Assembly: GCA_008012315.1 (NCBI GenBank)
Contig: SSEL01000012.1
Coordinates: 62,001-126,000 of the forward strand
Source of the DNA: Rhodospirillaceae bacterium
GTDB taxonomy: Bacteria; Pseudomonadota; Alphaproteobacteria; Dongiales; Dongiaceae
Length of the DNA: 64,000 nt
Direction of reading: 5' to 3'
The notes under the pieces were generated by a model. It saw only the letters and a list, made by a program, of their open reading frames with translations, made no database searches and had not been told where the DNA came from. The translations under genes and the position numbers were made by a program. This document shows positions 1 to 64,000 of the stretch, one piece after another. Each line of letters starts with the position of its first letter. Within the stretch, counting starts at the first letter, position 1.

Positions 1-1395
1 GCCTTCCGTATAGTAATTCGCAAAGCGGTTACCGATCACCGAACAGCGCTGCACCCCCCGGACCAGAACGACGCCGCGCGGGCAGTTATCGACGATATTG
101 CCAATCAATTGCGTGCCTTCCGCGATGGCTGACCCATCACCATGAATCAGGAAAGCCGCGTCGCTACCAGCGCCGATATTCCGGCATTGATTATTGGCGA
201 CGATGATGCCCTGGCCATAGCGGATCTGGAACGGCGCAACCGATGGCTCCCCGGCGGTATTGAGGGCCTTGCCGCCCAGGCATTGATTGTCGGTGATCCT
301 GATATTTTGAACCTGGGCATTCCCGCTCTTGTCCTGCATGTCGTATTGGATGGTGAAGGGGTTGTTGGTCAGGACATCGGCATTGATCTGGTTATCCGTC
401 ACCGCGATGTTCCGCAGAACGACGGAATTCGCCGGCGCGCCTGCCGTGGCATAACGGATCAGGACATGGCCGCGATGACATGAATTGATTTGGTTGGACG
501 AAACACGGATGTTTTCGGAGTAGTTCAATCCGCCAACCGCATCCCAGGTGGCATTGATGTAAACGCCGATCTCGCAACCGCGGACGACGTTATGCGACGC
601 CGTAACATTTTTGTTGAAATAGCCGGCGACGCCCGGGGAGATGCCGAGATAAATGCCGTTCGCGCCGATATTGCTGACGCGATTGAAAGCGACCATGACA
701 TTCTCGCCGCCATAGACCTCGATGCCTTCCTGGGCGGAGCTGGCGTCATAGGTGACGACGCCGCCATCGACGTCGTTGAACAGGATGCGCACATTCTTCG
801 CGCCATGCGACCAGATCATATATTGATGGCTATTGAAGCCGGTGATGCGGCAATTCAAGACATCGCAAGTATCGCAGAAGGGGCCGGATTCCGCCGCGGG
901 ATTGGTGCGTAGCAGGGCGATACCGTTAACCAACGCGCCATTCGTCGCGTGATCGACCCAGAGATTCTCGACCGATGCATTGGTGGCGCCCAGCATGGCC
1001 ACGGTCGCATAGGCGCCGACCCCGCCGCCGCCTGTCGATCCCGCCGTCTTGACCAGTTTGCTAAGGTCTTTGCCGGCGCCTTTCAAATGCACCTTGGAGG
1101 GGATCTTGATGACATCGGATATCTTGTAGTTTCCCGGCGGCACGAAGACCGTGCCGCCACCGGCGGCGACGGCGGCGGCGATGGCCGCATTGAAGGCAGC
1201 GAGCGCATCCACGACGCCGGTACGGTCCGCGCCGAAATTGACGACATTGAAGACACCGTTTTCCTCGCCGCTATCGCCGGTGAAAGTACGCAGCCTCAGC
1301 GCAGCGGCGGAACCGTCAGAGACTTTCTCGGTGGCGAACTTTTCATTACCCGTCGTGGCGGCCAGCAGGGGAAGGGTGTCAATATCGACGCTCAT
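1..1395 (-). CDS. Pectate-lyase-like right-handed beta-helix protein, copy 1 (3' end outside window)
   Basis: This frame stays open from the ATG at 1395 to the window edge, giving 465 residues without the C-terminus. It matches the downstream paralogue (2158-3984) at a constant offset of 2589 bases with no indel in the shared coding part, so it is a true tandem copy. The N-terminal part carries the Pectate_lyase_3-type opening (a VVNFGADRTG-like segment, then GGTVFVPPGNY as seen in copy 2) followed by repeated N/V/I-rich coils of a parallel beta-helix. No signal peptide is visible. An AAGGAAG ribosome site sits about six bases before the ATG. Family members bind or cleave polysaccharides or act as phage or surface fibres; the substrate cannot be told here. 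Confidence 0.85.
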   Translation of the reverse strand, partial: MSVDIDTLPLLAATTGNEKFATEKVSDGSAAALRLRTFTGDSGEENGVFNVVNFGADRTGVVDALAAFNAAIAAAVAAGGGTVFVPPGNYKISDVIKIPSKVHLKGAGKDLSKLVKTAGSTGGGGVGAYATVAMLGATNASVENLWVDHATNGALVNGIALLRTNPAAESGPFCDTCDVLNCRITGFNSHQYMIWSHGAKNVRILFNDVDGGVVTYDASSAQEGIEVYGGENVMVAFNRVSNIGANGIYLGISPGVAGYFNKNVTASHNVVRGCEIGVYINATWDAVGGLNYSENIRVSSNQINSCHRGHVLIRYATAGAPANSVVLRNIAVTDNQINADVLTNNPFTIQYDMQDKSGNAQVQNIRITDNQCLGGKALNTAGEPSVAPFQIRYGQGIIVANNQCRNIGAGSDAAFLIHGDGSAIAEGTQLIGNIVDNCPRGVVLVRGVQRCSVIGNRFANYYTEG

Positions 1396-1706
1396 ATCGG
1401 CTTCCTTTCGCACTTGCTCGATAGCAATTGGCAATTACGGAGGTACTTTGCCGGGGCGGAATCATCCGGCGGCTCGCGCGACTGTGGTTGCGCGGGTATC
1501 ATCGACGTGCACGCGGCTGCATGACGCCATCACGCTGTCGGTGTCGTTTTCCGGATCCGAAAAATAGCGGCTTGCTATACCTGCGGTGAAAACGGCGGGA
1601 GTATCTTGCGCTAAGTCGCACCGGTTCCGAATCGAAACTGACGATGCCGTCGCCATGTCACGGATTAGTTTCAGCTATTAATAGAGTGGGCCGTTCATGC
1701 GGTTAT

Positions 1707-1718
1707 TAACACGTGTTA
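1707..1718. promoter_or_regulatory. Perfect 12-bp palindrome upstream of beta-helix copy 1
   Basis: TAACACGTGTTA is a perfect dyad about 310 bases upstream of the copy 1 ATG. The equivalent place before copy 2 (4325-4336) reads TAACGCGTGTTC, an imperfect version in the same sequence setting. Conservation in both duplicated leaders suggests a regulator site, but the regulator is unknown. Confidence 0.4.
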
Positions 1719-1938
1719 CCGCTAGGAATTGCAGCGGCAATTTCTGATAAATCGACACTAAAGTCCGAGCTTGGGACGTGTTTCTGACGGCTGACCATGC
1801 CGGCCGCATGATGTGCTTTATCAAGCAGAACGGCATCGTCGACGCCTTCTGGTTCATCGCCGATATGCATTACGACAATCCCGGCAAGGCGAAGTTCCAG
1901 GGGCGACGGCGCCTCCCTCATGAAGCGGAAATGCGAGA

Positions 1939-1984
1939 TAAAAAATAGAGCATTTCCGCGAGTCAAGGAAACGCGGAAATGCTC
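1939..1984 (-). terminator. Intrinsic terminator built from an interspersed hairpin repeat
   Basis: A perfect 13-bp stem (GAGCATTTCCGCG at 1948-1960 against CGCGGAAATGCTC at 1972-1984) encloses an 11-base loop. On the minus strand it is followed by TATTTTTTAT, so it should end transcripts coming from the beta-helix and 41-residue genes. The core also occurs at 25065-25089 (see that entry), so this is one copy of a dispersed repeat used as a terminator. Confidence 0.8.
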
Positions 1985-2019
1985 CAGGCATTACTGCATG
2001 CTGTGATGGCGGCGGGTGG

Positions 2020-2145
2020 TTATGACTCCGGCTGGTTGCCGCCAGTCGTTTCCTCCGTCTCGCCGGATACCGGCATTTCCGATGGGCCGAATTCGATCGA
2101 TTGCTCGCCGAAGGTAACTTCCTGGCTGCCGAAGGTGATGATCAT
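2020..2145 (-). CDS. 41-residue small protein, translationally close to the beta-helix gene
   Basis: The ATG at 2145 lies 12 bases after the stop of the beta-helix gene and is preceded by a strong GGAGGA ribosome site. The product begins MIITFGSQEVTFGEQ and ends in an acidic, threonine-rich tail; it holds two near-repeats of the pattern TFG-x-Q/E-x-V/I. It has no cysteine, no membrane segment and no recognised family. The tight spacing, strong ribosome site and the terminator just downstream argue that it is expressed as the last gene of the unit. The equivalent place after copy 1 lies outside the window. Confidence 0.6.
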   Translation of the reverse strand: MIITFGSQEVTFGEQSIEFGPSEMPVSGETEETTGGNQPES

Positions 2146-2157
2146 GGCCAGTCCTCC

Positions 2158-3984
2158 CTATTGCCGGATTTCCCAGTCGAAAATGGCATCGCTGCCGGCT
2201 ACGGCCGCCGCCATGGTGATGGTGAACTGGCCGTCGGCAAGCGTCACGCGGAAAGGCTGTGGCGTGCCGGAGCGTTGATAGACTGAGAGGCGCGACCCTT
2301 GCTGCACTTGGCTGTTGTTCAGGGTCGCGGCTGTGGCGCCGATGGCGATCTTGGCGCGGCCGCGTGAGCAATTTGCGGAAAAAGCGCCGGTCTGGTCGAA
2401 TTGCAGCGGGTCGCCGTTATAGGTTGCCAGGCTGGGATTGTATTCGAGTATGTTCTCGCCGATGGTCACTTCGGTCGAGGCCTGGTCGAATTGAATGGCG
2501 CGGATTTCGGTGCCGGCATGTTTGAAGCGATTATCGGCAATATGGGCGTAATCGGCGCTGGTCAGGGTGACGGCATTGAAGCTGCCGGTGCCTTCCGTAT
2601 AGTAATTCGCAAAGCGGTTACCGATGACCGAACAGCGTTGCACGCCCCGTACCAATACCGCGCCGCGCGGGCAGTTATCGACGATATTGCCGGTCAGTTG
2701 CACGCCATCGGCGATGGCTGACCCGTCGCCATGAATCAGGAAAGCAGCGTCGCTACCGGCGCCGATATTCCGGCATTGATTATTGGCGACGATGATGCCC
2801 TGGCCATAGCGGATCTGGAACGGTGCCACGGCCGGCTCGCTGGCGGTGTTGAGGGCCTTGCCGCCCAGGCATTGGTTATCGGTGATGCGGATATTTTGGA
2901 CCTGGGCGTTCCCGCTCTTATCCTGCATGTCGTATTGGATGGTGAAGGGGTTGTTGGTCAGGACATCGGCATTGATCTGGTTGTCCGTTATCGCGATGTT
3001 GCGGAGCACGACGGAATTCGCCGGCGCGCCTGGTGTGGCATAACGGATCAGGACATGGCCGCGATGGCAGGAATAGATCTGGTTTGTTGAAAGGTGGATA
3101 TTTTCGGAGTAGTTCAATCCGCCGACCGCATCCCAGGCGGCATTGATGTGGACGCCGGTTTCGCAACCGTGGACGATGTTGTGCGACGCCGTGACATTCT
3201 TATTGAAATAGCCGGTGACACCGGCGGATATGCCCATATAGATGCCGTTGGCACCGATATTGACGATGCGGTTGAAGGCGACCAGGACGTTTTCCCCGCC
3301 GAAGACCTCGATACCTTCCTGCTCCGAGTTGGCGTCATAGGTGACGATCCCGCCATCGACGTCGTTGAACAGGATGCGTGCATTCTTGGCGCCATGGGAC
3401 CAGATGAGATATTGATGGCTGTTGAAGCCGGTGACCCGGCAGTTCAGGACATCGCAGCCATCACAGAAAGGCCCGGTTTCCGTCGAAAGGTTGGTCCGCA
3501 GCATGGCGATGCCGTTGACCAGGGCACCATTGGTGGCATGATCGACCCATAGGTTTTCAACCGATGCATTGGTGGCGCCCACCATGGCGACCGTAGCATA
3601 GGCACCGACCCCGCCACCTGCTGTCGCTCCCGCCGTCTTGACCAGCTTGCTAAGGTCTTTGCCGGCGCCCTTCAAGTGCACCTTGGAGGGGATCTTGATG
3701 ACGTCGGAAATCTTGTAGTTTCCCGGCGGCACAAAGACCGTGCCGCCACCGGCGGCGACGGCGGCGGCGACGGCCGCATTGAAGGCAGGCAGGGCATCCA
3801 CGACGCCGGTACGGTCCGCGCCGAAATTGACGACGTTGAAGACGCCGTTTTCCTCGCCGCTATCGCCGGTGAAGCTGCGCAATGTGAGCGCAGCGGCGGA
3901 ACCGTCAGAGACTTTCTCGGTGGCGAGCTTTTCGTTGCCCGTCGTGGCCGTCAAAAGGGGAAGGGTGTCAATATCGACGCTCAT
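2158..3984 (-). CDS. Pectate-lyase-like right-handed beta-helix protein, copy 2
   Basis: The 608-residue product starts at MSVDIDTLPLL, chosen because AAGGAAG lies about six bases upstream; a longer in-frame start at 4023 has no such site. Residues about 45-110 match the Pectate_lyase_3 opening (FNVVNFGADRTG, GGTVFVPPGNYKIS). Repeated NxI/NxV coils to about residue 500 are those of a parallel beta-helix, and the last 70 residues look like a separate small beta domain. There is no classical signal peptide. It is the intact paralogue of 1-1395 and is followed by a 41-residue gene and a terminator. It could be a polysaccharide lyase or epimerase, or a non-enzymatic surface or fibre protein; no catalytic residues could be assigned. 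Confidence 0.85.
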   Translation of the reverse strand: MSVDIDTLPLLTATTGNEKLATEKVSDGSAAALTLRSFTGDSGEENGVFNVVNFGADRTGVVDALPAFNAAVAAAVAAGGGTVFVPPGNYKISDVIKIPSKVHLKGAGKDLSKLVKTAGATAGGGVGAYATVAMVGATNASVENLWVDHATNGALVNGIAMLRTNLSTETGPFCDGCDVLNCRVTGFNSHQYLIWSHGAKNARILFNDVDGGIVTYDANSEQEGIEVFGGENVLVAFNRIVNIGANGIYMGISAGVTGYFNKNVTASHNIVHGCETGVHINAAWDAVGGLNYSENIHLSTNQIYSCHRGHVLIRYATPGAPANSVVLRNIAITDNQINADVLTNNPFTIQYDMQDKSGNAQVQNIRITDNQCLGGKALNTASEPAVAPFQIRYGQGIIVANNQCRNIGAGSDAAFLIHGDGSAIADGVQLTGNIVDNCPRGAVLVRGVQRCSVIGNRFANYYTEGTGSFNAVTLTSADYAHIADNRFKHAGTEIRAIQFDQASTEVTIGENILEYNPSLATYNGDPLQFDQTGAFSANCSRGRAKIAIGATAATLNNSQVQQGSRLSVYQRSGTPQPFRVTLADGQFTITMAAAVAGSDAIFDWEIRQ

Positions 3985-4577
3985 ATCGGCTTCCTTTCGC
4001 ACTTGGTGGACATCAATTGGCAATCATGGAAGTACTTTGCGCAGTCGTGGTCGTCCGGCACGTCATCGTCCGGCACGCAACCGTGCGGCGCTTGCGCGGT
4101 CGTCGCTGCGCAGGCTTGATCAAGGCGCGTGCTGATGCATCACGCCATCACGCTGTCGATGTCGTTGCCCAGAGCCCGAAATAGTGGGTGGGATATGCTT
4201 GTGGTGAAACGGTGGCGGTATCTTGCGCCATGTCGAGGCGGTTCCGAACTGAAACCGTTGAAGCCGCTCGCCATGTCACGGATTAGTTTCAGCTGTTAAC
4301 AGAGCCATGCGCTCATACGGTTGTTAACGCGTGTTCCATCCAGGAATGTCTGTGATTAATTATAGCGCAAGTGGATGCCAAAATTCTAGCTCGGAATGAC
4401 TGTCGGATATGCAACGCATCTCGCCATTGGTATCGACCGCCTCCATCTTGTGGGCCTTGCCTTGGTGGAAGGTTGCAGGGCCGGGTGGTGCAACAACACT
4501 TTCGTTCGCTTTGCGATCGCTTTATGCTGCCGGCGATTCCTGACCAATGCCGATTTACCGTTGTCGATTTGAGTGCC
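3985..4577. other. Intergenic region: leader of beta-helix copy 2 and upstream of the amidase
   Basis: The stretch 3985-4340 is the leader of the minus-strand beta-helix gene and is homologous to 1396-1720. It contains a local direct repeat (TCGTCCGGCACG twice near 4050-4080) that copy 1 lacks, and the imperfect palindrome at 4325-4336. From about 4370 the sequence is open on the plus strand in the amidase frame, but the translation there does not look like protein, so I treat it as upstream sequence. Confidence 0.5.
4325..4336. promoter_or_regulatory. Degenerate palindrome upstream of beta-helix copy 2
   Basis: TAACGCGTGTTC occupies the same relative position as the perfect palindrome at 1707-1718 before copy 1. 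It is a candidate shared operator. Confidence 0.3.
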
Positions 4578-5816
4578 ATGCAATCCGATCTTTTCGCCGA
4601 TCAACTCAATGCCTTCTGTCGCCATTCCCGTGTCCTGATCGATGGGGCGGCAACCGGACCGCTGAAAGGTCTGACTTTCGCCGCCAAGGATATTTTCGAT
4701 ATCGCCGGCGAGACATGCTGCTGCGGCAATCCCGACTGGCTGGCGAGCCATGATCCCGCCAGGCAAACGGCGTCGGTGGTCGATGCTTTGCTGCGCGCCG
4801 GGGCCGATTTGCGCGGCAAGACGCTGACCGATGAAATCGCCTTCAGCCTCAACGGGCAGAACTTCCATTACGGCACGCCGCGCAACGGCGCCGATTCCGA
4901 CCGCATTCCGGGCGGCTCGTCTTCCGGCTCGGCGGCCGCCGTGGCGGGCAAGGCGGTGGATTTCGCTCTCGGCAGCGACACGGCCGGTTCGGTCCGCATT
5001 CCCGCTGCCTTCAACGGGATTTTCGGCATCCGCGCCAGCCATGACGCCTTGTCGCTGGACGGCGTGATGCCGCTGGCGCCGAGCTTCGACGTTGCCGGCT
5101 GGTTCGCCCGTTCAGCCGACATCCTCAGCCGTGTGGGTGATGTCCTGCTGCCGCCGGATCGTGGTGATTTGACACCGATGTCGACACTGCTGATCGCCGA
5201 GGATGCTTTTGCCTTCGCCAGCGATGCCGTAGCGGCAAAAGTGCGGCAGGCGATCGGCAAGGTCACCGATCTTTTCACGGCGCAGAACAGCATCACGCTG
5301 GCGCCGGGCGATGATGACGATCTTTCGCCGACCGGCCAGGGATTGAAGGACTGGATCCAATGGTTCCGTGGTCATCAGCCGCGTGAGGTCTGGGCAAGCC
5401 ATGGCGCCTGGATCGAGCGCGTGGAACCGCGCTTCTCGCCGGACATCGATGCGCGGCTGAAGTTGGCGAAGCAGCTTGCCGCCATTCCCATGACCGGCGA
5501 AGACGGATTGCGCGAGCGCGTGACGGCGGCGCTGGATCGCTTGCTGGACGGCGCTGTCATCGTCATCCCGACCGCGCCTTGTCCGGCGCCGCTGAAGGAT
5601 GCGCCGGCGGAGGTCTTCGTTGATCTGCGTGACCGTATTCTTGGCCTGACCAGCATTTCCGGCCTCGCCCGGCTGCCGCAGGTGCAGATTCCGGTGGGCC
5701 TTGCCGCCGATGATCACGGCAAGGCGCCGGTCGGTTTGTCGCTGATCGGGCGGCGCGGCAGTGACCGTGCCTTGCTGCAGCTGGCGGCGCGGCTGGCGGG
5801 CCGGATCGCGGCCTGA
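4578..5816 (+). CDS. Amidase, AMI1-like (amidase-signature family)
   Basis: The 412-residue product is an amidase-signature hydrolase. It shows the catalytic Lys in FAAKDIFDIAG, the cis-Ser segment PGGSSSGSAAAVAG and the nucleophile segment GSDTAGSVRIPA. Around these it closely resembles plant AMI1 indole-3-acetamide hydrolase (GNPDWL, HYGTPRN, GIFG-x-R-x-SH), and it has the short length of that subgroup rather than GatA. It should hydrolyse a small amide to acid plus ammonia in the cytoplasm; the true substrate is unknown. I start at ATG 4578 because AMI1 similarity begins there. Longer in-frame starts at 4371 and 4524 add sequence unlike protein. It is alone on its strand. Confidence 0.85.
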   Translation: MQSDLFADQLNAFCRHSRVLIDGAATGPLKGLTFAAKDIFDIAGETCCCGNPDWLASHDPARQTASVVDALLRAGADLRGKTLTDEIAFSLNGQNFHYGTPRNGADSDRIPGGSSSGSAAAVAGKAVDFALGSDTAGSVRIPAAFNGIFGIRASHDALSLDGVMPLAPSFDVAGWFARSADILSRVGDVLLPPDRGDLTPMSTLLIAEDAFAFASDAVAAKVRQAIGKVTDLFTAQNSITLAPGDDDDLSPTGQGLKDWIQWFRGHQPREVWASHGAWIERVEPRFSPDIDARLKLAKQLAAIPMTGEDGLRERVTAALDRLLDGAVIVIPTAPCPAPLKDAPAEVFVDLRDRILGLTSISGLARLPQVQIPVGLAADDHGKAPVGLSLIGRRGSDRALLQLAARLAGRIAA

Positions 5817-5825
5817 TCCGCTGCG

Positions 5826-6515
5826 TCAGCGTCCCATCGCCTCGGCGGTGAGGGGAACGAGTTTGAGAATGAGCAGGCCCGCCGCTGCGATCAAGGCGGC
5901 GCCCAGCAGCAAGCCGGCCCAGACATGCCATGTGGCGATGAGGGCGCCGGACGCTGCACCCGCCATCAGGGCGATGATCACGCCGAACCGGCGCAGGTAG
6001 CGTTCGGCCTGGCCGCCGGCGACCGGGCTGTCATAGGCGAGGCCGTGAATGACCATGGTGGCGGCCGGCATCGTCATATCGGGGATCGCGCGGTGCCGGG
6101 TGGCGGCCACCTGGATGCCCATGCCCGTTGCCAGCAGGACGATCGCCGCATAGCGTGTCATTGCATCGGCGCTATTGCCGAACGCGATGACGAGCGATGC
6201 CAGGAAGACCAGCACCGCCACGACGATCAGCGATTCCGCTAGCAGCCGGTTGCGCGGCTTGGCGCGGCGGGCGAGGCGGCCGCCGAGGATGGCGCCCAGC
6301 GCGAAACAGGCGAGGGCGATCAAACCGCCGCCCGGTGCGGTCTTGCCGGTGCCGACGAATTGCAGGCCGACCAGGATGATCGTGCCGGTCATATAGGCAG
6401 CGAAGACACCGAGATGCAGCACGCAGATCGCGTCGATCACACCGGTCGAGGCGGTAACCAGCAACAGGATGGGAATGAGCGGGCGTTCGTCTGCCGTCAG
6501 GGGAACCAATTGCAT
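5826..6515 (-). CDS. DUF1275 (YoaK-type) membrane protein
   Basis: The 229-residue product is almost entirely hydrophobic, with about six predicted membrane segments. It carries the DUF1275 pattern of a first helix leading to GVFAAYMTGTIILVG and a later ATGMGIQVAATRH segment. The family is of unknown function and is thought to be a small inner-membrane transporter. It is convergent with the amidase, with only 9 bases between their stops. The ATG at 6515 is the natural start. Confidence 0.85.
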   Translation of the reverse strand: MQLVPLTADERPLIPILLLVTASTGVIDAICVLHLGVFAAYMTGTIILVGLQFVGTGKTAPGGGLIALACFALGAILGGRLARRAKPRNRLLAESLIVVAVLVFLASLVIAFGNSADAMTRYAAIVLLATGMGIQVAATRHRAIPDMTMPAATMVIHGLAYDSPVAGGQAERYLRRFGVIIALMAGAASGALIATWHVWAGLLLGAALIAAAGLLILKLVPLTAEAMGR

Positions 6516-6670
6516 GCCACCGCATTACCGAAGACACGGCAATTGGACATGCTTCACAATCGTTTGGCAAGATCGCCCGGTCGTGCTCTCTTTCAAAGGA
6601 GCAATCCAGCTTCGATGGAGCAATTCCGCTTCAAGGAAGCCATTCGGCGAGACCGTCCACGGAGGCTGAC

Positions 6671-6877
6671 ATGAACGAAGATGTCTTTAATATGAGCGTT
6701 CGCAAGTTCCTGAAGAAGGTCGGCGTCACGTCGCAACGCGATATCGAACAAGCGGTGCGCGAAGCGATCGCTCAGGGCAGCCTGAAAGGTAACGAAACAC
6801 TTCCCGCCAAAATGACCCTGACGCTCGGCCGCACGTCGCTGGATATCTCCATCGACGGCGACATCGCGCTCGAATAA
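6671..6877 (+). CDS. DUF6494 family small protein
   Basis: The 68-residue acidic protein begins MNEDVFNMSVRKFLKKVG and contains KGNETLPAKM followed by a short beta-strand tail ending DGDIALE. This matches the DUF6494 pattern I know from alphaproteobacteria. Function is unknown. A CCACGGAGGCTGAC ribosome site precedes the ATG. Its stop lies 5 bases from the stop of apt on the other strand. Confidence 0.85.
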   Translation: MNEDVFNMSVRKFLKKVGVTSQRDIEQAVREAIAQGSLKGNETLPAKMTLTLGRTSLDISIDGDIALE

Positions 6878-6882
6878 ACGGA

Positions 6883-7398
6883 TCAGGAATCGTAAGCGAC
6901 GAGCGTCTTGACCGGGATATCGAAGCGGTTGCGGCCGCCGAGGAAAGTCAGCTCGACGATGCAGGCGGCGCCGACGACATTTGCGCCGACCTTGCGCAGC
7001 AGATCGACGGCGGCATGCAAGGTGCCGCCGGTCGCCAGCAGATCGTCCAGCACCACGACGCGCTGGCCGGGGCGAATGGCGTCGGCCTGGATCTCCACCA
7101 CATCCTGGCCGTATTCGAGATCGTAGACATGGTGGATGGTCTCGCCGGGCAGCTTGCCGCGCTTGCGTACCATGGTGAAGCCGGTCCCCATCAGATAGGC
7201 CAGCGGCGCAGCGACCAGGAAGCCGCGCGATTCGATCCCGACCAGCAGGTCCGGCTCCATCGGTGTGACGGCGGTCACCAGCCGGTTCACTGTCTCTTTC
7301 CAGGCGCCGCCATGGGCGATCAGGGTGGAAATGTCGTAGAACAGGATTCCCGGCTTGGGGAAATCCGGCACATGGCGGATATGCTGCTTCAGGTCCAT
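6883..7398 (-). CDS. apt: Adenine phosphoribosyltransferase
   Basis: The 171-residue cytoplasmic enzyme converts adenine and PRPP to AMP plus pyrophosphate (purine salvage). It has the family N-terminus ([19 protein letters not shown]), the GIESRGF loop, the RKRGKLPG flexible loop and the PRPP-binding motif [13 protein letters not shown]. Length is normal. The frame continues upstream to 7617, but apt homology starts at the ATG at 7398, so I use that. It is divergent from the Lrp-type regulator. Confidence 0.95.
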
Positions 7399-7562
7399 TG
7401 GCTCAGGCTCGGTCAGGTGAAGGTCGGCGGGAAGACGCGCTCTTGGGCTGCGTCCGATGCCTGGTGTATAAGGCATTTGCCGTTCCCCGAAAAGAGCCAG
7501 GGCAAGGGGCGCGGAACAGGACGGGGCGGAAATTCTAAGGCCGAGAGGGGAAACGAAGCTCA

Positions 7563-8072
7563 ATGGCACGCAAGTCGCAGAAGGTCGATCGGATCGATCT
7601 GAAGATTTTGTCGGCATTGCAGGATAAGGGGCGCAGCTCCAACCTGGAACTCGCGGCGAAGGTCGGCCTGTCGCCGAGCCCCTGCCATAATCGCCACCGC
7701 GCCTTGGAGAAAACCGGCATTATCCACGGCTACCGGGCGGATATCGATCTCGCCAAGCTGACGGATTATGTCGAGATCCTGAGTTTCGTGACCCTGCATA
7801 AGCATGGCCGGACCCAGCAGGGCGCTTTCGAGAAACTGATCGAAAGGACCACGCAGGCCATCGCCTGTTACCAGATATCGGGCAACTTCGACTATATCGT
7901 GCATTTCGTCTGCCGCAGCGTGTCGGATTATGTCGACCTGCATCACCGGCTGATTGAGGAGGAGCCGAATATCGCCTCGGTCACCACCAATGTGATCATG
8001 TCGGAAACCAAGAAATTCGCCGGCTATCCGCTGCGTGAGCTGATCGAACCGGCCGAGACGAAACCCGATTAG
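7563..8072 (+). CDS. Lrp/AsnC-family transcriptional regulator
   Basis: The 169-residue protein has an N-terminal winged HTH ([43 protein letters not shown]) and a C-terminal RAM/AsnC ligand-binding domain (residues about 70-155). Such proteins bind amino acids as octamers and regulate amino-acid genes. Length is typical. It is divergent from apt and convergent with the TetR-type gene; its target cannot be read from the sequence. Confidence 0.92.
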
Positions 8073-8107
8073 AACGATCGGTCCGCGATCATTACGCCTT
8101 GCGACTG

Positions 8108-9100
8108 TCAGGCTTTGCGGCTGCGGCGCGTGGCGGCGGGGCGGGCGGTGTTCTTGGCCGCCAGTTGATCGGCCAGTGCATCCATGAGCTTCAGGTTGCG
8201 GTTTTCCAGCGTCATGACATAGCGGATCTGGGGGACAGACATGCCGTGGAATTTCCGCCGCAGGGAATCGATCATCCTCAGATCGAGATGCTGACGTCGG
8301 CAGATATCCTGCAAAGCGAGGCCGCGCGCCAGACTGAGATCGATCTCGCGCAGGGTTGCGACAATCCAATCCGGTGACATCGGTACTGCCGAGATCATGG
8401 GGTTGATGCCGGTGTCGTCAGGTGCCTCCGCCGCCGCTTGCCGGTCATCCTCGGCTTTTTCGAAACTGTGTCCGGGGAAGGCATGGGCGAGATAGGCGAT
8501 GCAGGAGGCGATCGCGGCGCGCAGATCAGCACGGTCCGGAACGGAGAAGAATTCCTGGCGGTAATGGCTGATGATGCCGATGAAGCCGGCGGTAATCGCG
8601 CGGGCCAGTTCCGTGTTTCCGTTGGGCGCCTGAAGTTCCATCACCAGGTTGTTGATGAGATCCTGCAGGAAATCCTTGGCCGAAGAGCAGATTTGCCGAT
8701 AGCTGCCATGCGCCTGGATTTCACCCCAGAAGGCATACCAGAGCGTCAGTTTCTCGCACGTCATGAGCGGCGCGGATAGATGCTGTTCGGCGATGACGCG
8801 GAGCGACTCGGCCGGACCGGCAACATCCTCCAACGCGCCTGACAACTGCTCGACGTAATCGTTGACCAGGGATTCCAAGGTCGCCTTCAGCAACGCGTCC
8901 TTGCTTTTGAAATGGAAATTGACCATGCCTGCGGTGACATTCGCCGCTTCGGCTACACGCTGCAGTGTAACACCGGAGATACCGGCCTTGACGATGACCT
9001 GGCCGGTTGCCTCGATGAGTTGTTGCTGGCGGAAAGCAGGATCGAGCCTGTTATAGCTGGTTTCCTGCTGCTTGGAGGGATGCGAGCGCTTCTGTTTCAT
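8108..9100 (-). CDS. TetR/BetI-type regulator with C-terminal transposase-OrfA-like domain
   Basis: Residues about 20-70 form a TetR HTH (RQQQLIEATGQVIVKAG, VTLQRVAEAANVTAGMVNFHFKSK), and residues to about 200 resemble the BetI C-terminal domain. The protein is about 120 residues longer than usual. The extension (about 240-330) resembles OrfA of IS3-type transposases: a helix-turn-helix (IVATLREIDLSLARGL, LQDICRRQHLD), a short RRKFHGM link and a leucine-zipper-like coil (LENRNLKLMDALADQL). I start at ATG 9100; an in-frame TTG lies at 9112. It is divergent from the gene at 9318. The HTH and BetI assignments are clear; the OrfA likeness is by eye. Confidence 0.8.
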   Translation of the reverse strand: MKQKRSHPSKQQETSYNRLDPAFRQQQLIEATGQVIVKAGISGVTLQRVAEAANVTAGMVNFHFKSKDALLKATLESLVNDYVEQLSGALEDVAGPAESLRVIAEQHLSAPLMTCEKLTLWYAFWGEIQAHGSYRQICSSAKDFLQDLINNLVMELQAPNGNTELARAITAGFIGIISHYRQEFFSVPDRADLRAAIASCIAYLAHAFPGHSFEKAEDDRQAAAEAPDDTGINPMISAVPMSPDWIVATLREIDLSLARGLALQDICRRQHLDLRMIDSLRRKFHGMSVPQIRYVMTLENRNLKLMDALADQLAAKNTARPAATRRSRKA

Positions 9101-9317
9101 TGAACCGATCAATACTATTATTGAATGACTATTTGACTCTTGTAAAATATTTGTTTAATTACACGCCCATGTGCTGCTGCTGGTCGGTTGGTCGAAACGC
9201 TCTACAATTAGCCATACAGTGACACATCTTCGTTGCCGAAAACTAAAGACGAACGTCAACCAACCGATCACGTAACCGGCTGATACGGCTACCGACGGCA
9301 AGCAGACAGGCGAGGCG

Positions 9318-9998
9318 ATGGAATCCAAATTGGCGCAGGCCAAGTTGGCGCAGGCTTTGGCCCAAGCGGCAAAGCTGTCGGAGCGCGCCGATCGCCAGGC
9401 TGCCGCTGATCAGCCCGCCTCCGGTCAAAGCGATTCGAACGACAATCATCCTGAGACAATCGATCCCGGTGTGTTCGATTCGCTGGGCTACGATCCGCGC
9501 GGTTTCGGTCCCAATGAATGGCTGGAAGCCAACCTCGCCACCGAGGCGCGCTATCTTTTCCTCAGCCGCGCCAGCATCCGCGATATGTGCCTCGATCTGA
9601 AGGTCACGCTGACCCGGCAGATTGAGACGGCTCTGGACGAGAAGCTCACCAATCAGGCGACGCTTCAGGCGACGGCGCCCGATCGTCGGGCGGCAGCGGC
9701 GGCCACGCTGGTGGCGGAACTTGCCAATGATATGTCCTGGATTTTGACCTGGGAGCAGGCGAAGGATCTGGTCGAGCCATATGCCAAGGGCAGTTGGCTG
9801 CTGGCGCAGATCCAGTCGCATGAGGAAGCCCGGCTGGTTACCGTCTACGCCTCTGAACTGACCCGGCAAGTTGCCCGTTATGTTCAAAGCTTGGTATTTC
9901 GCGCCTATGGCGTCAACCTCCCGATTCCGCCAGCCGACGGTAAAACGCTCCCTCAGCCGCTCTACTGGGTCGACGAAACCGCTCCATCCGAAGAATGA
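9318..9998 (+). CDS. Hypothetical protein
   Basis: The 226-residue product is probably cytoplasmic. It opens with an alanine/glutamine-rich helix with a small internal repeat (KLAQAKLAQALAQAAKL) and a low-complexity linker, then a mostly helical domain from about residue 50. No family recognised. It is divergent from the TetR/OrfA-like regulator with a 217-base shared upstream region, so it is a possible target of it. Codon use is like that of its neighbours. Confidence 0.65.
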   Translation: MESKLAQAKLAQALAQAAKLSERADRQAAADQPASGQSDSNDNHPETIDPGVFDSLGYDPRGFGPNEWLEANLATEARYLFLSRASIRDMCLDLKVTLTRQIETALDEKLTNQATLQATAPDRRAAAAATLVAELANDMSWILTWEQAKDLVEPYAKGSWLLAQIQSHEEARLVTVYASELTRQVARYVQSLVFRAYGVNLPIPPADGKTLPQPLYWVDETAPSEE

Positions 9999-10122
9999 AG
10001 ATTATTTCACGTGTCACCAACCCCATACTACCAACAGTTGAGGGTCGCTTGTCTATAGTCGGCAACGCTCGGCGGAAAATCAGCGCCAGATCAGGCAACG
10101 TCGCGCCCGGGAAGCACGGCCG

Positions 10123-10569
10123 GTGATTTCCTATGGCACGTCAATGGGGCGGATCACGCTGCGGTCGGATCGTGGCGTCTTGTGGATCAAGCTTGAGCGG
10201 GAACCACAACCCGCCGACATCGTCAATTGCCTGCGCGATGCCTTTACCGCCGGCCTGGTGCCGACGGCGGCGCCGACCGTGGTCGATCTGCTGGATTTCA
10301 GCGGCACGATCGACTGGCCGGCCGTGCGCACCATTCGCAGCATGCTGCCGGCGGAGACGGAAGGGGAAAACGGCGAGCGGGCCGCATCGCCCAGCCAGCG
10401 CATCGGCTATGTCACGCGCGATCCGCTGTTCGATACGGTGCTGAAGATCATCGGCGATCTGTTTGGCTTTGCCCGGCACCGCTATTTCCGCGATCCGGAA
10501 CGCGCCTTGCTCTGGGCCTGCCAGAGCGATCCGGCCGGGCCGGAAGGCGACGAAGAAGAGGATTATTGA
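10123..10569 (+). CDS. Hypothetical protein, possibly SpoIIAA/STAS-like
   Basis: The 148-residue protein alternates strands and helices (ITLRSDRGVLWIKLE, VVDLLDFSGTIDWPAVRTI) and ends in an acidic tail (EGDEEEDY). The order resembles small SpoIIAA/STAS-like proteins, but no signature motif proves it. The start is either GTG 10123 or ATG 10144; I keep the longer form because GGGAAG lies upstream. It sits just before the iron cassette but is separated from it by the Fur-box-like site. Confidence 0.6.
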   Translation: MISYGTSMGRITLRSDRGVLWIKLEREPQPADIVNCLRDAFTAGLVPTAAPTVVDLLDFSGTIDWPAVRTIRSMLPAETEGENGERAASPSQRIGYVTRDPLFDTVLKIIGDLFGFARHRYFRDPERALLWACQSDPAGPEGDEEEDY

Positions 10570-10607
10570 TCCCGCCGTCCTTCAAAGCGACAGTTGCGAG
10601 ATTCTGC

Positions 10608-10628
10608 GGTTGAGAATTATTCGCAATT
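10608..10628. promoter_or_regulatory. Fur-box-like site upstream of the ECF sigma gene
   Basis: The 15-base core TGAGAATTATTCGCA (10611-10625) is a 7-1-7 dyad matching six of seven positions. Read on the minus strand it resembles classical Fur boxes of the GCGAAT-n-ATTCTCA type. It lies about 150 bases before the FecI-like gene and shares its AATT flank with the site at 12524-12544. This fits iron repression of the cassette. Confidence 0.6.
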
Positions 10629-10773
10629 ATGATTAGAGTGCCGGCGTTTGTCGCGAGACCCGCTGGATGGCACCTCTGTCTGACCGTCAGTTCGGAAAAA
10701 ACGTTTTAGCGGGGGCATATCGATCCGTTCGCGCCAGGCTGTTCAAACAGGCAATGGTCGACATCCCGTTGGC

Positions 10774-11301
10774 ATGACCGATATTCGGCAGAAATTACTG
10801 GCGACATTCACCGAGCAGCAGGAAGCGCTGACCCGTTTCTTGCGGCGTCGGCTCGGTGACAAGGCGCTGGCCGAGGATCTGACGCAGGAGACCTGGATAC
10901 GCGCCGCCAGCACAAACCGCGCGATGGCCATCGACAATCCGCGCAGCTATCTCTTTCGGATCGCCGGCAACCTCGCGCTGGATCACCAGCGCCATGTCGG
11001 CCTTGGCATTGAGGTCGAGGCGGGGGAAGCCGTGACGGATGCCGTGCCGGATACATTGCCGAGCCCGGAATCGGTCGTCCGGTATAAACGGGAATTCGCG
11101 CGCTTCCTGGGCGCGGTCGACCGGCTGCCGCCGCGTTGCCGCGACGTCTTCCTGCTGGTCAAGGTGCATGGCTTGAAATACAGCGAGGTGGCAGCGCGGC
11201 TGGGCATATCGAAGAACACCGTCATGGTGCATATGGTGAATGCCCTCAGTCAACTCGATGCGCATTTCGAGCCGGAATTCGACCGTGATCCGCCGTCGTA
11301 A
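10774..11301 (+). CDS. fecI: ECF RNA polymerase sigma factor, FecI type
   Basis: The 175-residue protein has sigma region 2 (DLTQETWIRAA, NPRSYLFRIAGNLALDHQR) and region 4 (LPPRCRDVFLLVKVHGLKYSEVAARLGIS). It is the usual length for FecI. It is followed by a FecR-type gene and a TonB receptor with an N-terminal signalling domain, the standard surface-signalling set in which an occupied receptor releases the sigma factor. Ferric citrate is not proved as ligand; many FecI-type sets serve other siderophores. Confidence 0.92.
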   Translation: MTDIRQKLLATFTEQQEALTRFLRRRLGDKALAEDLTQETWIRAASTNRAMAIDNPRSYLFRIAGNLALDHQRHVGLGIEVEAGEAVTDAVPDTLPSPESVVRYKREFARFLGAVDRLPPRCRDVFLLVKVHGLKYSEVAARLGISKNTVMVHMVNALSQLDAHFEPEFDRDPPS

Positions 11302-11367
11302 TGCGTTTTGTCGGCTGGGCCGTCATAGATTAGGGAACGAATGCCGCCAGGTGACTGACCGGGTGGA

Positions 11368-12438
11368 ATGACCTGGCGTTTGGATGATGCGATGACAGGC
11401 CGAAACGAACGATCGGACATGCAATTGGCCGGAGAAGACACCGGAGAAGACGGAGTGATGCAGGAAGCGCATCGCTGGCTCGTGCTGTTGCAGGACGAGA
11501 GCGCAACGCCGGAGGATCGGGCGCGCTTCGAAACTTGGCGTGGCGGTCATCCGACGCATGGCATGGCGTGGCAACGTGCCACCGCCTTGTGGTCGGAACT
11601 CGACAATGTCGTTCCCGCCTTGCGGCAAGCCACGCCGCTCTCGGCCATCGGCGGAAATATCGCCCCGGCGCCGGCATCCACGGTTTTCCGCTCTGCCGTA
11701 TCCAACCGGCCGCGGCCGGCCGCAATCGGCCGGCGCCGTTTGTTCCAGGTTGCCGCCGGAATCGCCGCGGTTGCCCTGGGTGGAAGCTACCTCGCGACCC
11801 ATCCGGGTCTCTTTGCCGACTACCGGACGGCCCTGGCGGAGCGGCGGCTGATCACCTTGGCGGACGGATCCAATGTCGAGCTTGGCAGCAATACCTCGCT
11901 CTCCGTCACCTATGAGCCGGCGGTGCGCCGGCTGACGCTTCATGACGGCGAGGCTTTTTTCGCCGCGGCGTCCGATCCCGCCCGGCCTTTCATCGTCCGG
12001 GCCGGCGGCGGCGAGATACGCGCCTTGGGCACCGCCTTCAATGTGAAGTATCAACGTGATCGCGTGGTCGTGACGGTGATCGAACATGCAGTCGAGATCA
12101 CCTTCGGCAACAGCAGTGTCCGCTTGGCGCCGGGGGAACAGCTCAGTTTCGGCAATGTCCGGCTGTCGGCACCGGAACCGGCCGATCTCGCGGCGGTCGA
12201 GGCCTGGCGGCGCTACCGTATGTTCTTCAATGAAACGCCGCTCGGCGAAGCGGTTGCCGAGATCGAGCGCTACCGGCCGGGCCGGATCCTGGTGACCGAT
12301 GCCGCGGTCGCGGCTATTCCCGTGACTGGCATCTTCCGCACGGACCAGGCCGACGCGGCGCTGCAGACCATCGGCGACACCTTGCCGGTCGATATCGTCC
12401 GGATGACGGAGCTGCTCATCCTGATCCGGCCAAGATAG
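11368..12438 (+). CDS. fecR: FecR-type anti-sigma / sigma regulator
   Basis: The protein has up to 356 residues. It starts with a cytoplasmic DUF4880-like segment (EAHRWLVLLQDE, FETWRGGHPTHGMAWQRATALW), then a membrane helix at about 127-147 (FQVAAGIAAVALGGSYLAT). The periplasmic FecR domain follows (ITLADGSNVELGSNTSL, EIRALGTAFNVK), with a C-terminal STN-like part (EAVAEIERYRPGRILV, DAALQTI). It transmits the receptor signal to the sigma factor. ATGs at 11392 and 11419 are alternative starts. It lies 66 bases after the sigma gene. Confidence 0.92.
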   Translation: MTWRLDDAMTGRNERSDMQLAGEDTGEDGVMQEAHRWLVLLQDESATPEDRARFETWRGGHPTHGMAWQRATALWSELDNVVPALRQATPLSAIGGNIAPAPASTVFRSAVSNRPRPAAIGRRRLFQVAAGIAAVALGGSYLATHPGLFADYRTALAERRLITLADGSNVELGSNTSLSVTYEPAVRRLTLHDGEAFFAAASDPARPFIVRAGGGEIRALGTAFNVKYQRDRVVVTVIEHAVEITFGNSSVRLAPGEQLSFGNVRLSAPEPADLAAVEAWRRYRMFFNETPLGEAVAEIERYRPGRILVTDAAVAAIPVTGIFRTDQADAALQTIGDTLPVDIVRMTELLILIRPR

Positions 12439-12480
12439 CCAAATCATCCTAAAAACCGGCCGGCAAAATTTTTCGCCGGC
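12439..12480 (+). terminator. Weak hairpin after the FecR-type gene
   Basis: GCCGGC at 12459-12464 pairs with GCCGGC at 12475-12480 around an A/T-rich 10-base loop. There is no T run after the stem, so it may only reduce read-through into the receptor gene, which has its own putative Fur site. Confidence 0.3.
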
Positions 12481-12523
12481 GACTAATTACCTTTCGATCG
12501 CTCATCCGTTCTACCAGTGACTC

Positions 12524-12544
12524 AATTGCGTCTCATTTGCAATT
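12524..12544. promoter_or_regulatory. Fur-box-like site upstream of the TonB receptor
   Basis: AATTGC (12524-12529) and GCAATT (12539-12544) are perfect 6-base arms. The 21-base site differs by only a few central bases from an idealised AATTGCGAAT-n-ATTCGCAATT dyad. It lies 33 bases before the receptor start, where Fur would block the promoter, and resembles the site at 10608-10628. Confidence 0.55.
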
Positions 12545-12577
12545 TAGGTGGCCGAGTAACCGGGGCTAAGAACGGGT

Positions 12578-15142
12578 ATGCAAAGCGTGAGGATGAGGGC
12601 CGCGCCGGTCGTGGCGCGGGCGGGGGCCGTGGCCGCTGGGGGCGCAACAGGCAAGATCGAGGGCGATGGGCAAGCGAGCCGTAGCGGCACGTACCGGTTT
12701 TGGATGGCTTTGCGGCTCGGCGGCTCGCTTGCCGTGCTGCTCGGCTGCATGACCTCCGCTTTCGCGGCATCCCAGGATAGCCAGAGGCAAAACGATCTCG
12801 CCGGACAATCGCCGGTATTGCTCGCCCAGGCCGGTACGACAGCGCGGCAATTCGACATTCCGGCCCAGGCGCTGGCCTCCGCTTTGGTCGCTTATTCGGA
12901 TGTGACGGGCATTCAGTTCTTCTTCGATTCGTCCCTGGCGCGCGGCCTTCAATCACCCGGGGTCTCCGGCAGCATGAAAGCGGAGGATGCCCTGCGGCAG
13001 CTTCTGGCGGGCACCGGCATGACCTATCGCTTCACCAATGCCGGCACGGTGACGCTGGAAAAGCTGCCCGCGCAACAGGGTGCGCTCAATCTTGCGCCGG
13101 TCCTCGTCGAAGGTGCGAGAACCGCGCCGTCCACGGCGATGCTCGACAGCCCGCCGCCTGCTTATGCCGGTGGCCAGGTGGCGACGGGCGGGCAGGTGGG
13201 GCTGCTCGGCAACCGCGATGTGATGGATACGCCCTTCAGCACCATCAACTACACCAAGAAGCTGATCCAGGACCAGCAGGCGCGCAGCCTTGCCGATATC
13301 ATCGATAACGACCCATCGATCCGGAATATCTGGTCGAGCAGCAGCTACAGCAACCAGTTCATGATCCGCGGCTTTCCTGTCTATAACGACGATGTCGCCT
13401 TCAACGGTCTCTACGGCCTCATGCCGCGCCAGATCATCGCTGCCGAGATGGCCGAGCGGGTGGAGATTTTCAAAGGGCCGAATGCGCTGCTCAACGGCGT
13501 CAATCCCAGCGGCACGGTGGGCGGCGGCATCAATATCGTCTCGAAACATGCCGAGGATGATCCGCTGACGCAACTCACCGCCACCTATGCCTCGGATGCG
13601 CAATTCGGCGGCCAGGTCGATGTCGGCCGGCGTTTCGGGCCGAACAAGGAACTCGGCCTGCGCTTCAACGGCAGCTATCGCGACGGTGATACCGCCATCG
13701 ATCATCAGGAACAGGAATTCGGCCTAGCCATGCTGGGCGCGGATTATCGCGGCGAGCGCCTGCGCCTTTCGCTCGATGTCGGCTATCAGGACCAGGACTT
13801 CACCGCCGGCCTGTCGCAGATCAATGTCGCGCCCGGCGTCGATATTCCCGATGCCCCGAAGGCCAGCCACAATTTCATGGATAAATGGGCCTATAGCGAA
13901 ACCAAGGATCTGTTCGGCCTGGTCCGCGGCGAATATGACGTGACCGATGATGTCACGGTCTTCGCCGCCATCGGCGCGCGAGATTCCGATCAGGAATCGG
14001 TCGGCCGCTGGGTCACGATCAACAATGAGAACGGCGATTTCAGCGGCGCCACCAACTCCTTCCCCTTCTATCAGAAGGCGCTCTCGGCCCAGGTCGGCGG
14101 CCGGGCAGCGATCGATCTCGACGGCATGCGCCATGAGCTCAGCCTGACGGCCTCGACCCTGCGGATGACCCAGGGCTATGGCTTTGTCTACGGCACCGAC
14201 AATCCGTCCAATATCTACGACCCGGTACCTGTCGATAATCCGCATTTCGGCCATGTGCCGACCGGAAAATCGGCTGATACGGTCTTGAACAGCATTGCGC
14301 TGGCCGATGTCATGAGCTTCGTCGACGACCGCATCCAATTGACGGTGGGCGGCCGCGTGCAACAGATCAAGGTTGACAATTTCGACGTCAATTCCGGCGA
14401 CAAGACGGCGGCCTATAACGAGGCGGCAGTGACGCCGGCGGTCGGCCTGCTGGTCAAGCCGTGGGAAAACGTTTCGGTCTACGGCAATTATATCGAAGGG
14501 CTGGCGCAGGGGCCGACAGCACCGGCCGGAACCGTCAATAACGGCGAGATCTTCGCGCCGAGCCGGACGCATCAATATGAAGTCGGCGTGAAGGTCGATT
14601 TCGGTCGGCTGACCACGACACTGGCAGCGTTCCAGATCACCCAGCCGAGTTCTTATACCGATGCGGCCACCAATAAGTTCGTGGTCGATGGCGAGCAGCG
14701 CAATCGCGGCCTGGAACTGAGCGCCTTTGGCGAAGTGATCGACAGCGTCCGGTTGCTCGGCGGCGTCACGCTGATCGATGGCGATCTGACCAAGACGGCC
14801 GGCGGCGCCAATGACGGCAATACGGCAATCGGCGTGCCGAGCCTCCAGGCCAATGTCAGCGGCGAATGGGACACGCCCTTCATCCCCGGTTTCACCCTGA
14901 CCGGCCGCATGATCTATACCAGCGGGCAATATCTCGATGCCGGCAATACCCAGAAGATCCCCGACTGGTTCCGGCTTGATCTCGGCGCCCGCTACAGCGT
15001 CGATGTGCGCGAAACCGTGGTGACGATCCGGGCCAATGTAGAGAATGTGCTGGATAACGATTACTGGTCCTCGACCGGCGGCGGTTATCTGGCGCTCGGT
15101 GCGCCGCGCACCTTCCTCGTCTCCACCTCGGTCAACTTCTAG
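12578..15142 (+). CDS. TonB-dependent siderophore receptor with N-terminal signalling (STN) domain
   Basis: The 854-residue outer-membrane receptor has a long N-region with a signal helix (about 45-63, LRLGGSLAVLLGCMTSAFA). Next come an STN domain at about 85-165 (FDIPAQALASALVAYSDVTG, GSMKAEDALRQLLAGTGM) and a plug at about 210-330 (QARSLADIIDNDPSIRN, MIRGF, VEIFKGPNALLNG). The 22-strand barrel ends in aromatic F (LVSTSVNF). The STN domain fits the FecI/FecR pair upstream. The ligand cannot be told. The start is uncertain: ATG 12578 or 12593, both giving an unusually long pre-signal region. Confidence 0.93.
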   Translation: MQSVRMRAAPVVARAGAVAAGGATGKIEGDGQASRSGTYRFWMALRLGGSLAVLLGCMTSAFAASQDSQRQNDLAGQSPVLLAQAGTTARQFDIPAQALASALVAYSDVTGIQFFFDSSLARGLQSPGVSGSMKAEDALRQLLAGTGMTYRFTNAGTVTLEKLPAQQGALNLAPVLVEGARTAPSTAMLDSPPPAYAGGQVATGGQVGLLGNRDVMDTPFSTINYTKKLIQDQQARSLADIIDNDPSIRNIWSSSSYSNQFMIRGFPVYNDDVAFNGLYGLMPRQIIAAEMAERVEIFKGPNALLNGVNPSGTVGGGINIVSKHAEDDPLTQLTATYASDAQFGGQVDVGRRFGPNKELGLRFNGSYRDGDTAIDHQEQEFGLAMLGADYRGERLRLSLDVGYQDQDFTAGLSQINVAPGVDIPDAPKASHNFMDKWAYSETKDLFGLVRGEYDVTDDVTVFAAIGARDSDQESVGRWVTINNENGDFSGATNSFPFYQKALSAQVGGRAAIDLDGMRHELSLTASTLRMTQGYGFVYGTDNPSNIYDPVPVDNPHFGHVPTGKSADTVLNSIALADVMSFVDDRIQLTVGGRVQQIKVDNFDVNSGDKTAAYNEAAVTPAVGLLVKPWENVSVYGNYIEGLAQGPTAPAGTVNNGEIFAPSRTHQYEVGVKVDFGRLTTTLAAFQITQPSSYTDAATNKFVVDGEQRNRGLELSAFGEVIDSVRLLGGVTLIDGDLTKTAGGANDGNTAIGVPSLQANVSGEWDTPFIPGFTLTGRMIYTSGQYLDAGNTQKIPDWFRLDLGARYSVDVRETVVTIRANVENVLDNDYWSSTGGGYLALGAPRTFLVSTSVNF

Positions 15143-15152
15143 AGATCGCCGA

Positions 15153-16442
15153 ATGCGGACTCGCTCGATCTTCGTCCTGTTGCATCGCTGGTTCGGCCTC
15201 ACCATGGCGGGTTTCCTGTTCGTGGCCGGCCTGACCGGCGCGGTGATCTCCTGGGATCACGAACTGGACGAGTGGTTGAATCCCGACCTCTCGCATGTGA
15301 CGAGCCGCGGGCCGTACCTGCCGCCGCTCTCTTTGGTGACGCGGCTGGAACAGGATGATCCGCGCGCTTACGTCACCTTCGTGCCGCTGGTGGCGGAAAA
15401 AGGCGAGGCGGTATCCTTCTTCGTATATCCCAAGGTCGATCCGGCGACCGGCAAGCCGTATGAACTTGCCTATACGCAGGTCTTCGTCGACCCGGTGACG
15501 GGCGAGATCCTGGGGCGGCGGAAGTGGGGCAAGCCGGCGCTCGACCGTCGGCATCTGCTGCCTTTTCTCTACAAGCTGCATTACAGCCTGCATATTCCCA
15601 TGATGTGGGGGATCGATCGCTGGGGCCTCTGGCTGATGGGCGGCATCGCACTCATCTGGATCGTCGATTGTTTCATCGGCTTCTACCTGACACTGCCGGG
15701 CCCCCAGGCGGGGCGCCAGGCGGCGCCGAAGCTGGCAGCCGCGCGCGGCTGGTGGCAACGCTGGCGGCCGGCCTGGCAGATCAAATGGCGCGGCAGTTCC
15801 TATCGCATCAATTTCGACATCCACCGCGCCTTCGGCCTGTGGTTCTGGATCTTCCTGCTGATCCTGGCGGTGAGTTCGGCCTCACTCAATCTCTATCGGG
15901 AGGTCGCCCAGCCGATCGTCAACACGGTTTCCACCATCACCCCGACGCCGTTCGATACGCGGAAACCGCGACCCTTCGACCAGCCGTCGGAACCGGCCGT
16001 CTCCTATGCCGCTGCGCTCAACCTGGCCGAGGCGGAAGCAGCGCGGCGTGGCTGGGCCGAGCCGCCCGGGTCGCTTTTCTATTCCGTGCTGCATGACGTC
16101 TATCAGATCGCCTTCTTTGCGCCCGGCGGCGATCATGGCGCCGCCGGCGTCGGTCCGGCTGAGCTCTATATCGATGGCCGGGACGGCAGGATACTGGGCG
16201 ACCGCGTGCCTTGGGTCGGCACCGGCGGCGATCTCTTCTTGCAGATCCAATTCCCGCTGCATTCGGGCCGCATCGCCGGCCTGCCGGGCCGCATCCTGAT
16301 TTCCTTCATGGGCCTCGCCGTTGCCGCCTTGTCCGTGACCGGCGTCGTCATCTGGTGGAGGAAGCGGGCGGCGCAGCGGATGCGTCGGCGCCCGGCGCGA
16401 CAAGGGGCAGGAGCGGCTTCCGGCCGGCTGCGGCCAATGTGA
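15153..16442 (+). CDS. PepSY-associated membrane protein (PiuB-type, siderophore utilisation)
   Basis: The 429-residue inner-membrane protein opens RSIFVLLHRWFGLTMAGFLFVAGLTGAVISW, the PepSY_TM opening with a conserved His in the first helix. It has about four membrane helices and two periplasmic PepSY regions (TQVFVDPVTGEILGRR, LYIDGRDGRILGDR). The ATG at 15153 is 10 bases after the receptor stop, so the two are co-transcribed. Family members are thought to reduce ferric siderophores in the periplasm. In-frame starts upstream overlap the receptor and are not convincing. Confidence 0.88.
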   Translation: MRTRSIFVLLHRWFGLTMAGFLFVAGLTGAVISWDHELDEWLNPDLSHVTSRGPYLPPLSLVTRLEQDDPRAYVTFVPLVAEKGEAVSFFVYPKVDPATGKPYELAYTQVFVDPVTGEILGRRKWGKPALDRRHLLPFLYKLHYSLHIPMMWGIDRWGLWLMGGIALIWIVDCFIGFYLTLPGPQAGRQAAPKLAAARGWWQRWRPAWQIKWRGSSYRINFDIHRAFGLWFWIFLLILAVSSASLNLYREVAQPIVNTVSTITPTPFDTRKPRPFDQPSEPAVSYAAALNLAEAEAARRGWAEPPGSLFYSVLHDVYQIAFFAPGGDHGAAGVGPAELYIDGRDGRILGDRVPWVGTGGDLFLQIQFPLHSGRIAGLPGRILISFMGLAVAALSVTGVVIWWRKRAAQRMRRRPARQGAGAASGRLRPM

Positions 16443-16566
16443 CAGGCATGCGATTCAAATTCGTCATGAGGGAGCCCCTGACTGCACAATTATTCTGCAT
16501 GGCCGGGTAAGATCGAAAGCAAATCCTAACAAATCGACCTTATTTATTTTGCAAGCCAAGACGGCA

Positions 16567-16645
16567 ATCGCCGCGCAGGCGCACCTTGAACTGGCCCGAC
16601 AGTCTTCGGGAACGGTTGGGCTGCACCGGCGCGGCGATTTTTTCT
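16567..16645 (+). ncRNA. speF-type leader RNA (putative polyamine-responsive attenuator)
   Basis: A perfect 10-bp outer stem (ATCGCCGCGC at 16567-16576 with GCGCGGCGAT at 16629-16638) encloses further paired segments, including CCCGA/TCGGG near 16594-16610 and a GCACC repeat. It is followed by a T run at 16638-16643. It lies about 75 bases before an alphaproteobacterial ornithine/lysine decarboxylase gene, exactly where the Rfam speF leader is known. The terminal stem plus T run looks like a transcription attenuator. Rfam membership was not tested. Confidence 0.75.
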
Positions 16646-16717
16646 TGGCCGCACCTGAATTGTGTTGGCCGACCGGGCCAGACCGTGCCCGGCAAGAAAA
16701 AGAGTGGAGGGTTTGCG

Positions 16718-17854
16718 ATGTCAGATCGTGCCGTGAAATTCCTGGAAGAAACCCAGCCGGCCACGCCGTGCCTGGTGGTCGATCTCGATGTGGTCGAGAC
16801 GAAGTATCTCGGCCTGACGCAAAACCTGCCGCTCTCCGAAGTCTTCTATGCAGTCAAAGCCAATCCGGCGCCGGAAATCCTCGGCCGCCTTGCCAAGCTC
16901 GGCGCCAGCTTCGATACCGCCTCAGCCGGCGAGATCCGGTCGGTCCTGGCCCATGGCGTGCCGGGCGCGCGGATTTCCTTCGGCAACACCATCAAGAAGG
17001 CGGCCGATATCGCCTGGGCCCATGCCCAGGGTGTCCGCCTCTATGCCTTCGACAGTGAGGCCGAGCTGGAAAAGATCGCCGCCCATGCGCCCGGCGCCCA
17101 GGTTTTCTGCCGCATCCTGGTAGAAGCCGAAGGTGCCTTGTGGCCGCTCAACCGCAAATTCGGCTGCGTGCCGGATATGGCGGCTGAACTGCTGGCCAAG
17201 GCCGCGACGCTGGGCCTGGAACCCCATGGCATTTCCTTCCATGTGGGTTCACAGCAGCTCGACACCAATCAGTGGGACCGGCCGATCGGCCATGCCAAGG
17301 CGGTCTTCGACAAGCTCGCGGCGAGCGGCATCGAGCTGAAGATGGTCGATCTCGGCGGCGGCTTCCCGGCCAGCTATACCACCGGCACGGTCGGCATCGA
17401 GGCCTATGGCCTGTCGATCATGGAAGCCATGACCAAGCATTTCGGCAACCGTCTGCCGCGCATCATCGTCGAGCCGGGCCGCTACATGGTGGGCGATGCC
17501 GGCGTGCTGGAATCCGAGGTGGTGCTAATCTCGCGGAAGTCCTACAGCGCCGAAGACCGCAGCTGGGTCTATCTCGATATCGGCCGTTTCGGTGGCTTGG
17601 CGGAGACGGAAGGCGAGGCGATCCGCTATCGCATCGAGCCCTCGCGCCAGATCGATGGCAAGTCGCAGCCGGTGGTGCTGGCCGGCCCGACCTGCGATTC
17701 CGCCGATATCATCTATGACAAGGCGAAATACGAAATGCCGGTCAATCTGCAGATCGGCGACCGGGTGCGTATCTTCTCGACCGGCGCCTATACCACCACC
17801 TATTCGGCGGTGAATTTCAACGGCTTCGAGCCGCTGAAAGCTTATTACATCTGA
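16718..17854 (+). CDS. Ornithine/lysine decarboxylase, fold type III PLP enzyme
   Basis: The 378-residue protein is a group IV decarboxylase of the alanine-racemase fold. It has the PLP lysine in FYAVKANPAPEI, the SFHVGSQQ and DLGGGFP segments, the PLP-phosphate motif EPGRYMV, the catalytic cysteine in GPTCDSADII, and GAYTTTYSAVNFNGF near the end. It makes putrescine from ornithine and/or cadaverine from lysine. ATG 16718 is chosen because GTGGAGGG lies about 8 bases upstream and homology starts there; the frame is open further upstream to 16586. The upstream leader suggests feedback by polyamines. Confidence 0.92.
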   Translation: MSDRAVKFLEETQPATPCLVVDLDVVETKYLGLTQNLPLSEVFYAVKANPAPEILGRLAKLGASFDTASAGEIRSVLAHGVPGARISFGNTIKKAADIAWAHAQGVRLYAFDSEAELEKIAAHAPGAQVFCRILVEAEGALWPLNRKFGCVPDMAAELLAKAATLGLEPHGISFHVGSQQLDTNQWDRPIGHAKAVFDKLAASGIELKMVDLGGGFPASYTTGTVGIEAYGLSIMEAMTKHFGNRLPRIIVEPGRYMVGDAGVLESEVVLISRKSYSAEDRSWVYLDIGRFGGLAETEGEAIRYRIEPSRQIDGKSQPVVLAGPTCDSADIIYDKAKYEMPVNLQIGDRVRIFSTGAYTTTYSAVNFNGFEPLKAYYI

Positions 17855-17960
17855 CCTGTCGAGCCGGAGGAAAGGGCGGTGAACCGACCTTTCCCCCGGT
17901 GGTCGGGAACGCGCGCCGGCCCTAATAATCCGTATTTGTTCCCTGCATCATAAAAATGTG

Positions 17961-17989
17961 AGCCCGGCCACAACGCGAGCCGGGCTTTG
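17961..17989 (+). terminator. Hairpin downstream of the decarboxylase
   Basis: AGCCCGGC (17961-17968) pairs with GCCGGGCT (17979-17986) around a 10-base loop, followed by only a short T-rich tail. It is a plausible terminator between the decarboxylase and the lipid-transport operon. Confidence 0.5.
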
Positions 17990-18124
17990 GCTTGGCGCGG
18001 GCTGCCGCTATTGACATTGGCGGCGCCTCCGCATCTCCTGTTCGCATCAGTTGAAAATCGTTTCGTCGGGACCGACGAAACGATGGTTGTGGGGTTGCTG
18101 ATTGCTGAAGGAAAGACGAGCGTA

Positions 18125-19264
18125 ATGGCGACGGCGGAAAGCTGGATCACATCAGCCCGCCAGGGTGCCGAGACGGTCTGGTCGCTGCAGGGCGAATGGA
18201 CCGTGCATCATGCCGAGCAGATCAGTCGTGCAATCTCCGCCCAGGTCGCCGCCGGCGCGCGCGGCGGCGATGTCGTCTTCAACCTGGCCGGTATCACCAG
18301 CCTGGATTCCGCCGGCGCCTGGCTGGTGATACGCAGTGCCAATGCCCTGCGAGCATCGGGCGCCGAGGTCAGCCTGCGCGGTCTCGACCCCAAGATGAAT
18401 GATCTGATGCAGCGGGTGACCGAAGCCGCGCCATCGGACAAGCCGCCGGTGCCGCCGGCCCGCACCTTGCTGGACTGGATTGCCCAGATCGGCGAGGCGG
18501 TCTATGAGATCTGGGACCAGTTGCTGGACCTTCTCGCCTTCTTCGGCGAGTTCTGCCAGGTCTTCCTGCGCGCCATCGTCAATCCGCGGCGCCTGCGGAT
18601 CAACTCCATCGTCAGCCATATCGAGCAGACCGGCCTTAACGCCATGCCGATCGTCGGCTTGATCTCCTTTCTGGTCGGTGTCGTCCTGGCCTATCAGGGG
18701 GCCGACCAGCTCGCCCGGTTCGGCGCCCAGGTCTTCACCGTCAACATGGTGGGGATCTCGGTGCTGCGCGAAATGGGCATCCTCCTGACCTCCATCGTCG
18801 TTGCCGGCCGTTCCGGTTCCGCCTTCACGGCGCAGATCGGCACTATGAAGGTCAATGAGGAGGTGGATGCGATGGAGACCATGGGCCTGACGCCGATGGA
18901 GGTCCTGGTGCTGCCGCGCGTTATTGCCTTGGTGATCTCGCTGCCGCTGCTGACCTTCTTCGCCGATATCCTGGGCCTTCTTGGCGGCGGCTTGATGTGC
19001 GTGCTGCTGGTCGATATGAGTTTCAAGCAATATCTGACCCTGCTCAACCAGGCGATCACCCTGTCGCAATTCTGGGTCGGCATGATCAAGGCACCGGTCT
19101 TCGCCTTGCTGATCGCGTTGATCGGCTGTTTCGAGGGCATGCGCGTCAGCGGCAGCGCGGAGAGCGTCGGCAAATTGACGACACGGTCGGTGGTGGAAGG
19201 CATCTTCCTGGTTATCGTCTTCGATGCTTTCTTCTCCATCCTGTTCTCGTTGCTGGGAGTGTGA
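18125..19264 (+). CDS. MlaE-type ABC permease with N-terminal STAS domain
   Basis: The 379-residue protein has an N-terminal STAS-like domain (about 1-100; VVFNLAGITSLDSAGAWLVI) fused to a five-helix MlaE permease (GLISFLVGVVLAYQGADQL, MGILLTSIVVAGRSGSAFTAQIGTMKVNEEVDAM). It forms the membrane channel of an MCE phospholipid transporter. In E. coli the STAS part is the separate MlaB; fusion to the permease is common in alphaproteobacteria. ATG 18125 follows AAGGAAAG; longer frames from 17987 run through the upstream hairpin and look non-coding. The next gene starts 1 base after its stop. Confidence 0.92.
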   Translation: MATAESWITSARQGAETVWSLQGEWTVHHAEQISRAISAQVAAGARGGDVVFNLAGITSLDSAGAWLVIRSANALRASGAEVSLRGLDPKMNDLMQRVTEAAPSDKPPVPPARTLLDWIAQIGEAVYEIWDQLLDLLAFFGEFCQVFLRAIVNPRRLRINSIVSHIEQTGLNAMPIVGLISFLVGVVLAYQGADQLARFGAQVFTVNMVGISVLREMGILLTSIVVAGRSGSAFTAQIGTMKVNEEVDAMETMGLTPMEVLVLPRVIALVISLPLLTFFADILGLLGGGLMCVLLVDMSFKQYLTLLNQAITLSQFWVGMIKAPVFALLIALIGCFEGMRVSGSAESVGKLTTRSVVEGIFLVIVFDAFFSILFSLLGV

Positions 19265-19265
19265 G

Positions 19266-20174
19266 ATGGCAATGGTTGACGAAGTGGTGTCTGGCGAAGC
19301 AGTGGCTGGCGAACAGGAGTTCAAGCTGGGGTCAACCTTGCCCGGCGATCGCAAGGACTTCGCCGTGTCGATCCGTGGCCTGGTCAACCGCTTCGGCAAG
19401 CAGGTGGTGCATGACGGGCTCGATCTCGATATCAAGCGCGGCGAGGTGCTTGGTATCGTCGGCGGCTCGGGCACCGGCAAGTCGGTCCTGCTGCGCACCA
19501 TCCTGGGCCTGAACGTCCCGGCGGAAGGCGATATCATGCTGCTGGGCGAGAACCAGCGCGATCTTGACGAAGGCGACTGGCGGCGGGTGCAGGCGCGTTG
19601 CGGTGTTCTCTATCAAAGCGGTGCGCTGTTCAGTTCGCTCACCGTGGCGGAGAATATCGAAGCGCCGATGCGCGAGCACAGCGATCTCGATGACGATCTG
19701 ATGGACCAGCTCGCCGCCTTGAAGATCCAGCTGGTCGGCCTGCCGCTCAATGCCGGCGACAAATATCCCTCGCAGCTTTCCGGCGGCATGAAGAAACGCG
19801 CCGGCCTCGCACGCGCTTTGTCGCTCGATCCGGAAGTCATCTTCCTCGACGAGCCGACCGCCGGCCTCGATCCGGTGGGCGCGACGGATTTCGACCAGCT
19901 CATTCTCAGCCTTCAGCGCAGCCTGGGTGTCACCGTCGTCATGGTGACCCATGACCTGGACAGCCTGGTGGCGATCTGCGACCGTATCGCCGTGCTGCTG
20001 GATAAGAAAATCCGTGTCGGCACGATGGATGAATTGATGCGCGACCCGCATCCCTGGATGCAGGCTTATTTCCACGGCCCGCGCGCGCGTGCCGCCGGCA
20101 TGGGGAAAACGGAACGGCCATCTGGCGACGGCCACCCGGGCGACGGCCACCGGGGCGACGGCCATGGGGCTTGA
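19266..20174 (+). CDS. MlaF-type ABC ATPase
   Basis: The 302-residue ATPase has Walker A (GGSGTGKSV), signature (LSGGMKKRAGLARAL), Walker B (EVIFLDEPTAGLD) and the switch His (VTHDLDS). It powers the MCE lipid transporter with the permease before it and the MCE protein after it. Its last 16 residues are an added glycine/histidine tail made of a GDGH repeat, encoded by three near-identical 12-15-base units at about 20123-20166. ATG 19266 fits the homology; the frame upstream lies inside the permease gene. Confidence 0.92.
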   Translation: MAMVDEVVSGEAVAGEQEFKLGSTLPGDRKDFAVSIRGLVNRFGKQVVHDGLDLDIKRGEVLGIVGGSGTGKSVLLRTILGLNVPAEGDIMLLGENQRDLDEGDWRRVQARCGVLYQSGALFSSLTVAENIEAPMREHSDLDDDLMDQLAALKIQLVGLPLNAGDKYPSQLSGGMKKRAGLARALSLDPEVIFLDEPTAGLDPVGATDFDQLILSLQRSLGVTVVMVTHDLDSLVAICDRIAVLLDKKIRVGTMDELMRDPHPWMQAYFHGPRARAAGMGKTERPSGDGHPGDGHRGDGHGA

Positions 20175-20191
20175 GTGATGAGGATTGAGTG

Positions 20192-21130
20192 ATGGAAACG
20201 CGCGCCAAACATATCACGGTCGGCATTTTCGTGCTGATCCTGCTGCTCGCGATCGCCGGCTTCTGTCTCTGGGCGGCCAATGTGCAGACCAAGAGCGATT
20301 ATGCCCGCTATTTCACGCGGTTCAGCGGCTCGGTCGCGCAGTTGCGCGTGGATAGCGCCGTGCTGTTCGGCGGCATTCCTGTCGGCCGGGTGGTCGATGT
20401 GCGGATCGATCCGGAGAACAGCGAATTGGCGCGGGTCGATGTCGATGTCCGCAACGGCACGCCGATCCGCGAGGATTCGGACGCCTCCCTGGAAATGCAG
20501 GGATTGGCGGGCGGCGTGGCGCTGCAAATCTCGCGCGGCAGCCGCACCGCCAACCTTTTGTCGCCCGGCCAGGAGATCGCCTCCACACCATCCACGCTGG
20601 AAAGATTGCAGCGGCAGATGCCCAATCTGCTGGATAAGGCGAACCGGGTAGCGGACCGCTTGAACGGCATGCTCAGCGAGGAAAACCAGGCGGCTTTCAC
20701 GGCCTCGGTCCAGAACCTGCAGCGCCTCACCGATAACCTGGTCAAGGCGACCGAGACCATTCCCCAGGTCACCCAGACGGCCGGGCAGGCGATGGAGAAT
20801 ATTTCCAAAGCCAGCCTGCAATTCCAGAAACTGGCGGCCGACCTGCAGGGCGCGGTTGGCAACGTCCAGGGCGATGTCCATCGCACGACGCAGGATGTCT
20901 CGAAGATGGCGCAGAATTTCGGCAAGGCAGCGGATGACCTGTCAAAGACGATCGACGAGAACCGCGCGCCACTGAAGCAATTCACCGGTTCCGCGCTCTA
21001 TGAGACGACGGAACTGGTGACGCAGTTGCGGCAGCTTGTTTCGTCGATGTCGCGTATTGCCCAGCAGATCGAGCGCGATCCCGCGCGGTTCCTGCTGGGC
21101 GACCGTTCCAAAGGCGTGGAGGTGAAATGA
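20192..21130 (+). CDS. MCE-domain (MlaD-type) lipid transporter subunit
   Basis: The 312-residue protein has one N-terminal membrane anchor (ITVGIFVLILLLAIAGFCLW). One MCE domain follows (about 38-115; LRVDSAVLFGGIPVGRVVDVRI, LEMQGLAGGVALQISRG). A long helical, coiled-coil-like C-terminal region contains repeated Q/A/K heptads. MCE hexamers form a periplasmic conduit for lipids. The start is ATG 20192, just after a GTG. A 10-base direct repeat (TTGAGTGATG) lies across the gap after the ATPase stop. The next gene overlaps by 4 bases. Confidence 0.92.
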   Translation: METRAKHITVGIFVLILLLAIAGFCLWAANVQTKSDYARYFTRFSGSVAQLRVDSAVLFGGIPVGRVVDVRIDPENSELARVDVDVRNGTPIREDSDASLEMQGLAGGVALQISRGSRTANLLSPGQEIASTPSTLERLQRQMPNLLDKANRVADRLNGMLSEENQAAFTASVQNLQRLTDNLVKATETIPQVTQTAGQAMENISKASLQFQKLAADLQGAVGNVQGDVHRTTQDVSKMAQNFGKAADDLSKTIDENRAPLKQFTGSALYETTELVTQLRQLVSSMSRIAQQIERDPARFLLGDRSKGVEVK

Positions 21131-21774
21131 CCAAGCCGCGAAACATATCCCGCCGCGCCTTTTTTCGGGGCGCCGTATTGACGGGCGCCGGGACGGCGGG
21201 CGGCGTCGGATTGATGGGCTGTACGGTGCTGAGCAACGTGAACACCCCGGTGCCGCTCTATAATCTGCGGCCGCAGATCACCTTCGATACGCCCTTGCCG
21301 AAGGTCGACATGCAATTGGTGATCTCGGTTCCCAATGCGGATGCCGATCTCGATACCGCCCGGATCGCCTTGCGCCGCAGTACCGGCGTCACGGAGTATT
21401 TCGGCAATGCGGCCTGGACCGATAACGGTCCCAATCTCATCCAGAGCAAATTGCTCGAGGCCTTCGAGAAGACCGACAGCGTCGCGGTCGGCCGCGATGT
21501 GGCAGGGCTGATCCCGGATTTCGTCCTGCAATCTGAATTGCGCGATTTCCAGGCCGAATACCAGAATGACAGCTTCGTCGGCGCGCATATCCGCCTGACC
21601 GCCAAGCTGGTGCGTATGTCCGACCGCAAGATCGTCTCCATCATCAATGCAGAGCAGAAGGTGAAAGCCAGCGGCACCGATATTCTGCAGGTCGTTGCCG
21701 CCTTCGAGGCGGCCCTGGCACCTGTGCTGGAACAGGTGGTGACCGGAACGCTGAAAGCGATGCAAGCGGGCTGA
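21127..21774 (+). CDS. ABC-transport auxiliary lipoprotein (PqiC-like) with Tat-type signal
   Basis: The 215-residue protein overlaps the MCE gene by ATGA. Its N-terminus reads SRRAFFRGA, a twin-arginine-like motif, then a hydrophobic stretch and a lipobox ending LMGC at about residue 32. It is therefore probably a Tat-exported lipoprotein. The mature part matches the ABC_trans_aux family (PLYNLRPQ, SKLLEAFEKTDSVAVGRD, DFVLQSELRDFQAEY, AAFEAALAPVLEQ). Related PqiC sits in the outer membrane and docks the MCE conduit. Confidence 0.87.
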   Translation: MTKPRNISRRAFFRGAVLTGAGTAGGVGLMGCTVLSNVNTPVPLYNLRPQITFDTPLPKVDMQLVISVPNADADLDTARIALRRSTGVTEYFGNAAWTDNGPNLIQSKLLEAFEKTDSVAVGRDVAGLIPDFVLQSELRDFQAEYQNDSFVGAHIRLTAKLVRMSDRKIVSIINAEQKVKASGTDILQVVAAFEAALAPVLEQVVTGTLKAMQAG

Positions 21775-21816
21775 TGCCCGCGCCAACCACGTGAACCCTC
21801 GAGGCGACGAGCGACC

Positions 21817-23139
21817 ATGAGCTATCTTTTTCCCCGGGATATGAAGACGACGCTGCCGACCGTTCTGCGCGGGGAGGGCAGTTATCTGATCGACGATCAG
21901 GGACGGCGCTATCTCGATGCCTCGGGCGGGCCCGCGGTTTCCTGCCTCGGCCATAATCATCCGGCGGTGGTGGCGGCGATCCAGCAGCAGGCGGCGGCGG
22001 TTTCCTATGCCTATTCGCTGTTCTTCACCACGCCGGCGATCGAGGAACTGGCTGAACGCCTGGTGACCCAGGCGCCGGCCGGCATCGAGAAGGCCTTTTT
22101 CGTCAGCGGCGGGTCGGAGGCGGTGGAAGCGGCGCTGAAACTTGCCCGGCAGTATTTCCTGGAGATCGGCCAGCCGAGCCGGCGCCACTTCATCGCCCGG
22201 CGGCGCAGCTATCACGGCAATACTTTGGGCGCCCTGGGTTTGGGCGGCGATACGGTCAGGCGCCAGCCTTACGAGTCTATGCTGCAACCGGTCACGCATG
22301 TCGCACCTTGCTACGAGTACCGCGACCGCCGCCCCGATGAGACGGCCGAGGCCTACGGCCTGCGCGTGGCCGATGATCTGGAAGCGGCGATCCTGGCCCA
22401 GGGTCCCGAGACAGTCGCCGCTTTCTTCTGCGAGCCGGTGGTGGGGGCGAGCCTCGGCTGTGCCCCGCCGGTGCCCGGCTATCTGAAACGCATCCGCGAA
22501 ATCTGCGACCGTTATGGCGTGCTGCTGGTCTTCGACGAGGTGATGTGCGGCATGGGCCGTACCGGCCATATGTATGCCTGCCTGGAAGATGGCGTCACGC
22601 CGGACATCATCACCACGGCTAAGGGGCTGGGCGGTGGTTACATGCCAATCGGCGGCCTGCTGATCCACGGGCGGATCCATCGCGCCATCGCCGAAGGTTC
22701 CGGCGCGCTGAAACACGGCCATACCTATGCCGGCCATACCTTGGCCTGTGCCGGCGCCCTGGCGGTACAGAAAGTGATCGCCGAGGAAGGCCTGCTCGCC
22801 CGGGTGCGGGAGCAGGGGGCCAACCTGCGGGCGCGGTTGCAGGACAGGTTCGGCCAGCATCCGCATATCGGCGATATCCGCGGCCGGGGTTTGTTCCTGG
22901 GCCTGGAGCTGGTGGCGGACCGGGAGAGCAAGGCCTGCTTCGATCCGGCGGAACGCATCTGGCTGAAGATCCGGCAGACCGGGGTCGAGCAGGGCTTGAT
23001 CTGCTATCCCTCCGGCGGCTGCATCGATGGCAAAAACGGCGACCACATCGTCCTGGCGCCGGCCTATAATATTACCGACAGCGAGCTCGACGAACTGGTC
23101 GACAAACTGTCCCTGACCATCGGCCGGGTCCTGGGTTAA
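21817..23139 (+). CDS. Class III PLP aminotransferase (aspartate aminotransferase superfamily)
   Basis: The 440-residue enzyme has the class III pattern: YLDASGGPAVSCLGHNHP, the FVSGGSEAVEAALKLARQ phosphate loop, RRRSYHGNTLGALGLGG, the LVFDEVMCGMGRTG aspartate motif and the PLP lysine in ITTAKGLGGGYMPIG. It transfers an amino group from an omega-amino donor to an acceptor such as pyruvate. Substrate not deducible; the polyamine gene upstream and this enzyme could meet in putrescine catabolism, but that is inference. It follows the lipid-transport operon by 42 bases. Confidence 0.88.
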   Translation: MSYLFPRDMKTTLPTVLRGEGSYLIDDQGRRYLDASGGPAVSCLGHNHPAVVAAIQQQAAAVSYAYSLFFTTPAIEELAERLVTQAPAGIEKAFFVSGGSEAVEAALKLARQYFLEIGQPSRRHFIARRRSYHGNTLGALGLGGDTVRRQPYESMLQPVTHVAPCYEYRDRRPDETAEAYGLRVADDLEAAILAQGPETVAAFFCEPVVGASLGCAPPVPGYLKRIREICDRYGVLLVFDEVMCGMGRTGHMYACLEDGVTPDIITTAKGLGGGYMPIGGLLIHGRIHRAIAEGSGALKHGHTYAGHTLACAGALAVQKVIAEEGLLARVREQGANLRARLQDRFGQHPHIGDIRGRGLFLGLELVADRESKACFDPAERIWLKIRQTGVEQGLICYPSGGCIDGKNGDHIVLAPAYNITDSELDELVDKLSLTIGRVLG

Positions 23140-23397
23140 GCGCGAGGGCAGGGGACGAGTCATGGTTAAGGCTCCCCGGGCCGCTATCGCCCTTGCCGGG
23201 CCAGCCTGAAACCCTTGAGAATTGTGACATTTTTCCGATCGCGAACGCCTCCCGGCGAGACCCTTGGAAGCTGCGTCCGGCGTGCTTGGTATCAGAATAT
23301 TAACTTTCTCGATGTTTCATCTGATCAGATGGCATGAGCAGGCCGGCCGCTGGCCGGTCCTGTTCATAGTCCCGGATATCGGCCCCGGGAGGGCGAC

Positions 23398-24522
23398 TTG
23401 GACGGAGATGGTTGGATGGGGGGAATCCTCACGCAGGCGGATGTGCAACGGCTGATCACCAGCCCATCCAGCGATGTGCGCGCGGCGACGGCGATCAAGG
23501 TGTCCCAGGCCTTCAACGCCACCGGTCTTTCCGATGCGGAACGCCAACTTGCCGAGCAGATCCTCCGCGTGATGGCGAAGGATGCCGAGGCGATCGTGCG
23601 CGGTGCCCTGGCCAGTCATCTCAAAGCCAGTTCAGAGCTGCCCCGCGACGTCGCCATTGCCTTGGCGCGGGATATCGAATCCGTTTCCCTGCCGGTGCTG
23701 GAATTCTCGGCCGTGCTCAGCGATGCCGATCTGATCGAGATCGTCCGAACCGCCAGCGCTGAAAAGCAGCAGGCCGTGGCGCAGCGCGAAAGCGTGTCCA
23801 GTGAGCTTGCCAATGCACTGATCGATCATAGCAAGAATGCCGCCGTGGTCGCTGCGCTGATGCGCAATCGCGGGGCCGATCTCGGCGAAGCGGAATACAA
23901 GAAGGCGCTCGACAAGCACGGCGAAGACATGGGCGTCACCAATGCCGTGCTGGGCCGCGGCCAATTGCCCATCACCATCGCCGAACGCCTGGTCAATATG
24001 GCCTCGGAGCGGCTGCGCGACTTCCTGATCGATAAGCGTGAGATGTCGTCGGAAATGGCGGCGGATATGGTGATCCAGGCGCGCGAAAGGGCGACGGTCA
24101 GCTTGCTGCCCAGCGGTATGAGCAGCACCGATGTGGTGGAGCTGGTGAAGCAGTTGCGCGACAATCGCCGGCTGACGCCATCGCTGATTCTCCGCACCCT
24201 TTGCACGGGCGATGTCGCCTTTTTTGAAGCCAGCCTGGCGGTTCTGTCGAACACGGCCATCGTCAATGCGCGGCTGCTCATTCACGATGAGGGACGGTTG
24301 GGCCTGAAAACGATCTATGCCCATACCAGCCTGCCGCAGAATCTCTATCCGGCCTTCCGCGTTGCTTTCGATGTGGCGCGGGAAGCGGATTACGACGGCG
24401 GTGAGGAAGACCGTCGGCGCTTCGCGGCCAAGGTCATCGAACGCATCCTGACGCAGTTCGAAGACCTCGCCGCCGAAGATCTCGATTACCTTCTGGCCAA
24501 GCTCAACCAGCTCGCCGCCTGA
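23398..24522 (+). CDS. DUF2336 domain-containing protein
   Basis: The 374-residue helical protein matches the DUF2336 pattern: repeated helical units (ERQLAEQILRVMAKD, VRGALASHLKASSELPRDVAIALARDIESVSLPVL), then the ADLIEIVRTASAEKQQAVAQRESVS and LPITIAERLVNMASE segments. Alphaproteobacteria carry this family; its function is not established and an alpha-solenoid scaffold role is possible. The start is TTG 23398, which has GGGAGGG four bases upstream, or ATG 23416. It is convergent with the sugE gene. Confidence 0.85.
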   Translation: MDGDGWMGGILTQADVQRLITSPSSDVRAATAIKVSQAFNATGLSDAERQLAEQILRVMAKDAEAIVRGALASHLKASSELPRDVAIALARDIESVSLPVLEFSAVLSDADLIEIVRTASAEKQQAVAQRESVSSELANALIDHSKNAAVVAALMRNRGADLGEAEYKKALDKHGEDMGVTNAVLGRGQLPITIAERLVNMASERLRDFLIDKREMSSEMAADMVIQARERATVSLLPSGMSSTDVVELVKQLRDNRRLTPSLILRTLCTGDVAFFEASLAVLSNTAIVNARLLIHDEGRLGLKTIYAHTSLPQNLYPAFRVAFDVAREADYDGGEEDRRRFAAKVIERILTQFEDLAAEDLDYLLAKLNQLAA

Positions 24523-24544
24523 TATCTGGCACGCGTCAACAGTT

Positions 24545-24865
24545 TCAACGAGTCAGCAACTTCAGGCCGAGAATGCCGCCGCCGATCGCGACGATGCAAA
24601 GCATCTGCGCGATGCTCAACCCTTCGCGCAGCCATAGCGCGCCAATCAGTACCACGCCGAGCGTGCCGATGCCGGTCCAGACCGCATAAGCAACGCCCAT
24701 CGGCAGGTCGCGCACGGCAAGGCCCAGCAGGCCGAAGCTGCCGAGCATGGCGATGACGGTAACGAGGCTGGGGAGAAGGCGGGTAAAGCCGTGACTTTGC
24801 TTGAGGCCGATGGCCCAGACGATTTCCAGGCCACCGGCGGCAAGAAGAAGAACCCAAGGCATCAT
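24545..24865 (-). CDS. sugE: SMR-family guanidinium exporter (Gdx/SugE)
   Basis: The 106-residue protein has four membrane helices and the SugE/Gdx N-terminus: membrane Glu in AAGGLEIVWAIGLKQSHGFTRL, then the GTLGVVLIGALWLREGLSIAQM helix pair. Gdx proteins export guanidinium in exchange for protons as dual-topology dimers. The guanidine-II riboswitch directly upstream supports guanidinium rather than quaternary ammonium compounds as the physiological substrate. Confidence 0.92.
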   Translation of the reverse strand: MMPWVLLLAAGGLEIVWAIGLKQSHGFTRLLPSLVTVIAMLGSFGLLGLAVRDLPMGVAYAVWTGIGTLGVVLIGALWLREGLSIAQMLCIVAIGGGILGLKLLTR

Positions 24866-24883
24866 TTAATCCATAATCATGCT

Positions 24884-24935
24884 GCCAGGGTCGTCCCCGA
24901 CTCATCGGTCGAAGCCCGCCGGGTCGTCCCGCCGG
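24884..24935 (-). promoter_or_regulatory. Guanidine-II (mini-ykkC) riboswitch
   Basis: On the minus strand two hairpins, each closed by GGG-ACGA-CCC, lie in tandem. P1 is at about 24935-24915 (seven pairs plus one G-G mismatch) and P2 at about 24902-24884 (seven pairs including G-U). The two ACGA tetraloops and short linker are the defining features of the guanidine-II class. P2 ends about 18 bases before the sugE ATG, where it can control access to the ribosome site. Guanidine binding is expected to switch the exporter on. Confidence 0.9.
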
Positions 24936-25010
24936 TATGCGCTGATATCTATGCCGTTCCCCGGGCTTTTCAAGTCATCGTCAATTTCGGTTGGGCAACG
25001 GGCTGCCTAT

Positions 25011-25092
25011 TGAAGCATTTTCGAGCGAAGTGCCTACCGGTTCGCGTGAAGAAAATGCGACATATTCCGCGATTCAAGGAAACGCGGAACGA
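25011..25092. repeat. Interspersed two-hairpin repeat (second copy of the core seen at 1948-1984)
   Basis: The first half pairs GCATTTTC (25015-25022) with GAAAATGC (25051-25058). The second half is TTCCGCG (25065-25071) and CGCGGAA (25083-25089) with an intervening loop that differs at one base from the loop of the 1948-1984 copy. The outer part with its TACCGGTTCGCGTGAAG segment is like repeats I know from rhizobial genomes. It lies between the riboswitch and the stop of the next gene and lacks a T run here. Confidence 0.75.
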
Positions 25093-25094
25093 TT

Positions 25095-25457
25095 CTAGTG
25101 CGATAAGGCGACCAAGGACAGGCCGGCGATGACCAGGGCCAAGCCTGCCAATTGCTTCCTGCTAATAGACTCGCCAAAGAGCAGGGCGCTGAATATCGAC
25201 ACGAAAACATATCCCAGGCTGGTGAAGGGATAGGCGATGCTGAGGGGAAGCTTTGTCATCGCCGCGATCCAGCAGAAGGCCCCCAGTATGCCGGCTGCGA
25301 AACCGCTGAGGATCCAGGGGTCCAGATACAGCCGGGCGAAGCGATAGATGGTCCCGCCGGGCCGCAAGTGCAGGACCCGCTTCTTGACGACGACCTGGCT
25401 ATAGACGTTCAGGGCGATTGTAAGACCCACGGCCAGCCAGGCAGCCCATAAACTCAT
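25095..25457 (-). CDS. Small EamA/SMR-like membrane transporter
   Basis: The 120-residue protein has four membrane helices, and its last helix pair reads LPLSIAYPFTSLGYVFVSIFSALLFGESISRKQLAGLALVIAGL. This pattern is shared by EamA half-proteins and ArnE/ArnF-type flippases. Substrate unknown. It is on the same strand as sugE and about 160 bases upstream of the riboswitch, so the two could be loosely grouped. The repeat at 25011-25092 abuts its stop codon. Confidence 0.75.
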   Translation of the reverse strand: MSLWAAWLAVGLTIALNVYSQVVVKKRVLHLRPGGTIYRFARLYLDPWILSGFAAGILGAFCWIAAMTKLPLSIAYPFTSLGYVFVSIFSALLFGESISRKQLAGLALVIAGLSLVALSH

Positions 25458-25589
25458 GACGTTTCCCCGGTCGCTATCGCTTTATCTTCTAATGGAGCGG
25501 CGCGTGAGCGCAAATGAAAACCATCCTTGCGATGACCCGTTTCCCGGTCATGCAGAGAATTGTGTATAGGGGGGAAAGCACGAGTTGAA

Positions 25590-25666
25590 TGGTCGGAGTG
25601 AGAGGATTCGAACCTCCGGCCCCTACGTCCCGAACGTAGTGCTCTACCAGGCTGAGCTACACTCCG
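25590..25666 (-). tRNA. tRNA-Pro (anticodon CGG)
   Basis: The minus strand folds as a complete cloverleaf. The acceptor CGGAGTG pairs with CACTCCG, the D arm carries AGCTCAGCCTGGTAGAGC, the anticodon arm CTACG-TTCGGGA-CGTAG has anticodon CGG, and the T arm contains GGTTCGAATCC. The 3' CCA is encoded at 25592-25590. Confidence 0.97.
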
Positions 25667-25821
25667 ACACGCTTCAGTAGGGCGCCATTCGTGTAACAAG
25701 GCTTCAGGGCGCCCCCGTAGGGTGACGCGGGTTATAGCGACAAGCCGGTGACAGTGCAAGCCCTTCGATGGGGGAAATTAACCTAGGCCGACGGGGCCGG
25801 CGCCAGCCGTTCTCACACCCC

Positions 25822-26844
25822 TTAATGGCCGCGCCGGATGACGAATTCCACGACCTCGATCAGGGCCCGTTTCTCGGCGCTGTCGGGGAAAATCCCCAGG
25901 GCGTCGCGGGCGATGGCGCCGTAATGGGCGGCGCGCTGCACGGTGTCTTTCAGGGTGCCGTGACGTTCCATGAACTGAATCGCCTGGCGCAGATCGGCAT
26001 CGGTCTGTTCCTGGCGCTCCAATGTCCGGCGCCAGAAATCGCGTTCCGATTCGTCGCCGCGCAGGAAGGCCAGGATCACCGGCAGGGTGATCTTGCCCTC
26101 GCGGAAATCGTCGCCGATGGTCTTGCCGAGATTTTCCTGCTTGGCGGAATAATCCAGCGCGTCGTCGATCAGCTGGAAGGCGATGCCGAGATTCATGCCA
26201 TAGGAGCCGAGCGCTTCATGCTCCTTCTTCGGCCGGTCGGCAACGACGGCGCCAACTTCGCAGGCGGCGGCGAACAAGGCGGCGGTCTTGCCCTTGATCA
26301 CTTCCAGATAGGCCTGTTCCGAGGTCGCCGTGTCGTTGCTGGTCATGAGCTGCAGCACTTCGCCTTCGGCGATGATGGCGGCGGCGGTTGAGAGAATTTC
26401 CAGGACCCGCAGATTGCCGTCGGCGACCATCAGCTGGAAGGCACGGCTGAACAGGAAATCGCCGACCAGGACGCTGGCCTTGTTGCCCCACAGCACATTG
26501 GCGGAAGCCTCGCCCCGGCGCAAACTGCTTTCATCGACCACGTCGTCATGCAGCAGCGTGGCGGTGTGAATGAATTCAACGCAAGCGGCGAGGGCGGCAT
26601 GGCGCTGGCCGTGATAGCCGCACATTTGGGCAGCAGCGAGGGTCAATACCGGGCGCAGCCTTTTGCCGCCAGCGGCAATGATGTGGCCGGCAAGCTGCGG
26701 GATCAGCTCGACGGGGCTGTGCATGTTCTCGATGATCAGGCGATTGACGTTTTCCAGATCGTCCTGCACCAGGTCGCAGAGCCGGGTCAGGGCGTCCGGT
26801 TGTTCTTTCTCGCGTTCCTGGTCGAGGTTGATGATCACCGCCAC
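25822..26844 (-). CDS. ispB: Long-chain polyprenyl diphosphate synthase (octa-/decaprenyl)
   Basis: The 340-residue enzyme is a trans-prenyltransferase that makes the ubiquinone side chain from FPP and IPP. The first aspartate-rich motif is in LLHDDVVDESSLRRGE and the second in QLIDDALDYS; GGKRLRP, VLVGDFLFSRAF and the GKTIGDDFREGKITLP segment are also present. I start at GTG 26844 (VAVIINLDQ): AAAGGA lies about 8 bases before it and family proteins start at this point; an ATG at 26883 adds 13 unconserved residues. Chain length cannot be read from the sequence. Confidence 0.93.
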   Translation of the reverse strand: MAVIINLDQEREKEQPDALTRLCDLVQDDLENVNRLIIENMHSPVELIPQLAGHIIAAGGKRLRPVLTLAAAQMCGYHGQRHAALAACVEFIHTATLLHDDVVDESSLRRGEASANVLWGNKASVLVGDFLFSRAFQLMVADGNLRVLEILSTAAAIIAEGEVLQLMTSNDTATSEQAYLEVIKGKTAALFAAACEVGAVVADRPKKEHEALGSYGMNLGIAFQLIDDALDYSAKQENLGKTIGDDFREGKITLPVILAFLRGDESERDFWRRTLERQEQTDADLRQAIQFMERHGTLKDTVQRAAHYGAIARDALGIFPDSAEKRALIEVVEFVIRRGH

Positions 26845-27180
26845 GTCGTCATTCCTTTTACCGTTGCCAGCCCGCTGGACCATGCCCCGATTTTCTCACT
26901 AACCGTTTGATTTCGGGTCGTGTTCCGATATTCCCAGCCTTGCGGTAACTGGCTTTTATGGCCGCCGAGCATAGAAACATAATATGATAGGTCAAGGGCG
27001 GTGGCATGCCGCCTGCTTCTGCGACCAATGCGCGCATAAGAGCGCGATCGCCTTGATGGAAGCATTGGGCTTCCATCAAAGAGGTGAATCGCCCTCTATC
27101 TTATTGATGAGAGGCGGATTCAAGTTTTAGACAAAATCGCTAAGCTAAAACGATCCGGCTCTAACGGCAAAAGGTGAGGA
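26845..27180. other. Intergenic region with two consecutive hairpins before the DUF2007 gene
   Basis: This divergent region serves ispB (minus) and the DUF2007 gene (plus). An 11-bp perfect stem (27053-27063 with 27069-27079, 5-base loop) is followed by a second hairpin at about 27085-27126 with TGAATC/GATTCA and CCTCT/AGAGG arms around a 2x2 mismatch. An A/T-rich stretch follows at 27124-27150, which may hold the promoter. The hairpins match no regulatory RNA I know. Confidence 0.4.
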
Positions 27181-27432
27181 ATGCGGGAACTGACCCGGAG
27201 CAACGACCCGATCAGACTGTCCTTTCTGACGTCGCTGCTGTCGGATGCCGGTATAGACAGCGTCATCCTGGACAGCCATACCAGCATCGTTCAAGGCAGC
27301 CTCAATATGCTGGAGCAGCGGCTGATGGTGGCGGAGCAGGACCTGAACCGCGCGACGCGCCTGATGCGCGAGGCGGAGGCGGCGATTCTGCAGCCGGCAT
27401 CCGCTGTTGAAGAGATGGGTGATGACGATTGA
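27181..27432 (+). CDS. DUF2007 domain protein
   Basis: The 83-residue protein has the DUF2007 pattern: an N-terminal segment placing a protein on a fold that senses ligands (PIRLSFLTSLLSDAGIDSVILD), then helical LEQRLMVAEQDLNRATRLMREAEA and an acidic end. DUF2007 proteins are described as putative signal-transducing proteins related to PII-like folds. AAAGGTGAGG precedes the ATG. The methyltransferase gene follows closely and is probably in the same operon. Confidence 0.85.
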   Translation: MRELTRSNDPIRLSFLTSLLSDAGIDSVILDSHTSIVQGSLNMLEQRLMVAEQDLNRATRLMREAEAAILQPASAVEEMGDDD

Positions 27433-27449
27433 GGCGCGGGAACGACTTG

Positions 27450-28205
27450 ATGGCGGAACAGGCTGAACTGACGGCCGATAAAGTCCTGGGCGGGCGAGTG
27501 AGCTTGTTTCAGCCGGCCGAGGGCTATCGCGCCGCCATCGATCCCGTGCTGCTCGCAGCCTCCGTGCCGGAGATGCCGAAATCGGGAGCAGGATGTGTCG
27601 TCGATCTCGGCTGCGGCGTCGGAACTGCCGGTCTGTGTCTCCTGGCACGCCTGCCGGGCGTTTCCTGCTTCGGCATCGATGTGCAGCCGGCTTTGGTCGA
27701 TCTCGCCAACCGGAACGCGGCGGCCAGCGGTCTTGCCGACCGATATCGGGCAATTGCCGGCAATATCCTCGATGATGCATGCCTCCGGGCTGCCGGTCCG
27801 GCTGACCAGGTCATCGTCAATCCGCCTTATCTGCCGCGTGGGCAGGCTAGTGTCTCGGATCATCCGGTCAAGGCGCTGGCCAATGTGGAATCCGATACTG
27901 TCCTGGCCGATTGGGTCGCCGCCGCCATCGCCATCGCGGTGCCGCGTGGCCATGTCACCTTTATCCACCGGGCCGACCGGCTGCCGGAATTGCTGTCGCT
28001 GATGCAGGACCGGCTTGGCGATCTCGCCATTCTGCCGATCCTGCCGAAACCGCTCACGCCGGCGCGCCGGGTGCTGGTTCGCGGCCAGCGCGGCAACCGG
28101 GCGCCTGCCAGATTGCTGGCGCCGTTCGTGCTGCATGAGACGGATGGCCGCTTCACCCAGCAGGCCGAAGCGGTCTTGCGGGATGGCGGTCCCATTCTGC
28201 TGTAG
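27450..28205 (+). CDS. TrmN6-like class I methyltransferase
   Basis: The 251-residue protein has SAM motif I (VVDLGCGVGTAGLCLLAR), the GIDVQPALVDLANRNA motif and the N6-adenine NPPY motif (QVIVNPPYLPRG). The C-terminus reads LHETDGRFTQQAEAVLRDG, as in proteins related to tRNA1(Val) adenine-37 N6-methyltransferase. It probably methylates tRNA adenine. The start is ATG 27450; a TTG at 27429 overlaps the previous stop. Confidence 0.85.
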   Translation: MAEQAELTADKVLGGRVSLFQPAEGYRAAIDPVLLAASVPEMPKSGAGCVVDLGCGVGTAGLCLLARLPGVSCFGIDVQPALVDLANRNAAASGLADRYRAIAGNILDDACLRAAGPADQVIVNPPYLPRGQASVSDHPVKALANVESDTVLADWVAAAIAIAVPRGHVTFIHRADRLPELLSLMQDRLGDLAILPILPKPLTPARRVLVRGQRGNRAPARLLAPFVLHETDGRFTQQAEAVLRDGGPILL

Positions 28206-28314
28206 TGCTGCAAGTCGTTCCCGCGCCGCGCTCATCGACTGTGACAATAATCTGAAGAGGAGGGCAGGGTTGCGGCTTGACCGCTTTATGACCCCGCCGC
28301 TAAATGGCGACATC

Positions 28315-28566
28315 ATGTTCAGTTTACCCAGCTTTCCCAAACTCTTCCTCGTTGTCGCGGTGGTCGCCATTGTCTGGTGGTGGTTCCGTCGTCCAGCCGT
28401 GCAGTCCGACCGCAGCGAGTCGCAGGTCCGTAACGACAATCGGCGCGGCGCGGCGCCTCCGGGGGGAGCGGCCAAGCCGAAGGCGGTCGAAGATCTGGTG
28501 AAATGCCCGTCTTGCGGCACCTATATCGCCGCCGGCAGCGCCTGCGATTGTAAAAACGGCAAATAA
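28315..28566 (+). CDS. Small single-pass membrane protein with zinc-ribbon-like C-terminus
   Basis: The 83-residue protein has one N-terminal membrane helix (LFLVVAVVAIVWWWF), a basic, proline/alanine linker and a C-terminal CPSC-x10-CDC pattern (KCPSCGTYIAAGSACDCKNG) suggesting a metal-binding knuckle facing the cytoplasm. The start could be ATG 28315 or 28288. It follows the methyltransferase gene and precedes glyQ. No specific function recognised. Confidence 0.75.
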   Translation: MFSLPSFPKLFLVVAVVAIVWWWFRRPAVQSDRSESQVRNDNRRGAAPPGGAAKPKAVEDLVKCPSCGTYIAAGSACDCKNGK

Positions 28567-28748
28567 GCTACCTGACAAAAGCCGGTTGCCGCGCGATCCG
28601 GTGGCCTGTTTGCGCTACCATGCCGGGCCCCAGATCTAGGGCGCAGTTTCCTTGATTCTTAGGGCTTGCCCCACTATTTTGCGGTGCACTATGAAGAGCC
28701 GGGCCGGGTGCCGTGGGGCTGTCCGGACGGAGTCAGAAGGGGTTCCCA

Positions 28749-29663
<915 letters not shown>

Positions 29664-29667
29664 GGTC

Positions 29668-31791
29668 ATGGCCGAATTGCTTTTAGAGATTTTCTCCGAA
29701 GAGATTCCCGCCCGCATGCAGGTTCGTGCGGCAGAGGACCTGAAACGCCTCGTCACCGAGAAGCTGAAAGCCGCCGGCCTCGCCTTCAAGCGGGCCGATG
29801 CCTATGTGACGCCGCGCCGCTTGGCGTTGGTCGTCGACGGCCTGCCGGTGACCCAAGCGGATGTGAAGGAAGAGAAGAAGGGCCCTCGGCTCGGCTCGCC
29901 GCAGCAGGCGGTGGACGGCTTCCTGAAATCCGCCGGCCTGACCTCGCTCGACCAGTGCGAGGAACGCGATACCGGCAAGGGCGTCTTCTATTTCGCCGTC
30001 ATCGAAAAGAAGGGCGCCGCCACGGCCGCCGTCCTGCCCGGCATCATCCTGGAGTCCATGGCGGCCTTGCCCTGGCCGAAATCGATGCGCTGGGCGGATT
30101 ACACCCAGCGCTGGGTGCGGCCGCTGCATGGCATCATCGCCTTGTTCGACGGCAAGGTGCTGGAAGGCAAATTCGATCTCGGCGGGAGTGCCGTCACTTT
30201 CGACCGTGTGACGCGCGGCCACCGCTTCCTGTCTGGGAACGAGATCACCGTCAGCAACTTCGCCGACTATCAGGCGAAATTGCGCGAGGCCAAGGTCATT
30301 CTGGACCAGGCCGAACGCCGGGCATCGATCAAGCGCCAGGCCGATGAGCTGGCGGCGAAACAGGGCCTGCAGGTGAAGCCGGATGACTGCTTGCTGGACG
30401 AGGTGACCGGGCTGGTGGAATGGCCGGTCGTGCTGATGGGCGGGATCGACCAGCAATTCATGTCGGTGCCGGCCGAGGTGCTGACCACCTCGATGCGGAC
30501 CCATCAGAAATATTTCGCGGTCGAAAGCAAGGATGGGAAGCTGGCGCCGCATTTCCTCGTGGTCGCCAATATCGAGGCCAGCGACGGCGGCAAGCAGATC
30601 ATCGCCGGCAATGAGCGGGTGCTGCGCGCGCGCCTCTCCGATGCGGAATTCTTCTGGACCCAGGACCAGAAGGTGAAGCTGGCCGATCGCGTGGGCGCGC
30701 TCGACAGCATCACCTATCACGCGAAACTCGGCTCCGTCGGCCAGAAGGTCGCGCGGAATGTCACTCTCGCCGGCGAACTGGCCAAGGATATCGGCGCCGA
30801 TATCGCCCAGGCGAAACAGGCGGCGCAGCTCGCCAAGGCCGATCTGGTCAGCGGCATGGTCGGGGAGTTCCCGGAACTCCAGGGCATCATGGGGCGTTAC
30901 TACGCGCAGTTGGAGAAACTGCCGGATGTCGTCGCCGATGCCATCGCCGATCACTACAAGCCCCTGGGGCCGACCGATAGCTGCCCCAATGCCCCGGTGA
31001 GCATCGCCGTGGCCCTGGCCGATAAGATCGATACCCTGACCGGCTTCTTCGCCATCGACGAGAAGCCGACCGGTTCAAAAGATCCGTTTGCCTTGCGCCG
31101 GGCCGCGCTCGGCATCATCCGGCTGATCATCGAGAACAAGCTGCGCCTGAAACTGCGCGACGTGTTGGGCCGCGCCTATAGCGGCTATTATGACAATAGC
31201 GGGAAGGGCACCGGCAACGGGAAAGATGGTGGCGGTTTCGAGAAGAACCAGCCGAAGGTGGTGATCACCGAGCTGATGGACTTCTTCGCTGACCGCCTGA
31301 AGGTCGCGCTGAAGGAGCAGGGCACGCGGCACGATTTGATCAGCGCCGTCTTCGCCCTCGGCAATGAAGACGATCTCGTGCGCCTGCTGGCCCGCGTCGA
31401 AGCACTGAAAGGCTTCGTCGAAAGCGAGGACGGCGCCAATCTGCTGACCGCTTATAAGCGCGCCAGCAATATCGTCCGCATCGAGGAAAAAAAGGATGGC
31501 GTCAGTCATGACGGCATGATCGATGCCGCCCTGCTGGAGCAGGTGGAGGAAAAGGAATTGCAGATCGCCCTGGCCGCGTCGGCGGGTGAAGCCGAGCAGG
31601 CGATCGTTAAGGAAGATTACGCTTCCGCGATGGCGGCGCTCGCGCATTTGCGGCGGCCGGTTGATGCTTTCTTCGACAAGGTCACGGTGAATTGTGATGA
31701 CCCGCAGCGGCGGATCAATAGGCTTAGATTACTGTCGGCAATTCGTTCGACACTGAACAAGGTTGCTGACTTTTCCAAGATCGAAGGGTGA
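29668..31791 (+). CDS. glyS: Glycyl-tRNA synthetase beta subunit
   Basis: The 707-residue tRNA-binding subunit starts [18 protein letters not shown], with further family segments [42 protein letters not shown] and a C-terminal anticodon-binding DALR-like region. A glycine/lysine-rich insertion ([12 protein letters not shown]) lies at about residue 510. It is 4 bases after glyQ and 8 bases before ppdK, so the three are one operon. Confidence 0.97.
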
Positions 31792-31799
31792 GAGAGATC

Positions 31800-34487
31800 A
31801 TGGCGAAATGGGTGTACCGCTTTGGCGATGGCATGGCGGAAGGTCGTGCGGATATGCGCAATCTGCTGGGTGGCAAGGGCGCCAATCTGGCGGAGATGAG
31901 CAGCCTGGGCCTGCCGGTGCCGCCGGGCTTCTCCATCACGACCGAGGTCTGCACTTACTATTATGCCCATGACAAGGGCTTCCCGGACGACCTCAAGAAG
32001 CAAGTCGATGACGGCGTCGCCCATATTGAAAAGATCGTCGGCATGAAATTCGGCGATCCCCATGCGCCGCTGCTGGTTTCCGTCCGTTCGGGTGCGCGTG
32101 TCTCGATGCCGGGCATGATGGACACCGTCCTCAATCTCGGCCTCAACGATGAGACCGCCGCCGGCCTTGCCAAGCAATCGGGCGACGAACGCTTCGCCTA
32201 TGATTCCTATCGCCGCTTCATCCAGATGTACGGCAATGTCGTGCTGGGCGTGGAGCATCATCATTTCGAGGAAATCCTCGATCTGCATAAGAGCGATCTC
32301 GGCCTTTCACTGGATACCGACCTGACCGCCGCCAACTGGAAGAAGGTGATCGCCGATTACAAGGCGAAGGTGGAGGAGGAGCTCGGCAAGCCGTTCCCGC
32401 AGGATCCGCGCACCCAGCTCTGGGGCGCGATCGGCGCGGTCTTCGCCAGCTGGAACATCCCGCGCGCCATCACCTATCGCAAGCTCAACAACATTCCCGA
32501 AGATTGGGGCACGGCGGTCAACGTCCAGGCCATGGTCTTCGGCAATATGGGCGATGATTGCGCCACCGGCGTTGCCTTCACCCGCAACCCGTCGACCGGC
32601 GACGCGGAATTCTACGGCGAATATCTCGTCAATGCGCAGGGCGAAGATGTCGTTGCCGGCATCCGTACCCCGCAGCATCTGACGCTCGCCGGCAAGAAGG
32701 CGAACAATTCCACGCTGCCGGCGATGGAAGAGGTGATGCCGGAGGTGTTCGGCGAGCTCAACGATGTGCGCCAGCAGCTGGAAACGCATTACCGCGACAT
32801 GCAGGATATCGAGTTCACGGTCCAGAAGGGCAAGCTCTATATGCTGCAGACCCGCAACGGCAAGCGCACCGCCCAGGCCGCGCTGAAGATCGCCGTCGAT
32901 CTCTGCAACGAAGGGCTGATCGACAGGAAGACGGCGGTGGCGCGGATCGATCCCGCCTCGCTCGATCAATTGCTGCATCCCACACTCGATCCGAAGGCGA
33001 AGCGCGACGTGGTCGCGCGCGGCCTGCCGGCCAGCCCCGGCGCCGCCTCGGGGAAGGTGGTCTTCACCGCCGATGATGCGGAAGACCGCGCCGCCAAGGG
33101 TGACAAGGTGATCCTGGTCCGCGTCGAGACCAGCCCCGAGGACATTCACGGCATGCATGCCGCGGTCGGCATTCTGACCACGCGCGGCGGCATGACCAGC
33201 CACGCTGCCGTCGTGGCGCGCGGCATGGGTCGGCCTTGTGTTTCCGGCGCCGGCGAATTGCGCATCGACGGCAAGGCCAAGGTGATGAATGTCAAGGGTC
33301 ACAAGATCCAGGAAGGCGATCTGATCACCATCGATGGCGGGACCGGCGAGGTGATGGTGGGCGCCGTGCCGACCATCGAACCGCAGCTTTCCGGTGATTT
33401 CGCCACCCTGATGGGCTGGGCCGACGAGGCGCGGAAACTGAAGATCCGCACCAATGCCGAGACGCCGCTGGATGCCCGCACCGCGCGGAAATTCGGCGCC
33501 GAAGGCATCGGCCTCTGCCGCACCGAGCATATGTTCTTCGATGGCGACCGTATCGTCGCCATGCGCGAAATGATCATGGCCGAGGATGTCGACGGCCGGA
33601 AGAGGGCCCTGGCGAAGATCCTGCCGATGCAGCGCCAGGACTTTGTCGAACTCTTCGAGATCATGAAGGGCCTGCCGGTGACGATCCGCCTGTTGGATCC
33701 GCCGCTGCACGAATTCCTGCCGCATTCCAGCGCGGAAATCGCCGAAGTGGCTGCCGCGGCCGGCGTGTCGGCGGAAGCGGTGGAGGCCCGCGCGGCAGCC
33801 CTGCATGAAAGCAATCCGATGCTCGGCCATCGCGGCTGCCGCCTCGGCATCACCTATCCGGAAATCTACGAGATGCAGGCCCGGGCGATCTTCGAAGCGC
33901 TGGCCCATGTCAAGCAGAGCTCCGGCGACACGGCGGAAGCCGAGATCATGATCCCGCTGGTCGGCATCCCCAAGGAACTGACGCTGATGAAGGCGATCAT
34001 CGATCGGGTCGCGGCGGAAGTGGAGGCTGAGGGCAAGGTGAAGCTGCCTTACTCCGTCGGCACCATGATCGAATTGCCGCGCGCCGCCTTGCTGGCGGGC
34101 GAGATCGCCAAGGATGCGGCCTTCTTCAGCTTCGGCACCAACGATCTGACGCAGACCACCTTTGGCCTCAGCCGCGATGACGCCGCGCGCTTCATCCAGG
34201 CCTATGAGCGCCAGGGCATCCTTGCCCGTGATCCCTTCATCACGCTCGACCCCGATGGCGTCGGCGAATTGGTGAAGCTGGCGGCGGAACGCGGCCGCAA
34301 GACGCGCGCCGATATCAAGCTCGGCATCTGCGGCGAACATGGCGGTGATCCGGCCTCTATCCATTTCTGCGCTCAGCAGGGTTTGAACTATGTCTCCTGC
34401 TCGCCATACCGCGTGCCGATCGCCAAGCTGGCGGCGGCCCAGGCGGCGCTGACCGACTCCGGCGACGGCCGCAAGGGCGAGGGCTGA
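31800..34487 (+). CDS. ppdK: Pyruvate, phosphate dikinase
   Basis: The 895-residue enzyme interconverts pyruvate, ATP and phosphate with PEP, AMP and pyrophosphate. It has the N-terminal ATP-grasp part (LLGGKGANLAEMSSLGLPVPPGFSI, VSVRSGARVSMPGMMDTVLNLG), the phosphohistidine motif (GGMTSHAAVVARGMGRPCVSG) and the PEP-binding barrel (GIGLCRTEHMF, FFSFGTNDLTQTTFGLSRDD). Length is normal. ATG 31800 is the family start. Its place after glyQS is common in alphaproteobacteria. A strong terminator follows. Confidence 0.97.
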   Translation: MAKWVYRFGDGMAEGRADMRNLLGGKGANLAEMSSLGLPVPPGFSITTEVCTYYYAHDKGFPDDLKKQVDDGVAHIEKIVGMKFGDPHAPLLVSVRSGARVSMPGMMDTVLNLGLNDETAAGLAKQSGDERFAYDSYRRFIQMYGNVVLGVEHHHFEEILDLHKSDLGLSLDTDLTAANWKKVIADYKAKVEEELGKPFPQDPRTQLWGAIGAVFASWNIPRAITYRKLNNIPEDWGTAVNVQAMVFGNMGDDCATGVAFTRNPSTGDAEFYGEYLVNAQGEDVVAGIRTPQHLTLAGKKANNSTLPAMEEVMPEVFGELNDVRQQLETHYRDMQDIEFTVQKGKLYMLQTRNGKRTAQAALKIAVDLCNEGLIDRKTAVARIDPASLDQLLHPTLDPKAKRDVVARGLPASPGAASGKVVFTADDAEDRAAKGDKVILVRVETSPEDIHGMHAAVGILTTRGGMTSHAAVVARGMGRPCVSGAGELRIDGKAKVMNVKGHKIQEGDLITIDGGTGEVMVGAVPTIEPQLSGDFATLMGWADEARKLKIRTNAETPLDARTARKFGAEGIGLCRTEHMFFDGDRIVAMREMIMAEDVDGRKRALAKILPMQRQDFVELFEIMKGLPVTIRLLDPPLHEFLPHSSAEIAEVAAAAGVSAEAVEARAAALHESNPMLGHRGCRLGITYPEIYEMQARAIFEALAHVKQSSGDTAEAEIMIPLVGIPKELTLMKAIIDRVAAEVEAEGKVKLPYSVGTMIELPRAALLAGEIAKDAAFFSFGTNDLTQTTFGLSRDDAARFIQAYERQGILARDPFITLDPDGVGELVKLAAERGRKTRADIKLGICGEHGGDPASIHFCAQQGLNYVSCSPYRVPIAKLAAAQAALTDSGDGRKGEG

Positions 34488-34510
34488 GACGCGGATCAAA
34501 ACCGGACATA

Positions 34511-34542
34511 AAAAAGGCCCCCATTTCGGGGGCCTTTGTTTT
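34511..34542 (+). terminator. Strong intrinsic terminator after ppdK
   Basis: GGCCCCC and GGGGGCC pair around ATTTC, flanked by an A run upstream and TTTGTTTT downstream. The stem can extend through A-T pairs, so it may work in both directions and also serve the minus-strand lipoprotein gene at 34627. Confidence 0.92.
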
Positions 34543-34626
34543 GCGATATCGAAGCTTTACAGAATGAGTGCGAATAGCTCTCGGTGACCTTATCGCAGGC
34601 GAAAGCGTTGATGGTCGTCAGAAGGC

Positions 34627-35346
34627 TCAAGGTATCAAATTCAATTTCTGCAGGGCCGGCTTCAGGGTGCGGTCGAGGCGCTGCTTCCAGGTATCGGCGA
34701 TCTGTTGCTTCTGGCTTTCGCTGAGGGCAGCGAAACTGTCGGCCCAGTAACTGTCATCGACCGTGTGATCGGCCATCGTGTCGACATTGGCGATGGGTTG
34801 CAGCGTGTGGCCGTCCACAATGACGATGCGATAGACGATGCCGAGATTGGGCCCGCTTGCCAAGCGGATCAGGCTGGCGCCGTAAAGCGGCTTGTCGACA
34901 TCCGTAAGCTTGGCCTTGCCCGGCAGCAGCACGACATAGATGTCCGCACCGAGAGCAGTCGCGCCGGGCGGTTGTGTACGCTGGCGAATGACCTGGCCGA
35001 CCGGCACGCCGCCGATCAGAAAGCTCTGGATCACACGTTCCTTTTCGCTCTGATAAAAATCGCTCGGTTCATAGGTGACCGGAATCAGGCTGTAACGGTC
35101 GGCGAGCAGGTGATCAGCCTGATCGACCGCATATCGGTCGAGGCCGTATGCCGCCAGCGATCCCTGGCTGCCCGCCGGGTCCTGCGCGACGATATCCCGC
35201 ACCGTCAGTTCATCGCCGATGGCGGAGATGACGCTCACCGTCTTGACATCGGCGGCCTGGTTCCGGGTCAGCACGGTCTCGCTGCAGCCGCCGAGCAAAA
35301 CACCGCCAAAGACAACGAGAAGCAGACCGGTGATGAGGTGTTTCAT
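34627..35346 (-). CDS. Putative lipoprotein
   Basis: The 239-residue product has a lipoprotein signal (KHLITGLLLVVFGGVLLGGC, lipobox LGGC at residue 21), so it should be anchored in a membrane facing the periplasm. The mature part has no recognised domain; it resembles stress-type secreted proteins with alternating strands (TVSVISAIGDELTVRDI, ADIYVVLLPGKAKL, LGIVYRIVIVDGHTLQPIANVD). The end is helical and basic. It is divergent from meaB. Confidence 0.8.
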   Translation of the reverse strand: MKHLITGLLLVVFGGVLLGGCSETVLTRNQAADVKTVSVISAIGDELTVRDIVAQDPAGSQGSLAAYGLDRYAVDQADHLLADRYSLIPVTYEPSDFYQSEKERVIQSFLIGGVPVGQVIRQRTQPPGATALGADIYVVLLPGKAKLTDVDKPLYGASLIRLASGPNLGIVYRIVIVDGHTLQPIANVDTMADHTVDDSYWADSFAALSESQKQQIADTWKQRLDRTLKPALQKLNLIP

Positions 35347-35534
35347 CGTAAATCCCTATGTCGTCGCGCCAACGGCCGGTATTTCTCCGAAACCGGCCCT
35401 CCAGGTCTTTCTAGCGAAGTCGGCGCGACGATGGAAGCGCTTGACCGAACAGCACAATCTGGCTGACATGCAACTGCAATAGGCTGGAGCGCGGCAGGTT
35501 CGATGATGCGTGGACGCAAGCGGGAGATGCGGTG

Positions 35535-36443
35535 ATGGCGCTGACCCTCGATGAGCTCAAATCGGGCGGCAAGGTGCAGATGGCGCGGGCGTTGGCGAGG
35601 ATGGAGGCGGCGCCGGACGACCTTGCTACGGTGGCGCTGCTGGATGAAGCCTTTGCCCGGCCCTTCGGCCAGGTGATCGGCCTGACCGGGCCGCCGGGTG
35701 TCGGCAAATCCACGCTGATCGGTGCGCTCATTCGCGACTACCGGTCACGCGGCAAGACGATCGGCGTCATCGCGGTCGATCCGTCCTCGCGGCGCTCGGG
35801 CGGCGCCTTGCTGGGCGACCGCACGCGGCTGCGCACCGATCCGGAGGATAACGGCATCTTCGTCCGGTCCATGGCGGCGCGCGATCAATTGGGCGGGCTG
35901 GCGGAGATGACCTATGCCGCCATGATCCTGATGCGCTCGGTGTTCGATATCGTGCTGGTGGAGACGGTCGGCGTCGGCCAATCCGAAACCGATATCGCCA
36001 TGGCCGCCGATACGGTGGTCTTTTGCGTCCAGCCGGGTTCCGGCGACAGCCTGCAATTCATGAAAGCCGGAATCGTCGAAATCCCCGATATCGTCGTCGT
36101 CACCAAGGGCGATATGGGGAAGGCGGCGACCCGGGCGAAAACCGATGTGAAGGGCGCCCTGTCCCTGGCGCTGGCCGATCCGCAAGCTTGGCCGATCGCC
36201 GTCCTGACCGCCAGCGCCAATAGCGGCGAGGGAATTGCCAGGCTGATCGACAAAGCGGCGGATCACTTCGCCTGGCTGCAGGCCAATGACCGGTTGGAAG
36301 GCCAGCGTCACAATCAGGCCGAGGCCTGGCTGAAACAGGCCATCAAGGAACGCTATGGCCGGGAGGGGCTGAAGCGGCTCGGCGCCTTGTCGCTCAGCCC
36401 CGGAACCTCGCCCTTCGGCAAGCTCGCCCCGCAGGACAGTTGA
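35535..36443 (+). CDS. meaB: MeaB/ArgK-type G3E GTPase
   Basis: The 302-residue P-loop GTPase has Walker A GLTGPPGVGKSTLIG, the VIAVDPSSRRSGGALLGDRTRL switch, DIVLVETVGVGQSETDIAM and VVVTKGDMG in place of a NKxD box. MeaB protects and reloads adenosylcobalamin-dependent methylmalonyl-CoA mutase. No mutase gene is next to it, so its partner is presumably elsewhere. ATG 35535 follows GGGAGA and a GTG at 35532. Confidence 0.9.
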   Translation: MALTLDELKSGGKVQMARALARMEAAPDDLATVALLDEAFARPFGQVIGLTGPPGVGKSTLIGALIRDYRSRGKTIGVIAVDPSSRRSGGALLGDRTRLRTDPEDNGIFVRSMAARDQLGGLAEMTYAAMILMRSVFDIVLVETVGVGQSETDIAMAADTVVFCVQPGSGDSLQFMKAGIVEIPDIVVVTKGDMGKAATRAKTDVKGALSLALADPQAWPIAVLTASANSGEGIARLIDKAADHFAWLQANDRLEGQRHNQAEAWLKQAIKERYGREGLKRLGALSLSPGTSPFGKLAPQDS

Positions 36444-36661
36444 TCCCCGAACGTTAATTCACCAGCCGGCTGCGTTTTCGAAATCCGCTCGGCACCGGGC
36501 AGCAGGCATGCTAGCCTGGGCTATCGGTTGCACCGGCTTCCGGGACACTTGGTCGTGGCGATGTCTGGTCGTGGCGATGTCTAGTGGTGGCAGGGAAGAA
36601 AAGGGTGCAGCGGAGAACGCGTGAATGAAAACACGCGTCTCGGGGAAAACTTGGGGGCTTC

Positions 36662-38839
36662 GTGACAGGCCAATTCGGCACAGGGGCAGTGATCCGCCGC
36701 GCGGTAGTGATATTCGTGCCGCTGGCTTTGATCGCCTGGTCGGTACTCTATTATCTCTATGCCCAGCAGGTGACTTCCAGCCGGAAGATCATCGCCAATG
36801 ATCAGGCCACCTCGGTTGAAATCGCGCGTCAACGCGTGGCCGCAACGATCAACACCATCAAGTCGGATGTCGCCTATCTTGGCCACCAGGAAGTGCTGCG
36901 GCAATGGCAGGCTGCCCAGACGCCGGCGACGGTGCAGGCACTGGAACGGGAATATCTGAGCTTCGCCGAGAACCGGAGGCTTTACGACCAGGTCCGCCTG
37001 ATCGACGCCCGGGGACGGGAAGTGGTACGGGTCGATGCGGCCGGCGGTGGTTATAAGCTGGTTCCGCCGGATCGGCTGCAGGATAAATCCGACCGCTATT
37101 ATGTCACTGATACGCTGAAGCTCAGCCCCCAGGAAGTTTATGTCTCGCCTTTCGATTTGAATATCGAAGGCCAGAAGGTCGAAACGCCCTATAAGCCGAT
37201 GATCCGCGTCGCGGTGCCGATCTTCGATGAAAACGGCGCGACCGGCGGTCTGGTCATTCTGAATTATCTGGGGCAGCGCCTGCTGGATCGCATTCGGCCG
37301 CTGAAAGGCAAGCTTGCCGGCGGCAACGATGTCTGGCTCGCCAACGACCAGGGCTATTGGCTGATCGGCCCGCATCCCGAGCAGGAATGGAGCTTCATGT
37401 TCCCCGGCCAGCCGCAATATACCTTCGGGCAGAATTATCCCGCTGCCTGGCAACAAGCCCGGGGAAAATCAGGGCAGGCGCATCAATTCTGGGCCGATGG
37501 CGACTTTTTCACCGTCATGGGCATTTCCCTGTCTTTGCTGCGGATGGATGAGACGGGTCCGGCAATCGATGCGAAGCCGACCTGGTACCTGATCAGCCAT
37601 ATGTCAAACTCGGCGATGATGGCGCAGACGGCGGAGAGCAGGAAGAACCATATCCTGGCAGCGATTGCCTTCACGCTGCTGCTGGCCGGCGGTGCGCTGG
37701 GCATCGCCTATTATCAGATGCAGCGCCGGCAGGCCGAGAAGCAGCTCTGGTCGCGCGAAACCCAGTTCCGTCATCTGGTGGAAGCGGCCCCCGATGCCAT
37801 CGTGGTGACGGACAAGTCCGGCAAGATCACCCTGGTCAATGCCCGGGCCGAAACGATGTTCGGCTATGACCGGCAGGAACTGATCGGCCAGACGGTCGAT
37901 ATCCTGGTGCCGCCGCGTTATCACGCAGCGCATCAACGCCATCGCGACCATTACGTGGCCGCACCGGTGCCCCGTGCGATGGGAGCGGATCTGGAACTTT
38001 ACGGCCAGCGCCGGGATGGTTCGGAATTTCCGGTCGCCGTCAGCCTGAGTCCGGCGGAGACCGATCAGGGCATGATGGTGTTTTGCGATATCCGGGATGT
38101 CACCAAGGAACGCCGGGCGGAGCAGGAGATTGCCGATCTGAATGCCAACCTGACCCGGGACAATACGGAACTCGCGGCCTTGAACAAGGAGTTGGAAACC
38201 TTCAGCTATTCGGTATCGCACGATCTCCGGGCGCCGCTGCGGGCAATCGACGGCTTCAGCCAGGCGCTGGAAGAAGATTATGGCGATGTGCTGGAGGATC
38301 GGGCCAAGCAGTATCTGTCCCGCGTCCGCCAGGCGACGCAGCGGATGGATCTGCTGATCGACGATATGCTGGAATTGTCGCGGGTGGCGCGGGCCGATGT
38401 GGTCAAGCGCAATGTCGATCTGAGCGAGATGGCGACCGACATCCTGAAGCAGCTGGCGGAAGACGGGCGCCAGGTGGATGTGCGGGTGCAAGCCGTTCGG
38501 CCGGCAAATGCAGATCCGCGCCTGATCCGCATCGCCCTGGAGAATCTGCTGAACAATGCCTGGAAATTCACCAGGAAAACGGATGCACCCAGGATTGAGT
38601 TCGGGCAGATCGAGGAAGACGGGCAGGTCGTCTATTTCGTGCGCGATAATGGTGCCGGCTTCGACATGGCCTATGCCCAGCGCCTGTTCGGCGCGTTCCA
38701 GCGTCTGCATGATGCCAAGGACTATCCCGGCACGGGCATCGGCCTGGCGACCGTGCAGCGCGTCATGGCCAAGCATGGCGGCCGGATCTGGGCCGAAGCG
38801 GCACCGGATCGAGGCGCCACATTCTATTTCATGTTGTAA
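36662..38839 (+). CDS. Membrane sensor histidine kinase (Cache-like, PAS)
   Basis: The 725-residue protein starts at GTG 36662. Two membrane helices (about 11-33 and 332-350) flank a periplasmic Cache-like sensor. A PAS domain follows (about 365-480; HLVEAAPDAIVVTDKSGKITLVN), then a HisKA domain with His at about 519 (SYSVSHDLRAPLRAI) and an ATPase domain (NNAWKFTRK, DNGAGFDMAYAQRLF, GTGIGLATV). The H-box form SHDLRAPLRAI is that of phytochrome-like kinases that pair with output-less REC proteins, as the next gene is. No HAMP is seen. Confidence 0.92.
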   Translation: MTGQFGTGAVIRRAVVIFVPLALIAWSVLYYLYAQQVTSSRKIIANDQATSVEIARQRVAATINTIKSDVAYLGHQEVLRQWQAAQTPATVQALEREYLSFAENRRLYDQVRLIDARGREVVRVDAAGGGYKLVPPDRLQDKSDRYYVTDTLKLSPQEVYVSPFDLNIEGQKVETPYKPMIRVAVPIFDENGATGGLVILNYLGQRLLDRIRPLKGKLAGGNDVWLANDQGYWLIGPHPEQEWSFMFPGQPQYTFGQNYPAAWQQARGKSGQAHQFWADGDFFTVMGISLSLLRMDETGPAIDAKPTWYLISHMSNSAMMAQTAESRKNHILAAIAFTLLLAGGALGIAYYQMQRRQAEKQLWSRETQFRHLVEAAPDAIVVTDKSGKITLVNARAETMFGYDRQELIGQTVDILVPPRYHAAHQRHRDHYVAAPVPRAMGADLELYGQRRDGSEFPVAVSLSPAETDQGMMVFCDIRDVTKERRAEQEIADLNANLTRDNTELAALNKELETFSYSVSHDLRAPLRAIDGFSQALEEDYGDVLEDRAKQYLSRVRQATQRMDLLIDDMLELSRVARADVVKRNVDLSEMATDILKQLAEDGRQVDVRVQAVRPANADPRLIRIALENLLNNAWKFTRKTDAPRIEFGQIEEDGQVVYFVRDNGAGFDMAYAQRLFGAFQRLHDAKDYPGTGIGLATVQRVMAKHGGRIWAEAAPDRGATFYFML

Positions 38840-38853
38840 GCGAGGGCTGAAAG

Positions 38854-39300
38854 ATGACCACGAAGACAATTCTGCTGGTCGAGGACAACCCCGATGATGA
38901 AGAGCTGACGCTGCGGGCCTTTCGCAAGAACAACATGAAGAACGATGTCATGGTCGTCCGGGATGGCGTCGAAGCCCTGGATTATCTCTTTGCGACCGGC
39001 AAATATGAAGGCCGCGATGTCGTAGACCTGCCGCAGGTGACACTGCTCGATCTCAATCTGCCGAAGCTGAGCGGCCTGGAGGTCCTGCGCCGGATACGCG
39101 AGCATGAGCGCACGCGCGCTCTGCCGGTCGTCATCCTGACATCGTCGAGGGAGGAGCGCGACCTGGTCGAAGGCTATCGGCTGGGCTGTAACAGCTATGT
39201 CCGCAAGCCGGTCAATTTCGAATCGTTTGTCGAGGCATCGCGACAGCTCGGCCTGTATTGGCTGTTGCTCAATGAAGTACCGCCGAGCTCTGCCACCTGA
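38854..39300 (+). CDS. Single-domain response regulator (Rcp1-like)
   Basis: The 148-residue REC protein has the acidic pocket VEDNPDDEELTLRAF, phospho-Asp at about 66 (VTLLDLNLPKLSG), a TSS motif (VVILTSSREERD) and Lys in CNSYVRKPVNF. It has no output domain. It is 14 bases after the kinase gene. Such proteins are usually substrates of the neighbouring kinase and relay phosphate or alter protein contacts. Confidence 0.93.
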   Translation: MTTKTILLVEDNPDDEELTLRAFRKNNMKNDVMVVRDGVEALDYLFATGKYEGRDVVDLPQVTLLDLNLPKLSGLEVLRRIREHERTRALPVVILTSSREERDLVEGYRLGCNSYVRKPVNFESFVEASRQLGLYWLLLNEVPPSSAT

Positions 39301-39354
39301 AACGGTTGGAGAAGAGCCGGATAAGCGAAAAGATGTGAAGGAGGGCGTATCGGT

Positions 39355-41655
39355 ATGAGATCCTTGCGCGTTCTGGTCATCGAAGATTCCGCGGATGATG
39401 CGGAACTTCTGCTGCTTGCCTTGACGCGCAGCGAATTCGGCTTCATTCATCACCGCCGTGTCGACAGCGCCAGGGATCTCGTCGCGGCGCTGGATGAGGA
39501 TAGCTGGGATATCGTCATCGCCGATTACGCCATGCCCGGCTTCAGCGGCGCCGAGGCCCTGAAGGAGATCCGCCAGCGCGGCCTCGATATCCCCTTCATC
39601 TTCCTGTCCGGCAGCATGAGCGAGGATATCGCCGTCGCCGCCATGCGGGCCGGCGCGCAGGATTACGTGACCAAGGGCAATCTCAAGCGTCTGGTCCCGG
39701 CGATCGAGCGTGAATTGCTGGAGATGGAAACGCGGCGCGCCCATGCCCGGGCCGAAGCGGCGCAGAAATCCATCCAGGCGCGTTTTGAGCAGATCCTGAC
39801 CCTGGCGCCGGATGCCATCATCGCGGCCGATGCCGATCGCCATATCACCTTGTTCAATCGCGCCGCGGCGATCTTGTTCGCTTACGGCAACGAGACGGTG
39901 CTGGGGCGCGATATTGGCGACCTGCTGCCCGATCTGAAGATCATCGCGAATGGCGAAGGCGACGAGGTCGAACGCCGGCGCTCCAATGTGCGGCGCAGCG
40001 ACGGATCGGAATTTCCCGCCGAATTATCGATCTCCCGCAGCACGGAAAACAGTGAAACCACCTTCACCGTCATGGTTCGCGACGTGACGGAGCGGGAAGA
40101 GATGCTGCGATCGACGCGTCAGGCGAACCGGCGGCTGGAAGCCGTCCTGCAATCCTCGCCCTTGGCTATCGTCAGCCTGGCAGCCGATTTCAGGGTCCTG
40201 ACCTGGAGCCGCAGCGCGGAGCGAACCTTCGGCCATGCGGCAAGTGACGTGATCGGCCAGCCATGCCCTTTCATCAAGGCATTCGGCGAGGCCACCTTTG
40301 GCGATTTTTTCGATCGTCTCAACCGCGGCGAGCTGTTGCAGAATATCGATCTGCTGTATCGCGGTCCGGCCGGTGACCAGGAAATCCGGTTATCCGCAGC
40401 GCCCCTGTATCGTGATGACCTATATCGCGACGGTGAAACCAGGGTGAGCAATTTCCTGGGCGCGGTCCTGGTTCTGGAGGACGTAACGGACAGCCGGTCG
40501 CTGCAGCGCCAGTTGAGCCATGCGCAGCGCATGGAAACGGTCGGCCAGTTGACCGGTGGCATCGCCCATGATTTCAACAACCTGCTGGCCGTGATCATCG
40601 GCAATCTGGATTTGCTGGAAGAAGAAATCCGCGGCAATGAGAAAGCCGTAGCTCTGTCGGGGCGGGTCTTGAAAGCCAGTTTGCGGGGCGCCGAGCTGAC
40701 ACGCAAATTGCTGGCTTTCGCGCGCAAGCAAACCCTGGAAGCGACCGCCTTCGATCTGAACACCTTGGTCAGCGATGTCGAGGAACTGATCACGCGAACC
40801 CTGGGCGAGGGGATCAAGGTACAGTCGAAGCTGGCGCCGGATTTGTGGCCGGTTTTCGCGGATGCCACCCAGGTCGAATCTGCTTTGACCAATCTTGCTG
40901 TCAATGCCCGTGACGCGATGCCGCGCGGCGGCCGGCTGGTGATCGAAACCGGCAACCGGGTGCTGGACGATGCCTATGCCGCCGAGAATCTCGATGTGAA
41001 GCCCGGCCCCTATGTGATGCTCGCCGTCTCCGATACTGGCGAAGGCATCCCACCGAAAATTCTCGGCCGTATTTTCGAGCCCTTTTTCACCACCAAGGAG
41101 GAGGGACGGGGAACCGGATTGGGCCTCAGCATGGTCTACGGTTTCGCCAAGCAATCGCATGGGCATGTGAAGGTCTATAGCGAAGTCGGGCATGGTACCA
41201 CGGTCAGGCTCTATCTGCCGCGTGCCGTGAGCGATGAGGTCACAGCCCGCTCGGATCATGCCGATCATGTATCGACGCCCCAGGACAACAACATCACCAT
41301 CCTGGCGGTCGAGGACAATGACGAGGTGCGCGCCGTCGTCACCCAGCAATTGACGGCCTTGGGCTATCGGGTCATCACCGCCACCAATGCCGCCGAGGCA
41401 TTGGATGTGCTGGATCGCGGCGAGCCGGTCGGTCTGATTTTCAGCGACGTGGTCATGCCGGGAAAGATGAGCGGCATCGAACTGGTTGCCGAAGCGGCCC
41501 GCCGCCGTCCCGGCATCAAGACCCTTTTGACATCGGGCTTCACCGAGGCATCTTTGCAGGGAAACGAACCGCATCTGGAAACCGTCGGCCTGCTCAGCAA
41601 GCCTTACCGGTTGCAGGACCTGGCAAAGCGCTTGCGGGACGTTCTGGCGGATTAG
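39355..41655 (+). CDS. Hybrid histidine kinase (REC-PAS-PAS-HisKA-HATPase-REC)
   Basis: The 766-residue soluble protein has an N-terminal REC domain (1-125; IEDSADDAELLLLAL, IVIADYAMPGFSG, a truncated-looking YVTKGNL end) and two PAS domains (about 142-250 and 262-370). The H-box is TGGIAHDFNNLLAVI with His at about 404. The ATPase domain has DTGEGIPPKILGRIFEPFFTTKEEGRGTGLGLSMV. A C-terminal REC follows (VEDNDEVRAVV, LIFSDVVMPGKMSG). There is no membrane helix. It follows the Rcp1-like regulator on the same strand, so three phosphorelay genes lie in a row. Confidence 0.92.
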   Translation: MRSLRVLVIEDSADDAELLLLALTRSEFGFIHHRRVDSARDLVAALDEDSWDIVIADYAMPGFSGAEALKEIRQRGLDIPFIFLSGSMSEDIAVAAMRAGAQDYVTKGNLKRLVPAIERELLEMETRRAHARAEAAQKSIQARFEQILTLAPDAIIAADADRHITLFNRAAAILFAYGNETVLGRDIGDLLPDLKIIANGEGDEVERRRSNVRRSDGSEFPAELSISRSTENSETTFTVMVRDVTEREEMLRSTRQANRRLEAVLQSSPLAIVSLAADFRVLTWSRSAERTFGHAASDVIGQPCPFIKAFGEATFGDFFDRLNRGELLQNIDLLYRGPAGDQEIRLSAAPLYRDDLYRDGETRVSNFLGAVLVLEDVTDSRSLQRQLSHAQRMETVGQLTGGIAHDFNNLLAVIIGNLDLLEEEIRGNEKAVALSGRVLKASLRGAELTRKLLAFARKQTLEATAFDLNTLVSDVEELITRTLGEGIKVQSKLAPDLWPVFADATQVESALTNLAVNARDAMPRGGRLVIETGNRVLDDAYAAENLDVKPGPYVMLAVSDTGEGIPPKILGRIFEPFFTTKEEGRGTGLGLSMVYGFAKQSHGHVKVYSEVGHGTTVRLYLPRAVSDEVTARSDHADHVSTPQDNNITILAVEDNDEVRAVVTQQLTALGYRVITATNAAEALDVLDRGEPVGLIFSDVVMPGKMSGIELVAEAARRRPGIKTLLTSGFTEASLQGNEPHLETVGLLSKPYRLQDLAKRLRDVLAD

Positions 41656-41815
41656 ACGGCGCACGATGAAGGCGAGCGGCCGGTTTTATGATCCCGCTCG
41701 CCCGATTTATTCCGGCTTGACGCCGCGATCGGCAAGTTCATCTCGTTTCTTTACCCCAGGCGGCGATATTCCTGCTTCTGGATGTGAACATCATCCGGAG
41801 ATCATCTTGCGCCCC

Positions 41816-42082
41816 ATGCCACTTATTTATCGGAACGTTGAGCCGCCGGCCGAATATTACTTGCTGCTTGATGCCGTGCCGGATGGCGATGTCGTATGCT
41901 TCTTCCGGGAAAGACCGGTGACGGATGTCGTGAAATACCGGCGGGGCTATCGCTATGTTTTCGCCGGCCTGGCGTCCCGGAAATGTGACGGCAGCTACGA
42001 TCTCCGCCACATGCGCAATGGCGAGGTCATCGTTGAGCCCGGCCTTATATATCAATTGATTCCGGTCAAGCACGGCGCGTGA
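41816..42082 (+). CDS. Hypothetical protein
   Basis: An 88-residue protein beginning MPLIYRNVEPPAEYYLLLDAV, with several aromatic strands and a C-terminal EVIVEPGLIYQLIPVKHG. No family recognised. The frame is open upstream to 41666, but that part is not protein-like and only the ATG at 41816 has CGGAG upstream. It comes after the kinase cassette and may be a late member of that transcription unit. Confidence 0.55.
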   Translation: MPLIYRNVEPPAEYYLLLDAVPDGDVVCFFRERPVTDVVKYRRGYRYVFAGLASRKCDGSYDLRHMRNGEVIVEPGLIYQLIPVKHGA

Positions 42083-42119
42083 TAGCAGTTTCATCCTCTG
42101 CTATTGCCGTGTGCCGTGG

Positions 42120-42154
42120 CAGCGGCGGCAGCCTCATCCCCTGCCGCCGCTGCC
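42120..42154. terminator. Perfect 13-bp GC-rich hairpin between convergent genes
   Basis: GCAGCGGCGGCAG (42120-42132) pairs perfectly with CTGCCGCCGCTGC (42142-42154) around nine bases. It lies between the gene ending at 42082 and the helicase gene ending at 42179. Neither side has a T run, so it could be a Rho-assisted or purely structural stop. Confidence 0.5.
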
Positions 42155-42178
42155 GGCAGCAGGGGATATCAAGCTGGA

Positions 42179-44152
42179 TTACTTCGAACCGCTTTTCTTC
42201 TGCAGTTTTTTCAGCTTCTTCTTGAACTTCTTGGCATTGGCTTCCGCGGCCTCGCGCTTGTCCCGGCGTGGCGGCCGGTCTCCGCCTTCGGATTTGCCGC
42301 CTTCCGGCTTACTGCGGTCCGGCTTGGCACCCTCGGGTTTGGCGCCGTTGGCGGGACGCTTGCCTTTTTTCTTGTCCTTGCCATATCCCTTCCGCTCGCC
42401 GTGTTCCCTCCGCTCCGGCGCCGCGCCATCGGCATGCGTCGGGCGGGGCGGGCGGTCACCGCCTTTGCCGCGCGGTGAATCGGCCGGCTCGATGCGGACG
42501 TCATTGCCGCCGGTCTGACGGACCGCGTCGATGAAGCGGGCAGCGACATCTTGCGCGATATCGACGGTGCTCTCATGATCGAAGATGCGGATGGCGCCGA
42601 TCTCCTTCTTCGAGATCTGGCCACGCCGGCACAGCATGGGAAGCAGCCATTTGGGATCGGCATTCTGCCGGCGGCCGGCGCTGATGCGGAACTGCACCAT
42701 GTTCTCGCCGCCGTCGCGATATTCGCGCGGCACACGGCCCTCCGATGAACGCCCCTCCGGCTGGCGGCGTTCCCCGCGGCGGCCCCGGCCGTCGCCCTCG
42801 CCATCATCCTCACGGCGCGGACGCCGGCGTTCCTCCCGGAACGGTTCGATGAAAAGGTCTTCCGGTTCCGGCAGGCGGGCGCGGTAGAGGCGGATCAGCG
42901 CCGCCGCCACATCCTCCGCCGAACGGGTTTCAAGCAGTGCACGGGCCTGGACCAGGTCTTCTTCCATCACCGGCTCGGTCAGGACCGGATCCTGCAGCAT
43001 GCGCTCCCGGTCAAGCGCCCGGATCGCGTCGGCCGTCGGCGGATCGCTCCAGACGGATTTGATATTGGCGCCGTTCAAAAGCTGCTCGACCCGGCGGCGT
43101 TTTGCATGCGGCACGATCAGCACGCAGATGCCCTTGCGCCCGGCGCGGCCGGTGCGGCCACTGCGATGCAGAAGGGTCGCCCGGTTGGTCGGGATATCGG
43201 CGTGAATGACCAGGCCGAGATCCGGCAGGTCGAGACCGCGCGCCGCGACATCGGTCGCCACGCAGACGCGGGCATGGCCGTCGCGCAAAGCCTGCAAGGC
43301 ATGACTGCGTTCGTTCTGCGTCAGCTCGCCGGACAAGGCGACGACATCGAAACCGCGTTCCAGCAGGCTGCCATGCAGCCGCCGCACCGCCTCGCGCGTA
43401 TGGCAGAAGATGATGCTGGCGCGCGGCTCGATATGGCGCAGCACATTGACCACGGCATGTTCGGTGTCGCGTGCGCCGACCCCGATGGCGCGGTATTCGA
43501 TATCGCCATGCGGCTCGTTCTGCTGCAGCGTATCGATGCGCAGCGCGTCGCGCTGATATTCTCGTGCGAGTGCTGCGATGTCCTTGGCGATGGTGGCGGA
43601 GAAGAGCAGGGTGCGTCGCGTCGGCGGCGTCGCATCGAGCAGGAATTCCAGATCCTCACGGAAGCCGAGATCCAGCATCTCATCGGCTTCGTCCAGCACC
43701 ACGACCCGCAAGTCGGAGGTATCGATCTGGCCGCGCTCCAGATGATCGCGCAGCCGGCCCGGCGTGCCGACGACGATATGGCAGCCATCGGCCAAGGCGC
43801 GGGCCTCGCGCCGGGCATCCATGCCACCGACGCAGGAAACGACGCGGGCACCCGCCGCCGCATAGAGCCAGCTCAATTCGCCATGCACCTGCATGGCCAG
43901 TTCGCGGGTCGGGGCGATGATCAGGGCCAGCGGTGCGCCAGGCCGGGGAAAACGCTCGGCCGTTCCCAGGATGGTCGGGGCGAAAGCCAGGCCGAAAGCC
44001 ACCGTCTTGCCGGATCCGGTCTGCGCCGAGACCAGCAGATCGCGGCCGGCCGCCTCATCCTGCAGCACGGCAAGCTGAACCGGCGTCGGTTCAAGATAAT
44101 TGCGCTCGGCAAGGGCGCGGTCGAGGGCCGGGTTGATCGCACGAAAAGGCAT
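42179..44152 (-). CDS. DEAD-box RNA helicase with DbpA-type RNA-binding domain
   Basis: The 657-residue protein has all helicase motifs: the Q motif (PTPVQLAVLQ), AQTGSGKT, PTRELAMQV, GTPGRLRDHL, VLDEADEML, LLFSATIAK, ATDVAARGLDLP and HRSGRTGRAGR. After the core, residues about 480-565 hold a DbpA-like RNA-binding module (RISAGRRQNADPKWLLPMLCRR, IGAIRIFDHESTVDIAQDVA). A long basic, low-complexity tail ends in KKFKKKLKKLQKK. It should act in rRNA or mRNA remodelling. The ATG at 44152 is standard. Confidence 0.93.
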   Translation of the reverse strand: MPFRAINPALDRALAERNYLEPTPVQLAVLQDEAAGRDLLVSAQTGSGKTVAFGLAFAPTILGTAERFPRPGAPLALIIAPTRELAMQVHGELSWLYAAAGARVVSCVGGMDARREARALADGCHIVVGTPGRLRDHLERGQIDTSDLRVVVLDEADEMLDLGFREDLEFLLDATPPTRRTLLFSATIAKDIAALAREYQRDALRIDTLQQNEPHGDIEYRAIGVGARDTEHAVVNVLRHIEPRASIIFCHTREAVRRLHGSLLERGFDVVALSGELTQNERSHALQALRDGHARVCVATDVAARGLDLPDLGLVIHADIPTNRATLLHRSGRTGRAGRKGICVLIVPHAKRRRVEQLLNGANIKSVWSDPPTADAIRALDRERMLQDPVLTEPVMEEDLVQARALLETRSAEDVAAALIRLYRARLPEPEDLFIEPFREERRRPRREDDGEGDGRGRRGERRQPEGRSSEGRVPREYRDGGENMVQFRISAGRRQNADPKWLLPMLCRRGQISKKEIGAIRIFDHESTVDIAQDVAARFIDAVRQTGGNDVRIEPADSPRGKGGDRPPRPTHADGAAPERREHGERKGYGKDKKKGKRPANGAKPEGAKPDRSKPEGGKSEGGDRPPRRDKREAAEANAKKFKKKLKKLQKKSGSK

Positions 44153-44756
44153 GGTCTTTCAATCGGTCAGGAATTGGGCCGCAAGATGACGCCCGGTCGA
44201 TCAATCGGACCCGGCAGCAAGAGCATCGCGGAAGCGGCGAAACGCGCTTGATACAGGATAATGTTCGGCGGCGCCAATGATGTTTCTGCCCTGCGACCAT
44301 GCGCAGCGCTGTGACGCAGTGCCGGACTGACTTGATGATGGGGCGTGGAAGGGCATCTGGTGGCTTCTCTAAAATAGAATACTTCAGAGAAATAATCGTA
44401 AAAAGAGAAAAATAATCTGTGTTCTGGAAATTAGCACGCAGTTTCGGTGGAGACATACCAGGCGAGTTCGATGAGCGAGCAGAAAGTCCCATTTGGCTCG
44501 CTGAGCAGCAGCGCCTTTTTGTCGTCGAGCCCACTTTCGTTTCGCTACTCCGGAAGCCTTAAAGGCATGTGCGGGACCTCTTGATTGCGAACTCGCGTTA
44601 ACCGGGTATGCGCTCCCTGACGTTATGATGGTTCGAATAATCCCTATCGTACGAAGCCTGCACCGGACTGAAATCGCCTGAGCGATTAATTGTCAATAGT
44701 CTGCGAAAGCGTCGATGGTCTAACGCGATGATCTGTACGGCAAGCAACCTGCGTTT
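44153..44756. other. Intergenic region, partly A/T-rich, with a possible gene remnant
   Basis: The region separates the helicase from the AraC-type gene. Bases about 44360-44420 are strikingly A/T-rich for this genome. On the plus strand a 47-codon frame runs from GTG 44419 to TAA at 44560-44562; its translation contains GGDIPGEFDERAESPIWLAE and has protein-like composition, but no family is recognised and there is no good ribosome site. This looks like a junction of acquired DNA. Nothing else is evident. Confidence 0.4.
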
Positions 44757-45707
44757 TTATAACCCGCCGCCATGCGACTTGGCGTAGCTGCCGGGTGACT
44801 GACCGAATTTGCGTCGGAAGATGCGAGCGAAATAGTTGTGGTCGCGATAGCCGCAGCGAAAAGAGATCTGGCTGAGGAATTCCTGGGTGTGGAGAAATTC
44901 CCGGCGCTGCAGAAGAGACACGGCATGTTCCAAGCGGACCGAATGAATGTAGGCGGTGCATGTCGTGCTACGGCTCGTGAAAAGTGACTGGAGCTTGCGT
45001 AGCGACATGCCGGCTTCGGCGGCGACCATTGAAGGCGTCAACTTTGGATCTGCATGGCCATCTCTGATGATGGCGCAGACACGCTTGAACGCTGCATCGG
45101 GAAGCGGCATGGCTTCGGTCTGTGGTTCGAAAAGCACGGCCACGAGATCATAGATGATCCGCTGCATCTGATTGCTGGCCCAGTCGGACAGCTTGCCCGC
45201 TTCATCCGCATCGACAAGAATCTGGCGAAGGGCGCGCTCTGCCGCCATTCCCCGGTGACCAGGCTGTCCGCCTTGCAGCTCGCGTCCGACATAGAACATG
45301 AAAGACGCGCGCGGGAGAACCAGATCGAATTGGATGCCGCCGTTATTGACGAGCAAAGACGGTCGGGCGGCATCCAAAAGAACGATATCGCCAGGTGCGA
45401 GTACCGTAACCTGATCGCTTTGTATCACGGTTGTGGAGCCGGCATCCTGAAACAGGACGTGGTAGTGGTCGGCCTTATCGGACCGGATGTCGTCGTATTC
45501 CCGGCTGACCGTATAGGCATAATGTGGTGCGTCATCATGCTTCGTGGCGCCCAACTCGAAGCCATATGTGCTCAGGTTCGACCGCAAGGTGGTGAAGGTT
45601 TTCGGTTCCGGAACCTTGGGCGTTCCCCAGGGGTAGGCGCGGAGTGCATCTCCCCAGGCTTCATATGTTCTTGGGTATGCCTTGGTGAAGTCGAAGCGCG
45701 ATCGCAT
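44757..45707 (-). CDS. AraC-family transcriptional regulator
   Basis: The 316-residue protein has an N-terminal AraC_binding_2-type sensor (YTVSREYDDIRSDKADHYHVLFQDAGST, LAPGDIVLLDAARPSLLV). A C-terminal AraC double HTH follows (about 215-310; LTPSMVAAEAGMSLRKLQSLFTS, ISFRCGYRDHNYFARIFRRKFGQSPGSY). It is divergent from the glycosyltransferase gene with a 361-base shared region, so it is a likely regulator of the glycosyltransferase and GST genes. Its base composition is lower in GC than the flanks. Confidence 0.9.
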   Translation of the reverse strand: MRSRFDFTKAYPRTYEAWGDALRAYPWGTPKVPEPKTFTTLRSNLSTYGFELGATKHDDAPHYAYTVSREYDDIRSDKADHYHVLFQDAGSTTVIQSDQVTVLAPGDIVLLDAARPSLLVNNGGIQFDLVLPRASFMFYVGRELQGGQPGHRGMAAERALRQILVDADEAGKLSDWASNQMQRIIYDLVAVLFEPQTEAMPLPDAAFKRVCAIIRDGHADPKLTPSMVAAEAGMSLRKLQSLFTSRSTTCTAYIHSVRLEHAVSLLQRREFLHTQEFLSQISFRCGYRDHNYFARIFRRKFGQSPGSYAKSHGGGL

Positions 45708-46068
45708 GCCAATTCACTCCATCATAAGCCCCGGATGAATCTCATTGGAATTCGGATTGAGTTTACGAAACTCGCGCGTCAACGCATCGACGTGCTGTTT
45801 CGAATAATCTGGAATGCGACGTACTAATCATTTGCGCGTTTGTCCTATCAATCCTGCTGGATGAACGCGCCATTACATCCAATTATACGTTATCGCTCCG
45901 CGCCAACATGGGCAACTCGGACTGGCCCATATGTAATCGCCGTCACGTGTAATGGTCGAGAGGCGAGTCATCATCATCGTCAGCAATCAGCAAGCTCCTG
46001 CTCATTCCTCCAGTTCATCCGATTAAGCACCGCGTTTCATTGCCGCCGTATGTCAGGTAGATCATCCA
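45708..46068. other. Divergent promoter region between the AraC regulator and the glycosyltransferase
   Basis: This 361-base region should carry promoters for both genes and any AraC-type operator. I found no convincing repeat pair or terminator in it. Its base composition is lower in GC than the core genes. Confidence 0.4.
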
Positions 46069-47346
46069 ATGCACCACAATATTCTCATCGCCGCTTGGGG
46101 TGGGCCAGGTCATCTCGGCCCAATGTTGACTGCAGCGAGACAGTTATGTGAGCACGGTCACAGTGTCCGTTTCCTTTCGCGGGCTGATGCGCACAGGGAA
46201 GTGGAAACGGCAGGATTCGGGTTTTCTACCTGGCACCGTGAGCCAAAAATTTCTCCGATCTCTACGTGCCGCAGCGGTCTGCAATATGCCTGTGACCATC
46301 TGCTTTTTGGACCCGCGGCAGCACGCGCCGCGGATATGCGTGAGGAAATCGAGCGCGTACCAACGGAGGCCTTGCTTGGCGATAGCGCGCTGTTTGGTTC
46401 AGCAGTCGCTGTGGAAGCCGCAGGCATCCCATATGCGCTGCTCTCACCGACAATCAGCCTCCGTCCGCTACCCGGTGTGCCGCCCATAACCAGCCGCTTA
46501 ACAGCCCCTGTGACGACAAGAGACCGTGTGAGAGTGGCGGAAGCGACCAAACAATATATCGCGCTGATGAACAGATGGCTGCCGATGCTGAATGAGGCCC
46601 GTGCAAGCCAGGATCTCGCACCGGTGGATAGCATTTTGGAGATATTCGATCGCGCCGATCGTTTTCTGATCGCGATGAGTGCGGCATTTGACTTTGCTGC
46701 AGATTATCTCCCGGAGAATGTCCGCTATATAGGGCCGCTCCTGGATCGTTCAGCCTGGGCGAAGCCATGGAACTCTTCTTGGCTCACCGGCCCGCGCGTC
46801 GAGCCGAGCCGCCTGCGTGTTTTGGTCTCTTTCAGCACCACCAACCAGAATCAGGCCGATGCACTGCAACGCACCGCGAGGGCTGTGGCGCAAGCGGGGC
46901 TGGAGGGCGTCGCGACATTGGGACCCGAAGTGAACGCTGCGGCACTCAGGGCGCCACCGAACGTCACATTGCTGGACAGTGCACCACATGACGCGGTGAT
47001 GCCATGTGTCTCGATGGTTGTGACGCATGGCGGCCACGGAACCGTCAGCCGTGCCTTGTCGCATGGCCTGCCGCTCCTGGTCATGCCGATGGGGCGGGAC
47101 CAGAACGACATCGCATTGCGAGTCAAAGCGCAGGGTGTCGGCCTGGTCTTGCCGTCGGATGCCCCAGAAGCCGACATCGCTGCTGCCTTGATCCGCCTTT
47201 CAACGGAGCCTCACTTCGGCATTGCTGCCCGCCGGCTCAAGGATGCGATGGCGATCGAGATTAAATCCCAACGTCTCGTGATCGAGATGGAAGAGATCGT
47301 GAGGGCAGCTCGCCCACGTCATACCTGTCAAGGAGGATGGAGATGA
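46069..47346 (+). CDS. GT1-family (MGT-like) glycosyltransferase
   Basis: The 425-residue enzyme opens HNILIAAWGGPGHLGPMLTAARQLCEHGH and has the C-terminal nucleotide-sugar signature VVTHGGHGTVSRALSHGLPLLVMPMGRDQND. It is of the macrolide/flavonoid glycosyltransferase type, GT-B fold, which attaches sugar from UDP- or dTDP-sugars to small lipophilic acceptors. Paired with a GST and an AraC regulator it suggests detoxification of an aromatic or antibiotic compound. It overlaps the GST gene by 4 bases. Confidence 0.88.
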   Translation: MHHNILIAAWGGPGHLGPMLTAARQLCEHGHSVRFLSRADAHREVETAGFGFSTWHREPKISPISTCRSGLQYACDHLLFGPAAARAADMREEIERVPTEALLGDSALFGSAVAVEAAGIPYALLSPTISLRPLPGVPPITSRLTAPVTTRDRVRVAEATKQYIALMNRWLPMLNEARASQDLAPVDSILEIFDRADRFLIAMSAAFDFAADYLPENVRYIGPLLDRSAWAKPWNSSWLTGPRVEPSRLRVLVSFSTTNQNQADALQRTARAVAQAGLEGVATLGPEVNAAALRAPPNVTLLDSAPHDAVMPCVSMVVTHGGHGTVSRALSHGLPLLVMPMGRDQNDIALRVKAQGVGLVLPSDAPEADIAAALIRLSTEPHFGIAARRLKDAMAIEIKSQRLVIEMEEIVRAARPRHTCQGGWR

Positions 47347-48075
47347 TCCGTTTCTACTATCATGCGACGCCCAATGCCGCGAAGGTTGCGCTGTTCCTGG
47401 AGGAAACGCATATGCCTTACACGGTGGTACCCGTTGAAACCTTTAAAGGCGAGCAACATACCGCGGCGTTTCGCGCAATCAATCCGAATGGCAAGGTGCC
47501 GGCCATCATCGATACCGACGGGCCGGGTGGCAAAGAAGTGCGCGTTTTCGATTCCACGGCGATATTGATCTATCTGGCGGAGAAGATCGACCGCCTCATG
47601 GGGAAACCCGAGGACAGGCCGGAGCTGCTTTCATGGCTTCTCTTCATTGCCTCGGGCCTCGGCCCATTCTCCGGTCAGGCAATCTATTTCCACTTTGCGG
47701 CTCATCATTTCCAGTTTGCCGAGCGCGACATCCCCGCATTCGCCATTAACCGTTGTCGACGCGAAGCCGAGAGGCACTATCAGGTCCTCAACGACCACCT
47801 GGCCGATCGCGATTACATCCTCGGCGGCGAGTATACGATCGTCGATATCTCCGCCTGGGGCTGGCTTGATCGGGCGTCAAAGGTGTTGAAGCAGGAGGAC
47901 GATCCGCTTGGGGGGGGGTCCTGAACTGAGGCGGTGGTTTTCGACCGTGGATTCACGACCGGCCGTGTTCCGCGCCAGGAAGATTGGCGAAAGGCATAAT
48001 TTCAAGATGGAGTTCGACGAGGAAGCGCAGCATGCCTTGTTCCCGTCGAACTACTCTCCCGCTCGCAAGAAATAA
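47343..48075 (+). pseudogene. Glutathione S-transferase, frameshifted in a run of nine G
   Basis: AGGAGG lies six bases before ATG 47343. The N-terminal thioredoxin-fold part (YYHATPNAAKVALFLEETHMPY, NPNGKVPAIID, DSTAILIYLAEK) and the start of the helical domain (DRDYILGGEYTIVDISAWGWL) are intact. The frame then ends early at 47922-47924, just after a G run at 47910-47918. With one G fewer the frame continues through RRWFSTVDSRPAVFRARK to TAA at 48073-48075, a normal GST C-terminus. The full span is 3n+1 bases, agreeing with one extra base. It may be an indel error, a dead gene or slippage. Confidence 0.85.
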
Positions 48076-48110
48076 ATCGCGGCGCCCGATTGTAAGCACC
48101 GCCGCGTTTC

Positions 48111-48926
48111 TCAAAAATCCGCGAAAGCGTCGATGGCGGCGCGATCATAGCCTTTGCTGGCGACCAGCAATTGCTTGGAATATGGATGGGTGAGGCTGCT
48201 GGCGGCGAGTTGCGCTGCATCCGCCAACTCGACGATCTCGCCCTTGCGCATCAACGCGAGGCGGTTGCACATCTGGCCGACCACGGCGAGGTCGTGGCTG
48301 ACCAGCAGGTAGGTGAGGCGGAGATCGCGCTGCAAGTCGCTCAGGAGGTTCAGGATTTCCGCCTGGATCGAGACGTCGAGGGCGGAGGTGGGTTCATCCA
48401 GCAGGATCACCTGCGGCCGCAGGATCAGGGCGCGGGCGATGGCGACGCGCTGGCGCTGGCCGCCGGAAAGCTGGTGCGGATAGCGGAAGCGGAAGGAGGC
48501 GCCGAGCTGGACCTGGTCGAGCGCCGCGCGGACCTTGCTTTCGGCATCCTTGATGCCGTGGACGGCAAGCGGCTCCGAGAGGATGCGGTCGATCGTGTGC
48601 TTGGGATGCAGCGACCCATAGGGGTCCTGGAACACCATCTGCACGGTCTTGAAGAAATCCTTTTGCCGCCGCGCGGCCAGATTATGGCCGGCGATAACGA
48701 CCTTGCCCTGCCAGCTGGGATTGAGCCCCGCAAGCACGCGCAATACCGTCGATTTGCCCGAGCCGGATTCACCGACCAGGCCGAAGCTCTCGCCTCGATC
48801 GACCTGGAAGCTGACCTGCTTCACCGCCGCGACTTCCTGCTTGCCGGCGCCGAAGCTGACATTCAGGTCGCGGACGGCGATCATCGCATCGTCGTCGATC
48901 GGGCTGGAATCGTTGGCGGGGATCAT
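48111..48926 (-). CDS. dppF: Oligopeptide/dipeptide ABC transporter ATPase (DppF type)
   Basis: The 271-residue ATPase has Walker A (GLVGESGSGKSTVLRVLAG), signature (LSGGQRQRVAIARAL), Walker B (VILLDEPTSALD) and the switch His (LVSHDLAVV). The QMVFQDPYGSLHPKHTIDRILSEPL segment is that of the DppF/OppF subgroup. It is the last gene of a five-gene minus-strand operon and its ATG overlaps the previous stop (ATGA). The oligopeptide C-terminal extension typical of DppD/OppD is short here. Confidence 0.9.
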   Translation of the reverse strand: MIPANDSSPIDDDAMIAVRDLNVSFGAGKQEVAAVKQVSFQVDRGESFGLVGESGSGKSTVLRVLAGLNPSWQGKVVIAGHNLAARRQKDFFKTVQMVFQDPYGSLHPKHTIDRILSEPLAVHGIKDAESKVRAALDQVQLGASFRFRYPHQLSGGQRQRVAIARALILRPQVILLDEPTSALDVSIQAEILNLLSDLQRDLRLTYLLVSHDLAVVGQMCNRLALMRKGEIVELADAAQLAASSLTHPYSKQLLVASKGYDRAAIDAFADF

Positions 48927-49774
48927 CGCGTCACCGGATGTTGCGGCAGCGGATTTTTCCAGGCCGGATCGCGGACCAGGGTGCGCAAGGCTTGCGCCGG
49001 CTTGCCAAGCTCCGGCAGGCAGGCGAGCAGGCCTTTTGTATAAGGGTGCTGTGCGTCGTGGAGGTGCTTGGCATTCACCTCTTCCATGATCTGGCCGGCA
49101 TACATGACAAGCACCCGGTCGCAGAACGAGGCCACCAGATTAAGATCGTGGCTGATGAAGATCAGACCCATGTCGCGCTTGCGCACCAGATCGTCGAGAA
49201 TGGCCAGGACCTGCAGCCGCACGGTCACATCGAGGGCGGAGGTCGGCTCGTCGGCGATCAGCAATTCAGGCTCGGTGATCAGCATCATGGCGATCATCGC
49301 CCGCTGCCCCATGCCGCCGCTCAATTCATGCGGCCAGGCGCGATAAACCCGCTCCGGATCGCGGATGCGCACCGCTTCCAGCATTTCCATGGAGCGCGCC
49401 TTGGCTTGCTTGCCACGATAGCGGTCGCGGCAGGCTTCCAGCAACTGGTCGCCGATCCGCATCACTGGGTTGAGCGAGTATTTCGGGTCCTGCATCACCA
49501 TGGCGATGCGCTTGCCGCGGATTGCCCGCCATTGCGCGGCATCGAGGCCGAGCAGCGACTGGCCGTCGAAATCGAGCCGGTCGGCGCTCACCTTGCCCGG
49601 CGTCAAGCCGAGGATGGCGCGGACACTCTGGGACTTGCCGGAGCCGGATTCACCGACGATAGCGAGCTTTTCCCGCCCCATGCTGAAACTCATATTGCGC
49701 ACGACGTGGGAGATGCCGGTCGGCGTATCGAAACGGATATTGAGGCTCTCGACCTGAAGCAGCGATGTCGTCAT
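48923..49774 (-). CDS. dppD: Oligopeptide/dipeptide ABC transporter ATPase (DppD type)
   Basis: The 283-residue ATPase has Walker A (AIVGESGSGKSQSVRAILGL), signature (ELSGGMGQRAMIAMML), Walker B (LLIADEPTSALDVT), the switch His (ISHDLNLV) and the C-terminal DppD cap (HPYTKGLLACLPELG). ATG 49774 is chosen because GAGGAAGG lies just upstream; the frame is open back into the permease gene. It pairs with the DppF-type ATPase. Confidence 0.9.
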   Translation of the reverse strand: MTTSLLQVESLNIRFDTPTGISHVVRNMSFSMGREKLAIVGESGSGKSQSVRAILGLTPGKVSADRLDFDGQSLLGLDAAQWRAIRGKRIAMVMQDPKYSLNPVMRIGDQLLEACRDRYRGKQAKARSMEMLEAVRIRDPERVYRAWPHELSGGMGQRAMIAMMLITEPELLIADEPTSALDVTVRLQVLAILDDLVRKRDMGLIFISHDLNLVASFCDRVLVMYAGQIMEEVNAKHLHDAQHPYTKGLLACLPELGKPAQALRTLVRDPAWKNPLPQHPVTR

Positions 49775-49784
49775 CCGGCCTTCC

Positions 49785-50711
49785 TCACTGCTCGCGCGGA
49801 TCGAAGACATCGCGCAACCCGTCGCCGATCAGGTTGAAGCCCAGGCTGACGATGAAAATGGCGATGCCGGGGAAGGTCGAGATCCACCACTGATCCAGCA
49901 AATGTTCCCGGCCGCTGGAAACCATGGCGCCCCATTCCGGCGAGGGCGGCTGCGCGCCGAGGCCGAGGAAGCCGAGTCCTGCGGCGGTCAGGATGATGCC
50001 GGCCATGTCGAGCGAGACGCGGACAATCAGCGAGGACATGCACATCGGCATGATCTGGCCGATGATAATGCGTAGGGGCGAGGCGCCGCTCATGCGCGCG
50101 GCGGCGACATAGTCGGAATTGCGCACCGCCAATGTCTCCGCACGAGCGAGACGGGCATAAGGCGGCCAGACGGTGAGGGCAATGGCGAGCACCGCGTTCT
50201 CGATGCCTGGGCCCAGGGCAGCGGCGAAAGCAAGCGCCAGGATCAGGCGGGGGAAAGCCAGGAAAACGTCCGTCACGCGCATCAGCACGGCTTCCACCCA
50301 GCCGCCGGCATAACCGGCGACCGTGCCGATGACGAGGCCGATCGGTGCTGCTGTCACCGCCACCAGGAAGACGATCATCAGCGTGATGCGCGAGCCATAG
50401 ATGATGCGGCTCCACAAATCGCGGCCCTGCTGGTCGGTGCCGAGGATATTGACCTCGTTGGGTGGCAAGAGGCGATGGCCGAGATCGCCGGCCAGCGGAT
50501 TGTGGCTGGTGAGCAGGGGGGCAAAGATCGCCGTAAGCACCAGGATGACGAAAATCAGCAGGCCGGCCATGGCCAGCGGATTGCGCAGGAAGCCGCGCCA
50601 GCCGAGATAGGCCCGGCCGAGCCTGGCCTGCATCCGCGAATGGGGCGTTTCCGTCAGCAGCCAGCCGCGCCAGCTCATCGATGGCGGCAGATTGTCGTTG
50701 GCGAGGCTCAT
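49785..50711 (-). CDS. dppC: Oligopeptide/dipeptide ABC permease (DppC type)
   Basis: The 308-residue permease has six membrane helices, an N-terminal OppC_N region (FLRNPLAMAGLLIFVILVLTAIFAPLL), HRLLPPNEVNILGTDQQGRDLWSRIIYGSRIT and the permease EAA loop (VAAARMSGASPLRIIIGQIMP). It forms the channel with the DppB-type protein encoded just upstream. Confidence 0.92.
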   Translation of the reverse strand: MSLANDNLPPSMSWRGWLLTETPHSRMQARLGRAYLGWRGFLRNPLAMAGLLIFVILVLTAIFAPLLTSHNPLAGDLGHRLLPPNEVNILGTDQQGRDLWSRIIYGSRITLMIVFLVAVTAAPIGLVIGTVAGYAGGWVEAVLMRVTDVFLAFPRLILALAFAAALGPGIENAVLAIALTVWPPYARLARAETLAVRNSDYVAAARMSGASPLRIIIGQIMPMCMSSLIVRVSLDMAGIILTAAGLGFLGLGAQPPSPEWGAMVSSGREHLLDQWWISTFPGIAIFIVSLGFNLIGDGLRDVFDPREQ

Positions 50712-50736
50712 CCTGCGTTACCCTTGGACCAATGCC

Positions 50737-51738
50737 TTATCGGGCTCTCGGATCGAGAACCCGATAGGCGAGGTCAGTCAGCATATTGATGAAGATGAAG
50801 GCGCAGCCCACGACCAAGGTTCCGCCCAGCACCGCCGTCATATCGAGGGCGAAGAGGGAGTCGGTGATATAGAGGCCGAGGCCGCGCCAGACGAAGACCG
50901 TTTCGGTCAGCACCGAGCCTTCCAGCAGGCTGGCATAAGACAGCACGATCACGGTCAGCAGCGGCACCAGGATATTGCCCATGGCATGACGCCAGATGAT
51001 CTTGCGCTCGGAAACGCCTTTCACCCGTGCGGTCAAAATGTATTCCTGGCGCAACTGGCCCAGCATCAGCGAGCGGGTCATGCGGCTGATATAAGCGAGC
51101 GAGTAATAGCCGAGGATCGAGGCGGGCAGGATCAGGTGCATCAAGGCATTCTTGAACATTTCCATGTCACCGCTGATCAGCGTATCAATGGTCATGATAC
51201 CGGTGACGGGCTCGATCATATCCTCGTAGCCGAAATCGAGCCGACCCGGACCGGGCAGCCATTCCAGCTTGGCGTAGAACAGCAGCAGACCCATCAGGCC
51301 CAGCCAGAAGACGGGCACGGAATAGCCGAACAGGCCAAGGAAGCGCACCAGATGATCGGGCCATCGGTCCTTGCGCACCGCCGCCCAGACGCCGGCCGGC
51401 ACGCCGATGATGATGCCGATCAGCGTCCCGGCGGTCGCGAGTTCGAGCGTGGCGGGAAAGACCTGGACTATATCGTCCAGGATCGGCCGGCCGGTACGCG
51501 GCGAAACGCCGAGATCGCCCCGCGCCACATGGCTGATATAGGTGAAGAATTGCTGCCACAGCGGCTGGTCCAGGCCCATTTCCTGACGGGTCCGGGCATA
51601 GACCTCCGCCGAAGCATGGTCACCGACGACGGCGAGCACCGGGTCGGCCGGAAGAATCCGGCCGATGAAGAAGGTCACCAGCAACAGACCGAACAAGGTC
51701 GTGATGACCGATACAAGAACCCGGAAACTCGCCTTCAT
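50737..51738 (-). CDS. dppB: Oligopeptide/dipeptide ABC permease (DppB type)
   Basis: The 333-residue permease begins with the usual DppB membrane helix (FRVLVSVITTLFGLLLVTFFIGRILPADPV). It has the MGLDQPLWQQFFTYISHVARGDLG segment and an EAA loop (TARVKGVSERKIIWRHAMGNILVPLL). Six helices are predicted. It is 28 bases downstream of the binding-protein gene. Confidence 0.92.
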   Translation of the reverse strand: MKASFRVLVSVITTLFGLLLVTFFIGRILPADPVLAVVGDHASAEVYARTRQEMGLDQPLWQQFFTYISHVARGDLGVSPRTGRPILDDIVQVFPATLELATAGTLIGIIIGVPAGVWAAVRKDRWPDHLVRFLGLFGYSVPVFWLGLMGLLLFYAKLEWLPGPGRLDFGYEDMIEPVTGIMTIDTLISGDMEMFKNALMHLILPASILGYYSLAYISRMTRSLMLGQLRQEYILTARVKGVSERKIIWRHAMGNILVPLLTVIVLSYASLLEGSVLTETVFVWRGLGLYITDSLFALDMTAVLGGTLVVGCAFIFINMLTDLAYRVLDPRAR

Positions 51739-51766
51739 GCCGATCTACCTCAATCCCTGACCGACG

Positions 51767-53369
51767 TCAGTTCTTGACGACGTCGTGGTAGAGATTGAGG
51801 TCGAAGGTCGGACCGACGACGAAACCGTCGACGGACTTCTTCACGGCGGCTGTTTCGATCTGCTGGAACATGATCAGATAGGGGCCGTCATCCAGCACCT
51901 TCTTCTGGATGTCCTTGTACATCTCGACGCGCTTGGCGTTGTCCTTTTCGTCGCGCGCGGCATAGACCTCCTTGGTCAGTTCCGGCACGAACCAGGAATT
52001 GCGCCAGGCCAGCAGCTTGTTCTTGGCGTCGTCACTGTTATCGGCATTGGTGGCATAGCCTTCCGCATTGGAATGCGGATCCTGGTAGTCGGAGCCCCAC
52101 TGGCCGATATAGATGTCATGCTGGCGGGCGCGATAGCGCGTCAGCGTCTGCTTGTTATCGGCCGGCTTGATCTCCAGCTTCACACCGGCCTTCGCCCAGG
52201 TCGACTGGATCGCCTGCGCCAGTTCCATCGTCTCGGTCTTGTTGGTGGTATCCATCGTCACGCTGAAACCGTTTTCCAGGCCGGCCTTCTTCAGCAGTTC
52301 CTTGGCCTTGGCGACATCCAGCGTATAGGGCATGTCGTCCGACGCGCCGAGCTGACCGTCCGGCAGGATGGTCTGGTGCGGCTTGCCGACGCCCTTGAAC
52401 AGGGTCTTGGCGAGGCCGTCGTAGTCAACCAGGTATTTGAGCGCCTTTCGCACTTCCGGCTTCGCCAGATACTGGTTCTTCATGCTGAAGCCGAGATACC
52501 AGAGCGTCGCCTTGGAGGCCGATTCCATCTTGACGTTCTTGTCGCCTTCCAGCGCGGTGAGCTGATCGCCGGTCACGTTGCGGGCGATATCGACGTCACC
52601 CTTCTGCAGCAGCAATTGCTGGGTGGCGCTTTCCGTCACGTTCTTGATCAGGACGCGCTTGATCTTCGGCACGCCATTCCAATAGTGCTGGTTGGTGACC
52701 AGAATCAGCGACTGGTTCGGCTTCCAATCCTTCAGGAAGAAGGGGCCGGAACCGGCATAATGGGTCTTCAGCCAGCCATTGCCCAGGTCGCCATCTTTCT
52801 CATGCGACATGACCAGCTTCTTGTCGACGATCGAGCTGACATAGGTCAGGCAGTTCAGGAAGAAGCTGGGCGCATAGGCCTTATCCAGCTCGACTTCCAG
52901 TCGAGGGGTCCTTCGCGCGGATCTTCTCCTTGGCGTTTTCCTTGGTGATCCCGAACTGGCCCAGGATGAAGGCCGGGCTCTTGTCGAGCATCACGTAACG
53001 CTGCAGCGAGAAAGCGGCGTCCTCGGCGGTCAGGTCGTTGCCCGACTGGAACTTGATGCCGGAGCGGATCTTGAAGCTCCAGGTCTTGCCGTCGGGGCTG
53101 ATGGTCCAGCTTTCGGCGACGCGGTTCAGGATCTTTGAGGTATCCTTGACGTCGAGCACGACGAGATGGTCGTAGACATTGGCCTGATATTCCGAACTGG
53201 AGAATTCGTAAATTTCGGCCGGATCGAGCGAGATCAGATCGTCGATCACATAGGCCATCACCAAAGTGTCTTTTGGCGTCGCAGCATGGGCCGCTTGGCC
53301 GGCAGCAAAGCTACCGGCAGCCAGCGTCACCATCAGCGCCGCCACGGCCGATTTCGTCAGCAGTCTCAT
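51767..53369 (-). pseudogene. dppA: Peptide-binding protein of the ABC transporter (SBP family 5), apparent single-base frameshift
   Basis: The gene starts at ATG 53369 with a signal peptide (SAVAALMVTLAAGSFAAGQAAHA) and reads as an SBP_bac_5 protein to about residue 155 (AKEKIRAKDP). It then shifts frame and stops near 52880. A second frame covers the rest, from VELDKAYAPSFF through GSGPFFLKDWKPNQSLIL to the end at 51767. The total is 3n+1 bases, so one extra base at about 52895-52908 explains it. The spot lies in a small inverted repeat (TCGACT/AGTCGA at 52890-52904). Corrected length would be about 533 residues, normal for the family. Confidence 0.88.
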
Positions 53370-53678
53370 CAAATGTCTCCCAGTTTGCCGTCCTGCGCCC
53401 TCGACGGTTTTCCACCGTCCATGCCCCGCGCGCCGCTACAAGCGTCTCGGCCGGGGAGGGCGTGAAACGCTATCACGGTTGTGTCATCCAGGTAAACGAT
53501 ATCTGCCCGATCGGTCAGAATGTGACCGGGTTGGCGCTGGAAAAGATCGGGGACGTGGCTATCCTGCAGCTTTCACGGTTAACCGGAATGCCGGCTCTTA
53601 TCGAATTGACGGCGACTCGCCGTCGCTTTGATCGCAGTGCCGACAGATCGCCGGTGCGACATGCGGAGAGTTCGAGTG
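53370..53678. other. Divergent region between the binding-protein gene and the first acetyltransferase
   Basis: This 309-base region holds the GGGAGA ribosome site of the binding-protein gene at its left end and GGAGAG before the acetyltransferase ATG at its right end. Open frames across it look like chance. No clear operator or terminator was found. Confidence 0.4.
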
Positions 53679-54293
53679 ATGACGAGCGCGGCCAATCCCG
53701 ACGGCGTAATTCAAACATCGCACTTGCTGTTACGTAGCTGGCGCGACAGCGACCTGCCGGCTTTCGCCGCGCTGAACAACGATCCCCGGGTCATGGAATT
53801 CATGCCGAAGCTTTTGAGCCGCGAGGAAAGCGATGCGATGGCGGCGCGCATCCGCATGCTGATGGCGATCCAGGGTTTCGGCTTCTGGGCGGTCGAGGTG
53901 CCCGGTATTGCCGATTTCATCGGTTTCGTCGGCTTGCACCGGCCGAGCTTCGAGGCGCCGTTCACGCCCTGCGTGGAAATCGGCTGGCGCCTCGCGCGGG
54001 CCTATTGGGGCAAGGGCTATGCGACCGAGGCGGCGCGGGCGGCGCTCGCGCATGGCTTCACCGCACTCGGCCTCAACGAGATCGTGTCTTTCACCGTGCC
54101 GGCCAACCGGCGGTCGCGCGCCGTGATGGAACGTCTCGACATGACACGCGACCCGGCCGAGGACTTCGACCATCCGGTCCTGGCGGTGGGCGATCCCTTG
54201 CGGCGGCATGTCCTCTATCGCCTGACACGGGAAAAATGGCGGGCCGGACAAGATTCTCTCGAAGCTGCCGCGACAGGAGCAATGGGCGAATGA
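53679..54293 (+). CDS. GNAT acetyltransferase, RimJ/RimL type
   Basis: The 204-residue enzyme has the Acetyltransf_3 pattern: HLLLRSWRDSDLPAFAALNNDPRVMEFMP, EIGWRLARAYWGKGYATEAARAAL (acetyl-CoA loop) and VPANRRSRAVMERLDM. It probably acetylates a protein N-terminus or small molecule. ATG 53679 follows GGAGAG; the frame is open from 53628. It overlaps the next gene by ATGA. Confidence 0.88.
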   Translation: MTSAANPDGVIQTSHLLLRSWRDSDLPAFAALNNDPRVMEFMPKLLSREESDAMAARIRMLMAIQGFGFWAVEVPGIADFIGFVGLHRPSFEAPFTPCVEIGWRLARAYWGKGYATEAARAALAHGFTALGLNEIVSFTVPANRRSRAVMERLDMTRDPAEDFDHPVLAVGDPLRRHVLYRLTREKWRAGQDSLEAAATGAMGE

Positions 54294-54823
54294 CCATCAT
54301 CGAAACGCCCCGGCTGCGCTTGCGCCCGGGACATGACGGCGACATCGATGATCTGGTCGAGGGGCTGAACGACTGGTCGGTGGCGCAATGGCTGATCATG
54401 CCGCCTTATCCTTACGGCCGTGAAGATGCCGCTGCCTTCATCGGCTGGTCGCGGGAAGCCCGCTACGACGGCTTCGGCCACCGCATCATCGCCGATCGCC
54501 GGTCTGACCGGCTGCTTGGTTGCGTCGGGCTTTTCAATGAGGATGGCGCGCAATGGGAGCTGGGATATTGGATCGCCCGTCACAGCCGGCGCCAGGGTTT
54601 CGCCTCGGAAGCCTTGCGCCGGCTTTTGGCCCATGCCTTCGGCCATGCCCCGAAGCTCGCAGCGGTCTGTGCCTACCCGGATCCCGGCAACACGGCGTCT
54701 TGCGCCTTGCTCGAGCAAATCGGCTTCCAGCCAAGGGGAATCGGGGTGACCGGCAAGCCAAACAAATTGGGGCGGACGAAAGTCAGCGTTTATGAATTGC
54801 CGCGGGGGCCTCTTCTGCTGTGA
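54290..54823 (+). CDS. GNAT acetyltransferase, RimJ/RimL type
   Basis: The 177-residue protein has the same fold as its neighbour (IIETPRLRLRPGHDGDIDDLVEGLND, ELGYWIARHSRRQGFASEALRRLLAHAF, NTASCALLEQIGF). The start overlaps the previous stop, so the two are translationally coupled. Their sequences differ widely, so this pair is not a recent duplication. Substrate unknown. Confidence 0.87.
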   Translation: MTIIETPRLRLRPGHDGDIDDLVEGLNDWSVAQWLIMPPYPYGREDAAAFIGWSREARYDGFGHRIIADRRSDRLLGCVGLFNEDGAQWELGYWIARHSRRQGFASEALRRLLAHAFGHAPKLAAVCAYPDPGNTASCALLEQIGFQPRGIGVTGKPNKLGRTKVSVYELPRGPLLL

Positions 54824-54958
54824 GGCGATAGGTCCCACTCCTTCGCCTGGTTTTTCCCGATAATAACTTGCCGCTTTTTCGACTAGAGAAGCAGGCGTCA
54901 GGTAGCTGTACCTTGACTAGAAGTACGAGCTGGGGCGCTGTGAGTTGGGGGAGGGGGA

Positions 54959-55410
54959 ATGTCAGCGGATGAAAAGAATGTGGCCTTCGAGCGCATCGTT
55001 ACGGCCAATCTGACACGTGCGGTGGATATCCTGCGCTTTGCCGAAACCAAGAATGCAGCGCTGCTGACCTTCTGTTCCGCCTGGATCATTGCCAGCGTGA
55101 ACATGCTGAAAGGCGGCAGCACGATGTCCAGGGAATATGGCCTCGCATTGACCATCGCCTTGATGCTGTTCGCCATCGCCGCCATGCTCAGCGTCTGGTC
55201 GATCGCGCCGCGCCTGATGCATCGGGCGAAAGGAAAGGCGCCCGAAAGGCCGCGCAATTGCTGTTCTTCGGCGATATCGCGCCATTGGAGATCGCCGAGC
55301 GCAAGATGCGCTTCTTCCACTGGTCGTCGCGGGTCGCTTTCGTAGCAATCGCGGTCCTGCTGTCGCCGCCGGCCTGGTGGGTTTTGCGTGGTCTGTTCAG
55401 CGCTGAATAG
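54959..55410 (+). pseudogene. Pycsar effector-like (DUF5706, PycTM) membrane protein, frameshifted
   Basis: ATG 54959 follows GGGGGAGGG. The first frame has an N-terminal helix (ILRFAETKNAALLTFCSAWIIAS), a second membrane helix ending in IAPRL and a basic linker. It then reads into CCSSAIS and stops at 55345. Shifting one base at about 55256 restores LLFFGDIAPLEIAERKMRFFHWSSRVAFVAIAVLL and a stop at 55410. This order (FADxK-like helix, PRL, FxGDI, RKxRxL helix) is that of PycTM effectors, but the linker after GDI is unusually short. The span is 3n+2 bases, agreeing with one missing base. No nucleotide cyclase gene is adjacent. Confidence 0.6.
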
Positions 55411-55421
55411 AATAATCCTGG

Positions 55422-55940
55422 TCAGGTCAAGCGCTTGATCCACTCGGCCGCGGTAGGATGGGTGGCCAGCAAGGCCGATGCGTCAGCCATCTCGAAATCG
55501 GCAAAATCGAAGCCCGGTGCCACCGTGCAGCCGACGAGGCTATAGGCCGAGCCGGGCGCGGGGCAGGCGCCGAACCAGCGGCCGGCCGGCACCACATGCT
55601 GCGGCACTTGGCCGGCGGCGAAATCGGTACCGAGCAGCGTCACCTGGGCCTCGCCGCTCTCGGTCAGCTCAATCACCTGCAGCGGATCGCCGAGATAGAA
55701 ATGCCAGACTTCGTCCGAGCGGATGCGGTGCAAGCGTGACCGGTCGCCGGATGCCAGCATGTAATAGATCGCCGTCGATGCCTGGCGGTCGCCGGAAAAA
55801 TGCTGCGCGAGACCGGCGGCGGGCAAGGTCAGCGCGGCGCGGTAGGTTTCGCGAAAGAAGCCGCCTTCGGGATGCGGCTGCAAGGCAAGGCGGCCGACCA
55901 GATCCCTGGCCGGGGCGGGCAATGAAGTATTGGCTGGCAT
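55422..55940 (-). CDS. DUF985 (Cupin_5) protein
   Basis: The 172-residue protein has the DUF985 pattern: LALQPHPEGGFFRETYRA, STAIYYMLASGDRSRLHRIRSDEVWHFYLGDPL and QVPQHVVPAGRWFGACPAPGSAYSLVGCTVAPGF. It is a metal-binding cupin of unsettled function. ATG 55940 follows AGGTGG; a GTG at 55949 is in frame upstream. Confidence 0.9.
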   Translation of the reverse strand: MPANTSLPAPARDLVGRLALQPHPEGGFFRETYRAALTLPAAGLAQHFSGDRQASTAIYYMLASGDRSRLHRIRSDEVWHFYLGDPLQVIELTESGEAQVTLLGTDFAAGQVPQHVVPAGRWFGACPAPGSAYSLVGCTVAPGFDFADFEMADASALLATHPTAAEWIKRLT

Positions 55941-56102
55941 GATATCCACCTGCGGAAATAGATGTCGAGGTCGTCAGGCATGCCGGCCAATAAGGGGATG
56001 GTTGCGGTTTTATTGGAACTTTCCGGCATCGCGCATGCGTTATGCAGGCTAGCATAACGGTCGATGGCCGGTCACGGGATTAGGCGGGGAGAGTGACGGC
56101 GA

Positions 56103-57062
56103 TCACCGCCACTTCCATTTCCATTTCTTTTTGGCACGGCCGATCAGCAGGAAGTCTTCCGGCTTGTCATTGTCGGTGAAATCGACGAAACCGCCGAAGA
56201 ATGCCGTAAAGGCGGCTTCCTGCCCGATATCTTTGATGAAGTCATCGGCAATCGCGATGTAATCGGGTCCATAGCCTGTGCTCGGCATCGTACCGCCGCT
56301 CTGTTTGGCAAACCATGCATCGATCACCAGGCCGGAGAGACGGCTCGTCATGCCTTCGTTCAGTTTGTCGGTTTCCTTCATGCCCCGCACTTGCATCAGA
56401 TAGATGAAATCGCTCCAATTCGGATGGGCGTAAGCATGGGTCATTTCGTGGGCGATGACGCCGGCGGTTATCGAGGATTCGCGGAGCGAGATCGTTTTCG
56501 TGCTGGGCGAGTAAAAGCCGTCCACATCGGCGGCTTCCTTCTTGGCGAGAGCAATCGTCAGCATGCGCGCAATCGAGAAAACGGCGGCGTCTTCATCGGG
56601 CGTCAGGCGGGTTTTCTCATCGACAACCGACAAACGGCTGGGCAAGGATTCTCCCTGGGCCTTGTAGAAGGCGATCAGTTTCCGTTGCACAACATCGGGG
56701 GTGAATTTCAAGGCCTTCTTTTGCAACTGCGCGGCAAGGCGCTTTGCCTCGGCCTCACTGGCTTTCTCAAAATCGCCATCGGCGACGACCGCGAGGGTGA
56801 CCTTGCCGCCGATCGCCGGGCCATAAGTGATCTTCGCGCCGCCGGTCTTGATCTGTCGCGACAAGACCTGCTTGAAAAACGGTTGAAGCTCCTTGGCAAG
56901 TTTCTGCGCCGCCGCGAGTTCCTTCGCCCGCGCGGCCTTGGCCTGGGCCGCTGCCTTTGCGGCGGCCGCTTTCGCTGCAGCGGCCTTCTTCGCATCCTGC
57001 GGATTGTCGAATTCCCGCAGCAGGATCTGGAACTCCCGTTCCATATGAAGTCGCTCTCGCAT
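56103..57062 (-). CDS. Putative HExxH metallopeptidase with EREF leader
   Basis: The 319-residue protein starts MRERLHMEREFQILLREFDN, after GGAGG five bases upstream. An alanine/lysine-rich coiled-coil-like stretch follows (about 25-60). The C-terminal half has a zinc motif HEMTHAYAH at about residue 216 and, about 30 residues later, NEGMTSRLSGL with a possible third ligand Glu (gluzincin-like). No signal peptide is seen. No family name is certain. It is the last gene of a four-gene minus-strand cluster and shares its EREF start with the gene at 59824. Confidence 0.75.
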   Translation of the reverse strand: MRERLHMEREFQILLREFDNPQDAKKAAAAKAAAAKAAAQAKAARAKELAAAQKLAKELQPFFKQVLSRQIKTGGAKITYGPAIGGKVTLAVVADGDFEKASEAEAKRLAAQLQKKALKFTPDVVQRKLIAFYKAQGESLPSRLSVVDEKTRLTPDEDAAVFSIARMLTIALAKKEAADVDGFYSPSTKTISLRESSITAGVIAHEMTHAYAHPNWSDFIYLMQVRGMKETDKLNEGMTSRLSGLVIDAWFAKQSGGTMPSTGYGPDYIAIADDFIKDIGQEAAFTAFFGGFVDFTDNDKPEDFLLIGRAKKKWKWKWR

Positions 57063-57090
57063 CGAAACCTCCGGGTCGAAGAAACGGTCT

Positions 57091-58503
57091 TCAGACTTGC
57101 TGTTCGATGGTCGGTGTTCCGGAGCCGCCGAGATCGACGCCAGTCAGGCTGCGATAGGCGGTCCGATAGGCTTCCACCTTGGTCTCGATTTGGTAGAGCC
57201 AGGTATCCAGTTCCTGGCCCGGGGCGTTCTGTTCGTGATCGATCACTTCAAGGTCGAGCAGCAGGTCGCGGCCGTGTTCGGCGCAGCGTTTGTGCTCCAG
57301 ATAGGGATTGATCTCGCCATGGGTTACCGGCCGCTTGAGGACGAGGAGGTCATAGGCGGCGGGGATGAATTCATGGGCATCGCCATAGGCCGGCGGGATG
57401 CCCAGCGTCTCGCGCAACTCGCGGATCATCGCCATGCCGGCAATGGTCCAGACGATCCCGGCCAGGGTGTTGTAGTAGTTGCGGCCATAGGCGAAGGCCT
57501 CGAAACGCTTCTTCAGGACATCGATCGTGTTGCTGATGGTGATCAGCGTCGCGACCGACGGTGGCGCATCCGGCACGGCGGTGCCGCGAATGGCGACCGC
57601 CAGGCGCTTATCCTTGTAGTAATCCAGCGCATTGGCGATGAAGCGATGGAACAGGGTGCTGAAGCCGGTATTGACCTCTGTATCGAGATTGAGGCCGCGG
57701 CCGGGCTTCGAGGTCCAGCCGAGCGTGGTGCGGTAGAGGCAGGCGCGGTCGCGCACCGTCGGCGCCAGGCCCATCTTGGTCTGCCGCACCATGACTTCCA
57801 GGACCAGCGCCACGATATCGTCCTTGATCGCCATGCTGAGCGACCCGTTCGAGATGGGCAGGCGGCCGTTATAGGCAAAGGCGTCCAGGATGACGCCGAG
57901 GATCTGCTGGATGCCCATGCGCTCGAAATAGAACAGCCACAAAGCGTCAGCGACGAAAAGCCGGCGGATGCCGTTGGGGACGGTCGGCAGGGTCGGCTGC
58001 GGCGGCAGGTTGCGCTCGCCGTCCAGCGTGACGCAGGGGGAACAGAGGCAGCATTCGCTGGGCCATTCATGCTGGTGATAGTCATAGTGAGCGTTGGATT
58101 CATGCCGCTCGATGATAATGCCGTTGGGGCAGTCCAGCAGGGCCGGATCGAGCACGGCATGGAGATGATTTTCGATATCCTCCCACTGGCCCGAGCCGCC
58201 GATCTTCGTCTGGCCCAGGATATGGTGACGCCGGAACTTGAAATAATCCCTGAAGAATTTCGTCACGTCGTCGCTATCGCCGGTGCGGATCAGGGCCAGG
58301 AGCTCGTCCGTGCAGGGCGGGAAGGCGACGGTCAGCCGGCGCTTGCCGCGCAGCAGATCCGTCGTGTTGACGACAGGCGGCCGCTCCATCTTGATGATGA
58401 GGGAAGCCGGGACGGCTTGTGCAGCGGAAGCATTGCCTGCCGATGCGGCGTTCGGACTAGCTGAGAATTGATCCGATTGCTGGTTCTCTGTGTCCTTTGC
58501 CAT
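57091..58503 (-). CDS. Unknown protein of the EFE-leader cluster
   Basis: The 470-residue product starts at ATG 58503 with AAGGAG upstream. After a serine/alanine-rich N-terminus it has no family I recognise. A His/Cys-rich stretch at about residue 130-155 (RHESNAHYDYHQHEW, then ECCLCSPC) could bind metal. The middle and end are helical, with a possible weak membrane helix (YYNTLAGIVWTIAGMAMI). Codon use matches neighbours. It lies 28 bases upstream of the metallopeptidase gene and is probably co-transcribed. Confidence 0.7.
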   Translation of the reverse strand: MAKDTENQQSDQFSASPNAASAGNASAAQAVPASLIIKMERPPVVNTTDLLRGKRRLTVAFPPCTDELLALIRTGDSDDVTKFFRDYFKFRRHHILGQTKIGGSGQWEDIENHLHAVLDPALLDCPNGIIIERHESNAHYDYHQHEWPSECCLCSPCVTLDGERNLPPQPTLPTVPNGIRRLFVADALWLFYFERMGIQQILGVILDAFAYNGRLPISNGSLSMAIKDDIVALVLEVMVRQTKMGLAPTVRDRACLYRTTLGWTSKPGRGLNLDTEVNTGFSTLFHRFIANALDYYKDKRLAVAIRGTAVPDAPPSVATLITISNTIDVLKKRFEAFAYGRNYYNTLAGIVWTIAGMAMIRELRETLGIPPAYGDAHEFIPAAYDLLVLKRPVTHGEINPYLEHKRCAEHGRDLLLDLEVIDHEQNAPGQELDTWLYQIETKVEAYRTAYRSLTGVDLGGSGTPTIEQQV

Positions 58504-58554
58504 CTTGATCGTCTCCTTGTCAGCCGTTTCAGCTATTTTTGTCTGCGATCGCCC

Positions 58555-59811
58555 TCAAAGCGCGTGCCGGTAGTTCCGGCCGAGCCGTATCAGCCAATCC
58601 GACATGAGGCGGTCGAGCGGCGCTTCGCCGATCGGGTACCATTCGCGGACCATGCGAAAGACCGCGAGCTGGACGCTGGGCGCCAGGCCGGTCAAATCGA
58701 GCCGGCCGCTGCGGATGCCGCTTGCCCGGCGCTTCAATTCATTGGGCGCCAGCGGTGCGAGATCGAAGAGATCGAGCAATCTGCGCCGCCCCAGCACGCG
58801 AAAGCGCGTGTCGAACAAGGCCTGGCCGACCACGGGGATGGCGCGCCTCGCCTGCAGCAGAACGCGCCGCGTCTCGGTAGGCGCGGCATCGAGCGGATAG
58901 GCGGCCAGCCATTGCCGCTCCCAGTCGTCCCAGGCGCCCTGGCCCCAGGCGCGGCGGCACCAGTCGAAGGTCAGCAGCGCCCGCAGGTAAGGCGGCGGAT
59001 GCGGATCGTGATAGGAAACCCGCAGCGCATGACCCGAGGGCAAAGCGAAGAGATCGCGGATCGCCGCCGCTTCGGCAATGCCGGAAAGCGCGAAGGCCCA
59101 GAAATCGGGGCCGATCTCGAATGACCACTGCGCATAGAGATGGCGGATCTGCCGCGGCGCCCCGGCCCGTGCCAGCGCATCCTGCAAGGTTTCAGCCAAA
59201 GCGGATACCAGTTGCAGCCGCGCCAGACCCTGATGGCCGGATTCGTGCAGGATGGAGGTGAGGTTGTGCTTCTCCTTCAGCCGGCCGTAGGGGATCTGCA
59301 ACAGCGGCATCGGGTTCGGCGAGGTGTCGGGAAAAGGCACGCTTTCACGCACGATGGAGGCGCCGAAGCCGCGATCGCAATAGACCAAAGGCGGCTCGAT
59401 GATACTGAGCGCCGGATGGTCGCGGCGCATGGCATCCATTGCCAGCGCGTCGCAACCGCGCAGAATGGCGCCGAGTTCCGGCGAATTGCGCTGGGTCAGC
59501 ACATCCATGTAGGTATCGAAGAAGAGAAAGGCCCGTGACAGGTCGAGTTCGATCTGACCCAGGGCGGCATTCAGCCGCCGCGTCGCCCGGCCATCATCGA
59601 TATGCGGCAGCAACTGATCGGTGGCGCGTTTGACGTGGGACGACAGGCGGGCGGTCGCGGCGGCAAGCTGCGGCTCCAGCACGGCCCATTGACGTTCGGA
59701 AATATCCTGCTGTGGCGGAAGGTTCACGAGACGCCTCAAACTGCTCAGACTGCCGATGCGGAAAAGCAACGATTCCGCCCGCTGTTGCAGGTAGTTGCTT
59801 CGGTTGATCAT
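58555..59811 (-). CDS. Unknown protein with an HExxH motif, EFE-leader cluster
   Basis: The 418-residue product has a helical N-terminal half and a zinc-binding-type motif in NLTSILHESGHQGLARL at about residue 190. A conserved-looking GIAEAAAIRDLFALPSGH follows. The C-terminus is arginine-rich. No family recognised; a peptidase or maturation role is an inference from HExxH alone. Its ATG lies 12 bases after the stop of the leader-protein gene, so it is the second gene of the cluster. Confidence 0.7.
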   Translation of the reverse strand: MINRSNYLQQRAESLLFRIGSLSSLRRLVNLPPQQDISERQWAVLEPQLAAATARLSSHVKRATDQLLPHIDDGRATRRLNAALGQIELDLSRAFLFFDTYMDVLTQRNSPELGAILRGCDALAMDAMRRDHPALSIIEPPLVYCDRGFGASIVRESVPFPDTSPNPMPLLQIPYGRLKEKHNLTSILHESGHQGLARLQLVSALAETLQDALARAGAPRQIRHLYAQWSFEIGPDFWAFALSGIAEAAAIRDLFALPSGHALRVSYHDPHPPPYLRALLTFDWCRRAWGQGAWDDWERQWLAAYPLDAAPTETRRVLLQARRAIPVVGQALFDTRFRVLGRRRLLDLFDLAPLAPNELKRRASGIRSGRLDLTGLAPSVQLAVFRMVREWYPIGEAPLDRLMSDWLIRLGRNYRHAL

Positions 59812-59823
59812 GATTTTGTCGGG

Positions 59824-60729
59824 TCAGCGCCCGACGATGATCAGCTTGATCCGCTGTCCCGGTGCCACTTTCAGGCGGATGACGCGCGCCTGGCCATGCG
59901 GTCCATGCGGTCCATGCAGGCCATGCTGCCCATGATATCCGCGCCGCCGCATGCCTCTTCCCGGCGCGCGGTGCAGGCTCACGGCCCGCGACTGCGCCCG
60001 GCCGATCGCATGACGCATGGCATTGTTGGCCAACCGCGCGGCTTCGGCGGGTTTGTCGGCATGCTCGGTAACGTTGTCGGCGAGATATTCATAGGCTTCG
60101 CGCGCCAGGTTGACGTAATTCTCCCAGGCCTGCTGGTTGCGCTCGGGATATTCGCTGGCGGCGAGGCCGAGTGACTTCACCGCATCGAGCGTGGCCGTTC
60201 CGCCCGGCACCACGGTGCCGAGCGCCTGCTTGCCGATATTCAGCAGGGCGCCTTTGACATTGCCCTTGGCCAGTTGCATGGCGGCTTCGACGCCGGGGAA
60301 GAATTTACCGGCGGCGAATTTCAGGCCCTTCTTGGCGAGAGACCGCAGGATCTTGCTTTTGCCGAGCTTCTTGATGCCCCGCACCAGGCCCCCGAACAGG
60401 TATTCGCGCGACATGTCGTCCAGGACTTCGTTCATCGCCTGATCGACTTCGCTCTCGGATTCGAATTCGCGGGAGGCGATTTCCAGAAAGCGTTCGACAT
60501 ATTCCTGATCCTGTCCGGAAACATCGCCGCTTTCATCATCGGCTTCAAACTCCTCATCCTGCTCGAACTCTTCGTCGAGCTCGGAAGCCTCGTCATCGGC
60601 TTCGTCTTCCTCGAATTCCTCATCGCTTTCCATGTCTTCGAATTCCTGCTCGATGGAGCCATCCTCCATTTCGAGTTCGAATTCGCGTTCCAATTGCGAA
60701 AAATCCCTCAGATCGCGATTTCTTGCCAT
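59824..60729 (-). CDS. Acidic EFE-leader protein with glycine/lysine-rich amphipathic core
   Basis: The 301-residue product starts at ATG 60729 with AGGAG upstream. Residues about 12-65 are very acidic, with repeated EFE/EEFE units (LEREFELEMED, EEFEEDEADD). Residues about 110-180 switch to a basic, glycine-rich, amphipathic or hydrophobic stretch (FGGLVRGIKKLGKSKILRSL, FAAGKFFPGVEAAMQLAKG, GALLNIGKQALGTVVPGG). A helical part and an H/G-rich tail (HGLHGPHGPHGQ) ending VIRLKVAPGQRIKLIIVGR follow. No signal peptide. The build recalls a pore-forming or antimicrobial core behind an acidic leader, but that is inference. Confidence 0.75.
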   Translation of the reverse strand: MARNRDLRDFSQLEREFELEMEDGSIEQEFEDMESDEEFEEDEADDEASELDEEFEQDEEFEADDESGDVSGQDQEYVERFLEIASREFESESEVDQAMNEVLDDMSREYLFGGLVRGIKKLGKSKILRSLAKKGLKFAAGKFFPGVEAAMQLAKGNVKGALLNIGKQALGTVVPGGTATLDAVKSLGLAASEYPERNQQAWENYVNLAREAYEYLADNVTEHADKPAEAARLANNAMRHAIGRAQSRAVSLHRAPGRGMRRRGYHGQHGLHGPHGPHGQARVIRLKVAPGQRIKLIIVGR

Positions 60730-61219
60730 GGTGTACTCCTGTCATCGTCGGCAGTGCAGGCGTATAGGCGAGCAGACGTATAGGCAAAGTGACCCATGCC
60801 CGGTCGCAAAGCGACGAGCGGAACGGAAATAAAGATGATCAAAATCGTGACGCAATGCCGAAGCTCGGCATCGCCCCATCGATCGCTACATCAGGCGATC
60901 GGCAATCGTCATCACTGATACGTGCGCAATCGATCCTTGTTCACGCAAGGCCGTCACGCTTCATACAGCCAACGCAACGCAATTCTTACTGCGGTGGTCT
61001 GACGCGCGCCGCGAACAATCTATCAGACGTTCGTCGGTTGAGATTGATGCGCAGTGGATGATGAGAAGGATACATCGCTCAATGCGGCATCACAAGCATC
61101 ATGCATGCAATCATATGTCGAAAGGAGCCGAATTCGCACTCCGTCACATGCGTCGATCACGATGAATATGACGGAGTACGTCCGCGCTTCATATCGCCTC
61201 ATCCAAATGGATGAGAGAT
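60730..61219. other. Intergenic region upstream of the EFE-leader cluster
   Basis: The left end holds the promoter and AGGAG site of the leader-protein gene (minus). The remainder, to the stop of the P1 peptidase gene, has lower GC than the genes and no protein-like frame; a frame at 61054-61296 (+) overlaps the peptidase gene and has no good start. No known RNA motif was recognised. Confidence 0.4.
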
Positions 61220-62302
61220 TTAATCTTGTCGACGATATCGCGCCATGGCTTGGCGCAGCAGATCATGCGGGATGGCATGCACGGTGCGACCCTTGAACCC
61301 GGTCATCGTCTCGGCGGCGACTATGGCATTCCAGATCGCTTCTTCTGTCGCTTCGGCGGCGGCCTGGAACAGCGGTGTGCATTGATCGAGGCCGAGCATG
61401 CGGATATCGGTCATCTTTGCACCGGCCTGCACCACATTGCCGGTGGAGAAGGCGAGGAAGATATCGCCGCTGGAATTGGCGCCGAAACCGCCGGCCCAGG
61501 CGAGACCTGTGGTCGCGCGGCGGGCGAGGCGCTGGCATTGGATTGGCAGCAGTGGCGCATCGGTCGCCAGGATGACGATGATCGACCCCTGATCCTTCGG
61601 CTCGTCGCGGGAACTGGGCACGATATCGTCGGTGATCTCCACGCCGACCGGTGCATGGCCACAGCGCAGCATCTCGCGCATGCCGTAATTCGCCTGCACC
61701 AGTGCGCCGACGGTCCAACCGCCTTGCTTCTCGCTCAGCTTGCGCGATGCCGTACCGGTGCCGCCCTTGAACTCATGGCAGATCATGCCGGTGCCGCCAC
61801 CGACATTACCTTCGGCAATGGCCCCGCCTTGCGCCGTCTCGAAGGCCGCCAAGGCATGTTCCGTGGTGATGGGGAAGGTCTCGGCATCGGACAGCCAGCC
61901 GTCCCAGGTCTCGCCCGTCACCGGCAGATGCCAGGGGTTTTGCACGAAGCGTTCGGCGGCGAGACGGCAGATCGCATCGCGCACCACGCCGACCGCATGG
62001 GTGTTGGTGATGCCGATCGGCCCCGCCAGCGTTCCTTGTTCTTGCAGCCAGATGGTGCCGGTCATCTCGCCATTGCCGTTGAAGGAATGGTAACCGGCGA
62101 AGAGATGATCGGTGTAGATATCCTCCGACGGCCAGATGGCGGTGACGCCGCTGCGCACCACATGGGGCGTATCGCTGATGACTGTCGTATAGCCGACCTT
62201 GACGCCCGCGACATCGGTGATGGCATTGAGCGGCCCCGGCGCCATCTGCCCAAGATTGATGCCGAGATCGCGCAGGCGCGGTTTCGCAGAAGTCGTGCTC
62301 AT
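61220..62302 (-). CDS. P1-family peptidase (DmpA/BapA type, self-processing)
   Basis: The 360-residue protein has the S58 pattern: GPLNAITDVAGVKVGYTTV, the substrate-binding GPIGITNTHAVG, GGTGMICHEFKGGTGTASR and the self-cleavage region GGFGANSSGDIFLAFSTGN, where chain cleavage before a Ser creates the N-terminal nucleophile. Family members are aminopeptidases of D- or beta-amino peptides. ATG 62302 follows GAGGTG; a GTG at 62308 is just upstream. Confidence 0.9.
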   Translation of the reverse strand: MSTTSAKPRLRDLGINLGQMAPGPLNAITDVAGVKVGYTTVISDTPHVVRSGVTAIWPSEDIYTDHLFAGYHSFNGNGEMTGTIWLQEQGTLAGPIGITNTHAVGVVRDAICRLAAERFVQNPWHLPVTGETWDGWLSDAETFPITTEHALAAFETAQGGAIAEGNVGGGTGMICHEFKGGTGTASRKLSEKQGGWTVGALVQANYGMREMLRCGHAPVGVEITDDIVPSSRDEPKDQGSIIVILATDAPLLPIQCQRLARRATTGLAWAGGFGANSSGDIFLAFSTGNVVQAGAKMTDIRMLGLDQCTPLFQAAAEATEEAIWNAIVAAETMTGFKGRTVHAIPHDLLRQAMARYRRQD

Positions 62303-62393
62303 GGTCACCTCGGGAACAAGTGAAACAGAAGCCTGCTCTATATCAGAGCGGTACCTGCTTGACCATGAGAGGGGATTGGCGGAAGCGGGAAGG

Positions 62394-63338
62394 TTATCCC
62401 GTCGCGCTTTCCGCTTCGGGCAGTTGCACCCAGTCGGGCAGGAGCGGGGTGAGGGTGGCCTCGCCGGCTTGCAAGGTCACGGTGCCGCCTTGGCGCAAGG
62501 CACCGAGCGCTTCGAGGCGCAGCATGGCGATGCCGATGCTGCCATCGGTGCTGTGGCTGCGGATCTCGCCGATATCCTTGTCACCGGCCATGACAGGGGT
62601 GCCGGCTTGCGGCGTGGCACCGTCGATCTTCACCGGCAGCAGGCGCTTGCGCACGAGGCCGCGATATTTCGTGCGGGCGGTCAGCTCCTGGCCCATATAG
62701 CAGCCCTTCTGCCAATCGATGGCGTTCAATTCATCGAAGCCGGATTCCAGCAGGATCGATTTATCGGGGATGAGATCGCGGCCGCTTTCCGGCACGCCGA
62801 GCTCCAGGCGCAGATGGTCATAGGCATCCAGCTCACCTTGCTTCAGCCCGGCATCCGACAGCCAGGCGGCCGCTTCGGCGCGCGGCAGGAAGGCGCGGGC
62901 GCCCAGCGCTGCCAGACGCGGATCGGTGAAGACAATGCCGTTGCCGAACACTTTGGTTGCACCCGGCTCGGCAGGCAGGCCGAGTGTGTCGAGCACAGTC
63001 GCGCCATAGAGGATGGCGACCACCCAATCGGCGCTGGCATCGGCGAGGGCGACCTTCGACCGCAACCGATACATCGACAGGCGCTTCAGCAGATCGGCCC
63101 GGCGGCTCGCCTCGACATCTAGCAGATAGCGTTCCTCGCCAGCCGCATTCAGGACGGCGATGGAGAAGTCATGCAGATATTTTCCCTGCGGTGTCAGGAA
63201 GGCGGCATAGAGCGCCCGCTCGGTGCTGAGCTTGGCCGTGTCGTTGGTGATCAGGCCCTGGAGATAGGCGGCCCGGTCTTCCCCGGTGAGGGACAGGACG
63301 CCGCGGGTTTCAGGGAGCAGGAAAAAGGCTTCGCTCAT
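62394..63338 (-). CDS. ygfZ: YgfZ/GcvT-type folate-binding protein (Fe-S cluster assembly)
   Basis: The 314-residue protein has the GcvT-like fold and the YgfZ signature with its key Cys in WQKGCYMGQELTART. The N-terminus reads LTGEDRAAYLQGLITNDTAKL and the middle LELGVPESGRDLIPDKSILLES. YgfZ assists maintenance of Fe-S enzymes such as MiaB with folate. ATG 63338 is chosen because family similarity starts there; a frame from 63368 adds ten residues. Confidence 0.9.
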   Translation of the reverse strand: MSEAFFLLPETRGVLSLTGEDRAAYLQGLITNDTAKLSTERALYAAFLTPQGKYLHDFSIAVLNAAGEERYLLDVEASRRADLLKRLSMYRLRSKVALADASADWVVAILYGATVLDTLGLPAEPGATKVFGNGIVFTDPRLAALGARAFLPRAEAAAWLSDAGLKQGELDAYDHLRLELGVPESGRDLIPDKSILLESGFDELNAIDWQKGCYMGQELTARTKYRGLVRKRLLPVKIDGATPQAGTPVMAGDKDIGEIRSHSTDGSIGIAMLRLEALGALRQGGTVTLQAGEATLTPLLPDWVQLPEAESATG

Positions 63339-63640
63339 GCCGGGATGATCCAATGATGGTGATTCCATTCAGACCCGTTGGGCCGTTAACCCATAGTTGG
63401 GCATCGCCGGTCCGAAGACAAGCCCCAGCTTGACAGGGAAGGCCCCCTAAAGCCCTATGTTTCCTAGGGAATCTGGGCGTTTGGGGGCGAATCGCGATTC
63501 CGGCTAAGGTTGCTGCCGGCGAAGGTTGCTGGCAGGGTGCTGGGAAGCCTGTTCGGCTATCCAGGCTGAAGGGCCGGGCCGGATGGCGGGGCGCTGGGCG
63601 CAGGGCGTGATGCGCCGGTGATGGGGGCGAGGTTGGGCAG
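63339..63640. other. Divergent region between ygfZ and the TIGR02444 gene
   Basis: This 302-base region should carry both promoters. The right part is rich in G. A short hairpin-like CCCTA/TAGGG sits near 63449-63468. Nothing else is recognised. Confidence 0.35.
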
Positions 63641-64000
63641 GTGATCAAACTCAATGCGGATGGCTTCTGGGAATTCAGCCTGGCCTTTTACTGCAAGCCG
63701 AATGTGGCCGCCGCTCTGCTGTCGCTACAGGATCGCCGCAGCGCTGATGTGAACATGCTGCTGGGGATCTGCTGGCTTGCGACCCTGGGCTATCGCCTGC
63801 CGCTCGATGGCGTGCAGTCGATCGATGCGGCTGTTTCATCCTGGCGCGAGAAGGTGGTGGTGCCGCTGCGTCAGGTGCGACGCCGCATCAAATCGGATTT
63901 CGCCGAAGAGATCGGCAAGATCGATCAGCAATCCCTGAAGCATACATTGCTCGGCGCCGAGCTGGACTGCGAACGCATCGCCCAGCGCCAGATCGCTGCG
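63641..64000 (+). CDS. TIGR02444 family protein (3' end outside window)
   Basis: From GTG 63641 the frame stays open to the window edge (120 codons). The opening (NADGFWEFSLAFYCKPNVAAALLSLQDRRSADVNMLLGICWLATLGYRLP, shown here in outline) is the TIGR02444 pattern, a family of unknown function in proteobacteria. The last full codon ends at 64000. No ATG is available in frame after the upstream stop at 63608, so GTG is the likely start. Confidence 0.85.
   Translation, partial: MIKLNADGFWEFSLAFYCKPNVAAALLSLQDRRSADVNMLLGICWLATLGYRLPLDGVQSIDAAVSSWREKVVVPLRQVRRRIKSDFAEEIGKIDQQSLKHTLLGAELDCERIAQRQIAA

Follow-up and report, generated by a model that had tools for sequence, protein, structure and literature searches.

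Three genes stand in a fixed order in distantly related bacteria, and unrelated proteins encoded downstream of them share an N-terminal tag. Across 13 carrier genomes, no comparable tag match was found elsewhere. One such locus lies in the window, by which we mean the whole stretch of 64,000 nucleotides analysed. The tag likely directs the enzymes that bear it to shared machinery for delivery or release. Judged from sequence comparison, the three genes, which we call lead, M418 and C470, are a conserved core of families without annotation, patchily distributed from Planctomycetota to Bacteroidota.

The minus strand of the window carries four open reading frames (ORFs) in series, encoding 301, 418, 470 and 319 amino acids. 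They lie at 60729-59824, 59811-58555, 58503-57091 and 57062-56103, which confirms the four minus-strand genes with short gaps described by the first-pass annotation. Read from lead to the fourth gene, M319, the gaps are 12, 51 and 28 bases. Shine-Dalgarno-like stretches were seen by eye upstream of the lead, C470 and M319 starts. The ORFs are more than chance, since at E≤1e-3 the database contains 413 relatives of M418, Dongia soli among them, and 357 of C470. The features of the locus are as follows.

59824..60729, minus strand: lead (301 aa), with an acidic EFE leader, a conserved ERF-EL-x-REFESESE-type box, a basic Gly/Ala-rich helical core and a C-terminal R-V-I-x-L-x-P-G-E-x-I-type tail
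60667..60699, minus strand: S-Q-L-E-R-E-F-E-L-E-M box of lead, resembling the cargo tag by eye
60160..60393, minus strand: basic amphipathic Gly/Ala-rich core of lead, behind the acidic half (charge calculation)
58555..59811, minus strand: M418 (418 aa), second core gene, a predicted zinc metallopeptidase by motif conservation
59233..59247, minus strand: HESGH of M418; H189, E190 and H193 invariant in 17 aligned sequences of 19-56% identity
59116..59118, minus strand: E232 of M418, candidate third zinc ligand, invariant in 17/17 aligned
58999..59001, minus strand: H271 of M418 (D-P-H-P motif), candidate active-site residue, invariant
57091..58503, minus strand: C470 (470 aa), third core gene, mostly helical, of no known family
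58033..58053, minus strand: CCLCSPC segment of C470, found in 8/16 clade-I loci
56103..57062, minus strand: M319 (319 aa), tagged variable-slot cargo, a predicted HExxH...E peptidase
57018..57059, minus strand: cargo tag of M319, R-E-R-L-H-M-E-R-E-F-Q-I-L-L, scoring 23.5 from the tags of other loci, above all 108 control ORFs
56436..56450, minus strand: HEMTH of M319; H205, E206, M207 and H209 invariant in 8/8
56355..56357, minus strand: E236 of M319, candidate third zinc ligand, invariant in 8/8

The motifs named at first pass were located at residues 189-193 of M418 (HESGH), 151-157 of C470 (CCLCSPC) and 205-209 of M319 (HEMTH). The lead features it named, an acidic EFE leader, a glycine/lysine-rich core and an H/G tail, were likewise present in the window sequence. 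A Pfam/NCBIfam scan of the core trio gave nothing above cut-off. Candidate families for the four proteins, among them GD_AH_C, DALR_1, Aspzincin_M35, SprT-like, HxsA4 and CLCA_X, all fell far under curated cut-offs. For the window proteins, PADLOC returned zero matches and PHROGs only matches at E≥0.015; hence, no defence or phage assignment was made. Sequence searches against solved structures returned nothing convincing, the best being a C470 alignment of 69 profile positions with E 0.0059. In open-access papers, we found no description of the trio or the tag.

At all 15 loci found with C470, lead, M418 and C470 had identical order and strand, with the lead homologue first; this count is conditional on C470, because the loci were retrieved using it. 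Going by record names, the loci span at least five phyla. The names include Brocadia, Sphingomonas, Alphaproteobacteria, Deltaproteobacteria, Acidobacteria, Myxococcales and, among Bacteroidota genera, Spirosoma (S. panaciterrae DSM 21099, clade I) and Pontibacter. Of the four genes grouped at first pass, all are real and three co-occur far beyond close relatives, but M319 falls outside the conserved core. A divergent clade possesses a related trio, which sits on plasmids of rhizobia and Paraburkholderia. One Rhizobium locus encodes a glucosaminidase/DUF2272/PG_binding protein with an EFE-rich leader. By eye, the clade-I tag could not be made out on most neighbours in the divergent clade (for example, the L017 genes and the trypsin-like protein of L035). 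Within the conserved core, neither a membrane protein nor an ATPase nor an immunity gene was recognised, and inspection by eye of the listed neighbours adjoining the loci revealed no immunity gene.

The slot downstream of the core holds variable genes, whose products open with the tag x-E-R-x-x-[F/L]-E-x-E-[I/L/V]-x-x-L. Tags were initially chosen by eye. Each slot gene was then scored using tags from other loci only, with 108 ORFs that were neither core nor downstream as controls. The score exceeded that of every control ORF for 20 of 21 tagged slot genes. In L015, whose first downstream gene was absent from training, that gene scored 16.1 against a control maximum of 8.2. The scoring omitted L011 and the L007 slot gene, in whose sequence the tag is visible. 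The first downstream gene of L011 has a weaker tag-like start. When 13 whole genomes were searched with the tag, all 22 matches at E<0.1 were at the cluster (20 of them rows of the model) and the next match had E 0.467. The lowest E-value, 1e-4, belonged to a second tagged L005 gene unseen by the model. The M319 tag, itself a model row, was the sole match in its genome at E≤10. The tag search in 95 relatives gave a lowest E of 0.035.

Wall peptidases and amidases are represented among the slot proteins, as are OmpA-type domains, trypsin, a nuclease and an oxidase. A Pfam cut-off was passed by 13 of 21 tagged proteins, nine of which bear peptidoglycan-directed domains; the other eight matched no family above cut-off. 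None of 22 slot proteins has a signal-peptide-like hydrophobic segment in its first 60 residues. Cargo types recur between distant loci (L001a-L003c, E 1e-238; L003b-L010, E 1e-161). Some tagged proteins, such as the amine oxidase and the PhoD-like protein, could act intracellularly. M319 had been proposed as a processing enzyme of lead. Its database entries number eight including its own, with Dongia soli among the relatives, and, elsewhere, unrelated proteins occupy its slot. With such replacements and only seven relatives, M319 looks like one cargo protein among many and the processing role is not supported.

The downstream Glu expected of a third zinc ligand is kept in both HExxH proteins (E232 in 17/17 M418 sequences; E236 in 8/8 for M319). 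The homologues of both thus carry a predicted gluzincin-like HExxH...E zinc metallopeptidase signature. In M418, the HExxH, downstream Glu and His are retained across the two clades. The AlphaFold2 model of M418 had a pLDDT of 89.2 and a pTM of 0.86. A Foldseek search with it found no solved structure at E≤0.001, so the peptidase assignment rests on motif conservation. VIA-align returned mostly helical bundles or other helical proteins, covering mainly residues 1-111. With so little of M418 covered, that comparison is compatible with a holin or peptidase fold. By hydropathy, the maximum 19-residue Kyte-Doolittle mean of M418 is 1.36. For C470, Foldseek likewise gave no match at E≤0.001 and VIA-align returned mostly helical bundles and other helical proteins. 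Among the 120 matches listed for each of M418 and C470, nearly all are 53-72% identical. We dropped CCxCxxC as a hallmark of the C470 family, since only 8 of 16 loci carry it. The suggestion that C470 is an exporter is not supported; its maximum Kyte-Doolittle mean is only 1.51 (19-residue window), with no strongly hydrophobic segment, making a membrane exporter unlikely. C470 could be a modification enzyme of an unrecognised type.

The lead proteins span 255-323 aa, and their C-terminal helical region and tail are conserved. In the window, the first 112 residues of lead have a net charge of -42 and the 40 after them one of +9. An acidic half followed by a basic half is kept in 14 of 14 aligned near relatives, counting the window's own row (net charge -32 to -43 in the first half, +15 to +23 in the second). 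The H/G-rich tail is not general among aligned leads.

Our favoured explanation, which we put at a little short of even chances, is that the conserved core recognises the tag and releases or delivers cargo enzymes, which have no recognisable signal peptide, to the site of their substrate. We infer the following route. The tag would fold into a short amphipathic helix and dock on a core protein. In lead, the acidic half may shield a basic Gly/Ala-rich, membrane-active half that provides passage across the membrane. M418 would cut near the leader or the tag, freeing lead, cargo or both, with C470 serving as a soluble adaptor. The cargo (cell-wall peptidases or amidases, OmpA-type wall binders, nuclease, protease or oxidase) would act on the cell wall and cell contents, either of a rival or of a sister cell undergoing lysis; in this window, it would be the putative HExxH...E peptidase M319. 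The first-pass interpretation, a precursor peptide processed by metalloenzymes, is partly supported. Somewhat doubtful is the proposal of an unrecognised delivery system, in which three soluble core proteins read a 14-residue N-terminal address tag and export interchangeable wall-, protein- and nucleic-acid-degrading enzymes with no Sec, ATPase of their own or contractile needle. Should the tag be an address label, it would supply a sequence rule for finding the cargo of an unrecognised system, and the label is a short, portable peptide. Such delivery would account for wall hydrolases without signal peptides reaching their substrate.

Programmed lysis of the producer is an unlikely alternative. 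Here, lead would lesion the membrane on cue, and cytosolic wall hydrolases inactivated by their tags would break the wall and spill the other enzymes. Holin-endolysin modules similarly pair a membrane-active protein with wall hydrolases that lack signal peptides, and the membrane-active candidate here is lead, with its basic Gly/Ala-rich half. The lack of a recognised immunity gene fits such a scheme. So do a sigma-54 activator gene near one divergent-clade locus and -24/-12-like sites upstream of lead in 3/7 divergent loci. However, no such site is prominent in the window and, among 15 clade-I leads, at most one (L014) has a prominent one upstream. Moreover, the window lead lacks a clear transmembrane segment by hydropathy (maximum 19-residue mean 0.99), and several loci, including the window, have no recognised wall hydrolase among the scanned tagged proteins. 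The cargo differs from holin-endolysin modules in adding nuclease, oxidase and proteases, and M418 and C470 are conserved extras. No M418 relative was found in viral contigs, and 50,697 phage records contained none at E≤1e-5.

It is less probable again that M418 matures lead as a bacteriocin-like precursor, with C470 as a partner and the tagged proteins as co-regulated accessories; M319 would not be the maturase. The acidic-then-basic layout of all 14 aligned leads is consistent with this, as is an HExxH protein encoded immediately 3' of lead. Bacteriocin precursors are short, whereas the leads measure 255-323 aa and have a conserved helical C-terminal region and tail. There is no transporter among the scanned core and tagged proteins, and the tag shared by unrelated enzymes is left unexplained.

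We give still less credence to an intracellular compartment or condensate, in which acidic EFE leaders and tags gather enzymes in a cytosolic body with no export. The core and tagged proteins appear soluble, and some cargo is redox or phosphatase-like. Encapsulin cargo is likewise loaded by short terminal peptides, mostly C-terminal, which mark unrelated enzymes for one assembly. Conversely, the tag here is N-terminal, the HK97-type shell protein family was not found among scanned core and tagged proteins, and the nine tagged proteins with peptidoglycan-directed domains have their substrate outside the cytosol.

It is most improbable that a contractile injection system, whether type VI or extracellular, uses the tagged proteins as effectors and loads them by a new kind of tag: although the cargo types resemble such effectors and a VipB or phage-sheath match (E≤0.001) occurs in 10/21 carrier genomes, neither was found in 11/21, including 5 of the 13 with the near core, an absence that is not certain because several genomes are draft assemblies. 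VipB alone was found in 6/21 genomes, the window's genome not among them. The phage-sheath family was matched at E≤0.001 in 6/21 (five over cut-off); two matches lie in the genome of the window, both away from its contig.

The tagged slot proteins combine a constant N-terminal element with varied effector domains, as polymorphic toxins do. In Zhang et al. (2012, PMC3482391), polymorphic toxins with an N-terminal PVC-type metallopeptidase share this arrangement, a metallopeptidase in the system and recombining cassettes. Unlike in the toxins described there, a core gene of its own encodes the peptidase here, the constant element spans ~14 residues, and no VipB or sheath match was found in 11/21 carrier genomes. 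In the part of PMC7159879 that covers MoxR-vWA conflict systems, a small constant effector-associated domain similarly ties varied enzymes and effectors to a multi-gene core. Set against that account, the trio has no MoxR, vWA or STAND family match, and the tag is a short peptide and not a folded domain.

Residues E14, E16 and E18 of the lead box are invariant across 14 aligned leads; the tag matrix gives leads low scores and they do not rank as tag bearers. One stretch of M418 scores up to 9.1 with the same matrix, exceeding all 108 control ORFs.

Four genes lie in a row on the minus strand of the window, with intergenic gaps of 12, 51 and 28 bases, as described in the first-pass annotation.

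60729-59824, minus strand: lead gene (301 aa product)
59811-58555, minus strand: M418 gene (predicted HExxH zinc metallopeptidase, 418 aa)
58503-57091, minus strand: C470 gene (470 aa product)
57062-56103, minus strand: M319 gene (HEMTH protein, 319 aa)

None of the four proteins had a Pfam or NCBIfam match over the curated cut-off, or a PADLOC match at E<=0.1. Database protein searches returned at least 413 relatives of M418 and at least 357 of C470 at E<=1e-3; in each, the ~8,000 candidates with most shared words were scored and 120 listed. For M319 there were 8 entries, including the window's own protein. Named near relatives of M418 and M319 occur in Dongia soli. The 490-base gap upstream of lead (60730-61219; G+C 0.53, against 0.61) is likely a control region. 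Its last 300 bases show no conspicuous −24/−12 site.

A scan of genome contigs with a C470 alignment gave 15 loci. In every one, homologues of lead and M418 precede C470 in that order on a single strand, C470 being present by construction. Going by the taxa named in the record titles, the loci span five phyla or more (Planctomycetota, Pseudomonadota, Acidobacteriota, Myxococcota and Bacteroidota). One further record is titled Deltaproteobacteria and one only bacterium. The genes after C470 differ between loci. Of the four genes first grouped together, the trio of lead, M418 and C470 forms the conserved core, and M319 sits in a slot of varying content.

The trio in this form is rare and patchy, because few genomes hold relatives of M418 or C470. 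Of 299 genomes from the phylum to which the window's genome belongs, 4 had M418 relatives (in 3 of the 4, members of a divergent clade of remoter M418 proteins) and 1 had C470. Among 96 relatives of the window's genome, 3 had M418 relatives, with the near type only in the window's own. The corresponding M418 counts were 4 of 247 genomes for Spirosoma's phylum and 3 of 199 for the phylum of locus L004, search centre counted in both. Yet nearly all of the M418 and C470 matches listed are 53-72% identical. Patchy presence at such identity suggests spread by horizontal transfer.

M418 is predicted to be mostly helical with good confidence (pLDDT 89.2), and residues 1-111 of the model resemble three-helix coils. 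The HExxH motif noticed at first is conserved together with a candidate third ligand: H189, E190, H193 and E232 are invariant in 17 sequences (identity down to 19%), as are D236, H271, P272 and R277. C470 is also predicted to be mostly helical (pLDDT 77.1). Its CCxCxxC segment is kept in only 8 of 16 loci, so the family can do without it. Foldseek found no PDB match at E<=0.001 for either model. The acidic first part and basic second part of lead, also noticed at first, recur in all 14 aligned leads, where the net charge is −32 to −43 in the first half and +15 to +23 in the second. A conserved ERF-EL-x-REFESESE-type box and a C-terminal tail are present in most rows of the lead alignment. Over their whole length, the window's core proteins have 19-residue Kyte-Doolittle maxima of 0.99, 1.36 and 1.51.

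Genes after C470 start alike. This tag, x-E-R-x-x-[F/L]-E-x-E-[I/L/V]-x-x-L, was first spotted by eye. The 21 examples align without gaps; all have E at position 9, F, L or M at position 6 and L or V at position 13, and 18 have R at position 3. Positions 6, 10 and 13 would share one helix face. At each locus, the longest non-overlapping ORFs of at least 150 aa were scored with a position matrix made from all other loci's tags; 108 ORFs that were neither core nor downstream served as controls. Twenty of the 21 tagged genes outscored every control (maximum 8.2). The sole exception, the first slot gene of L014, scored 6.5, a value reached by 2 of the 108. The first slot gene of L015, absent from training, scored 16.1. 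Where no tag was apparent by eye, downstream genes scored 7.2 or less, no better than the controls. A conserved stretch within M418 homologues gave them scores as high as 9.1, an argument against the matrix being specific to cargo alone. This stretch (residues ~38-50, E-R-Q-W-x-V-L-E-x-x-L; 5.6-9.1 in several loci) looks like the tag and might mimic it.

Against 13 whole genomes, a profile of the 21 tags gave 22 matches at E<0.1, every one at the cluster. Twenty are rows of the profile itself. Another is near-identical to a row (L013/L012), and the last, with the lowest E-value overall, comes from L005, where a second tagged gene lies at the end of the contig. A further 22 matches, from E 0.467 up, lie on other contigs. 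Across 95 relatives of the window's genome, no match was better than E 0.035 and five fell below 0.1, which is chance level. Following M319 at 55422-55949, also on the minus strand, is a gene for a Cupin_5/DUF985 protein (E 1.9e-51), which lacks the tag (matrix score −7.4) and appears unrelated to the cluster. Four of the five Bacteroidota loci (L012, L013, L014 and L015) have a tag (e.g. MERNLLVREV) and a first box of lead (e.g. SEFEQEFELD) that depart from those of other loci; at the fifth, L009, both take the common form. It is as if the tag and its reader co-vary in these four.

The tagged proteins, or cargo, were scanned against Pfam. Thirteen of the 21 passed a curated cut-off: VanY (two), M15 with PG_binding (one), OmpA (four), Amidase_2 with PG_binding (two, one also with SLT), and trypsin, AHH nuclease with SH3, amine oxidase and DUF7800/PhoD (one each). 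The other eight, M319 among them, had no match over the cut-off. Several cargo types are common to distant loci; therefore, interchangeable cassettes appear to occupy the slot, a picture that M319 fits. The full MRERLHME start is present in the window's M319 and 2 of its 7 relatives, and a third relative starts at the ME. The four remoter relatives have no tag and keep the catalytic region and Trp-rich C-terminal end. All eight proteins carry K-x-W-x-W-x-W-R near the C-terminus. This Lys/Trp-rich stretch (KKWKWKWR at 56106-56129 of the window) resembles a membrane-binding peptide.

Thus, a constant trio is accompanied by an address-like tag on unrelated enzymes. We infer that the trio delivers them, because 9 of the 21 have peptidoglycan-acting or peptidoglycan-binding domains, whose target lies outside the cytosol, and no signal peptide is recognisable in any of the 21. 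By hydropathy, no signal-peptide-like hydrophobic stretch occurs in the first 60 residues of these proteins and one near-identical copy (0 of 22); the top 19-residue mean, 1.39, falls at the start of the oxidase's flavin-binding domain. Most economically, the tag would stand in for a signal peptide and the trio would supply passage or release. Within the trio, lead is the foremost candidate for a membrane-active role, M418 for processing and C470 for acting as the adaptor. The strongest rival to delivery is self-lysis of the producer cell. A contractile needle seems not to be needed, since no VipB or phage-sheath match at E<=0.001 occurs in 11 of 21 carrier genomes. Several of these assemblies are drafts, however, and the window's own genome has two sheath matches, located on other contigs.

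A tag on varied cargo recalls the constant N-terminal element on varied effectors described for polymorphic toxins (PMC3482391) and effector-associated domains (PMC7159879). The trio itself has no family match to either system. No published description of the trio was found in the literature searched.

A tblastn search of plasmids found 6 records with M418 relatives at 28-32% identity (Rhizobium, Ensifer, Bradyrhizobium and Paraburkholderia), and genome searches added further divergent loci. The trio in its divergent form is represented by L016, L018, L019, L025, L026 and L032-L035, which lie on plasmids of rhizobia and Paraburkholderia, among other places. Among 13 divergent loci examined, 8 encode an acidic protein whose tail fits the pattern W-x-R-x-G-x-x-I-I/V, and 10 had a distant C470 relative at E<0.1 (5 at E<1e-3, lowest 5e-8; E-values computed for ORFs of those loci only). 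A profile of eight divergent C470-like proteins (523-833 aa) matched the C470 profile over 248 columns (probability 79.6, E 1.5e-5). By eye, the tag of the near-type loci is not evident on most neighbours here; this clade suggests that the trio arose before that tag. Sites resembling −24/−12 elements precede lead in 3 of 7 divergent loci, and 0 of 200 shuffles were as good. The L035 cluster encodes a PLP aminotransferase-like protein, a trypsin-like protein and a sigma-54 activator. In Rhizobium, a protein combining glucosaminidase, DUF2272 and PG_binding domains starts with an EFE-rich leader. A remote relative of M418 at L017, on a plasmid of Bradyrhizobium quebecense, lies amid patatin, phospholipase D, CHAT, S8 and M4 peptidase and GMC oxidoreductase genes, possibly another cargo-rich cluster.
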